From a virus, in IMG/VR virus record IMGVR_UViG_3300027741_000179, positions 1-31,296 of that record: DNA of 31,296 nucleotides; one strand, written 5' to 3'. Within the stretch, counting starts at the first letter, position 1; the number at the start of each line of letters is the position of its first letter. Below, piece after piece: positions 1 to 31,296 of this stretch. The notes under the pieces were generated by a model. That model did not search any database, had not been told where the DNA came from, and saw nothing but the letters and a program-made list of their open reading frames with translations. Position numbers and translations under genes: made by a program.

Positions 1-345
1 ATGTCTACAAGTTTTTTTTAGAATCTTTTATGAATAGCCTGTCAGACCGCATAAACACTAGCTTCACACCCCCAAAACTTTTTTTTGACATGAACACACC
101 AACCCACCAAAACAACCCCTACAGCCTGTATTTATGCCCCTAGAGGGCTACAAGCCCATTTTATCAGCTTCTACACGATTCTTGCAAATCCAACACACAC
201 CCAAAACACACCCTTGATTGCATTGTCATACACACCATTTGCACACCCCAAAACACCCCCCAAAGAAACCCTCCAAAAGCCTTGACAATCACACCCCCAC
301 TAGGCTTAAAATATTGCCCAAGCAACTCACCCCTTACCTGACCTA

Positions 346-407
346 TTTTTCTAGGTCTTTAGCCACTAACTTGACAAGGTTAGTTTTTCTAGGTAAAAGT
401 CACTAAC
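346..407 (+). repeat. Two direct repeats overlapping the promoter
   Basis: The 11-mer TTTTTCTAGGT occurs at 346-356 and 384-394. Each copy is followed by CACTAAC (364-370 and 401-407) after 7 and 6 bases respectively. The two composite repeats lie 37-38 bp apart and bracket the TTGACA box. An inverted repeat, ACTAAC-N8-GTTAGT, spans 365-384, and ACCTA-N6-TAGGT spans 341-356. The arrangement looks like paired protein-binding sites, for a repressor or for the small terminase protein itself. Confidence 0.55.
371..399 (+). promoter_or_regulatory. Sigma70-like promoter for the small terminase gene
   Basis: TTGACA at 371-376 and TAAAAG at 394-399 are separated by exactly 17 bases. Transcription would start near 405-407, only a few bases before the ATG at 409, so the mRNA would be nearly leaderless. 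This fits the absence of a Shine-Dalgarno sequence. A second, weaker candidate is TTGACA at 282-287 with TAAAAT at 307-312 (spacer 19). The -35 box lies in the loop of an inverted repeat, ACTAAC (365-370) and GTTAGT (379-384), which suggests operator control. Confidence 0.5.
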
Positions 408-408
408 C

Positions 409-933
409 ATGCAGAAACCACTTAACACCAGACAAAAGAAGTTTGTCGATAATTACATCATTAAAGGTTTATCCATTTCTGAATCTGTTAGGAGGGCTGG
501 TTATTCCATTAAATCGGGAAGGGTAGAAGATGCCGCTTCCTACGGATGTAAGTTATTGAGACAAGACAGAGTTAGAGCCTATCTAACTAAACTTAAGGAG
601 AAGGAGTTTAGTAAGAATGTACTAACACTAGCAGAAAAGAGAGACTTTTTAGCTAGAGCAGTTAGGTGTGATGTTAGAAACCCCGATGCTGATTTAGTTC
701 AGGAAGTTAGCGAGAGTGAATCAGAGGGTCGAGTTAGTAAGAAGGTGAAGGTAGTTGATAAGCTAAAAGCTGTGGAGTTAGATAGCAAGATAGCTGGTGA
801 CTTCTACTCTGATAGACAACCACAAGTTAGTAACCCTTTCTTGTTCATCGTCTCTCTGTCCAAGCAAGCTGACAAGACGATGTTAGAACAGGGTATAATT
901 GAAGCGGAGATCGTATCAGATTCTGTCTCCTAA
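409..933 (+). CDS. terS: Terminase small subunit
   Basis: Probable DNA-recognition subunit of the packaging motor (Terminase_2-like family), which binds the viral packaging site and hands the DNA to the large subunit. The first 60 residues have the family's typical helix-turn-helix layout: LNTRQKKFVDNYI, then SISESVRRAGYS, then a helix ending in LLRQDRVRAYL. A central helical, charged part (about 60-130) would serve oligomerisation. The length of 174 aa is normal. The ATG has no Shine-Dalgarno sequence and lies just behind the promoter at 371-399. It is unusual that the large subunit lies about 4.5 kb away on the opposite strand. The gene is unusually dense in GTTAG/CTAAC words (see findings). 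Confidence 0.8.
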   Translation: MQKPLNTRQKKFVDNYIIKGLSISESVRRAGYSIKSGRVEDAASYGCKLLRQDRVRAYLTKLKEKEFSKNVLTLAEKRDFLARAVRCDVRNPDADLVQEVSESESEGRVSKKVKVVDKLKAVELDSKIAGDFYSDRQPQVSNPFLFIVSLSKQADKTMLEQGIIEAEIVSDSVS

Positions 934-1041
934 CTTGCTAGCCTTACCTCCCCTAGAAGGGAGATCCTATAAGAATTACTTACGGGTGGTCGGGGGGGTA
1001 TCCATACCAGCCAGCCGTAGGGTTGAATGTAACATGACCCA
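934..1041. other. Short intergenic region with hairpins
   Basis: CTCCC at 948-952 pairs with GGGAG at 959-963, 15 bases after the terS stop. There is no T-run behind it, so it is a weak terminator at best. A second small hairpin, GGTAT-CC-ATACC, follows a run of seven G near 1000. No gene is visible. Confidence 0.35.
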
Positions 1042-1185
1042 ATGAAAAAAAATCCAGTATGGGAACTTTCCCTATTAAAAGATCCTTTTAGCATTGATGA
1101 TTAGATGGTGGTAGAAATATTAAAAGATTATAAAGAAGATCCTAGACTTGGTGCGGAAGATGGGCATATGATAAGAGCCTTATGA
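1042..1185 (+). CDS. Small ORF pair split by an in-frame TAG
   Basis: An ATG at 1042 opens a 20-codon frame (MKKNPVWELSLLKDPFSIDD) that ends at TAG 1102-1104. An ATG follows immediately at 1105 in the same frame and continues for 26 codons (beginning MVVEILKDYKEDP and ending EDGHMIRAL). Its TGA at 1183-1185 overlaps the ATG of the next gene. The two halves together read like one ordinary small phage protein of about 47 residues. Either the TAG is a real stop with re-initiation at the adjoining ATG, or it is read through, or the gene is disrupted. No function is recognised. Codon choice resembles the neighbours. Confidence 0.5.
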
Positions 1186-1544
1186 GTGAAGGAGAACTTT
1201 TGATTACGTTATTGAATGCGGCTACGATTGGTCATGTTTTGCATTTGCAGAGCAGGAGCTATGCGGAGCATAAGGCATTGAATACATTCTATAATGAATT
1301 GCCTGACTTGGTTGATAGTGTAATTGAGGCATGGCAGGGAAGGCATAGTGAGCTTGTACAGTATCCTGACCAGATGGTTGAGGTGAGTGAGCATAAAGAT
1401 GCTCTGGAGTTTGTTACTTTCTTAAAGATACTGGTTGATGAGGAGAGGTATGTGCTTGGTGAGGAGAGTGAGATTCAAAACTTGGTAGATGGTATAGCTG
1501 AGTTGATTGATTCTACTATTTACAAGCTGACGTTCCTCAAGTGA
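1182..1544 (+). CDS. Helical ferritin/Dps-like small protein (DUF5856-like)
   Basis: A 120-residue, almost entirely helical, acidic protein. The stretch HVLHLQSRSYAEHKALNTFY followed by LPDLVDSVIEAWQG resembles the phage family I know as DUF5856, which has a ferritin/Dps-like four-helix layout: an HLQ-x-SYAEHKAL helix, then a D-x-x-D helix. The role in infection is unknown; DNA protection or metal binding would be guesses. The ATG overlaps the stop of the preceding small ORF (ATGA), and its own stop overlaps the next start (GTGA), so it sits in a tightly coupled run. I am fairly sure it is a real gene and moderately sure of the family. Confidence 0.7.
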   Translation: MSEGELLITLLNAATIGHVLHLQSRSYAEHKALNTFYNELPDLVDSVIEAWQGRHSELVQYPDQMVEVSEHKDALEFVTFLKILVDEERYVLGEESEIQNLVDGIAELIDSTIYKLTFLK

Positions 1545-1747
1545 TAGAGTTTCGGAAACCAATCCCTGTGGTAACACCGATGGGAGATGGGTATGCGATC
1601 TATGTGGAGAGTTCTGGGGTCTTTGAGAATGATGTCTGGACTGTTTGTATGTGCAAGGATGGCTCTGTGAAGCACTTCAATACTAGCCAGATTAAGATGT
1701 GGAAGAATGCCACATTTGGTATTGAGATGGGTGAAGAAAAAGATTAA
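1541..1747 (+). CDS. Conserved small phage protein, unknown function
   Basis: A 68-residue protein starting at GTG 1541, whose bases overlap the TGA of the gene before (GTGA). It is beta-strand-rich, with PVVTPMGDGYAIYVESSG, then ENDVWTVCMCKDGSVKHF, then an STQIK-like end. This looks like a small single-domain fold of about four strands, possibly SH3- or Tudor-like. I have seen similar short proteins near other phages' accessory genes but cannot assign a role. It is the last gene of the short forward operon and is followed by the structured terminator at 1768-1811. Confidence 0.65.
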   Translation: MIEFRKPIPVVTPMGDGYAIYVESSGVFENDVWTVCMCKDGSVKHFNTSQIKMWKNATFGIEMGEEKD

Positions 1748-1767
1748 GACTTTAGAAAAGGCGAATT

Positions 1768-1811
1768 AACCCCGTTCGGGTGTCCCAACTCATCTCGAAA
1801 GGGGTTTTATT
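1768..1811 (+). terminator. Structured terminator between converging genes
   Basis: AACCCC (1768-1773) pairs with GGGGTT (1801-1806), followed by TTATTA. The loop contains a second hairpin in which GTT and GGG pair with CCC and AAC, with one bulged C. This is more complex than a simple terminator. It lies between the forward operon ending at 1747 and the reverse tRNA operon whose 3' end faces it, so it may stop transcription from both sides. Confidence 0.55.
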
Positions 1812-1830
1812 ACCGAGCGGGTATAATCCC

Positions 1831-1878
1831 TGTTTATGATCGTTAACTCATAAACCATGTTTATGATCGTTAACTCAT
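1831..1878. repeat. Tandem 21-bp direct repeat next to the tRNA
   Basis: A perfect 21-bp unit occurs at 1831-1851 and 1858-1878, with a 6-bp spacer (period 27). Each copy contains ATGATCGTTAACTCAT. The second copy ends three bases before the CCA end of the tRNA. Possible roles are a protein-binding iteron, a recombination site, or a duplication made when the tRNA was acquired. No recombinase is visible nearby. Confidence 0.8.
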
Positions 1879-1881
1879 TAC

Positions 1882-1955
1882 TGGCTACCCCGCATGGATT
1901 TGAACCATGAAAATCTCCTCCAAAGGGAGATGTGTTACCGTTACACCACAGGGTA
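1882..1955 (-). tRNA. tRNA-Gln (anticodon UUG), CCA encoded
   Basis: On the minus strand the 74 bases fold as a full cloverleaf. The acceptor is TACCCTG/CGGGGTA, the D stem GTGT/ACAC with loop AACGGTA, the anticodon stem TCTCC/GGAGA with loop CTTTGGA, and the T stem CATGG/CCATG with loop TTCAAAT, followed by discriminator G and CCA. The anticodon is UUG. The U1-A72 pair and G73 are known glutamine identity elements, which supports the call. The variable loop is only four bases (TTTT). The 5' end is one base from the stop codon of the gene upstream, so the two are co-transcribed. Gln codons, mostly CAA, are abundant in the ejection and portal genes, which could explain why the phage carries it. 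Confidence 0.93.
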
Positions 1956-1956
1956 A

Positions 1957-2190
1957 TTAAATGTAAATATACACGGGTGTACTATCGCCAAGGTATGCCC
2001 CTGCAATATTGAAATCAAAGTAATCGACGGCATCTTCATGGGTCATGCCATTTTTATCCATTAGTTGTTGGATCATTTTATAGGCATCATAGGCAATGCA
2101 TCCATCATGGGTCATTCCTATTACACAATCATCAAAGCCATCTGCTTTGAGTGCTTCTGGGTTTCTTTCAGCTATTTCTTCTATTGTCAT
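1957..2190 (-). CDS. Conserved small phage protein, unknown function
   Basis: A 77-residue acidic protein. It opens with a short helix (MTIEEIAERNPEAL), followed by KADGFDDCVIGMTHDGCIAYDAYKM, and ends in a helix and short strands (MTHEDAVDYFDFNIAGAYLG, then STPVYIY). The phrases DGFDDCVIG, AYD and DYFDFNI-GAY recur in small proteins of many unrelated phages that I remember, none with a known function. The start follows the stop of the upstream gene by two bases and has no Shine-Dalgarno sequence. The stop codon abuts the tRNA-Gln, so translation and tRNA processing share one transcript. Confidence 0.75.
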   Translation of the reverse strand: MTIEEIAERNPEALKADGFDDCVIGMTHDGCIAYDAYKMIQQLMDKNGMTHEDAVDYFDFNIAGAYLGDSTPVYIYI

Positions 2191-2192
2191 AA

Positions 2193-2417
2193 TTATTGTT
2201 TTCTTGGTCTACCTCTACCTTTTGGCATATTGACCCTTTCCCGCCACGCCACACGCCCGTAGATTGTTTTGGTTGCTACTTCCTCTGGCATATCAAGGAT
2301 AAAGTATTTAAGGCGTTTCTGGTACTCAGCATTAAGTTTGCCAACGATGTCACCATAGTCTTCTCCCTCCCATGCCTTATGGCAAGCCTCTTTCATTAAA
2401 ACTTCTTGTAGATTCAT
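2193..2417 (-). CDS. Small protein with C-terminal AT-hook
   Basis: A 74-residue protein. Residues 1-55 are helical and mixed-charge. The tail PKGRGRPRKQ holds a GRGRPRK core, the signature of an AT-hook that inserts into the minor groove of AT-rich DNA. A DNA-binding role is therefore likely, as a small transcriptional or nucleoid-binding protein, but the target is unknown. The gene ends two bases before the next reverse gene. Its 5' end faces the forward zinc-finger gene at 2471 across a 53-base divergent gap that contains TTGACA at 2434-2439. Confidence 0.7.
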   Translation of the reverse strand: MNLQEVLMKEACHKAWEGEDYGDIVGKLNAEYQKRLKYFILDMPEEVATKTIYGRVAWRERVNMPKGRGRPRKQ

Positions 2418-2470
2418 TTCTTAAATAAAAGTGTTGACATGGTAGAAAAAATCTTTACAAGGGGCTTTGT

Positions 2471-2668
2471 ATGGAAAACAAGAACCTTACATTAAACCTC
2501 GAAAAGACTTGCGACGAGTGCGGTGGTACTGGTCGTGATTTCTATGATGAGGGTTGGGGTACTCCATGCTGGAAGTGCAATGGTTCGGGTCATGTCGTTA
2601 CCAAAGATGGTGCGGCTATCCTCCAGCTTTTTGCTCATCAGCAGGGATCTCTCCTTCAATTTGCTTAA
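2471..2668 (+). CDS. Small DnaJ-type zinc-finger protein
   Basis: A 65-residue protein with two Cys pairs, C14-x2-C17 in CDECGGTG and C33-x2-C36 in CWKCNGSGH. This is the CxxCxGxG arrangement of the DnaJ/HSP40 cysteine-rich region, enough to bind one zinc ion. Similar orphan zinc fingers are common in phages and may act as adaptors; no J-domain is present. An AAGGGG sequence at 2459-2464 gives a usable ribosome site six bases before the ATG, which is rare in this window. It is the only forward gene within the reverse block. Its last 53 bases overlap the convergent metalloprotein gene, so the final 17 residues are encoded opposite that gene's end. Confidence 0.7.
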   Translation: MENKNLTLNLEKTCDECGGTGRDFYDEGWGTPCWKCNGSGHVVTKDGAAILQLFAHQQGSLLQFA

Positions 2669-3023
2669 TTGCTTCTAGCAGTTTTCGCAAAAGATAACTG
2701 ACAAAGTACGCAAGTGCTTCGTCCTTACCCTCCTTTTCATCTACTCCCTTGTCTGCAAGTATTAGGTTGGCTATGTGTACACATTCATGGGCAAGCCAGG
2801 CTATCTTCTCTACTGTCATCTCCCAATCTTTCATAAAGATGATTCTCTGATCACCGCAATATGAAAGCATTCCTGCTGTATTGATCTCAGGAAAATCCTC
2901 TGCTTTTACATTTGGAAACTTTTTTTTGTACCATTCTTCTGCTGTTTCCTGAGTAACAGGCCATACAAGGAGACAATGATCCTCCCAAAAATCTATATCC
3001 AAATAGTATTCATGTGGTTTCAT
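2616..3023 (-). CDS. HExxH metalloprotein, putative zinc peptidase
   Basis: A 135-residue protein with a single catalytic-type motif, H79-E80-C-V-H83, in a helix (WLAHECVHI), followed about 20 residues later by DEALAY (E102). HExxH plus a downstream Glu is the zinc-binding pattern of gluzincin-like minimal peptidases. Similar short proteins occur in many phages without a known substrate. The N-terminal half, with conserved-looking Trp residues, may be a substrate or structural part. It overlaps the next reverse gene by four bases (ATGA). It ends in TAG, a stop rarely used here, inside the convergent zinc-finger gene. Catalytic activity is inferred from the motif only. Confidence 0.7.
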   Translation of the reverse strand: MKPHEYYLDIDFWEDHCLLVWPVTQETAEEWYKKKFPNVKAEDFPEINTAGMLSYCGDQRIIFMKDWEMTVEKIAWLAHECVHIANLILADKGVDEKEGKDEALAYFVSYLLRKLLEAIKQIEGEIPADEQKAGG

Positions 3024-3289
3024 TTCAAAAAATAGTAAGGTCTTTTAACCCTTTTATCATTTTCAATGGTATAAAAACTTTTAACTTCAACTTTACCTTT
3101 TTTAACACCTTCCTTTAATCTGATCACAGTCTGTGATTTGCCGAGATTAAGTAAAGATTGCAATTCTTCCCTTGTTCTCCATCCTTTTGGGATTGGAGAT
3201 ACAAATTCTAGTGCTTCTTTCCATCTTAATATTTCGGATGCTGAATTATACAGATCAGCTTCTGATGGGTGTATTTTCTTTTGGGGCAT
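3020..3289 (-). CDS. Winged-helix-like small protein
   Basis: An 89-residue basic protein. Residues 35-89 read like a winged helix: a helix in TREELQSLLNLGKS, a recognition-type helix SQTVIRLKEGVKKG, then strands KVEVKSFYT and RVKRPYYFLK forming a wing. The start overlaps the end of the metallophosphoesterase gene by 35 bases, and the stop overlaps the next gene (ATGA). DNA binding and regulation are likely from the fold pattern; the target is unknown. Such proteins often sit beside phosphoesterase or nuclease genes in phages. Confidence 0.6.
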   Translation of the reverse strand: MPQKKIHPSEADLYNSASEILRWKEALEFVSPIPKGWRTREELQSLLNLGKSQTVIRLKEGVKKGKVEVKSFYTIENDKRVKRPYYFLK

Positions 3290-4058
3290 ATTGAATTAGC
3301 TTGGTTGCTGGTAAGTCTCCCTTTTTACATCCTCGCCAATCAAGGATGCCGATGCCAGGGCGACAAATGGCATCTCCAACTACTTTGTGACCATATTTGG
3401 TAAGCAACTGCCAAGCAGGTGTTACCATGAATATACCGTTTCCATCGTTGAAAATACCTCCCGTGTGGCGATGTCCTCGTAGATAAACATTGGGAACCCT
3501 ATGCCCGACACGGGAGTAATTCTGACGAGCGTTTCCCATCGTAATGGACATGGCTCCTGCTTCAAGATAAGCCCTAGCGGATGTAGGCATATGGTGGGCA
3601 ATATCAATAAGGATACCATTGACTTCAATCAGTCCTTTATCTCCCAACCAGATAGCTCCAAGTTCTTTGGCAATCATCTTTTCCCAATCACCAACGTGAC
3701 ACTCTGTTCCTGCTGTCATGTAAACCTTGACTGCAAGTTTTGCTAGTGGCTTGAGACATTCGATGGCGGCAAGTGTGTGATCCAGATTAAGAGCCGCTAC
3801 CACTTCATTTGAACTATGATGCCTTCCTTCAATGCAATCTCCATTGATGATAAGTATGAATGGATCTTTTTTGAAATGATCTTTGATCTTTTCGTCTTTA
3901 TCTTGCCAGCATTGCCATAGCCATTGCTGATGGATATTATTGCCTAAACCTATTTTGTTTCCAGTTGAAGTCTCATGGTTGTCAGGCCAAAGACCAACAG
4001 TTGATCCGCAATGAAGATCGGATACTATAACTGCACCTACTGGTTGATTTTTAATCAT
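3255..4058 (-). CDS. Calcineurin-like metallophosphoesterase
   Basis: A 267-residue enzyme with all the metal-site motifs of the family in order: D14-L-H16 in SDLHCGS, N73-G-D74 in INGDCIEGRHH, H121 in GTECHVG, H155/H156 in DIAHH, and G195-H-R-H198 in LRGHRHTGG. These residues hold two metal ions and hydrolyse phosphate esters. The substrate cannot be told from the sequence; phage relatives include nucleases and phosphatases of nucleotides. The N-terminus has no signal, so it acts in the cytoplasm. Both ends overlap neighbouring genes (8 and 35 bases), showing a tight operon. Length and motif spacing are normal. Confidence 0.85.
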   Translation of the reverse strand: MIKNQPVGAVIVSDLHCGSTVGLWPDNHETSTGNKIGLGNNIHQQWLWQCWQDKDEKIKDHFKKDPFILIINGDCIEGRHHSSNEVVAALNLDHTLAAIECLKPLAKLAVKVYMTAGTECHVGDWEKMIAKELGAIWLGDKGLIEVNGILIDIAHHMPTSARAYLEAGAMSITMGNARQNYSRVGHRVPNVYLRGHRHTGGIFNDGNGIFMVTPAWQLLTKYGHKVVGDAICRPGIGILDWRGCKKGDLPATKLIQYAPKENTPIRS

Positions 4059-4419
4059 TGGATGGTTTCGGTAGCTTCTGTGGTGGCTGATCCGAAACCA
4101 AGTTACTTAGCAGAGTTGCGGCATCACGCAAAGAGACTTCTTCTTCTGCCATCATATCGGCAAGCAGTTGGCAGAGTTTGATACGCTCATGCAGATGGTG
4201 AAGATAGCTGATTAGGTCTAGCTGTTCATCACGGAGATTCTGAGCATACCACCCTGCTCCAGCAGTCCAGAACTGAGTACCATGTTCTCGACTTCCTTTG
4301 AGATATTTATCCATTCCAGCAGATCCTGCTTTTGACCAAATATTAAAAGCATCATCTTCTGGTTTCATCTCAAATTCTTTTGGGCTTTCGTTTACTTTTG
4401 GGTTTTTGAATAGAGCCAT
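4051..4419 (-). CDS. Helical phage protein, unknown function
   Basis: From the internal ATG at 4419 the protein has 122 residues and opens MALFKNPKVNESP. An upstream ATG at 4449 would add ten residues; neither start has a Shine-Dalgarno sequence. The middle, HGTQFWTAGAGWYAQNLRDE, leads into a helix QLDLISYLHHLHERI. That helix faintly recalls the ExxD helices of all-alpha (MazG-like) pyrophosphohydrolases, but the full EExxE signature is not there. I therefore name no function. It overlaps the metallophosphoesterase start by eight bases. Confidence 0.6.
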   Translation of the reverse strand: MALFKNPKVNESPKEFEMKPEDDAFNIWSKAGSAGMDKYLKGSREHGTQFWTAGAGWYAQNLRDEQLDLISYLHHLHERIKLCQLLADMMAEEEVSLRDAATLLSNLVSDQPPQKLPKPSND

Positions 4420-4482
4420 AACTGACTCTAGCAGGACGCAGATTCGCATATGGTTTTGCTGATGTTGTGGTTGCTATTTTGT

Positions 4483-4668
4483 TCACTTACTTTTACGACC
4501 TGTATGTTTCCACTTTGCCGCATTAGCCGCAAATGTAGCCATTTTACGAACAGCAGGAGATTTGCTGTGTTTTAATTGCTCAGTAGTTTTACCTGTCTTT
4601 TTCTTGATTGCGGTGAAACGACCTTTGTGACTTTCCTTGATGTGGATTCCACTTTTTTTGGTGGGCAT
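4483..4668 (-). CDS. Small Lys-rich phage protein, KSGIHIK family
   Basis: A 61-residue, strongly basic protein. The opening MPTKKSGIHIKESHKGRFTA and the ending KSPAVRKMATFAANAAKW match a short protein family I recognise from many phages, with the constant words KSGIHIK-SHKG, KSPA and FA-NA-KW. No experimental role is known to me. The charge suggests nucleic-acid or virion contact. The ATG lies in an A/T-rich leader without a Shine-Dalgarno sequence. Similarity in style to the overprinted basic protein at 30092-30220 is notable, but the sequences are not homologous. Confidence 0.75.
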   Translation of the reverse strand: MPTKKSGIHIKESHKGRFTAIKKKTGKTTEQLKHSKSPAVRKMATFAANAAKWKHTGRKSK

Positions 4669-4686
4669 AATTTTGGTTGTTATTTT

Positions 4687-4818
4687 TTACAGGCTACTTA
4701 TGAATCGTTTCCAAATGTTCATGGGACGAATGTAACCTGCCACGTTGCATATGTGACAAGGATATTGATTGCAAGCATTTATTTCACGCCAGCACTCAGG
4801 GCAACAACCATTTGCCAT
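4687..4818 (-). CDS. Cys-rich zinc-ribbon-like peptide (43 aa)
   Basis: A short gene with ATG at 4816-4818 and TAA at 4687-4689. The 43 residues begin MANGCCPECW and contain C6-x2-C9 and C21-x2-C24 (CPEC and CHIC), a clear four-cysteine zinc-ribbon pattern, followed by a basic tail ending WKRFISSL. It lies in the same orientation between two reverse genes with small gaps (18 and 35 bases), as expected for an operon member. Function unknown. There is no strong ribosome site, like most genes here. Confidence 0.6.
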   Translation of the reverse strand: MANGCCPECWREINACNQYPCHICNVAGYIRPMNIWKRFISSL

Positions 4819-4853
4819 AGCTACAATACCCGTTAAGATTTTGTAGCAGTATT

Positions 4854-5060
4854 TCAAGGAGCAGAAAGAGGTGTGCTTTGAATTGTCAAAGAACCCGTCT
4901 TATCTGTGTTGATAATAATGTTTATAGATTGAACTTGATCCCATGAAACACCAGTAGGAAGGTCAATTGCAGGACTAAGAACATTGATCAAAAGAGAAAC
5001 GTCAGTAGTTTGCAAAGCCGCTGTATCAATTGCATTAGTAGGATTTACAGTAATTGCCAT
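4854..5060 (-). CDS. Small beta-rich protein, unknown function
   Basis: The probable start is the ATG at 5058-5060, giving 68 residues (MAITVNPTNAIDTAALQTTD). A longer frame begins at 5114 but its extra 18 residues look like untranslated leader. The C-terminal half (VQSINIIINTDKTGSLTI) alternates hydrophobic residues as in a beta hairpin. It resembles small phage proteins encoded beside terminase genes, of unknown role. It is the first gene of the reverse block downstream of the 5061-5482 gap, so a promoter for the block may lie in that gap. Confidence 0.55.
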   Translation of the reverse strand: MAITVNPTNAIDTAALQTTDVSLLINVLSPAIDLPTGVSWDQVQSINIIINTDKTGSLTIQSTPLSAP

Positions 5061-5482
5061 AAGTTTTTTGATTAGAAAGTAAAGGGTGTAATTTGACAAG
5101 AGCAATTTACCCAACTCTAAAGAAAAGCAAAAGATTAAAGCAAACCCCCCCTTTCATCCCCCCACTCCTCAGTAGGAAAGCCTGTCAGAAAAGAAAAGAA
5201 ACTACTGCACCCCGAAATGGATGCAGGATGTTTCTCTTCTCTCTCATCGGGTAAGGAGTTTTGGTTCTCCAAAGCCGCTGTTGTTGGGTCGTGTGGTACG
5301 CATTCACACCCACCCTCAGTCCTTGCTGGAGATCCCATAAATGAGAAGACCCGCCGAGTGTTGCACCACAGGGCGGGTCTTTCAGCAGTAAATCGAAACT
5401 TATCTGCGTAGTAAAATCGCGTTCAAATGGTGCAACATTCAGAACGAGGAAAAAGTATCAAAGATTCTAAATGCGTCAAGCA
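5061..5482. other. GC-rich intergenic region with multiple hairpins
   Basis: No credible gene in 422 bases. From the left there are C-runs at 5145-5151 and 5158-5163, followed by A/G-rich DNA. CTGCA/TGCAG forms a hairpin near 5206-5227. A hairpin near 5286-5315 pairs GGGT with ACCC and GTGTG with CACAC. The strong terminator at 5346-5381 is listed separately. Two open frames of about 65 codons cross it on opposite strands, without ribosome sites and with odd composition. The density of stems suggests a structured RNA or a DNA site such as a packaging or replication element. Confidence 0.45.
5346..5381 (-). terminator. Strong hairpin downstream of terL
   Basis: AAGACCCGCC (5346-5355) pairs perfectly over 10 bp with GGCGGGTCTT (5372-5381). 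The 16-base loop contains a GTG/CAC mini-stem. On the minus strand it lies about 100 bases past the terL stop and is followed by TCTTCTCATTT, a broken T-rich tract. It probably ends the terL transcript and separates it from the small-gene block. Confidence 0.6.
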
Positions 5483-7411
5483 TCAAAATCCATCTTCATC
5501 AAAACTACTACCACCATAGCCCCAATCTTGTTCTTCGTCTGACTCATTGCCTATTCCCTTTTTGGCATAGACAAGTTTTTCTTCCCAATCACGAATCTCA
5601 ACGATGTCCAAGGATTCAGATTCTTCTTCAAAGGTAAACTCTAGCCCTGTCCTTCGTAGCATCTGAACTGCATAGACCAAAGAATCAGCCAAATCGGGAG
5701 ACTTCTTGATACGCTGTTTCATATCCAGCTTTTTCTCACAGGCAACCTTTCTTCCTTTGTGATGGTAAAGCCTACTGCAAAGCTCGTTTACTACTTGGCT
5801 ATGCTTTTCTACATCAATACCAACCAAAGATCGGGTGGACATAGCAGTATGGACAGCAAACCAATACTCTGTAACTAGACGATCATAGGCTTCTTTACAG
5901 GTTCGTTTATCCAGGTTGCTGATTTGCCTCTCTGTAGGCATTCCCATAGAAGAAATAGGGAATACAAACATGGCTTCTGGATTGAATTTGCTCCATTCAA
6001 TGATGATAGCTCTCATCATTTTGCCGCCATCACCAGAAATATCCAATCCAAAGTCCCTTGGATGAACTCCATATTCCAAACAATCTTTAACTACTTGCAT
6101 TGCAATGCTTTCCTCAAAAACATCGCCCACAGATGAACTATATTCTCTTGTTCCAAGATAAAAACCAACCCTTCTACCTGTATCATTTGGCCCTATCCTG
6201 CAAAAAGTAGCCGCACATCTGTCACCACCAGCAGTAAATGCAGGGTCAAATCCGCAAACTACTTTTGTTCTATCACTCCAAGCTGGTTCCCAAGCTATAT
6301 CACAGGCTTGAATAAACTGTTTTGAGAAAATAGTAAGCTCTACGGAACTGTCAGGCCACCAACCATATACGTTTCTCCAGTATTCTAGGGCATTTTTATT
6401 GCCGTAGCACCTTTTTAGGGTATTTGCCTCACCCTGTATGGTTAAGAATCTATCAAATGGGGGTATTTCGGCATCTGGTTTAAGAAAGTTTGGGCTATCT
6501 TCACCAGAAAGATGCAACGCAACGCCTGTTCTGGTTTTCCATTTATGGGTATATCTGTTTACAGCATCCCATCCCATTGGATCATCTGGTTCACATAACT
6601 CTGTGTGGGGATTGTTGGCAGTATTTGATGGGTTTGCCATACCGCCGAATATGAAATCGGGGTTTGCTCCAAGGTTTACCCTTGTATCCAATGCGTAGAG
6701 ATCCATTTCAGCCAATTCATCCAAGAACAAACGCATTCTGGCATTCTTACGTCCTCTTGTGTTTTCCACGGAACGCTTGCCTTCTCCTCCACGGGGAAAA
6801 GCCAATGCTTTAATGGCATTTGTATAATCTCGCTCCGTATCTTTGGTATCAATAGACTCAAAAACAATCATTCTACGGTACTCAACAAGGTTTCCAATAC
6901 TGGTATCCTTGCCATATTTAGCCTGTAAATTACGCATTGCGATGCGGTAAAGAGTGCAAACTTTACCCCATAATCGGTCTTCAGAAGCATCCAGAGAGGT
7001 AGATGCAACGTATGTTGAGGTACAATCTGGGGCACAGAGCCAATCAATGATGATGCAGGCCGCCACAGAAAAGGTTTTTCCGCTACTTGCACATCCTGCA
7101 ATACCCCAATCATTCTCGTTGCAGAACAAATCTATGATGTCTATGGCATAATTGTTGGGTATTCCCTGAGAATGAAGCAAAACATCATTGCCATAGATCA
7201 ACTGAAAGCAATTGATCATGTGCTGTGCAGGGTTTTTCAAATCAGTATTCTCCAATTTGATTCCCATTTTAATTCGCTCACGCCTACCAAACTCTCCACG
7301 GGTCAAGCGATAAGCAGTAAGCTCACGAATGAATTGTGGGACACCTTCTAAGAAAGAAAGTCCATATGTTGTGTCTGCTGGCGGGTCAAGTATCAATCCG
7401 TTGTACTCCAT
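5483..7411 (-). CDS. terL: Terminase large subunit (ATPase and nuclease)
   Basis: Packaging motor that pumps DNA into the prohead through the portal and cuts concatemers. The 642 residues have an N-terminal ATPase with Walker A GCASSGKT (106-113) and Walker B LFLDE (228-232). The C-terminal RNase H-like nuclease has Asp389 in GFDPAF, Asp457 in LDISGDGG, and Asp573/576 in SPDLADS. The acidic tail (about 595-642) is Asp/Glu-rich. All key residues are present and the length is normal for a podovirus. The gene reads away from the head module and from terS, an unusual arrangement. The ATG has no Shine-Dalgarno sequence and lies about 16 bases after a likely start point of the promoter at 7434-7463. 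Confidence 0.95.
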   Translation of the reverse strand: MEYNGLILDPPADTTYGLSFLEGVPQFIRELTAYRLTRGEFGRRERIKMGIKLENTDLKNPAQHMINCFQLIYGNDVLLHSQGIPNNYAIDIIDLFCNENDWGIAGCASSGKTFSVAACIIIDWLCAPDCTSTYVASTSLDASEDRLWGKVCTLYRIAMRNLQAKYGKDTSIGNLVEYRRMIVFESIDTKDTERDYTNAIKALAFPRGGEGKRSVENTRGRKNARMRLFLDELAEMDLYALDTRVNLGANPDFIFGGMANPSNTANNPHTELCEPDDPMGWDAVNRYTHKWKTRTGVALHLSGEDSPNFLKPDAEIPPFDRFLTIQGEANTLKRCYGNKNALEYWRNVYGWWPDSSVELTIFSKQFIQACDIAWEPAWSDRTKVVCGFDPAFTAGGDRCAATFCRIGPNDTGRRVGFYLGTREYSSSVGDVFEESIAMQVVKDCLEYGVHPRDFGLDISGDGGKMMRAIIIEWSKFNPEAMFVFPISSMGMPTERQISNLDKRTCKEAYDRLVTEYWFAVHTAMSTRSLVGIDVEKHSQVVNELCSRLYHHKGRKVACEKKLDMKQRIKKSPDLADSLVYAVQMLRRTGLEFTFEEESESLDIVEIRDWEEKLVYAKKGIGNESDEEQDWGYGGSSFDEDGF

Positions 7412-7433
7412 GTATCAATTACTATTGACAACT

Positions 7434-7463
7434 TTTATACAAGAAGGCAAGAAGGAGGTTCAA
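7434..7463 (-). promoter_or_regulatory. Possible terL promoter in divergent gap
   Basis: On the minus strand TTGAAC (7458-7463) and TATAAA (7434-7439) are 18 bases apart, placing a start near 7427, just ahead of the terL ATG. The -35 box overlaps the ribosome site and start of the forward gene at 7466, so the two directions may interfere. On the forward strand TTGACA at 7425-7430 is present but no good -10 follows at the usual distance. Confidence 0.35.
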
Positions 7464-7465
7464 CT

Positions 7466-7855
7466 ATGCGAATCAAAAATCCTAACGAGGCAATCCCTGG
7501 TGGTCTTTGGTATCAGTACAGCGACGATAAAGGTAATACCTATCGTGTTAATGGAATGGACATGGTAATGGGCAAAGCATTCATTAATAAAATTAGTGCT
7601 GACATGGAAAATAAGAATGTTGCCGTACCAGAAAATTTAGCATACCTTGTCGAGCAACAAATTTGCCAACGTATTGGCGGTCAGTATTGTTGGCAAGAAG
7701 CTGGCGATGCGGTTGCTAATGCGATTCACAAATTTGCTAACCTTGGTGACAGGGTTGCTTCCACATTTGGCATTCATGCTCAATTGGAAACAAGGGCAAA
7801 AAACTGCCCATCCTGTCAAAAACGCCGTGAGGCAATGAACAATATTACTCGGTAA
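7466..7855 (+). CDS. Small protein with Cys pair, precedes portal
   Basis: A 129-residue protein. The front third is beta-rich (PGGLWYQYSDDKGNTYRVNG). The middle is helical with two further Cys in CQRIGGQYCWQEAGDAVANA. The tail has a C-P-S-C knuckle (NCPSCQKRR) that could bind zinc with other residues. I do not recognise a named family. The position between terL and portal suggests an accessory packaging or head role. It has the best ribosome site in the window, AAGGAGGT at 7452-7459, seven bases from the ATG. The stop overlaps the portal start (TAATGG), so translation of portal is coupled to it. Confidence 0.65.
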   Translation: MRIKNPNEAIPGGLWYQYSDDKGNTYRVNGMDMVMGKAFINKISADMENKNVAVPENLAYLVEQQICQRIGGQYCWQEAGDAVANAIHKFANLGDRVASTFGIHAQLETRAKNCPSCQKRREAMNNITR

Positions 7856-10464
7856 TGGCAAAAACAAAAAAGATCGTTAATCGTGAAGGAGTTTCCTCAT
7901 GGGGATTTAATACCATTAACTCTAATGGCGTTGCTCCTACTAGCCGTGTGCAAACTGCAAACGATGCTTTTACTATTTGCTGGAATCTACGCTTGGACAA
8001 TGCAGGGAGAGAGCGTAAATGGGGACGTATCTACAAATGTTATAAAGGATTTCCTCCTACCGATTATAGCCAAGTAGCTTCTCGTCAGCTTTCTGGAATG
8101 AGCAATGTTCCATTCCGACAGATGAAGTTCATTGTTGATAACCAGAAGTCCAGCTTTGTGGACATGGTTATGGAACGTAATACTGCCGCAAATATTACTA
8201 CCAAAATTGGAAATCCTACGGAGAAAGAGATTTGGAGCAATTTAATTAGTGTTGGATTTGATAGAATGCTTCGCTCATGGACATCGTATAACTACAATGT
8301 CGAACTTGATGTGGAAGAAATGACCCTGTACGGAAAAGGATTTGAGATTGCCGAGGACAGGGACGGATGGCCTACCAAGAGTTTTCACAACTCTAACGTA
8401 CTAATTCCAGACAAGACATATGCAGACCTCACGAACTTGGGTGAGCTTTGCATCAAACGTAGCTACACACCACTTGAGTTCTGGCTCAAGATTACTGGCG
8501 GGGAAGAAGATCCAGTAAAGGCACAGCAACACGCTACTGATATGGGTTGGAACTTCTGGGCTTGTGTTGATGCCCTACGAATGTTTACGACCAACTATCG
8601 CAACACATATACCAATACGGAATGGTTGCGTGACGTAGCTTCTGGAAACTTAAATCTTTCTCGCCTGTACACGCTACGCATTGAAATTTACGAACTGTAT
8701 ATCATGGAGTTTAACGGAAGCATTTCCAAGATGCTCCTGCTTCAGAACTACGGAGGTCTTGTCCTTGGGTACAAAGAGAATGGACGCAAGGATCTTACTG
8801 AAGAAGAATATCGTGACCAAACTGGATTTCTCTATTACAAAAAAGATTGGGTAGAGAAGGATGAAGATGGATGGCAAGATATTATTGCACCAATGTGCGA
8901 TTCTACGGGAAGTGGAATTTGGCATGAAATACAAGGTCTAGCCGAATCTGTATTTATCCAATGTCGTGCGTATGACATCCACATGAATCGTGCATTTGAT
9001 GCAATGGATTGGAGTACTCGACTCATGCTCAAGGGTGGAAGTGCAGAATCCACAAAGAAGTTAAAGCAAATGGAGTGGCAACCTTGGATGATTCTTCCCC
9101 AAGATACGGAGCCAGCCCAAGTCAGTTTAAGTGTTCCTCTTGGTGAATTGTTTGCAGGGATGCAATACTACCAAGCTGATATGTATCGTGGGATTGGTGC
9201 ATACAATATTGGAATGACAAATAGAGGAGGAAAAGCTCGCACCAAAGGTGAAGCTCAACTTGATGCCGCTGAATCAGCAAAACTACAGGGAACACAGATT
9301 CGTCGTTTCAACGATAACCAAACTCGCTGGTTGAAAATGCTTTACAAACGCATGAGCCGTACCACCAAAGGTGGTTATGGGTATAAGCTCAAGCAGAAGT
9401 TTGTAGATTTCATGGAAGAAAATGGTGTTCCCAAGGAAGCATGGCAATGGGAAAACATTGAAAACCTAGAATCCAATATGCTTTCTGGTTCTGGAAGCCC
9501 AAGCTATAAGCTCATGGCGGCTCAACAGACTGTTTCACTTACTGGCATGACCCCCATCAATGAGGGTCAAGCCAATGCTATTGCTGATGCAATCGCCGCA
9601 CTCAATGGTCGTCAAAATGTAAATCGTTACGTCAAACAAACAACGGTCAAGATTCCAGATGAACAGGGAATCATTTCAATGGAGAACATTGGTATGACTG
9701 ATCCGAAAGGAAACCCTGCCAACTTCCGTGTGTATCCTGACCAGAACCATGTTGAACACTTCCAAGCTCACTTCCAAGATGCCGCCGCATCAATGCAGGA
9801 AGCACAACAGGCAATGCAATCTAGCGGAGTTAATCCACAGGCTCCTGTGCGTGGTCAAGAATCACAACAGGCTTCTGAAGAAGCAATTAATCTTGTCCGT
9901 GACATCTATGCTTGCCTCATGCGATTCAAAGGGCCACACATGGTTGCTCACCTTGGATTCATTGAGAAAGATCCTACCAAAAAGAATTTGGCAAAGCAGT
10001 TTGCACAACAAATGCAACAGCTTCAGCGTGGTACTGATGAACTGGGTAGCCAACTTGCACAACTTGAAAAAGGTCGTCAGCAACAAGGCCAGCAAGGTCA
10101 ATCGCCACAAGACATCAAGCTCCAAGCCCTGGTTGCCAAGGAAGCCATCCAGACAGACAGCTTGCAGAAGAAAGAAAACATCAAGCTGGCGGCAATGGCA
10201 CAGAAAGCTCAACTGCACAACTCCAATGCAATGGAGAAAGTTGCAACTGATCTTGCCACAAAGAGAGCTAAAGCCGCTAATGAGATTCAAATCAAGAGAG
10301 CTAAAGCCGCACATGATTCTAGCATGATGCAGGATCAACATGAGCAAGAGCTTGATCAAAATCAGCAGATGAATGCACAAGATATGATGGCACAACAACA
10401 AGCCATTCAAGGACAAGAAGCAGTAACACAAAGCAACCCGCAAATTGGACAACAGAATGGATAA
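7855..10464 (+). CDS. Portal protein
   Basis: Ring protein at the capsid vertex through which DNA is packaged and ejected. It has 869 residues, a size typical of large podovirus portals. Supporting features are its place after terL and before scaffold and capsid, an N-terminal mixed alpha/beta part (about 1-300), a central helical region (GIGAYNIGMTNRGGKARTKG at roughly 440-460, a portal-like stem/clip signature), and a long Gln/Ala-rich helical tail from about residue 640. The tail resembles portal barrels or internal coiled coils. The start ATG overlaps the preceding stop. The 3' end overlaps the next gene by eight bases. Identification rests on position, length and layout more than on a single motif. 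Confidence 0.8.
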   Translation: MAKTKKIVNREGVSSWGFNTINSNGVAPTSRVQTANDAFTICWNLRLDNAGRERKWGRIYKCYKGFPPTDYSQVASRQLSGMSNVPFRQMKFIVDNQKSSFVDMVMERNTAANITTKIGNPTEKEIWSNLISVGFDRMLRSWTSYNYNVELDVEEMTLYGKGFEIAEDRDGWPTKSFHNSNVLIPDKTYADLTNLGELCIKRSYTPLEFWLKITGGEEDPVKAQQHATDMGWNFWACVDALRMFTTNYRNTYTNTEWLRDVASGNLNLSRLYTLRIEIYELYIMEFNGSISKMLLLQNYGGLVLGYKENGRKDLTEEEYRDQTGFLYYKKDWVEKDEDGWQDIIAPMCDSTGSGIWHEIQGLAESVFIQCRAYDIHMNRAFDAMDWSTRLMLKGGSAESTKKLKQMEWQPWMILPQDTEPAQVSLSVPLGELFAGMQYYQADMYRGIGAYNIGMTNRGGKARTKGEAQLDAAESAKLQGTQIRRFNDNQTRWLKMLYKRMSRTTKGGYGYKLKQKFVDFMEENGVPKEAWQWENIENLESNMLSGSGSPSYKLMAAQQTVSLTGMTPINEGQANAIADAIAALNGRQNVNRYVKQTTVKIPDEQGIISMENIGMTDPKGNPANFRVYPDQNHVEHFQAHFQDAAASMQEAQQAMQSSGVNPQAPVRGQESQQASEEAINLVRDIYACLMRFKGPHMVAHLGFIEKDPTKKNLAKQFAQQMQQLQRGTDELGSQLAQLEKGRQQQGQQGQSPQDIKLQALVAKEAIQTDSLQKKENIKLAAMAQKAQLHNSNAMEKVATDLATKRAKAANEIQIKRAKAAHDSSMMQDQHEQELDQNQQMNAQDMMAQQQAIQGQEAVTQSNPQIGQQNG

Positions 10465-10741
10465 TCCAAACGTAACCAACCTAGCCGCCGCACTCATAAA
10501 TGACAAAAGATACAGCGAATTAAAGACCGCTGTTTATGAAGATTTGGTAAACAAAGACCATGCAACTGTTGTTGCTGTATTTCGTGCATTGCAAGAATAC
10601 GCAACAGATGCAGAACAAAACTCTTTTAACTCTGTTGATTCACAACTAAAGTCAGCAGTTATTGTTAAACAGCCAACAATAGAAATTGATCCCGATCTGG
10701 ATGATTCATTATCACCCGACGAAATCTCACTAAGAAAGTAA
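10457..10741 (+). CDS. Small acidic protein between portal and scaffold
   Basis: 94 residues from the ATG at 10457, which overlaps the portal stop by eight bases; a TTG at 10445 is a less likely start. The N-terminal two thirds are helical (NVTNLAAALINDKRYSELK, then VVAVFRALQEYATDAEQNSF). The tail is Asp/Ser-rich (PDLDDSLSP). No family is recognised. The place between portal and scaffold suggests a head-assembly helper. Confidence 0.6.
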   Translation: MDNPNVTNLAAALINDKRYSELKTAVYEDLVNKDHATVVAVFRALQEYATDAEQNSFNSVDSQLKSAVIVKQPTIEIDPDLDDSLSPDEISLRK

Positions 10742-10762
10742 CCACACCAACCAAATACAACC

Positions 10763-12094
10763 ATGTCTGATACCGCCATTGCACAACCTCCTGTAGAGAA
10801 CCAAGCCGCTGTACAAGCCGCCCGTGATGCTGATAAAGCGGCAAGAGATGCCGCTGTAAAACAAGCAGATACTTTCTTTAGGGCAAATATCAAAGAAGCC
10901 CCACAAGGAACTCCAGAAGATTTGTTCAAAAAGTTTGGTGCAAAGACTAATGCTGATTCTGAAGAACATCAGAACCGAATTACAGAACAAAAGGAAGCTG
11001 TCAAAAATGCAGAGCTTAATCGTGAAGAGCCAGAAGTTAAAGCATCATTGGTTGATGATGAAAAGAAGCCAGGGTTTATCAAGTCTCTCAAACAGACTAA
11101 CGAACAGCTTGCTAAAGAAGCCGTTGATCTTAAAAAGAAAGTAGAAGAATACGATAAGGCTCAACAGGAAATTGCAGAGCTTCGTTCTAAGATTGATGAT
11201 AGTGAAAGCAAAAAGGAAGTTGAGAAACTTCGTCAAGAGCTTGAACTAGCTGTCAAAGAAAGACAGGAACGTGAAGAGGAACTTACCCGTAATCTTGAAG
11301 AAGTTCAAAAAGCAAATGCCTTCCTAAACCTTCCTTCTAATCCTGTATTTAAAGAGACTTTTGATGCTCCAATTCTAAATGGATATAACCAAGTTAAGAT
11401 GATCATTGGTGATGATCAGACAAGCATCACAGAATTTGCCAAAGCTGTTCAAGCATATGAGGCATCATTGACAAGCCAAGATCCTAACGAGAAGGCTAGA
11501 CAGCGTGAGGTTTCCAAACAGACTCTTAATTATATTTATGAGAACCTTTCTCCAATGGAGCAAGCCAAGTTTAACTCAACAGCTTATGAAGTTCTGAACA
11601 GGATTGAGGCAAGAAATCAAGCAATTCAAAATTGGGAGATTACCAAAGCACAAACTGAAGAAGAGCAGAATCGTCGCATTCAAGCTACCAAATCTCAGGT
11701 TGGAAAACGCTGGCAGGATGCTTTTTCACAAGCCAAACAACAGCTTGAAGATGCAGTTAAATACAACGAGGAAATTGCCAAGATCATTTCATCACAAAAA
11801 ATTGATGATGATACAACTGAAGATGAACTTATTGCTGAAGCCGCATTGCGTGAGAACAGCAATTATGCTCCAGAGCAAATCACTCGTGTACTAATGCAGG
11901 GTGCAAAATTCAAAAAAGCAAAAGCATATTCTTTCGCACTTGAAAAAGAGAATGCTGAACTTAAAGAAACCATTAAGAAAATGCGTGGTTCTGGAACTTC
12001 GGAGGGAAGCATTGGATCATCCTCTGCTGGTAAAGCTACGGAAGTAGAAGAACGCACACCAGCGGCTCTTTTTGCTAAATTTAGAAATAAATAA
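10763..12094 (+). CDS. Scaffolding-type protein
   Basis: 443 residues, very rich in Ala, Glu, Lys and Gln, and predicted almost wholly helical. A strong coiled coil runs from about 90 to 195. A middle part with NLPSNPVFKETFDAPI may fold separately. A second helical stretch (about 275-350) follows, then a Gly/Ser-rich linker and a short basic end (PAALFAKFRNK) of the kind that contacts capsid protein. Composition, size and place directly before the capsid gene fit an internal scaffold, which guides shell assembly and leaves before or during packaging. There is no ribosome site; the ATG lies in an A/C-rich leader 21 bases after the previous stop. Confidence 0.75.
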   Translation: MSDTAIAQPPVENQAAVQAARDADKAARDAAVKQADTFFRANIKEAPQGTPEDLFKKFGAKTNADSEEHQNRITEQKEAVKNAELNREEPEVKASLVDDEKKPGFIKSLKQTNEQLAKEAVDLKKKVEEYDKAQQEIAELRSKIDDSESKKEVEKLRQELELAVKERQEREEELTRNLEEVQKANAFLNLPSNPVFKETFDAPILNGYNQVKMIIGDDQTSITEFAKAVQAYEASLTSQDPNEKARQREVSKQTLNYIYENLSPMEQAKFNSTAYEVLNRIEARNQAIQNWEITKAQTEEEQNRRIQATKSQVGKRWQDAFSQAKQQLEDAVKYNEEIAKIISSQKIDDDTTEDELIAEAALRENSNYAPEQITRVLMQGAKFKKAKAYSFALEKENAELKETIKKMRGSGTSEGSIGSSSAGKATEVEERTPAALFAKFRNK

Positions 12095-12103
12095 CATTTT
12101 GTG

Positions 12104-12132
12104 TTGACGGGCTATTAGAAAACCTCTAATAG
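12104..12132 (+). promoter_or_regulatory. Sigma70-like promoter for the capsid gene
   Basis: TTGACG at 12104-12109 and TAATAG at 12127-12132 are separated by exactly 17 bases. Transcription would begin near 12139, leaving a leader of about 230 bases before the capsid ATG. The -10 box is one arm of a perfect 8-bp inverted repeat (CTATTAGA 12112-12119, TCTAATAG 12125-12132). This could be an operator, or a terminator-type stem for transcripts coming from the scaffold gene. Confidence 0.5.
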
Positions 12133-12138
12133 TTCGTT

Positions 12139-12371
12139 GACATTATAACTCTGGATTAGTTGGTTTGATTAGCCAACTGTTCTCGGTGGAAGCAACGAGT
12201 GGGATAGCGACCCACATTAAATAATAAGCGGGTTGCCAAGCTGGAGAATAGTGGGGTGATTAAACTAACCAGCGATGGTTGCCAGATCGCAAACCCTAAA
12301 CACAATAACCGTGTTTCAAGAGGGAGCGATCTCTTTTGGGACACATAAACAAACCCAAAACTTAAAATATT
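12139..12371 (+). ncRNA. Long structured leader of the capsid gene
   Basis: No open frame explains these bases. The RNA can form many stems: AGTTGG/CCAACT (12158-12178), CTCG/CGAG (12182-12199), GTGGG/CCCAC (12199-12215), GGGTT/AACCC (12230-12296) enclosing GCTGG/CCAGC (12240-12273) or GCGAT/ATCGC (12272-12290). Near the end, AAGAG/CTCTT (12318-12335) is followed by TT and GGG, and overlaps TTTTGGG/CCCAAAA (12334-12360), so those two stems exclude each other in part. The second stem ends 11 bases before the ATG. The pattern suggests a leader that tunes capsid expression, or a separate structural RNA. Confidence 0.45.
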
Positions 12372-13781
12372 ATGGCCCAAAACGGCGTAACTTTTAGTTC
12401 TTGCCAAGATGTGGACACCCTGTTCCGTGAGGCAAGGACGTACTACAATCCCTTCTTCATCAAGAAGATGGCGATTAACTCCATCTACTATGGTCGTCTT
12501 GAAACCGAGACTTGGCCTCTGAACACTCTCCCGACCATGAAGGCTTTCCGCTTTGGTCGTGGATGGTACAACCCCGATCAACCTTGGCAGGAAGTCCAAT
12601 CTGGACGTTGCATTCAGAATGCTGATGACGTTCAGTTTGAGTTCATTGCTCATCCTGGTACGGAATCGTACAGCTTCAGCCTTTTCACCAAGGCAATGCG
12701 TACCGATTGGTATCAGCTTACCGACTTCATGTATCGTCTGTTCCCACAGGAGGAGATGGATCACATCATGTCCACCAACGTCAACATCACCAAGAACGTC
12801 CATGAGGAGTTCGCCCGTTCCAACTGGATCGGTGGTGCAGGTCACAAGTGGGTTCCGATCAGCAATGGTCAGTCCCTTGTTTCTTGCGTTGCTCCAGATG
12901 ATCAGATGTTTGTCGTTCAGCCTTTTGAGGGCACGAATGAAGGTAGCTACAACATGGGCTATGTCTATGTTAAACTCCCTGCCAGCCAGCTAAACAACAT
13001 CGGTCTTCTCTCGCTCGACACCCTTGATGACATCCTCATCAACCTTCAGCGTGAAGATGATGCTTATCGTCTCGACGTTTCGGAAGCCGCTGGTCGTCCT
13101 CTCCTTGAGATCATCGTTCCCGATGCCCGTGTCCTTCGCCAACTCTGGCAGTATGCCAAGCAGTCTGGTGGATGGTGGGAGAGCGTTAGCGATTTCGATG
13201 ACAAACAGCTTCAGTACTCCTTGGGTATTGATCGTGTTATCGGAAACTACGCTTTCTGCAATGACATCAACGGTGTTCGTCTGAATGTGGATTGGGTTTA
13301 CAACGCCTCTCTCCCGACCTTCAATGCCAATGACGTTTCCACCTGGCCTCGTCTGGTGCGTGTTCTGCCTTACTACCCTGTGACCACAGAGCTTGGTTGC
13401 AAGTATGTTCAGAACCCTGCATTCGCCAACGCCGACTTCGGTATTACCAACCCTTGGGTCAACAAGGCTATGATCAAGTGGATCAGCCCTTCCCAGAGTG
13501 GTCTTGGTGAAGCCCAAGGCATGACCCAGAACTACGCTGGTGATTGGGAGTGGAAGAATCCAGATTGGGAGTGCAACATCAAGCGTGATCAAGGTTTCTT
13601 CTGGAACCAGTTCCGTATGGGTATGCAATTCCAAGATCCTACCTTGATGCACAGCATTCTGCACAGGTTGAACAACGCTCAGTTGATCATCCCTGCCGCT
13701 TGCAACCTCACCCCAGACTATACCCCGCAATACACGCCAGACTGCTATGCTTGCTCTAGCGTTATTACGGAGCCTATCTAA
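12372..13781 (+). CDS. Major capsid protein
   Basis: 469 residues, of mixed alpha/beta composition as in HK97-fold shell proteins. Evidence is the position right after the scaffold, a dedicated promoter and leader, and codon use clearly different from neighbours (more C-ending codons such as ATC, AAC, TTC and GGT/CGT), the mark of a very highly expressed gene. It is rich in aromatic residues (NPFFIKKMAINSIYYGRLE near 26-44, FRMGMQFQ near the end). The C-terminus (about 440-469) is Cys/Tyr/Thr-rich (TPQYTPDCYACSS), which could cross-link subunits. There is no Shine-Dalgarno sequence before the ATG despite the expected high output. Confidence 0.85.
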   Translation: MAQNGVTFSSCQDVDTLFREARTYYNPFFIKKMAINSIYYGRLETETWPLNTLPTMKAFRFGRGWYNPDQPWQEVQSGRCIQNADDVQFEFIAHPGTESYSFSLFTKAMRTDWYQLTDFMYRLFPQEEMDHIMSTNVNITKNVHEEFARSNWIGGAGHKWVPISNGQSLVSCVAPDDQMFVVQPFEGTNEGSYNMGYVYVKLPASQLNNIGLLSLDTLDDILINLQREDDAYRLDVSEAAGRPLLEIIVPDARVLRQLWQYAKQSGGWWESVSDFDDKQLQYSLGIDRVIGNYAFCNDINGVRLNVDWVYNASLPTFNANDVSTWPRLVRVLPYYPVTTELGCKYVQNPAFANADFGITNPWVNKAMIKWISPSQSGLGEAQGMTQNYAGDWEWKNPDWECNIKRDQGFFWNQFRMGMQFQDPTLMHSILHRLNNAQLIIPAACNLTPDYTPQYTPDCYACSSVITEPI

Positions 13782-13801
13782 ACAATTAAGGGAAACATCC
13801 T

Positions 13802-14131
13802 ATGTCACTTAATCCTTCAGTTTATGCCCCATCGGATGTCTTGAACGCACCCGCCCTACGTTATGTAGGGTGGGGGCAACCCTTGACTCCTTACTTTGTA
13901 CAGGTAGCAAACAATACTAGCTTCACTATTCCTACGAGTGCTATCACATGGTCGATTACGGCTAATGGTACTGGCACTTGTACGGTAAATGGCGTTGCAA
14001 TGTCTGGAGCTATCAGCCTTTCTGGAAGTGGGCCTTTGTTCACTCCTATTACAGTTGCTGATACTACTGACAATGTTTATGTATCTTATACGCTCAACAA
14101 TGTCGTGTACAACACTCCTAGCTACTACTAA
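13802..14131 (+). CDS. Small beta-rich virion protein, decoration candidate
   Basis: A 109-residue protein almost without charge, rich in Thr, Ser, Asn and Val. Repeated short strands (TSFTIPTSAITWSITANG, then CTVNGVAMSGAISLSG) suggest a single Ig-like or jelly-roll domain. Placed directly after the capsid gene, it may decorate the shell or form a neck piece. A purine stretch AAGGGAAA lies ten or so bases before the ATG and may act as a ribosome site. Codon use is capsid-like. No named family is recognised. Confidence 0.6.
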   Translation: MSLNPSVYAPSDVLNAPALRYVGWGQPLTPYFVQVANNTSFTIPTSAITWSITANGTGTCTVNGVAMSGAISLSGSGPLFTPITVADTTDNVYVSYTLNNVVYNTPSYY

Positions 14132-14154
14132 AACCTAACAATCAAAATACTAAT

Positions 14155-14841
14155 ATGTCTGCTACTACTACACCTCCCGTCCCTAACAACCTGACTCAGG
14201 TTCGTTTCGGCCCTGTTTCCGTGGATTTCACGACAGCAGGAGCTACCGTCATCGGTCAACTGGAATACGATGAGAATGTCTTTATCCCGACATTCGCCAC
14301 CATCGTTTACACGAACGCCGCTGGAACCAATGGAACTCAAGCAGTTGTTGCCCTTAATAACGGCACTACTGGTCACAACATTGCGACTGCCACACTTCCT
14401 GCAACTCCCGTTGTAGCTATTGATGGTACTGGAAACCTTTCGCAAACCATTCTTACTCCCGCAACGAATGGTTATGTGCTTGGTCAGCTTCCTGTTTCGA
14501 CCGCACTTGCAAGCAACGGAGCCGCCGCCGTCCAGACCCTTACTCTGAATGTTGCGACTGCCGCCGTTCCTGCTCTTGCTACGACGAATCGTTCCACGAC
14601 CAACAACATCTCCACCCTTACGGTTGCAAGCGTTCCTGCTTGGATCACCGCTGGTGCAGTTGTTGATGTTCTTACGGTTGGCAATGCGGCTTACAATGGT
14701 ACTGTTACCGTTATTTCCGCAACTGCTACGACCTTCTCGTACTACAACCCCTCCCTCACGACTGAGGCTTCCACGGCTGATACCGCTGGACGCATCGGTG
14801 CATTGACGGGCGATGTGTACGTTGTTGGTCTTCTTCAATAA
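14155..14841 (+). CDS. Beta-rich virion protein with Ala/Thr-rich modules
   Basis: 228 residues, very poor in Lys and Arg and rich in Ala, Thr, Val and Gly. The C-terminal part (about 155-220) reads ISTLTVASVPAWITAGAVVD, then AYNGTVTVISATATTFSY. This is a beta module I know from phage structural proteins, with the typical AYNG-VTVTS-TATTF phrase. Codon use is close to that of the capsid gene, so it is probably abundant in the particle. It may be a head decoration or neck protein. The antisense frame is open over most of its length because of composition, and is not a gene. Confidence 0.65.
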   Translation: MSATTTPPVPNNLTQVRFGPVSVDFTTAGATVIGQLEYDENVFIPTFATIVYTNAAGTNGTQAVVALNNGTTGHNIATATLPATPVVAIDGTGNLSQTILTPATNGYVLGQLPVSTALASNGAAAVQTLTLNVATAAVPALATTNRSTTNNISTLTVASVPAWITAGAVVDVLTVGNAAYNGTVTVISATATTFSYYNPSLTTEASTADTAGRIGALTGDVYVVGLLQ

Positions 14842-14848
14842 TTAAACA

Positions 14849-14887
14849 AATGGTGGTGTGGAGGTTCGATCCCTCCACGCCACTATT
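14849..14887. repeat. Long hairpin resembling a tRNA top half
   Basis: GTGGTGT and GGAGG (14853-14864) pair with CCTCC and ACGCCAC (14872-14883) around the heptaloop TTCGATC. AATG and TATT extend the stem at the outside. The inner 12 bp plus seven-base loop have exactly the geometry of a tRNA acceptor stem (7 bp) stacked on a T arm (5 bp, T-loop), without D or anticodon arms and without CCA. It lies between two virion genes. It may be a terminator-like stem, a tRNA fragment or a tRNA-like signal (see findings). Confidence 0.75.
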
Positions 14888-14902
14888 GCAATATAAACCT
14901 TT

Positions 14903-15328
14903 ATGTCTGTAACTCCTCTTTCTTTCGGTTCATTCGTTGATACAACTGATAGCGAACAACGCTGGCAAATTTACAATGCAGTAGTTGCTGGTGGTAGCGG
15001 AGGAGGAAGTGTCACTATTACTGGCAGTCTTCCTGCTGGCAGTAATACAATCGGAGCAGTAACACAAGGATCTGCGACAACTCCTTTTAATGTTAAAGAT
15101 CATAATGCCGCCGCATCTGGATCTTCTTTCTTTAACGATACAGCAAACCATACTGGAACTTGGTATTGCATACAGGTATTGGCATCTTGTGTATTTACTA
15201 CATTAACCGACTCTACAAGATCGGGTAACACAATTACTGGAGTTACCATTCCAGCAGGAACTATTTTCTTCGGTAACATTACATCTATTACTCTTACTAG
15301 CGGATCAATTATTGCTTACAACGCATAA
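14903..15328 (+). CDS. Beta-rich virion protein, unknown function
   Basis: 141 residues. A Gly/Ser-rich linker (near 30-50) separates a short front part from a C-terminal beta domain (about 80-141), which reads WYCIQVLASCVFTTLTDS, then ITGVTIPAGTIFFGNITSIT. The phrase GVTIPAGT-FFGNITSI-L-SG recurs at the C-termini of small phage virion proteins I remember; their role is not settled. The ATG follows the tRNA-like hairpin by 15 bases. The stop overlaps the next start (TAATG), so translation of the lectin-like gene is coupled. Confidence 0.6.
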   Translation: MSVTPLSFGSFVDTTDSEQRWQIYNAVVAGGSGGGSVTITGSLPAGSNTIGAVTQGSATTPFNVKDHNAAASGSSFFNDTANHTGTWYCIQVLASCVFTTLTDSTRSGNTITGVTIPAGTIFFGNITSITLTSGSIIAYNA

Positions 15329-16179
15329 TGCCAACGCTGTCGAGAAAGTTAAACCTAGATGCTTATCTAGGAAATAGATCCGTCCAAACACCATATGTTT
15401 TGGATGTCCTATCTACTCCTGTATCTGGTGCTTATTCTGTAAGGCTTTTATCTTCAGCATATTATGGTTCAGCCTTTCGAGTAAGAAGGAGTTCTGATAA
15501 TGCAGAACAAAACATTCCGTTTCTTGCTAATGGAGATTTAGACACTACGAATCTTACTACATTTTGCGGTTCAAGTTCTGGATTTGTTACCACATGGTAT
15601 GATCAAAGCGGAAATGGTAAAAATCTAAGCCAAGCAAACACAACTTTACAACCACAAGTTGTAAATGCAGGTACAGTTATAACTGCCACAAATGCAAAAC
15701 CAGCATTAAAAGCTGGAACTACGCAATACATGGCTACTACAAATAATTTTGGTATAGTGTACCCAAATGCATTTAGTTATAACTTTGTTTACCAACTAAC
15801 AAGTCCATATGTAGTTAATGGAAACATAATTGGTAATGATGCAAATTCAGCAAGAGTATATCTTGACAATGCTCAAAGAATGAGAATGGCAACTCCTCCA
15901 GCCAATCTGTTTGCTTTTGGATATAATTCTCCTTCTGTAATAACAGCAATATTTATTCCTGCTGTCCAATATACTCTTGCACTTAATGGTGTAGCACAAA
16001 CAGCAAATGTAACTATAGGGACACCACTTCCACAAGTGAACATATTTAATTTTAATCGTTCTGGTTTACAACCTGGTCAAAACGGATTGATGCAAGAATG
16101 TTTTGTTTTTCCTTCTATTGTTAATAGATCAGTTCTTGAACATAACCAAGGAACGTATTTTAACATAACAATTCCATAA
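15328..16179 (+). CDS. Lectin-like virion protein (GH54/ConA-like N-terminus)
   Basis: 283 residues. The segment at about 30-115 (GAYSVRLLSSAYYGSAFRVR, then SSDNAEQNIPF, DLDTTNLTTFCG, then VTTWYDQSGNGKNLSQ) has the ordered motifs of the N-terminal part of arabinofuranosidase-B type (GH54) and similar concanavalin-like domains. The remainder (about 120-283) continues as a beta sandwich. It therefore probably binds surface polysaccharide on the host; whether it cleaves anything is unknown. Catalytic residues cannot be assigned by eye. The gene stands between head genes and the lysis cassette. The start overlaps the preceding stop. Confidence 0.65.
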   Translation: MPTLSRKLNLDAYLGNRSVQTPYVLDVLSTPVSGAYSVRLLSSAYYGSAFRVRRSSDNAEQNIPFLANGDLDTTNLTTFCGSSSGFVTTWYDQSGNGKNLSQANTTLQPQVVNAGTVITATNAKPALKAGTTQYMATTNNFGIVYPNAFSYNFVYQLTSPYVVNGNIIGNDANSARVYLDNAQRMRMATPPANLFAFGYNSPSVITAIFIPAVQYTLALNGVAQTANVTIGTPLPQVNIFNFNRSGLQPGQNGLMQECFVFPSIVNRSVLEHNQGTYFNITIP

Positions 16180-16180
16180 T

Positions 16181-16196
16181 ATTCTTGATCAAGAAT
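16181..16196. terminator. Perfect palindrome after the lectin-like gene
   Basis: ATTCTTGATCAAGAAT is a 16-base perfect palindrome that begins one base after the TAA of the lectin-like gene and is followed by A/T-rich DNA up to the lysis cassette. It could be a weak terminator or an operator for the lysis genes. There is no clear T-run directly behind it. Confidence 0.4.
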
Positions 16197-16221
16197 TAAT
16201 AATAATCTTATATTTTACTTT

Positions 16222-16392
16222 ATGCATTCTGCCTCACCACATCCTTCTGGTTTGTTTTTAGGTGCGGCAACATCTGCATTACTTTTAATACCATCAATCA
16301 TCCCAGAAGTTCCTCCTATTGCTCAATGGGTTTGTTTGATTCTTTCTGCCTCTGCTTCTGTTTTGACGATTATTAAAAACTCCAAAAAATGA
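16222..16392 (+). CDS. Small two-helix membrane protein, holin candidate
   Basis: A 56-residue protein with ATG at 16222 and TGA at 16390-16392. Two hydrophobic segments, about 11-28 (LFLGAATSALLLIPSII) and 33-50 (IAQWVCLILSASASVLTI), are joined by a short Pro-rich turn. A basic tail KNSKK follows. This is the layout of a small class II holin. The stop overlaps the ATG of the next lysis gene (ATGA). It is the first gene of a cassette that also holds a spanin-like lipoprotein and an endolysin. It could also be the antiholin partner of the membrane protein at 16754. Confidence 0.65.
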   Translation: MHSASPHPSGLFLGAATSALLLIPSIIPEVPPIAQWVCLILSASASVLTIIKNSKK

Positions 16393-16772
16393 AAAAGATT
16401 TGGGATGCTTTACTTCCATTCATAAGTGCTTTTTTATTATGTTTGGCAGGATGCTCTCATCAAGAGAAGCCAAGTTATATTACACCATCTGTTGTAGCTG
16501 TTCGTAATTCAGTAGAAAAATTAAAGCCTCTTGTTAAACCAGAAGGACAAAAGGCAATAAGCAACCTTGAATCTGCAATTACTAACTATGAAACTCAGGT
16601 TGATCAGCAAGCAAAAGATTTAGCTAAAGCCCAGAGTGAGGTTATTTACTGGCATGATAAACAGGAAAAAGCCTTGAAAGAACTTTGGTTTTGGAGAGGA
16701 ATTGCAATCTTTTCTATCCTTTGTGTTGTTGGATATATCGGGATCAAGACAGCATGGCGATTCGCTCTCTGA
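16389..16772 (+). CDS. Probable unimolecular spanin (lipoprotein with C-terminal TM)
   Basis: 127 residues. The N-terminus (MKKIWDALLPFISAFLLCLAGC) is a lipoprotein signal with lipobox LAGC and Cys22 as the lipidation site. Residues about 35-99 are helical and charged, suited to a periplasmic coiled coil. Residues 102-120 (FWRGIAIFSILCVVGYIGI) form a transmembrane helix with a short basic tail. An outer-membrane lipid anchor plus an inner-membrane helix in one chain is the design of a u-spanin, which fuses the two membranes in the last step of lysis. The context between two holin-like proteins and an endolysin agrees. It implies a Gram-negative-type envelope for the host. Confidence 0.75.
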   Translation: MKKIWDALLPFISAFLLCLAGCSHQEKPSYITPSVVAVRNSVEKLKPLVKPEGQKAISNLESAITNYETQVDQQAKDLAKAQSEVIYWHDKQEKALKELWFWRGIAIFSILCVVGYIGIKTAWRFAL

Positions 16773-17125
16773 TTGAAAAAAAGCTGGATCAGCCAGCTTC
16801 CAAAAGCAAAAAAGCACTTTATGCAGGTATTGCTGGTGTAGGAGTTTTGCTTGTATTTGTAGCTACTGTATATCTTATTCACAAACATTCTGATTCCTCC
16901 AAGGAGATTGTAGAGGTTTCCAATACTGCAATCATGGCATTCATGGCATTGGCTATGACTCTCATTACAGGACAGGCTTGCTTTGATTGGAAAGCTATAT
17001 CTGCCTTGCAAAACATATCTCAAGACACACACATTGACTCCAATGCTGAAGCTCCAGAAGTTCAAGTAAATCAAAGAAGCTGGAAAGCAAAGTATTTCCA
17101 AGACCATAATGACAACATTCTTTAA
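16754..17125 (+). CDS. Two-helix membrane protein, holin candidate
   Basis: 123 residues from the ATG at 16754, which overlaps the spanin gene by 19 bases; an upstream ATG at 16685 would add 23 residues encoded entirely within the spanin gene and is unlikely. Hydrophobic segments lie at about 22-43 (ALYAGIAGVGVLLVFVATVY) and 60-79 (AIMAFMALAMTLITGQACF). The N-terminus is basic and the C-terminal 40 residues are soluble and polar. This fits a holin that permeabilises the inner membrane and lets out the endolysin encoded next. It is not obviously homologous to the smaller membrane protein at 16222. Confidence 0.65.
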   Translation: MAIRSLIEKKLDQPASKSKKALYAGIAGVGVLLVFVATVYLIHKHSDSSKEIVEVSNTAIMAFMALAMTLITGQACFDWKAISALQNISQDTHIDSNAEAPEVQVNQRSWKAKYFQDHNDNIL

Positions 17126-17540
17126 GAACAGGGTTATTCCTTTTCTGTGGAATTGGGAAGGTACTACTTATGAGAATGATCCTGACGATCCAGGTGGTGC
17201 TACTAAGTATGGAATAGATCAAGCATCACACAAAAGCGTTGATATTAAAAACCTTACAGAAGAACAGGCAGAACAAATATATTGGAATGATTGGATAAAA
17301 TATGGATGTGATCATATTCCTTATCCATTGAACTGGTGTTTTTTTGATACCGCTGAAAACCAAGGTTTGGAAAGGGCACAACTTTGGTTAAGAAATTGTG
17401 GTGGAAGCCCCAAAAAGTATCTTGATTTCCGTATTGATAAATACAAAAGCATTGCATCACATAACCCTCCGCTTGCTAAATTCTTAAAAGGTTGGATAGC
17501 TAGGGTAAATGACTTGTCAAAAGAAATAGGAATAGCGTAA
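17109..17540 (+). CDS. Endolysin, GH108-type muramidase
   Basis: 143 residues. WEGTTYENDPDDPGGATKYGI (E17 of WEG being the likely acid) matches the catalytic signature of GH108 lysozyme-like enzymes, E-G-G-Y-x-N-D-P-x-D-P-G-G-x-T-x-x-G-I. Further family landmarks are AEQIYWNDWIKYGCD and the FDTAENQG segment. These enzymes cut the glycan backbone of peptidoglycan. No signal peptide is present, so export depends on a holin, supplied by its neighbours. It overlaps the preceding membrane-protein gene by 17 bases. The second Gly of the usual EGG is Thr here, a tolerated variant as far as I know. Confidence 0.85.
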   Translation: MTTFFKNRVIPFLWNWEGTTYENDPDDPGGATKYGIDQASHKSVDIKNLTEEQAEQIYWNDWIKYGCDHIPYPLNWCFFDTAENQGLERAQLWLRNCGGSPKKYLDFRIDKYKSIASHNPPLAKFLKGWIARVNDLSKEIGIA

Positions 17541-17552
17541 AGTACCATCCAA

Positions 17553-17828
17553 ATGCAGTACCAACAAAACCAGACTTGTTGCCAGCCCAACTATTCCGTT
17601 ACTGGATGGTGCTATAGTGGTTGCGGTCAATTGATGCCTATTGTACCTGGTTCTAATCCTGCAATCCAAATTTGGAATGGTCAGAATTTTATAGTTGCTG
17701 ATGGTTCAACCACAAATCCTATTAATCTTCCTTTTCTTCAACAAACAACACGCTCCAACATTCAATTTGTTGTTGCAGTAACAGCACAAGGAACCCTGAC
17801 CTTGGTTCCTATATCATCTTTTGCATAA
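17553..17828 (+). CDS. Short tail-fibre base module protein
   Basis: 91 residues. The first part is Cys-rich (QTCCQPNYSVTGWCYSGCGQ). Residues about 45-85 (VADGSTTNPINLPFLQQTT, then NIQFVVAVTAQGTLTLVP) closely follow the DGS-x-x-PI-LP-LQQ-x(8)-Q-x(7)-G-L module of the next gene. It therefore looks like a fibre protein reduced to its base or adaptor module, with no tip. It may sit at the tail as a stub, trimer cap or decoy, or be a duplication relic. The stop overlaps the next ORF's region closely (stop 17826-17828, next ATG 17830), indicating co-translation. Confidence 0.6.
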   Translation: MQYQQNQTCCQPNYSVTGWCYSGCGQLMPIVPGSNPAIQIWNGQNFIVADGSTTNPINLPFLQQTTRSNIQFVVAVTAQGTLTLVPISSFA

Positions 17829-17829
17829 T

Positions 17830-19002
17830 ATGGCTTGCCCTCCTTTAGTGCCAATAAGCATTATTCCTCCTGTATCACAGGGTGTTGCTCCTATTTTATG
17901 GCAAAATGGAAGCCAGATTACACGACTGAATATACCATTGAATCCAGCATGGTTAATCTATGATGGAAGCAAGACAAGATGGGGTGATGGTTCTGCACAG
18001 GCTCCTATTCTTTTGCCAAACCTACAACAAGTTACAAGTAGCTCTGTACAATATGTCACAGGATTAAATACTTCTGGACAACTTGTAGCTACTTCTAGTG
18101 TTCCATCTTCTCAGACTGCTGTTACTTCTACAAATCTTGCAGGAGGAACTATTGGCGTTGTTCCATACCAATCTGGTGTTGGTTTGACTTCTTTCACATC
18201 TGTAGGAACATCTGGACAAGTTCTTACTTCTACAGGAGCAGGAACACCTATTTGGGCAAATATACCTGCTATTACTACAGCATCGAATATTGCAGGTGGT
18301 GCGGCTGGAAAGGTTGTATATCAAACAGGTGTTAGCACAACTGGATTTACTGCTGTTGGCTCTGCAAATCAATTGCTTCAAAGCAATGGAACATCCGCAC
18401 CGTCATGGATTAGCCCATCTTCTTTGACAGTTGGAAATGCTACTAACGCTACTAATTTTAGTGGATCACTATCTGGAGATGTAACTGGAACGCAAAGTGC
18501 AACTTCTGTTGTAAAAGTAAATGGTGCATCTATTCCCACTACAAAAACAATTGTTGGAACTAATGCTAGTGGACAAATTATAGATGCTTCATCTGCAACG
18601 CTTTCTAATAGCACCACAGGAAATGCGGCAACTGCTTCAGCGGCTCAAGCATCATCTACTCTTGCAAAAACAACTGCTAAAGCATGGGTAAATTTTGACG
18701 GAACTGGAACGTATAGCCCAAATCCAAGCACTTCCAAAATACGATCCAGTTATAACGTCTCGTCCATCACGAAAAACGGGACGGGCGACTATACGGTAAA
18801 TTATGCAACTGCATTTTCAAATGCAAACTATTCAGTAGTAGTTAGCACATCTCCTATAAGTGCAGGATCTCCAGCATATATGTGCATACCTTATACAGTA
18901 TCTCAAAATACGGCACAAACACGCCATCAAGTGATTGAAGCGGGTAATGGAGCTATTTTTGGTGATGCTTCAATTGTTTGTGTACAAATCTTTGGAAACT
19001 AA
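17830..19002 (+). CDS. Tail fibre protein
   Basis: 390 residues from the ATG at 17830. The front (about 1-85) holds the shared module with RWGDGSAQAPILLPNLQQ and NTSGQLVATS. The middle is a series of Gly/Ser/Thr repeats (TSVGTSGQVLTSTGAGTPIW and relatives) typical of trimeric fibre shafts. The C-terminal part (from about 285: KAWVNFDGTGTYS, RSSYNVSSITKNGTGDYTVN) is a well-known fibre tip domain, with its AWVNF-GTG and SYNVSSIT-NGTGDYTV phrases. It probably binds the host surface. It is followed by a putative assembly protein. Low charge and repeat structure are as expected. Confidence 0.8.
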   Translation: MACPPLVPISIIPPVSQGVAPILWQNGSQITRLNIPLNPAWLIYDGSKTRWGDGSAQAPILLPNLQQVTSSSVQYVTGLNTSGQLVATSSVPSSQTAVTSTNLAGGTIGVVPYQSGVGLTSFTSVGTSGQVLTSTGAGTPIWANIPAITTASNIAGGAAGKVVYQTGVSTTGFTAVGSANQLLQSNGTSAPSWISPSSLTVGNATNATNFSGSLSGDVTGTQSATSVVKVNGASIPTTKTIVGTNASGQIIDASSATLSNSTTGNAATASAAQASSTLAKTTAKAWVNFDGTGTYSPNPSTSKIRSSYNVSSITKNGTGDYTVNYATAFSNANYSVVVSTSPISAGSPAYMCIPYTVSQNTAQTRHQVIEAGNGAIFGDASIVCVQIFGN

Positions 19003-19004
19003 TT

Positions 19005-19454
19005 ATGCCATTTATTACTTATCCCCAAGATAACGGACAAGTTGCAGTAATCATTCCTGCTGATCTTAGTCTTTCTATTGAAGAGATCGCCGCAAAAGAT
19101 GTTCCTGCTGGCGTTGCTTACAAGATCGTTGATTCCCTTGACATTGACGATGATTATTTCAACGCCTACGATTTCGACGCAACTTATGGTGCAGTAGCAA
19201 ACATTCCTAAAGCACAGCATATTCAGTTAAGCAAATGGAGAGAACTTCGTGCCCCGCTACTTTCGACGCTAGACGTACATTTCAGTATGGCATTTGAACA
19301 ATCCGACACAGTTGGACAAAAAACCATTGCGGCTCAAAAACAAGCTCTTAGAGATGTTACAAAAACACCTCTTCCCACAGATTCTATTGCTAGCATTAAA
19401 TCTGTTATTCCTTCTATATTGACTCAAGAATATACTTACCCTATAAAATCATAA
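19005..19454 (+). CDS. Putative tail-fibre accessory/assembly protein
   Basis: 149 residues from the ATG at 19005. Residues 1-70 are mixed (ITYPQDNGQVAVIIPAD, then DDDYFNAYDFD). Residues 75-145 are helical (KAQHIQLSKWRELRAPLLST, then DVHFSMAFEQSD, QKQALRDVTKTPLPTDSI). The pattern KA-x-I-x(4)-R-x-x-R-x-P-L-x-x-L-D followed by K-x-LRDVT recurs in small proteins encoded next to phage fibres, probably chaperones or attachment factors. The ATG is three bases past the preceding stop. It is charged, unlike the fibres around it. Confidence 0.65.
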   Translation: MPFITYPQDNGQVAVIIPADLSLSIEEIAAKDVPAGVAYKIVDSLDIDDDYFNAYDFDATYGAVANIPKAQHIQLSKWRELRAPLLSTLDVHFSMAFEQSDTVGQKTIAAQKQALRDVTKTPLPTDSIASIKSVIPSILTQEYTYPIKS

Positions 19455-19457
19455 CTT

Positions 19458-20303
19458 ATGTCCTGCGGATGCAATAGCAACTATAACACGGTTCAATATG
19501 CACCCCCTGCTTGCAACCCAAACTTCCCTACGAGTTGCACAGCCTTGGGTGCTGGAACCATTCAGCGTGTTGTAGGAGAGGATTCTAGCTACTGCAAATA
19601 TACTGTACCAACGCTGGCATCTAACAGCATTCTTTTTTATAACGCCTCTACTGGTCTAGTACAATGGGGTAATGCTACTTCAGCAAACCCTATTTTCCTT
19701 GGAAATGGTTCTGGTCAAGCTGTTGGAAATACATCTTGCCAGCTTCAAGCAACTACTCCAACAGGTCAGCTTGTTGCTTTCAAACCCTCTACTTCTACAG
19801 AGACACAATTTCCTATAGTTTCTCCTAGTGGGACTTCAACCAATTGGGGAACCATTGAGAACATTATTCCAAACCAAGGGATTGTTTTCAAAACTGGTGT
19901 TTACAATGATGGTGGATATTTTGCAAATACAGTATATCAACTAACTGGAACTACAGGTCAGTATGTTAGTTTTAATTCTGCTGGTAATCCAATTGTTACT
20001 ACTGCAACTGTTGATTTAAGTTACACACAGAAATTCAATACCTATACTGCTGTAATCGGAGATCGAATTGCCGCAAATACAACAAATAATGCTTGGACTT
20101 TGACGCTACCATCTAATGCAACTCAGGGATCTATTGTAACTATAGCTGATGCCAATGGAACTTGGGGTACAAACAATCTTACTATATCGCCAGGTGGAGC
20201 ATTGACAATTCAAGGATCTGCACAAAATCTGATCTGCAATGTTTCCAATTGGCAAGTGATTATGTATTACAATGGTGGAACTTGGTCAGTAATTATTGCA
20301 TAA
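19458..20303 (+). CDS. Tail fibre protein, paralogue with shared base
   Basis: 281 residues. Residues 1-155 (starting MSCGCNSNYNTVQYAPPACN) match the N-terminal part of the gene at 21047 nearly throughout, including SCTALGAGTIQRVVGEDSS, KYTVPTLASNSIL, and WGTIENIIPNQGIVFKTG. Residues about 190-281 form a tip not found in the paralogue: IGDRIAANTTNNAWTLTLPS, then VTIADANGTWGTNNLTISPG, a fibre-tip beta domain familiar from other phages. A Cys-rich N-terminus is shared with other fibre genes here. The gene begins four bases after the previous stop and has no ribosome site. Confidence 0.75.
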   Translation: MSCGCNSNYNTVQYAPPACNPNFPTSCTALGAGTIQRVVGEDSSYCKYTVPTLASNSILFYNASTGLVQWGNATSANPIFLGNGSGQAVGNTSCQLQATTPTGQLVAFKPSTSTETQFPIVSPSGTSTNWGTIENIIPNQGIVFKTGVYNDGGYFANTVYQLTGTTGQYVSFNSAGNPIVTTATVDLSYTQKFNTYTAVIGDRIAANTTNNAWTLTLPSNATQGSIVTIADANGTWGTNNLTISPGGALTIQGSAQNLICNVSNWQVIMYYNGGTWSVIIA

Positions 20304-20306
20304 ATT

Positions 20307-20627
20307 ATGAGTATTTCATTATCTAATTTTTTTCCAAATAACGGAATTGGTAATTCAAATCAAACAATTACCAATGTAACAGGAAGTCGTTCTGCTGGAG
20401 TAACTTATACAAACTCAACATCAAGCCCTATTTTTGTTTGGGTTGTAAATACTTATACAGCGAATGCAAATATTTATTTTTCTGTAAATGGAAATATTGT
20501 TTCTATTAGTGCTGTAGGAAATGGACAGTCAATTAATGGTACTGTTGGTGGAATAGTTAAAGTTGGATCAACTTATTCAATAACAACTACATCCACAGCA
20601 ATATCTCAATGGTATGAACTTCGATAA
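20307..20627 (+). CDS. Small beta-rich fibre-associated protein
   Basis: 106 residues, rich in Ser, Thr, Asn, Ile and Val, with a run of short strands (SAGVTYTNSTSSPIFVWVVN, then ANIYFSVNGNIVSISAVG). It looks like one beta-sandwich domain, perhaps a detached fibre tip that joins a fibre post-translationally, or a small receptor-binding subunit. No named family is recognised. It lies within the fibre array, three bases after one gene and three before the next. Confidence 0.55.
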   Translation: MSISLSNFFPNNGIGNSNQTITNVTGSRSAGVTYTNSTSSPIFVWVVNTYTANANIYFSVNGNIVSISAVGNGQSINGTVGGIVKVGSTYSITTTSTAISQWYELR

Positions 20628-20630
20628 AAT

Positions 20631-21023
20631 ATGAACAACTATATTGATACCAATAACAAAATTTGGGGATTTGATTCCAATCAATCCTCTTTAATTCCCG
20701 TTGGAGCAGTTCTTATTCCTATTTCTTATACTCCAGATCAATATCCATATCTCTCATTGGTAAATGGAGTTATTAACTTTGATTCTAATGCGTACAACTC
20801 ATCTATAACAGAACATAAAATTGCTGATTGCAAATCTCAAGCTCAATCGCTTCTTTCTGCTACAGATTGGACTGAAATTAACAGCGTAATAAATACTCAA
20901 AACAACCCTCATCTTATTAACTCCGCTGATTTTATTATTTATCGCAACGCACTCCGATTATTAGCTGTAAATCCTGTTGTTAATCCAGTTTGGCCTACGT
21001 TGCCAAAAGAACAATGGTCTTAA
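20631..21023 (+). CDS. Putative tail-fibre chaperone (XkdW-like C-terminus)
   Basis: 130 residues. The C-terminal half (KIADCKSQAQSLLSATDWTE, FIIYRNALRLLAVNPVVNPV, then WPTLP) matches a common C-terminus of phage fibre-assembly proteins: A-x-x-LL-ATDW, N-x-x-x-F-x-x-YR-x-x-LR-x-x-A-x-NP, then P-x-WP. The N-terminal half is beta-rich and may mimic the fibre tip. It probably helps fold or trimerise the fibre protein encoded directly after it. The coding sequence ends 23 bases before the start of that gene. Confidence 0.7.
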   Translation: MNNYIDTNNKIWGFDSNQSSLIPVGAVLIPISYTPDQYPYLSLVNGVINFDSNAYNSSITEHKIADCKSQAQSLLSATDWTEINSVINTQNNPHLINSADFIIYRNALRLLAVNPVVNPVWPTLPKEQWS

Positions 21024-21046
21024 ACAATAATAACTATTTTATTTAT

Positions 21047-22096
21047 ATGTCATGCGGATGCTACAGCGGATACGATTGCGGGTGCGGTAACTACAATACC
21101 GTTCAATACGCACCACCTTCTTGTAACCCAAACTTTCCAACATCTTGTACTGCACTTGGACAGGGTGTAATCCAACGTATTGTTGGTGAAGATTCGGCTT
21201 CTTGTAAGTACACAGTCCCTACCCTTTCTACCAACAGCTTGCTTTATTACAATGCTTCTTCTGCAACTGTTCAATGGGGTGATGGATCAACAACCTATCC
21301 GCTTTATCTTACTCAGCCAGCAAATCAAGCAACTGTAACTTCTGGTCAAATTCAAGCTCTTTCATCTTCTGGTCAGCTTGTTGGTCTTTTCCCAAATACA
21401 TCTACAGAAGCACAATTCCCTGTGGTTAGTGCAGGTGGAAGCACAACATCTTGGGGTACGGTTGAATCCATTATCCCAACTCAAGGACTTGTTTATAAAA
21501 CTGGATCTTCTTCATCTCCAGCAAATAGTGTTCAGACGCTCTCTACAACTACAGCAGGACAAGTTGTTTCATTTAATACATCTACTGGTGATCCACAAAT
21601 TGTATCAGCTTCTTCCCTGTTTTCTGCAATTCCTTCTGGTGCTATTCTTCCATTTGCTTACTCCTTCACAAGTTCTGGTGCACCTACTGGATGGTTAATT
21701 TGTGATGGAACACAATATTCAACATCTGCATATCCTGCACTTTATGCATTGATTGGAACAACATATGGTTCTGGAGTTGGAACATTTGCTGTTCCTAATC
21801 TGCAAGGTTTGTTCATTAGGGGTGCTGGAACTCAAACAAAAAGTGGAGTGACATATGCCGCACCTGCTATTGGAACCTTCCAAGGAGATCAATTTCAAGG
21901 TCACTATCATGCTGTTACAAGTACGGCAATCCAAGGTGCAGGGCCAGGTGGAGCAGTAGGAAGCCCTGGTGGCAATTTTGGCCTCGCAACAATAACTGTT
22001 ACCAATCCTACAACGGATGGAACGGATGGTACTCCACGTTATGGAACGGAGACTCGTCCAGCGAACTATGCAATGATTTATTGCATTAAGACTTAA
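21047..22096 (+). CDS. Tail fibre with collar domain, paralogue with swapped tip
   Basis: 349 residues from the ATG at 21047; a longer frame begins at 20990 but overlaps the chaperone gene. Residues 1-165 repeat the base of the gene at 19458, with an extra Cys-rich insertion (CYSGYDCGCG). Residues about 205-349 are a phage tail-collar domain: GAILPFAYSFTSSGAPTGWL, CDGTQYSTSAYPALYALIGT, VPNLQGLFIRGAG, and the closing RPANYAMIYCIKT. Collar domains form the trimeric tip of fibres of many phages. The preceding gene is a likely chaperone for it. Shared base with a different tip shows modular shuffling. Confidence 0.85.
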   Translation: MSCGCYSGYDCGCGNYNTVQYAPPSCNPNFPTSCTALGQGVIQRIVGEDSASCKYTVPTLSTNSLLYYNASSATVQWGDGSTTYPLYLTQPANQATVTSGQIQALSSSGQLVGLFPNTSTEAQFPVVSAGGSTTSWGTVESIIPTQGLVYKTGSSSSPANSVQTLSTTTAGQVVSFNTSTGDPQIVSASSLFSAIPSGAILPFAYSFTSSGAPTGWLICDGTQYSTSAYPALYALIGTTYGSGVGTFAVPNLQGLFIRGAGTQTKSGVTYAAPAIGTFQGDQFQGHYHAVTSTAIQGAGPGGAVGSPGGNFGLATITVTNPTTDGTDGTPRYGTETRPANYAMIYCIKT

Positions 22097-22102
22097 TCTG
22101 TC

Positions 22103-24304
22103 ATGGCACAGGACAGTAGAGTTTATGATGGGACAACAGCGACAGTTGCAATGGATGCAGAGACTAATCCCTCTGTACTTCCAGTAACTTATGTTTCATC
22201 ATGTGTAAACAGATCATTCAGACAATCTGTTAATTCTACTCGTCCCCCATTTACCGACCTTCAAATAAACGTAGCATATGGATACCCTTCATCCATATTA
22301 ACTGATTTCCAAACTGGAAACTTCCAAGGTGCTTTAGCATACAAAGCCGTATCTCCAGAATCAGTAGATGGAATTATATGCTCTGTTGCAGGAGTAATAT
22401 ATTTTCTCTCCATAGTAAACAATGTATGTACGCTTTATAAGCTGATTGAAGGAAACGACCCAACTCTTATGCACACATGGTTTGTGCAAGCAGAAAATTG
22501 GGTGTATATACAAAATGGATACCAAGATCCCATTGCTTGGAATGGAAACGTATCTGGTTCACCTACTAATCTTCAAGCACAAGGGGATGGTATTTCCAAT
22601 ATCAATCTTTCTTGGGTTGTTAACTCGCCTGGTTCAACCACAACTGAAATTCAAGTTCAGTATAACAATAATGATTATTTTACCATAGCTACTGTTTCTT
22701 CTGCACAAAACAGTTATGTTTATGCCGCTTCATCTAATACGACTACATATTCTTTCCGTGTAAGAAGCATTTTCCCAGATACGTCTGCAACTCCTTGGTC
22801 AAATGTAGCTTCAACTACTGTTTTGACGACAACGATTACTGCAAAACAGCCCAACAATGTTTTCAGATTAAATCCTGCGGCTCAACAAATGCCGATTGGA
22901 ACGATCATGGCATATGCATATGGTCGTGTAGCTGTAAGTGATGCCCAAAACAATATCTATGTTTCTGACATTATTTATGGAAATGGATTTACAACTACTT
23001 CCAATACGCAGAATTTTACTGAACAAACTTATTGGGCTGAAGGTGGATCATTTACACCTCCTTCTAATCTTGGATTGATTACAGGAATGAGGGTAATGCC
23101 ATCCCTCAACATCAACGTGCGTGGTCAGGGTGAATTGGTTGTTTTCTGTGAGAACGGATCATTTACCTTGGATCTCTCGCAAGATAGGACAACTTGGCAA
23201 GCAAACAATATTCAGAAGGTATCGTTGATCGGGCGTGGATGCCGTTCTCCTTGGAGTATTACAGGAGTAAACAATGATGTGTATTTCCGATCTGATGATG
23301 GATGGTCTTTTTACAACAATGCACAGGTTGATTTTTACCAAGCACTTTCATTTAAGAAAGTTTCCCGTGAAGTTCAACCTTGGGTAAACTATGATACTCC
23401 TTGGTTAAGGCAATTTGAATCGGCTATGTTTTTTGACAACCGATTGATTGCTACAGTTTCTCCATTCACGGTTGCCAATACCAATCCAGCATATGGTCTT
23501 CATCGTCCTAGTAGGGCAATGATTGTTTTGGATGTTGAACAGCCAGCCAGAGTTGAAGCTGATGCTTCCTTGCCTACACGCTGGAATGGATTATGGGAAG
23601 GCCCACAACCAACACAATTACTCACAGCACAGATAAATGGAGTTCAACGTGGATTTGCATTTTCTTTTGATGCAGATGGCGTGAATAGGTTATATGAGCT
23701 TCAGAATAGTAGCGTCTTGGCTACAGGAGTTGATGACTACTCTCAGGTATATGGTAGCGTACCAATCAAATCATTCTTCATTACAAAGCGTTTTGATTTC
23801 ACTCCAAATGAAGGTGCTTCAAAATTTGTTCGCAAACAACTTGTGGGAGGAGAAATGTGGGTTTCTAATCTTAAAGAAGAAGTAACTGCAAGCTGTGACT
23901 TTAGACCAGATTCTTATGCCTGTTTTAATACCCTATTAGACCCAATTAAAATAGGTCTAAATGAATGCACACCAGTTGTAAGTAATTGCACACCATTGGT
24001 TTCTCAACCTCGTTATCAACAGATAAGATTCCCATCTCCAGATATTGACAAGTGTGAATCATTTAATGAAATACCATTACAAGAAGGTGCGGAGTTTCAA
24101 TTGAAGATAAATCTACAAGGTTCTTGCATAGTAGATAGGGTCAGACTTTCTGTTATCTTTAATGACAAGATTGATCTTCCACAGGGATATTGCCCAGATA
24201 CTTTTTACAATGCACCAGCACCAGTAAATTGTTGTAGTATCAACGATTTAGATTATTACAGGATAGTTCCTTTATCTTCTGCTACATCTTCTGTAAATGG
24301 ATAA
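22103..24304 (+). CDS. Tail nozzle/tubular B-like protein with inserted FN3 domain
   Basis: 733 residues. Residues 1-148 and about 247-640 have the layout of podovirus tail nozzle or stabilisation proteins: an early NRSFRQSVNSTRPPFTDLQ, WVYIQNGYQDPIAWNGN, then PIGTIMAYAYGRVAVSDAQN, GQGELVVFCENGSFTLDL, and VYFRSDDGWSFYN. Residues about 150-246 are an inserted fibronectin type III domain (PTNLQAQGDGISNINLSW, VQYNNNDYFTIATVS, TTYSFRVRSIF, then WSNVAS). The last 130 residues are rich in Cys (about 10), with CTPVVSNCTPL and NCCSIND. The protein probably forms the distal tail tube; the FN3 would protrude and could hold fibres or touch glycans. The start is six bases after the preceding stop. Confidence 0.75.
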   Translation: MAQDSRVYDGTTATVAMDAETNPSVLPVTYVSSCVNRSFRQSVNSTRPPFTDLQINVAYGYPSSILTDFQTGNFQGALAYKAVSPESVDGIICSVAGVIYFLSIVNNVCTLYKLIEGNDPTLMHTWFVQAENWVYIQNGYQDPIAWNGNVSGSPTNLQAQGDGISNINLSWVVNSPGSTTTEIQVQYNNNDYFTIATVSSAQNSYVYAASSNTTTYSFRVRSIFPDTSATPWSNVASTTVLTTTITAKQPNNVFRLNPAAQQMPIGTIMAYAYGRVAVSDAQNNIYVSDIIYGNGFTTTSNTQNFTEQTYWAEGGSFTPPSNLGLITGMRVMPSLNINVRGQGELVVFCENGSFTLDLSQDRTTWQANNIQKVSLIGRGCRSPWSITGVNNDVYFRSDDGWSFYNNAQVDFYQALSFKKVSREVQPWVNYDTPWLRQFESAMFFDNRLIATVSPFTVANTNPAYGLHRPSRAMIVLDVEQPARVEADASLPTRWNGLWEGPQPTQLLTAQINGVQRGFAFSFDADGVNRLYELQNSSVLATGVDDYSQVYGSVPIKSFFITKRFDFTPNEGASKFVRKQLVGGEMWVSNLKEEVTASCDFRPDSYACFNTLLDPIKIGLNECTPVVSNCTPLVSQPRYQQIRFPSPDIDKCESFNEIPLQEGAEFQLKINLQGSCIVDRVRLSVIFNDKIDLPQGYCPDTFYNAPAPVNCCSINDLDYYRIVPLSSATSSVNG

Positions 24305-24348
24305 AATTATTGCAAGGATAAACAAATGTCTCTATAACTGAAATATCT

Positions 24349-24828
24349 ATGCAGAATCAAAGCTCTCCAGCCCAATTGCTGTTTCCAACAGTTCCAGCAA
24401 ATTATTGCCCAGAAGGGAAATGGTCTGATATTTTTAACAGCTTTATTCAGCTTTATTTGAACAATGGGACTGTAAACATTCCTTTTTTGAATGAAGTTAC
24501 TCCTCAACAGATTACCATTATTAATCAGAATATTCTGACGATTCAGAATACTTTGAATGCTGTCACTCCTCAAAGTGGCACAATTAGTTCCATTACCAAT
24601 GGTCTTGGAACATATGTAGTAACTTTCCCTACTGCCATGCCTAATGCTAATTATCAGATTAATATTACCTTTGTGGCAACAGGTGTTCCAACAACTACAT
24701 CACAAGCATGGATCTTGGCAACTGGCACACAATCAACTACAGGGTTTACTTTTTACTCAAATATCAATACATCTACAGATAAAATAACTCAGATCATTTG
24801 GTCTGTAGCAAACATAGCCGCACTCTAA
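24349..24828 (+). CDS. Small fibre-like virion protein
   Basis: 159 residues. The front helical part (CPEGKWSDIFNSFIQLYLNN) leads to a short heptad-like stretch (QITIINQNILTIQNTLNAVT) that could trimerise. Residues 75-159 are a beta domain (SITNGLGTYVVTFPTAMPNA, NYQINITFVATG, WILATGTQSTTGFTFYS), resembling the small tip domains with the phrase YVVTFPTAMPNANYQI seen at ends of many fibres. Coiled coil plus tip suggests a short spike attached to the tail. A 44-base gap without a terminator precedes it. Confidence 0.65.
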   Translation: MQNQSSPAQLLFPTVPANYCPEGKWSDIFNSFIQLYLNNGTVNIPFLNEVTPQQITIINQNILTIQNTLNAVTPQSGTISSITNGLGTYVVTFPTAMPNANYQINITFVATGVPTTTSQAWILATGTQSTTGFTFYSNINTSTDKITQIIWSVANIAAL

Positions 24829-24849
24829 CCTCAACAACAAACTAACTAT

Positions 24850-25032
24850 ATGGCAAAAGACAGCAATAGGGCCACCGAGCCTAAACTACAAAGCGAAGGT
24901 TTCTCCACCCGTGGAACCGTCAAGGAAAACATGAGCAACAACCCCCGTGGTAACGAGTTCTCTGGCATCTTCTATGCAGGTGCAAAACAGCCAGAGCCTA
25001 CGTCCCCAGGTCGTGGTTCTTCCAAGAAGTAA
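24850..25032 (+). CDS. Small disordered virion-region protein
   Basis: 60 residues, hydrophilic and low in hydrophobic residues (MAKDSNRATEPKLQSEGFST and a Gly/Pro/Ser/Lys tail SPGRGSSKK). It appears largely disordered with a basic end. It is the first of three consecutive short genes (24850, 25034, 25290) with almost no spacing and with codon choice like the capsid gene, so it is probably well expressed. Function unknown. Confidence 0.55.
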   Translation: MAKDSNRATEPKLQSEGFSTRGTVKENMSNNPRGNEFSGIFYAGAKQPEPTSPGRGSSKK

Positions 25033-25033
25033 T

Positions 25034-25285
25034 ATGGCCTCCCACGGAGTACAATACACTCACGATAACACGGAGCGTGGTATCGTTTCTGATTCGGCAA
25101 CTCCTCAACCTATGCAGAAGTTGCAGATCAAGAACGACATTGCCGCCATTCGTGCGTACAAGGATGCCCGAACCGCCCGTATCAAGTCCATTGGTGAAAG
25201 GAATCAATCTGCCTTTTCGGTAGGTGGCCCTGCCAATGAGACTTCTATGGGTAAGGGATCTCCTTTCAATAGCGATTGGCTCTAA
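25034..25285 (+). CDS. Small protein, unknown function
   Basis: 83 residues from the ATG at 25034, one base past the preceding stop. Mixed, mostly polar; a helix at about 35-57 (NDIAAIRAYKDARTARIKSI) is basic, and the rest appears loosely structured (GGPANETSMGKGSPFNSDWL). It belongs to the same run of short genes before the connector-like protein, and its codons are similar to those of the capsid gene. No family recognised. Confidence 0.55.
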   Translation: MASHGVQYTHDNTERGIVSDSATPQPMQKLQIKNDIAAIRAYKDARTARIKSIGERNQSAFSVGGPANETSMGKGSPFNSDWL

Positions 25286-25289
25286 GCAT

Positions 25290-25457
25290 ATGGCTTCCTT
25301 AAAGCTCCCAAAAACAGGGGCGATGAGGAGCAAGATGCTCAAGGTCAAACAAGCTCCCTCCATCAAGCTATCGTCATTACCAAGTGTAACAGGCGTTCAA
25401 CGCCCGATGACACGATCTGTTGGTGGTCGTCCTATTAGCCGTGGTGAAATGATCTAA
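25290..25457 (+). CDS. Small basic protein, unknown function
   Basis: 55 residues from the ATG at 25290. Strongly basic (many Lys and Arg, few acids), low complexity with Pro/Ser/Gly, e.g. LKLPKTGAMRSKMLKVKQAP and GGRPISRGEMI. It is probably nucleic-acid or virion binding, but nothing more can be said. It is the last of the trio of short genes, four bases before the connector-like gene. A longer frame from 25224 overlaps the previous gene and is unlikely. Confidence 0.5.
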   Translation: MASLKLPKTGAMRSKMLKVKQAPSIKLSSLPSVTGVQRPMTRSVGGRPISRGEMI

Positions 25458-25461
25458 TTCC

Positions 25462-26475
25462 ATGCTCTACGATGTTGCATACATACTGAACGCTATCCGT
25501 CCCTATGCAGGGAATAGCGGTACTTGTAATCAAGCAACGCAATTGTCGTACATGAACAAAGCAAGGTCTTTGCTTTGGAATAAAACTGATAGTGATGCAA
25601 CCTGTGAGTATGTTTGTATAGCCTGTGTCAACCAAGCCATTACTCTTCCTAGCCTGTACAAACAGGTAAGGCTGGCATGGATTGATGGAGTTCCTGTATC
25701 CCTTGGCAACGAGTGGTATCAATCTATTCCCCAAAATAATTGGGGTGATGCAAACAGCGGTGGGTACGGAAATGGAAATGGATGGGGTCAGGCGTATGGA
25801 TGGAACGGAGGGAATAAGAAGTTCATTGAAATTGGTGGTAAGCACGTTACTTACCAAAACTATGATGTTGCTCCCTATAAGCTGTGTTTGGAATCAGAAT
25901 CTCCACTTGACGCAGGAACCGAAATAACTTTCTTTGGTGAGGACGCTTATGGAACAAGAATTAGTGAAACAATTACTCTTGGCCTTGCTCCTGCTTATAC
26001 TTATTCAGTTAATTTCTTCAAAACTGTTTTTCAATGCACCAAGCCACAAACAAATGGAAGAGTTAGGTTGTATGCCTACGATACAGATGCTCCAGCACAA
26101 ATGCTGTTGGCTATCTATCAACCATACGACATCAACCCATCATTCCGTAGGTACTCCATTCAAGGATGCACCAAGGATTCTGTAATCCTTTATTGCAAGA
26201 AGAATTACCAAGATCTATTTAACCTTACCGATCAAGTAGAATATACGCCAGAGGCTATGATCTCTGCTGTGATGGCGGTGGTCTATCGTGAGAACAAGGG
26301 TAGTGATCAGCTTTATGCTGTGTCATTGCAGAATGCCATCTACGAAGTCAATAGGGAAACTGCTGATAAAGAAGAACCTACGGGAAGTACAATTCGCCAA
26401 TTCCCAAATAACATGATGCTTAACGCTCTAGTCCCAACATATGCTTGGGATGATGGGGCTACATGGCCTTATTGA
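25462..26475 (+). CDS. Head-tail connector / tail adaptor-like virion protein
   Basis: 337 residues. The first 80 are helical (MLYDVAYILNAIRPYAG, YMNKARSLLWNKT, CVNQAITLPSLYKQVRLAWI). A Gly/Asn/Trp-rich loop lies at about 95-115 (GGYGNGNGWGQAYGWNGG), then a beta-rich middle (FIEIGGKHVTYQNYDV, ESPLDAGTEITFFGED) and a helical end. The order helix-beta-helix, and the place between a nozzle-like protein and ejection proteins, fits an adaptor or tubular-A-like neck protein. Without a search the exact family is uncertain. No ribosome site. Confidence 0.6.
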   Translation: MLYDVAYILNAIRPYAGNSGTCNQATQLSYMNKARSLLWNKTDSDATCEYVCIACVNQAITLPSLYKQVRLAWIDGVPVSLGNEWYQSIPQNNWGDANSGGYGNGNGWGQAYGWNGGNKKFIEIGGKHVTYQNYDVAPYKLCLESESPLDAGTEITFFGEDAYGTRISETITLGLAPAYTYSVNFFKTVFQCTKPQTNGRVRLYAYDTDAPAQMLLAIYQPYDINPSFRRYSIQGCTKDSVILYCKKNYQDLFNLTDQVEYTPEAMISAVMAVVYRENKGSDQLYAVSLQNAIYEVNRETADKEEPTGSTIRQFPNNMMLNALVPTYAWDDGATWPY

Positions 26476-26508
26476 TTTATTTCTAAAAATACTATTTAAT
26501 ACACGACT

Positions 26509-27504
26509 ATGGCATTTTCAACAATGGGAACAGCAGGAGGGGCACTCGGAGGTGCGGCAACAGGAGCTTCAATTGGCTCTGTAGTGCCAGGTGTTGGAAC
26601 TGCTATTGGTGCTGGAGTTGGAGCTTTAATTGGAGGACTTGGTGGTTCTGGTTTGTTTGGAGGTAAATCTTCTACTCCTAGTTTTAATCCACAGCAATCA
26701 TTGCAATTTGCACAACAGGCATACAATCAAATGGCCCCAAATGCCTTGAATTATGCCGCACAACTTTATGCTCAAGCCGCAAATGAAGGTATTGATTTCG
26801 CAAAACGTGGAACAGCGGCAAATGTTTCCAATCAAGAAGTTGTAACACCAGGGTCTTCTGCACAAAGAGAAGCCGCACTTAATCAGCTTAACTCTTATAT
26901 GCAGGGGCAAGTTCCCCAAGATGTACAACAACAAATCAATAGGCAAGTTGCACAGAATCTTGGTGGTGGATTTAATCTATTTAACGGAGGTGGACAAGCC
27001 CCTCAAAACTTTGCTCGTAATCTTGGACAGACTAGCCTTGGACTTTCCCAATACGGATTGAGTGCCGCACCTACTTGGCAACAGCTTGCCAATCAGATGG
27101 TTGTATCTCCAAGTGTTGGTCTTGAAGCAGGATTGCAAGCTGGTCAACAGGGTCTGTCTTTGACCAATGCCGCAACAAGTGCAGGTTTGAACCTTGGAGA
27201 AAGTGCATATCAAGGTGCATTTAACCAGTATCAAGGACAGCAACTGCAAAATCAGTATCAAAATCAACTTGGTCTTGGATTAGGCAACCTTGGAACAGAT
27301 TTGTACAAAGCAAATACAATGTCTAATTATTACAGCAACCTTACTCCCTCTGCTCAAGGTAGATTGAATACCCTTGGCGGTCTTCCAGCCACTCAAAACC
27401 TTGATTCTCTTTCTTCTTATTATGGGAATCCCGTTGCGGGATATGTTGGACGACCTGGGACTTCATCGTTTTCTAATTTTATGACTACTGGAGGGTGGGA
27501 TTAA
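26509..27504 (+). CDS. Ejection-type protein with glycine zipper
   Basis: 331 residues. Residues 5-50 form a glycine-zipper segment (GTAGGALGGAATGASIGSVV, then GVGTAIGAGVGALIGGLGG), a pattern that inserts into membranes and forms pores. The rest is Gln/Asn/Ala/Leu-rich helix and coil (NQLNSYMQGQVPQDVQQQIN, YQGQQLQNQYQNQLGLGLGN), with a Gly-rich end. Such a protein between connector and polyvalent enzyme is typical of podovirus internal virion proteins that are injected and help build the DNA path through the envelope. It is unrelated in sequence to the T7 ejection proteins as far as I can tell. Confidence 0.65.
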   Translation: MAFSTMGTAGGALGGAATGASIGSVVPGVGTAIGAGVGALIGGLGGSGLFGGKSSTPSFNPQQSLQFAQQAYNQMAPNALNYAAQLYAQAANEGIDFAKRGTAANVSNQEVVTPGSSAQREAALNQLNSYMQGQVPQDVQQQINRQVAQNLGGGFNLFNGGGQAPQNFARNLGQTSLGLSQYGLSAAPTWQQLANQMVVSPSVGLEAGLQAGQQGLSLTNAATSAGLNLGESAYQGAFNQYQGQQLQNQYQNQLGLGLGNLGTDLYKANTMSNYYSNLTPSAQGRLNTLGGLPATQNLDSLSSYYGNPVAGYVGRPGTSSFSNFMTTGGWD

Positions 27505-27508
27505 TCAT

Positions 27509-28450
27509 ATGCCAATCGGGTACGCAAATTTTTCTACGATAAACGCCGCTAATAACCAGACGGTTAATAGCCTTGCTGGTCTTGGTCAGCAGATTGGTAA
27601 TGCAATTGAGACTCATGCCGCAACTCAATCTGCACAGGCTATGTTGCCAATGCTTCAGCAACAATATACGCAAGGATTGCAAAAGATTGCATCTGGTGAT
27701 CCGAATGGTATGTCTGATGTTTATGGTGCGGCTGTAACTGCATCTCAAAATCCATTGCTTGCTAACTTTGCAAAGAATGCCGTTACCACAGCACAATCTG
27801 CTAACATTAATGCACAACATATGTTAAGGACTCAGGCATATCTTGGTGGAAGAATTGCATCATTGTATGGTCAATATGGTTCTGGACTAATGAATCCTCC
27901 TGCTGGAATGAATCCTAATTGGGCTGGAAAACAAGCAACACCAAAAGCACCTACTGTAACAGATTTGAAAAATGCCAATGAGATGGATTCAAAACTTGCT
28001 GAAGCACAATCTCAAGCATTAAGACTTGGTGATCAACAGGCTTATGATTCTGCTACTCAACAAAGAACTGCTTTAAGAGATCAATTCCCAAACATTACGC
28101 TACCTGCTTTGTCTGGTGCAATGAGTAACTTTGATACAGCAAGTCAACTTTCTAATGCACAAAAGACACTTAAAACAGAGATGACCAAAAAGCCAAATTT
28201 CCTTGGTTTGGGAGGCCCAGATCAAACAAAAATAAAAGAGGCCAAAAATACTATCCAGCAACTTTCAAAACAGGAAAATAATGCATCTGCTGGAGCAACA
28301 AATCCAAACCAACCACAGGGTAATGACACTCAAATACAACAAGGGAATGCTACTTTTAAGTCACCAAATGATGTAAAAGCGGCTTTCCAATCTGGAAAAA
28401 TCAGTCAAGATCAAGCGGTTCAATTGCTACAAGCCTTTCCAAGTAAATGA
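27509..28450 (+). CDS. Ejection-type Gln/Ala-rich protein
   Basis: 313 residues, rich in Gln, Ala, Asn and Ser. The first 130 residues are helical, and about 155-205 continues so (ANEMDSKLAEAQSQALRLG). A Gly/Pro-rich patch (KKPNFLGLGGPDQ) follows. The end (FKSPNDVKAAFQSGKISQDQ, AVQLLQAFPSK) contains the short motif S-Q-D-Q-A-V-x-L-L, which is repeated three times in the next protein (see findings). The stop overlaps the ATG of that gene (ATGA), so both are made in a fixed ratio. Likely a virion internal protein that is ejected. Confidence 0.65.
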   Translation: MPIGYANFSTINAANNQTVNSLAGLGQQIGNAIETHAATQSAQAMLPMLQQQYTQGLQKIASGDPNGMSDVYGAAVTASQNPLLANFAKNAVTTAQSANINAQHMLRTQAYLGGRIASLYGQYGSGLMNPPAGMNPNWAGKQATPKAPTVTDLKNANEMDSKLAEAQSQALRLGDQQAYDSATQQRTALRDQFPNITLPALSGAMSNFDTASQLSNAQKTLKTEMTKKPNFLGLGGPDQTKIKEAKNTIQQLSKQENNASAGATNPNQPQGNDTQIQQGNATFKSPNDVKAAFQSGKISQDQAVQLLQAFPSK

Positions 28451-31296
28451 ACCAAAATGAAGCACTTGATTTTCTAAAAGCATCTGTACCAAATGAGTTG
28501 GGTAAACCTGCCCAACTAGAATCATTAACTCCAGATGAGGTAGGGACACAATTGGTTCCGCAAGTTCGTGCCGCTGGAATGAGCCAAGAAGATGCTTTAT
28601 CGTTCCTTGGTGTTACACCTAAAAAGAAATCTGAAAGTGTAGATTCGGATTATTTGACTTCACCAATTCCTGCGGCTCAATTGCCTCCATCTGACCCAAA
28701 TAATCTGACTTCTAATTACACGCAATCGGTTCCTCAACCTACACCGCAAACATCACAGGGGATAAGCAAAGAAGATGCTTTAGCTTTTTTGGGGGCATCA
28801 CCAGCAGAGCAGACTGCCGCACCGATTAATTTGCCAGCTATGCCTGGCTATGAAAATTACTTTAGGCAAGCCGCCGCACAAACATCCGCTGGTTTAATTA
28901 GACAAGCAGAAGGATTAGAAAGAGCATCAGCCGCACCTTTACCGACATTACCGCAACTTACTCCAGAGCTAGGGCCAGGCATTGGTGGAACAAAAGAAGA
29001 AGCAACATCTGCATTTGATCAAGCTATTGCTGATAGGCAATCGGCATTAACTTCTTTGCAAAATACAATTGCAAAAAAAGGATTTACTACAGCAGACGAT
29101 ACAATGCGTCTAAATGCTATAAAAGATGAGATTTCAAAAATTCAGTCTCAAAAGCCTATTGCTTTAGCATCAGAAGAATATACTCCAGAAGCTCAACAAC
29201 AGCTTTTAGAAAGACGCAAAGCCGCATCAGCAGAAGCTAGTCAACTTGAACAACAAGCTCAAGGAATGTTTCCTTATTTTGGAGTTAGTCCAACAGATAC
29301 TTCTTTGTCAGCACAACTTGGAAGAGGAACAGGAAGTGTTTTTTCAATGGCTCCTGCTATAGTGGGGGGATTAGTTGCTCCAGAAATTGCATTACCTGCA
29401 ATGGTTTTACAAGGTGGTAGTGAAGCCTATTCAAGCGGATACAACAATCATGTTCAAGAACTCAAACAACAGGGAGTAACTGATCAGAAAACCCTTGATA
29501 TTGAGGGTCACAAAGCTGGTAGTGCAGAGGCAATACATTCAGTTCCTGTTCTTGCCGCTTATGCTGTTGGAGGAGTACTTCCCGCAAAAGTTACAGGAGC
29601 ATTAATGAAAGGGGCTTCTCCTTTAGTAAGAGGGCTTGTCGGTGGAACTACCGCCGCTGGAGTTAATCTTGGAATCTCTGGAACCATGAGAGCAATGCAG
29701 GGGCAAAACTTCTTGCCTAATGTTGAACAAGCTGTTCCAGATTTAGCATTTGGTGGCATTGCCGCATTTCATGCAGGTATGGCTCCATCTGAAAATCCTG
29801 TAGTCAATCAAAGGGAAGCTGAAATTATCGGGAAAGCCAATGCACAGAAAGATGTGCCGCTTACTCCAGATCAAGAAAAGGTAAATCAACAATGGCAAGT
29901 GCTAAAAAAGCAAGCTACTGATGTTGCTAATCAACTTGCTGAACTTCCAGAAGATCACCCTGACCGCCCTGCTCTGCAACAAAAAGCACAAAACATTGCC
30001 AATCAAATGGCAGATTTGAGGGCTGGAAAACCTGTTGACATTAAGACAGAACAACCTCAAGGTGACGAAAGATTCCAACCCAAACCAGAAAATGCCGTTC
30101 AAGTCGAAACAACAGGAGAAGTGGGCGTTCGCAACACACCAGCCGTGGGCGAAGGAGTGGGCGAACAAAACAAACCAGAAGAGGTTACCCCGCAAGGTGA
30201 AAAGCCCAAAGAAGAAGTAGCACCAAATACTCTTTCTGAAGAAGAGGCACAAGATCCAATAGCCAAGCTAAACAAATCTACCCCTCAAAAGGATGGTAGT
30301 AATTTGTTTGAACCAGCTACTCAGGAAGAGATTGATGAGCAAAAGAAAAACCCTGTATTTATCCTTGCCGATAAACTAGCAGGTATCTTTGGGAAGAAGG
30401 TTGTTCTATACAGGGCAAAGGAGGGAAGGGTAATCAACGGAGCAGTCAACAGGGGAATGAAGGAATACATTTTCCTTAATGTTGATGGAAGCCGTCCTCA
30501 TCTATTTACTGCTGGTCACGAACTATGGCACAGCATTGAAGTCAATTCTCCAGAGCTTTATAAATCCCTACGCAAAGAACTAGAAGCTCTTGTTAAAGAT
30601 AGGGCTGGACTTGAAGCAAAGTATCGACCTGCTGGTTACAGACCAGAGAGATATGTTGATGAACATATTGGTGACTTACTTGGTGATGCATTACAAGACC
30701 CTGACTTCTGGAACAAACTAGCAGATAGAAATCCAGAGGCATTCAAGTCATTGGCAGAGAAGACCATTGATTGGTTGAACAGCGTAATTGATAAGCTCAA
30801 GGGATGGGCTATGGGTGGTGGTGAGCATACAAGGGATCTTGAGAAGGCAAGGAATATGCTTGCTGATGGGTTGAATAACTTTGCCAAGGGTAAAGATGAA
30901 CCTGTTGCTTACCCTCCTGAGACACCGAGCGAAACTTTCTATCAACAGGAAGCAGAAAAGGTGGATGAAAAATATTCGCAACTTGAGAAAAATTACAAAA
31001 ATGGTGATGAATCTGCAAAAAAAGAAGCTGAAAAAATATTAGATGAAAAAGCATTAAGAAGTAAGCCATATGTAATTGGGCCTATTTATCATTGGAGTAA
31101 AACAAATAATGCTTTTAGGGTATTTGATATTTCAAAAGGAAGAGAAGGATTCCATTTTGGAACCGAAGGAGCCGCAAATCAAGTAAGGGTTGCTCAAAGA
31201 AAAGCAGAAAGATGGGGAGAACCTAAAGTAAAAGGAGAAGATTATAAGGTTTATATAATGTCTGATCATAAACCAATTCGCATAACCGACAGCGAA
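28447..31296 (+). CDS. Polyvalent ejected virion protein, metallopeptidase and ART-like (partial, runs off right edge)
   Basis: Open for 950 codons with no stop before the window end. Residues 1-120 are a low-complexity front with three copies of an E-(D/A)-A-L-x-F-L motif (4-11, 48-55, 109-116). About 150-260 is helical. Hydrophobic Ala/Gly-rich segments lie near 297-320 and 355-410. A charged linker spans 530-600. HELWH at 691-695 with D738-E739 downstream is a zinc peptidase centre. From about 873, KPYVIGPIYHWSKTNNAFRV and FDISKGREGFHFGTEGAANQ resemble the ADP-ribosyltransferase domain of phage polyvalent proteins (H882 in YHWS as first catalytic-type residue). Such proteins are injected with DNA and modify host targets. 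The remaining ART residues lie beyond the window. Confidence 0.75.
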   Translation, partial: MNQNEALDFLKASVPNELGKPAQLESLTPDEVGTQLVPQVRAAGMSQEDALSFLGVTPKKKSESVDSDYLTSPIPAAQLPPSDPNNLTSNYTQSVPQPTPQTSQGISKEDALAFLGASPAEQTAAPINLPAMPGYENYFRQAAAQTSAGLIRQAEGLERASAAPLPTLPQLTPELGPGIGGTKEEATSAFDQAIADRQSALTSLQNTIAKKGFTTADDTMRLNAIKDEISKIQSQKPIALASEEYTPEAQQQLLERRKAASAEASQLEQQAQGMFPYFGVSPTDTSLSAQLGRGTGSVFSMAPAIVGGLVAPEIALPAMVLQGGSEAYSSGYNNHVQELKQQGVTDQKTLDIEGHKAGSAEAIHSVPVLAAYAVGGVLPAKVTGALMKGASPLVRGLVGGTTAAGVNLGISGTMRAMQGQNFLPNVEQAVPDLAFGGIAAFHAGMAPSENPVVNQREAEIIGKANAQKDVPLTPDQEKVNQQWQVLKKQATDVANQLAELPEDHPDRPALQQKAQNIANQMADLRAGKPVDIKTEQPQGDERFQPKPENAVQVETTGEVGVRNTPAVGEGVGEQNKPEEVTPQGEKPKEEVAPNTLSEEEAQDPIAKLNKSTPQKDGSNLFEPATQEEIDEQKKNPVFILADKLAGIFGKKVVLYRAKEGRVINGAVNRGMKEYIFLNVDGSRPHLFTAGHELWHSIEVNSPELYKSLRKELEALVKDRAGLEAKYRPAGYRPERYVDEHIGDLLGDALQDPDFWNKLADRNPEAFKSLAEKTIDWLNSVIDKLKGWAMGGGEHTRDLEKARNMLADGLNNFAKGKDEPVAYPPETPSETFYQQEAEKVDEKYSQLEKNYKNGDESAKKEAEKILDEKALRSKPYVIGPIYHWSKTNNAFRVFDISKGREGFHFGTEGAANQVRVAQRKAERWGEPKVKGEDYKVYIMSDHKPIRITDSE
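30092..30220 (+). CDS. Overprinted small basic protein inside the polyvalent gene
   Basis: In the +1 frame relative to the host gene, ATG 30092 to TAG 30218-30220 encodes 42 residues beginning MPFKSKQQEKWAFATHQPWA, continuing KEWANKTNQKRLP, and ending in a Lys-rich tail. From memory this follows the layout of a widespread short phage protein: MPFKSK-x-Q-x(2)-W-x-FA, then a (P)-x(2)-AKEW-x(3)-T, then LP-x-(K/R)-V and a Lys tail. The host frame here is a low-complexity linker (GVRNTPAVGEGVGEQNKPEE) with locally high G+C. No strong ribosome site is seen. A longer in-frame opening at 30035 exists, but the family start is at 30092. Confidence 0.55.
   Translation: MPFKSKQQEKWAFATHQPWAKEWANKTNQKRLPRKVKSPKKK

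Follow-up and report, generated by a model that had tools for sequence, protein, structure and literature searches.

The closest known parallels to the locus reported here come from T7 and P22. T7 gp16 has been called a 'molecular tape', whose N-terminal part binds the tunnel protein encoded upstream and steadies its C-termini: residues 157-228 cement gp15, and the gp15 C-termini are stabilised by gp16. In its treatment of gp16 this source describes one extended segment (157-228) after the lytic domain, and no repeated short motif or exchangeable tail (PMC8954989). The gp15:gp16 ratio in T7 was given as 8:4 in a preprint (PMC12633501), and the gp20:gp16 ratio in P22 as about 30:12, which is near the motif number described below (PMC8402733). 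The C-terminus of P22 gp20 is reported to be essential, as gp20 shortened by 33 or 66 residues led to non-functional virions, an effect of the 33-residue truncation that may or may not act through gp16; in the same account few virion genes of P22-like phages vary as much as genes 16 and 20, which are also mosaic (PMC10883804).

Gene order at the locus

We analysed 31,296 nucleotides of viral DNA (IMG/VR record IMGVR_UViG_3300027741_000179), called the window below. Its genes starting at 25462, 26509 (glycine-zipper-like) and 27509 are followed by that of a giant protein, the gp7-gp20-gp16 gene order of P22; a similar order was observed in Sf101, 4_4512 and IME_EC2. This fits a gp15/gp20-like position for the 27509 protein, and a gp16-like position for the giant as the large protein encoded immediately 3' of it. 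Full-length homologues of the giant's class have 2426-2504 residues. The genes of the two neighbours do overlap, as the first-pass annotation had stated, sharing 4 bases (ATGA), and both proteins are probably injected into the host along with the DNA (Table 1).

Searches of Pfam and PHROGs gave no match of the 27509 protein to Inj_translocase or to PHROG 917 or 2534, while Sf101 gp20 does match in these searches; we therefore class the protein as one that works like gp15/gp20, and not as a member. Its AlphaFold2 model is all helix, with low overall confidence (mean pLDDT 67.7, pTM 0.31), and Foldseek found no PDB match for it at E 0.001. The N-terminal 110 residues are conserved in 22 representatives (loci with the small protein cut by a contig end, or with no downstream ORF, are excluded from this set), and the remainder is far more variable.

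Table 1. Features of the locus, in window coordinates
Feature	Position	Strand	Basis
331-aa protein with glycine-zipper-like N-terminal segment, no motif copy	26509..27504	+	T7 gp14/P22 gp7-like position
313-aa protein, gp15/gp20-like by position	27509..28450	+	gene position; helical model
Putative C-terminal docking tail, residues 281-313 of the 27509 protein	28349..28447	+	AlphaFold2; tail identity among relatives
Tail peptide ISQDQAVQLL, candidate fourth, divergent motif	28400..28429	+	sequence, scoring
Giant protein, gp16-like by position, first 950 aa present	28447..31296	+	cut by window end
Array motif copy 1, MNQNEALDFL, giant residues 1-10	28447..28476	+	
Array motif copy 2, MSQEDALSFL, giant residues 45-54	28579..28608	+	
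Array motif copy 3, ISKEDALAFL, giant residues 106-115	28762..28791	+	
Seam 3' of the array; window version AEQTAAPINLPAM	28804..28842	+	comparison with relatives
HELWH, zincin-like HExxH signature as in polyvalent proteins	30517..30531	+	sequence

A repeated motif at the start of the giant

One short motif had been noticed at the end of the 27509 protein and three times at the start of the giant. We found these peptides in place, ISQDQAVQLL at residues 298-307 of the 27509 protein and the other three at the start of the giant. Within residues 1-250 of the giant, the top score for an 8-mer present in three copies was 75, whereas 60 shuffles gave 68 at most, and two other 250-aa segments of the giant gave 52 and 49. 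Each of the six distinct proteins of the class (that of the window included) retains all four sites, and the A, F and L of xxxxxAxxFL are invariant across their 18 array copies. We also observed that pN/pS was 0.09 in the motifs and 0.33 in the linkers of the four closest sequences (0.23 and 0.58, respectively, for all six). A motif regex run over the forward-strand ORFs (60 aa or longer) of the window and of loci L082-L139 matched only these two gene positions, and found no copy in the portal. A looser regex gave two more sites, deep in proteins of other classes (residue 256 in L097; residue 1169 in L130/L132/L133).

The motif pattern is a common helix N-cap form, and a chance likeness of generic helix starts (hydrophobic, S/N cap, acidic, A-L-x-F-L) might be suspected. 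We find such an account hardly credible. For the three array copies it is refuted, as their score lay above 60 of 60 shuffles, the four sites are kept in six proteins, and pN/pS is low. The three-copy motif in the giant is real, and more than chance.

The tail of the 27509 protein

ISQDQAVQLL was the best match to the array among the forward ORFs of the window outside the giant, and when the last 45 residues were shuffled 2000 times, 2 shuffles reached its score (2-25 when each of the six class members is taken in turn). However, an unrelated 120-aa ORF scored 19.0, as against 19.7 for the tail peptide. Since these scores are nearly equal, the similarity of tail and array is by itself no proof that they are copies of one motif, and for this likeness alone chance is a possible explanation. 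The case that tail and array belong together is instead made by conservation and co-inheritance.

The tail was predicted by AlphaFold2 to be a helical hairpin (helices 286-294 and 300-308; pLDDT block means of 83, 91 and 88 over residues 281-310), joined to the body of the protein by a low-confidence linker (residues 262-280). In the predicted models, the tail domains fold independently. Neither a search of PDB sequences with the tail nor Foldseek runs on the two models returned anything significant.

Motif classes and their joint exchange

Sister phages have the same N-terminal region in the giant, usually with three copies of another octapeptide (NPFADLIP, NVYEQFL, GLFDDLL and others). The motif is one of several interchangeable types, and not one conserved sequence. 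The nearest tail belonged to the same motif class for all six members of the window's class. In WIN, L117, L116 and L138, the middle of the small protein is nearest to a phage of another class while the tail is nearest to its own class, and the tails are 77-86% identical despite the different bodies. In these comparisons, tail and motif array of the window type move jointly between different protein backbones. The DPF-type classes of the clade mostly end in an acidic stretch, and were matched to a helical segment by eye only.

Joint exchange by itself requires no contact, because adjacent gene ends are linked. The gene junction could be a recombination seam, at which a gene end and the next gene start are co-inherited with no functional tie; ejection-protein genes are known to be mosaic from what PMC8954989 and PMC10883804 report, and the seam, EQTGKxINLPA in its commonest version among relatives, is common to arrays of several motif classes. 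We nevertheless hold such hitch-hiking to be improbable, given that the motifs are more constrained than the linkers, that the pairing survives a gene inserted between the partners, and that linkage poorly explains the recurrence of the same tail and array on many different bodies (see below).

We also scanned for the window's own N-terminal motif, which gave 82 stretches with 77 matching frames, of which six had repeated copies. The N-termini of all six are identical to known clade members as far as visible, so that the motif class of the window looks clade-limited; as it was found in its own clade only, it is tied to the KYG/NPFD system described below by arrangement and not by sequence. With the giant as query in viral contigs, six pattern matches were obtained and none was confirmed. 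The capsid protein gave 196 related stretches (80 kept), whose flanks of at most 10 kb are expected to stop short of the giant, and had no match among isolate phages. A tblastn search of isolate phages with the full L106 giant gave partial matches in five records (four phages), and no N-terminal array was seen by eye in one record per phage.

Comparable pairs in other phages

Among the matches listed, 37 of 40 proteins with an NPFDxFD start had a helical FDxKYG-type C-terminal tail on the gene directly upstream, as against 2 of 284 control frames; in the other three, the tail was one gene further upstream. These counts omit short MVTNPFD/MVVNPFD proteins (mostly about 110 aa, with one copy) and complete ORFs below 300 aa. 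In the converse scan, 87 of 101 listed tails had an array motif on the ORF that follows, as against 4 of 462 control ORFs. When cut ORFs, N-terminal modules and genes at the next-but-one position are counted as well, the listed matches had an array on a following gene in 101 of 107 cases, a figure that has no control of its own and for which only the first motif was sought, irrespective of copy number. Of the six listed tails for which no array was found, two have fewer than 30 bases of sequence left. A single motif copy was found by regex within 250 aa in 7 of the 87 listed giants. The regexes were widened after misses had been seen, so that the later figures are descriptive, with controls on the widened forms; the stricter regexes gave, among the matches listed, 25 of 39 (control, 4 of 246) from NPFDxFD to tail and 57 of 94 from tail to array.

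The bodies of the paired proteins fell into 22 downstream and 31 upstream groups (blastp 1e-5; matches listed). The sets are samples, made distinct by the sequence ends, and still include related phages. The KYG tail type accompanies several array types (NPFDQFD, NFFDQFD, NVFDSIP and APWE), and any tail-array code is therefore loose. The tail residues F, D, K, Y, G, G, A and A were set by the search pattern and carry no evidence of conservation. No PHROGs match was found for the NPFDQFD proteins tried; two of the five references used there were poor, the first being truncated and the second a wrong stretch of 20 aa. Of three KYG tails, two weakly match T3SS_HrpK1 (E 0.01 and 0.02), well short of the Pfam cut-off.

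In named P22-like phages, the tail-array pair lies at the gp20/gp16 junction. Of 15 isolate records with a tail match, six named phages were examined, and all six have such a pair. The tail matches of Sf101 and IME_EC2 are weak (E about 5) and draw their weight from their C-terminal place before the partner gene. Sf101, of P22's genus, has a KYG-type tail (RYGYLP) with NPFAQL. P22 has a matched pair of another kind, in which one FPDGT-type segment at the N-terminus and an SGIKFTVE tail take the place of motif array and helical tail, and among the matches listed P22-type tails and gp16 starts pair by class. The 84 of 1270 listed frames with an SGIxFxV-like end include positives, which makes them no control, and they were left unused. 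Comparable tag pairs recur in many phages that are otherwise unrelated.

Domains of the giant

No Pfam domain scored above cut-off in the window's part of the giant, either for the HELWH region or for a peptidoglycan-degrading module, and of six other giants scanned five likewise had none; the exception is L119, in which a glucosaminidase domain lies between copies of the motif. Polyvalent proteins are likewise very large, encoded near virion genes and equipped with a zincin signature, and the passages on them in Iyer et al. (2017, PMC5512222) speak neither of short linear motifs nor of docking to an upstream product. We did not file the giant among them, as several known effector domains in one chain were not found; HELWH is present, with no profile match.

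Alternatively, the repeats might be sites of proteolytic processing, or a signal for encapsidation that the phage's own metallopeptidase recognises, with the tail unrelated. HELWH, the domain placed between the L119 copies and the reported processing of P1 DdrB before packaging (PMC5512222) could be read this way. As this account does not predict the association with an upstream tail, we consider it very improbable.

Tail and array as a probable docking pair

The first-pass annotation had the two proteins bind a common partner such as the portal, each other or a virion core. In one version of this, tail and array are similar ligands of a third protein (the portal barrel or some other part of the core), and are packaged next to each other but make no contact. 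The window-class tail helix does resemble the array motif, as two ligands of one pocket would, and the P22 gp20 end GIKFTV and gp16 start GKTFNF are alike by eye. However, KYG tails and NPFDxFD arrays are only slightly alike, and the models show the tail as a folded mini-domain, more receptor-like than a linear ligand. The 26509 protein, which had been named as a candidate to check for binding, does not track the motif class: its nearest relative was of the same class in 6 of 22 cases, or 2 of 6 within the class of the window, and the L109 and L097 copies are 98.8% identical while the motifs differ. We rejected it as a class-specific partner, and it is an unlikely partner; Pfam glycine-zipper models stayed below cut-off for it. 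Overall, we regard a shared third partner as unlikely.

We favour, as the probable reading, that the tail of the gp15/gp20-like protein docks on the motif array of the gp16-like protein, as one of several interchangeable pairs. The earlier proposal of a helical docking motif between adjacent ejection-type proteins is supported by the motif's conservation in relatives, its copy number and co-inheritance, and by the wide recurrence of comparable motifs. It needs correcting in that the tail is, in the model, part of an autonomous helical hairpin and not a plain fourth linear copy, and in that there are several motif types; the docking idea itself stands, with the neighbouring ejection protein as the likeliest partner. 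In this reading, the gp15/gp20-like subunit of the periplasmic tunnel has a small helical tail domain at its end, attached by a flexible linker, and the gp16-like giant starts with copies, mostly two or three, of one short peptide on flexible linkers. If each peptide bound one tail, a giant would collect two or three subunits of the tunnel, first in the virion core and a second time during reassembly of the channel in the periplasm. We infer the direct contact, its stoichiometry and timing, and the presence of both proteins in the virion. Docking domains of megasynthases similarly match a C-terminal element of one protein to an N-terminal element of the next, ordering the gene products; their sequences and purpose are unrelated, and the analogy is one of principle only.

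The wider questions are how ejection proteins meet in the head, and how they then come together again in the periplasm in correct order and copy number. The matched tags suggest a plug-and-socket system for building the DNA-injection channel. More tentatively, and with some doubt on our part, a general exchangeable docking code might order podovirus-type ejection proteins, with the folded C-terminal tails of the tunnel protein reading the motif arrays of its downstream neighbour, the motif number setting the tunnel subunits per giant and the array acting as a portable loading tag for almost any large effector. A portable tail-motif pair would be a direct handle on these questions, as it can be deleted, swapped and counted. 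It would account for the lasting compatibility of fast-evolving, mosaic ejection proteins whose bodies are exchanged, and would provide a sequence signature for candidate injected proteins in unannotated phage genomes.

The late gene block and its repeated motif

The late block of this 31,296-base virus record includes three adjoining genes, the last of which encodes a giant protein (Table). By gene order and size, and as an analogy by position, they may correspond to gp14/gp15/gp16 of T7 or gp7/gp20/gp16 of P22. We found no Pfam match above cut-off and no convincing PHROGs match for the 27509 protein or the giant.

Table. Coordinates of the genes and features discussed (window positions unless a locus is named)
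Feature	Location	Strand	Description
26509 protein	26509-27504	+	331 aa; glycine-zipper-like N terminus (Pfam, below cut-off)
27509 (small protein)	27509-28450	+	313 aa; tail peptide ISQDQAVQLL near C terminus
Giant	from 28447	+	Array copies MNQNEALDFL, MSQEDALSFL, ISKEDALAFL at residues 1, 45, 106; cut by window end
Second conserved peptide	28804-28842		EQTGKxINLPA (also GPxGExLNLPP)
Visible end of giant	31060-31296		YHWSKTNNAFRVFD..GREGFHFGTEGAANQV..; by eye resembles an ADP-ribosyltransferase-type domain; no Pfam match
L119 giant	L119:6232-12327		Glucosaminidase domain (Pfam PF01832) between motif copies 1 and 2
Pam1 gp15	L450:4290-4439		Small gene exactly between tail and array genes

The first-pass annotation had described one short motif at the end of the 27509 protein and three times in the giant. 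All four peptides were present at their positions, and the giant's three copies (first 119 residues) scored above 60/60 composition-matched shuffles. The tail peptide resembles these copies less well: 2/2000 tail shuffles reached its score, but an unrelated window ORF came near it.

When we looked for the motif in relatives, all four sites were kept in the six distinct proteins of the window's class, which we label class A (the window, L117, L116, L138, L106 and L108). The arrays have three copies, at giant residues 1, 45 and 80-121, and the tail peptide, I[ST]xxQA[VI]QLL, lies 16 residues before the small protein's end. A, F and L were invariant across 18/18 array copies. In the four closest sequences pN/pS was 0.09 for the 30 motif codons vs 0.33 for linker codons; in all six it was 0.23 vs 0.58.

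In the other 16 of the clade's 22 representatives, the giant starts with another short peptide (NPFADLIP, DPFADLIP, DPFADLYP, DPFADLPN, NPFDSLPD, DPFADIP, NVYEQFL/NPYAQF or GLFDDLL), with three copies in 14 and two each in L133 and L122. With 250 aa tested, the best three-copy 8-mer exceeded 60/60 shuffles in 19/22 representatives, including L138, where the winning 8-mer is a low-complexity ATPQ repeat; the score was reached by 1/60 shuffles in L114 (third copy at 379, beyond the 250 aa tested), 2/60 in L122 and 6/60 in L133. In each, the first copy begins within residues 1-6. Sister phages swap the motif and retain the arrangement.

We also observed that the N-terminal 200 aa of the L119, L136, L126, L113, L128 and L097 giants have differing stretches between copies 1 and 2; apart from the L119 domain, these stretches gave no profile match in the giants scanned. 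The two copies look like the borders of a site into which different modules can be placed. The second conserved peptide occurs directly after the arrays and at a few later sites, in the window and in sister giants. A module, 'GNID..RPVVRN.DGSISTVRSMS...LIPTVS.DGRIMSNDEA', is common to L097, L279, L287 and L453 (Aeromonas phage 4_4512), and adjoins or separates NPFDQFD/DPFADL-type motifs in different phages.

Co-inheritance of tail and array

In the alignments, tail and array move together. Over its first 110 residues, the small protein is 44-94% identical among the 22 representatives, and the middle part in the window, L117, L116 and L138 is nearest to phages of other classes (L121, L109, L136, L133; 39-52%). 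The last 44 aligned residues of these four share 77-86% mutual identity. L106 has a small-protein head 94% identical to that of L109 (NVYEQFL class), yet a class A tail. At the tail, L106 and L108 share 48-57% identity with the remaining four of the class, and these two also have similar middle parts. The nearest tail belonged to the window's class in 6/6 members. The 26509 protein, encoded on the small gene's other side, departs from this pattern: its nearest relative was of the same motif class in 6/22 cases (2/6 within the window's class). The 26509-type proteins of L109 and L097 are 98.8% identical while motif class and giant N terminus differ, which points to an abrupt recombination breakpoint between adjoining genes for ejection proteins.

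Pairing across viral contigs

Scanning viral contigs with the pattern M-x-x-N-P-F-D-x-F-D yielded at least 73 distinct starts. Among the matches listed, 33/73 had two or three copies (the regex counts (N/D/S/G)P-type motifs only), and complete array proteins were mostly about 540-1500 aa. The gene directly upstream ended in a KYG-type tail (AIxxLxxNPxLxxxFDxKYGxGAAxxxL or ...KYGYLPDG) in 37/40 cases among the matches listed, as did 2/284 other reading frames (at least 150 aa); in the remaining 3/40 a small gene is inserted and the tail lies one gene further upstream.

The converse scan, using the tail alone, gave at least 109 distinct tails; all counts that follow are among the matches listed. 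The tail lay 20 residues or fewer from the C terminus in 107/109. The array motif was found in the first 12 residues of the downstream ORF for 87/101 tails (controls 4/462), and two or more copies in 250 residues for 80/101 (controls 1/462); copy number was mostly two (70/87). Among the other 14/101, seven had the motif starting a gene 217-840 bases further down and three had two copies each behind an N-terminal module (residues 160-206). Six tails had no downstream ORF by the rule used, and in four of these the motif lay on a truncated frame or on one further away. By all routes, 101/107 tails had the motif downstream. No array was found for L351 and L445 (<30 bases left after the tail), L386 and L422 (ample room), L392, or L439 (matches at residues 49 and 72 only). 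The bodies formed 22 downstream groups (80 sequences) and 31 upstream groups (78; blastp E 1e-5). Pairing comparable to the window's is widespread.

Small genes sit exactly between tail and array genes in Pam1, L259, L275 and L233. Some intervening small genes end ATGPHWH(F/V)V, the preceding tail then being extended and often ending like GGFP. A separate family of ~110 aa (e.g. L227, L235), starting MVTNPFDTFDIQANAT with one copy only, was left out of the arrays. The KYG tails of L302 and L272 weakly matched T3SS_HrpK1, a Pfam family of type III secretion translocators, at E 0.01-0.02, which falls far short of the cut-off.

Named phages and P22-type pairs

A 35-residue tail query matched 15 isolate records, and the pairing was seen in 6/6 opened. 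In Shigella phage Sf101 the tail ends a gp20-type protein (Pfam Inj_translocase), and the corresponding protein has the same tail end in Aeromonas phage 4_4512, coliphage IME_EC2, Shewanella phage ZP9, Pseudanabaena phage Pam1 and DSL-LC05; the tail match itself was weak (E about 5) for Sf101 and IME_EC2. The next large gene has NPFDQFD, NIFDQFD, NFFDQFD or NPFAQF near its start; Sf101 has a single NPFAQL after a lytic domain (170 residues viewed).

Over residues 1-249, P22 gp20 matches the Sf101 family (PHROG 2534), but its end is different (SGIKFTVE). P22 gp16 starts MKVTANGKTFNFPDGTS, and no such array was seen in it by eye. An FPDGT scan gave at least 54 distinct pairs. Among the matches listed, a GKTFxFPDGT start paired with an SGIxFxV end in 43/45 (L477 ends SGNKITFTVE; the L546 upstream frame lacks such an end), and a GPDGSxFxFPDGT-like start with a YxYN/NYVW-like end in 5/6, the sixth being alike by eye. 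Since the end classes were defined after viewing the list and many pairs are closely related, a Fisher test of this pairing overstates the case.

Predicted structure and possible docking

AlphaFold2 predicted a helical hairpin for the window's tail. Confidence was highest there (pLDDT 83-91 as block means over residues 281-310; <50 in the linker, 262-280), the rest of the model being weak. Three short helices were predicted for a KYG tail modelled alone, with pLDDT averaging 80 overall and 84-92 in the blocks covering residues 11-40. Neither model had a significant match in the PDB.

In T7, an N-terminal 'molecular tape' of gp16 is described as cementing gp15, and gp16 as stabilising the gp15 C-termini (PMC8954989). 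P22 gp20 lacking its last 33 residues is reported to give non-functional virions (PMC10883804). Reported virion ratios are 8:4 for T7 gp15:gp16 (PMC12633501, preprint) and about 30:12 for P22 gp20:gp16 (PMC8402733). The motif number (two or three) is close to these tunnel protein:gp16 ratios; for P22 the agreement is suggestive at most, as no array was seen there by eye.

Ejection proteins and their mosaicism are already known. In the open-access literature, no paper was found with the array or tail peptide strings, nor one joining a short linear motif with phage virion ejection proteins; a description may exist in subscription papers, among them Casjens and Thuman-Commike 2011 on P22 mosaicism. 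Within the open-access literature covered, class-specific docking of tails to arrays would be undescribed.

Against docking, several different arrays go with a single tail type, a clear tail domain at the C terminus is missing from the DPF classes of the window's clade, and the link between class A and the widespread KYG/NPFD system is one of arrangement alone. Linkage of adjoining gene ends is a partial alternative explanation. Binding of the upstream protein's tail to the motif array of the giant would be the simplest account of these pairs.

Follow-up and report, generated by a model that had tools for sequence, protein, structure and literature searches.

A probable overprinted small gene within a giant virion-type gene of a viral contig, with nested homologues in unrelated phage genes

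The window analysed here, IMG/VR virus record IMGVR_UViG_3300027741_000179 (positions 1 to 31,296; 31,296 nucleotides in all), ends in a giant ORF that encloses a second, shorter ORF in the +1 frame (Table 1). The small ORF begins with ATG, has its sense codons at 30092–30217 and stops at 30218–30220, and its 42-residue product is MPFKSKQQEKWAFATHQPWAKEWANKTNQKRLPRKVKSPKKK. It meets the criterion for an overprinted gene, being a complete ORF within a longer ORF whose frame stays open throughout. The small product has a charge of +11, compared with −5 for the host-frame peptide over the same bases, a linker rich in Gly, Val, Glu and Pro. The G+C content is 0.51–0.52 at ~30050–30249 and 0.39–0.45 in the flanks on either side. 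The first-pass annotation had placed a 42-codon +1 frame at exactly these coordinates and had described both the raised local G+C and the Gly/Val/Glu/Pro linker in the main frame; all three descriptions are borne out.

Table 1. Features of the locus and of related loci
Feature	Position	Strand	Remarks
Host gene	28447..31296	+	Giant presumed virion protein, 950 codons, runs off contig end
A-rich stretch before internal ATG	30066..30091	+	No Shine-Dalgarno motif
Dual-coding segment, host frame	30091..30219	+	Acidic linker NAVQVETTGEVGVRNTPAVGEGVGEQNKPEEVTPQGEKPKEE
Nested small gene	30092..30220	+	42 codons + TAA, PHROG 1375-like, basic product
HELWH (HExxH) motif	30517..30531	+	Host protein, zinc-peptidase-like, 3' of nested gene; read from translation
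Carriers of a second +1 ORF			L124, L127, L130, L133, L136-L138, L141, L146-L149, L154, L156, L159-L161

The length of the open frame was rejected as evidence for a gene, since among 5000 shuffles preserving the main protein 82% contain a +1 ATG ORF of at least 42 codons somewhere; these same 42 codons remain open in 9%. Scored against a family profile from which the window had been excluded, the small frame reaches 65.1 bits (E = 9.7e-19) and is the sole match across the six frames of the window, compared with a maximum of 37.1 bits for 5000 synonymous shuffles. The product matches the PHROG 1375 profile over residues 3–42 (E = 4.6e-8) as well as PHROG 5320 (E = 9.5e-6), and close relatives match PHROG 1375 with E values of 1.5e-7 and 5e-6. 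Family homologues occur in hundreds of phage records, with one copy per record among those that carry the gene. Unlike the nested window copy, many are stand-alone genes, found in phages of Mycobacterium, Gordonia, Streptomyces and other hosts, in a podovirus, in many viral contigs and in contigs of bacterial MAGs; in several phages the stand-alone copy lies beside the portal or terminase gene. The first-pass annotation had referred to a free-standing MPFKSK-type phage family, and had stated that a lack of stand-alone homologues of the 42-residue product would refute its proposal; the homologue search that it suggested finds such genes, and the family exists. Automatic annotation misses the small gene; 68 Flavobacterium elemovirus records match it, and none lists a feature for it at the match. 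In a literature search of open papers, which did not extend to non-open journals or preprints, no paper was found that describes the peptide, PHROG 1375 or the overlap. At four loci (L175, L196, L213 and L222) the same motif forms the in-frame N-terminal part of longer proteins (~190–360 aa).

A Shine-Dalgarno motif is present at only two of the 23 ORF starts checked in the window, so its absence before the internal ATG is the local norm and internal initiation needs nothing unusual. In the ~400-aa host genes described below, the ten codons that precede the small ATG (−10 to −1) show a host third-position change of 0.207, compared with ~0.28–0.38 further upstream, perhaps owing to a ribosome-binding constraint. 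The predicted structure of the small protein (pLDDT 79) contains two helices (residues 6–14 and 18–26) followed by a basic Lys tail; neither a sequence match in the PDB nor a fold match with Foldseek was obtained.

The entire host protein, used to scan the viral contigs, retrieved nothing (the peptide patterns missed), and its relatives were instead obtained with the small-protein profile. The homologues of the window host ORF are L006, L008, L166–L169 and L007. The window host ORF itself has no curated Pfam domain above the cut-off, the HELWH motif included; its relative L006 matches phrog_938 and phrog_10089 (DarB-like and endolysin PHROGs). Nested homologues in the same +1 frame are present in ~85 viral contigs, and at all loci examined every long nested case shares one phase. 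The first phage search gave two matches within 11-kb genes, in Podoviridae sp. MW202828 and in Flavobacterium elemoviruses, and reading of the frames places both copies at +1, as in the window. With the overlap masked, the host ORFs resolve into a ~400-aa group (67 loci), the giant group of the window (nine), a second giant group (seven) and three single giants; outside the overlap the host groups are mutually unalignable. A further nested copy lies in a 1746-codon ORF (L241 4001) on a contig binned with a MAG of the betaproteobacterium Sulfuritalea sp., which is probably a phage or prophage contig.

The ~400-aa host gene follows genes for TerL (phrog_6681) and portal (phrog_6547) and precedes that for a head structural protein (phrog_13704), presumably the major capsid protein, and thus occupies the position of a scaffolding protein. 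The annotation of its homologues in Cellulophaga phi38:1 and in an elemovirus reads 'structural protein'. An unbiased set of 80 members, retrieved through the C-terminal part alone, contains 35 with the small gene, always nested in the same frame; in the remainder the linker is another one, likewise acidic and rich in Pro, Val and Glu, or a +1 ORF of another kind is present. This second +1 ORF (MKLKKITLTTxEWLxSLxMPxPQKNKKKYNRKxKHKK) occupies the same place, within the first ~130 codons of the ~400-aa relatives, and bears a mark of inner-frame selection of its own, with 86/38/31 differences at host codon positions 1/2/3 in 371 codons inside it and 407/248/833 in 3497 codons outside. That it is a diverged homologue of the MPFKSK gene is unsupported (profile comparison probability 0.4%). 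At one locus (L099 ~2660–2896) the host frame of the ~400-aa gene stops after 79 codons and the small frame is garbled downstream; this disruption is a frameshift or an assembly error.

Substitutions in the two frames, a comparison that the first-pass annotation had proposed, were counted in 29 disjoint pairs of ~400-aa genes (1345 codons inside the overlap and 10030 outside). Differences at codon positions 1/2/3 of the main frame number 240/113/121 inside and 1284/813/2931 outside (Fisher test on the counts, 4e-41), or 0.178/0.084/0.090 and 0.128/0.081/0.292 per codon, respectively. The ratio of third- to first-position change is 0.55 inside (bootstrap 0.40–0.70) and 2.26 outside (2.03–2.57), and the signature is bounded by the small ATG and the small stop. 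As host position 1 is position 3 of the small gene, the silent position within the overlap belongs to the small frame. Most loci were found by small-frame similarity, so that distant pairs are subject to ascertainment, and metagenome contigs may contain assembly errors. The eight closest pairs (less than 10% diverged) are nearly free of the former bias and give 30/2/5 inside and 70/35/361 outside. Linkers without the small gene have the ordinary third-position peak (0.267/0.241/0.417). When nearest neighbours are tested whether or not they carry the small gene, pairs with a swapped N-terminal module are included and the signal is diluted. We conclude from this pattern of substitutions that the small frame is under purifying selection.

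Within the lineage of the window, no part of the host gene is better conserved than the overlap. The window and L006 differ at 13 of 129 sites across it (~90% identity; 6/4/3 differences over 43 codons), whereas 36–68% of the sites differ in the flanking host sequence, which is near saturation. Three disjoint pairs from this lineage have a ratio of first- to third-position differences of 33:13 inside the overlap and 193:211 outside (p = 0.003). The small frame is open and conserved in all eight distinct members; relatives with a conserved linker but an alternative frame full of stops, which the first-pass annotation had said would refute the gene, are not among them. Elemoviruses D and A are identical across the overlap and 9% different in the flanks. 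Elemoviruses C and A (L002 3001–3126 and L228 2001–2126) have three differences in the 126-bp overlap and none in the surrounding ~3.4 kb, as if a short tract had been replaced. The 42-codon ORF is thus real and, judged by comparative evidence, protein-coding.

The host frame also leaves its mark. Among comparisons restricted to a small-protein identity of 0.5–0.8, silent differences per identical codon amount to 0.24–0.27 for copies nested in the ~400-aa gene, 0.39–0.47 for copies in giants and 0.59–0.62 for stand-alone copies. Silent changes that are tolerated in stand-alone genes are avoided when the gene is nested, which suggests constraint on both frames, although base composition may confound silent-site comparisons in part. 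Phe3 is encoded by TTC in 76 of 77 nested copies and in 32 of 64 stand-alone copies, a preference that is explained by the TAA which TTT-AAR would create in the host frame. Pro2 is CCA or CCG in all 73 nested copies and in 27 of 50 stand-alone copies. This bias does not arise from stop avoidance, because CCT and CCC give no host-frame stop; either the host frame selects its residue there or dual coding was already present in a common ancestor of the nested copies.

How one small gene came to lie in unrelated hosts admits more than one answer. A stand-alone gene may have been captured repeatedly and independently into acidic linkers, always in the same frame since only that frame keeps the linker acidic. 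The lack of alignment between host genes outside the overlap would be expected from such captures, and the small-protein tree requires several changes of context, with at least three forced for the giant and for the 400-aa groups. Over the overlap the small protein has a mean charge of +12 and the host linkers −12, and the other sense frame would be basic. However, in random back-translations the host frame that is used is open in merely 3.5% of cases, compared with 37% for the other sense frame and 36–49% for two antisense frames; of the sense frames, the sole one seen in long hosts is therefore the one that chance would leave open least often. Moreover, copies nested in unrelated hosts resemble one another in their silent codons, with 0.41 differences per identical codon between them and 0.64–0.65 between nested and stand-alone copies. 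These two observations favour a common dual-coding ancestor, and repeated capture, while still viable, is the less likely history.

Several observations bear on movement of the block. MW202828 and the elemovirus share a head module with marine phages (capsid proteins 54 and 45% identical, respectively; 400-aa gene matches with E = 1.6e-74 and 7e-63), and they carry the small gene in a giant gene, with no small gene in the linker of their 400-aa gene. The gene that harbours the small frame thus differs between related phages with a common head module, and we read this as apparent transplantation of the dual-coding block, with neither the direction nor the number of events fixed. In the tree, L116, whose copy lies inside a 400-aa gene, groups with the giant-nested copies of MW202828 and the elemovirus (support 100/96), which is suggestive of movement; L116 is a long branch, and most forks of the small-protein tree are unresolved for want of alignment columns. 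The small gene is absent from eight of the 26 nearest neighbours picked by the host C-terminus alone and is thus not indispensable at the ~400-aa site. In three pairs (L135/L127, L142/L147 and L162/L161) the C-termini are 11–16% diverged and only one member has the MPFKSK gene; the N-terminal module is exchanged between close ~400-aa relatives. The first-pass annotation had offered either capture of a small gene inside the linker or origin of the linker by overprinting. That choice is supported in a refined form: the block is common to unrelated hosts in one frame, and which of the two frames is older is not settled. Whether a dual-coding module with a single origin has been handed on whole from one virion gene to another, unrelated one in tailed phages, giving rise to stand-alone forms or taking them up on the way, is in our view an even call.

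Two other readings deny the small frame a separate protein. The +1 region could extend the host protein by way of a frameshift, or could act as an element at the RNA or DNA level, as the strong conservation of the overlap between saturated flanks and the reduced third-position change in the ten codons upstream would allow; this is very improbable, because Met1-Pro2 is invariant across 25 diverse aligned members with a +1 stop usually only a few codons upstream, the substitutions retain the codon periodicity of the small frame and the same protein is encoded by free-standing genes. Least probable of all, and already contradicted, is that the host linker peptide is the conserved entity and the +1 frame merely protein-like: a host-frame peptide (N/D-A-V-Q-x-Q-S/T-T-x-E) is indeed conserved across hosts, nested copies do show fewer silent changes in the small frame and the open length is common by chance, but the same small protein occurs in stand-alone genes where the host frame has stops, variation peaks at the third position of the small gene rather than that of the host and synonymous shuffles of the host gene never come near the real profile score.

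The function of the small protein is inferred from genome context only. Its neighbourhoods (terminase, portal, the scaffold position and giant virion genes) suggest that it belongs to the late programme of head assembly and packaging, although in cluster B mycobacteriophages it is located well away from those genes. In virion mass spectrometry of Mycobacterium phage Patience, as that work is summarised in PMC7150772, the family member gp10 is unlisted, so the protein may be absent from the virion or escape detection by its small size. A role as a non-structural assembly or packaging helper, or as a minor nucleic-acid-binding protein, is put forward tentatively, at a little under even odds, and there are no expression data.

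The reading that we prefer, with a probability of roughly 85%, is a genuine small gene overprinted within a giant virion-type gene; its internal initiation, its head or packaging role and its place in a mobile block are inferences, and its translation and function remain unproven. Ribosomes in the long frame would make the large protein with an acidic disordered linker at the overlap, and those starting at the internal ATG, with its A-rich leader and without a Shine-Dalgarno motif, would make a separate 42-residue basic protein. The latter would be co-expressed late with the virion genes and may act as a helical hairpin in head assembly or packaging, e.g. by binding nucleic acid or the capsid or scaffold. 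The block would move between host genes as one dual-coding unit, and this frame may be favoured because a Lys-rich +1 frame reads as a Glu-rich linker in the host. As far as sequence comparison alone can establish, four points are demonstrated: homology to stand-alone genes, purifying selection that acts on the small frame, a further constraint imposed by the host frame and a common frame in unrelated hosts. The question of origin, be it capture, birth by overprinting or transplantation, becomes testable with sequence data, and a conserved 'linker' peptide of giant phage proteins, which could be mistaken for a domain, is partly the shadow of another gene.

The host of the window resembles the polyvalent proteins (Iyer et al., 2017; PMC5512222) in being a very large phage protein and differs in that few curated domains are detected; a text search of that paper found no mention of an overlapping gene. 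The small gene shares with the stand-alone genes of PHROG 1375 and 5320, which are of unknown function, the FKSKxQ motif, the A-x-x-x-P/W-x-A-K/R motif, an LP block and a basic tail, and its 42 residues fall within their length of about 40–65 aa; in contrast to them, it lies inside a virion gene in another frame, is unannotated and lacks the Gly-rich N-terminal arm. Overprinted or nested phage gene pairs such as Rz1 within Rz of lambda and the overlaps of phiX174 are each tied to one partner gene. Like these, the small gene is a complete same-strand gene in a shifted frame with both frames under selection; unlike them, its family has mutually unalignable partner genes, a constant frame and a stand-alone form too. 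The usual view of overlapping genes is of unique pairs, each bound to a single locus, whereas this family sits in several unrelated virion genes.
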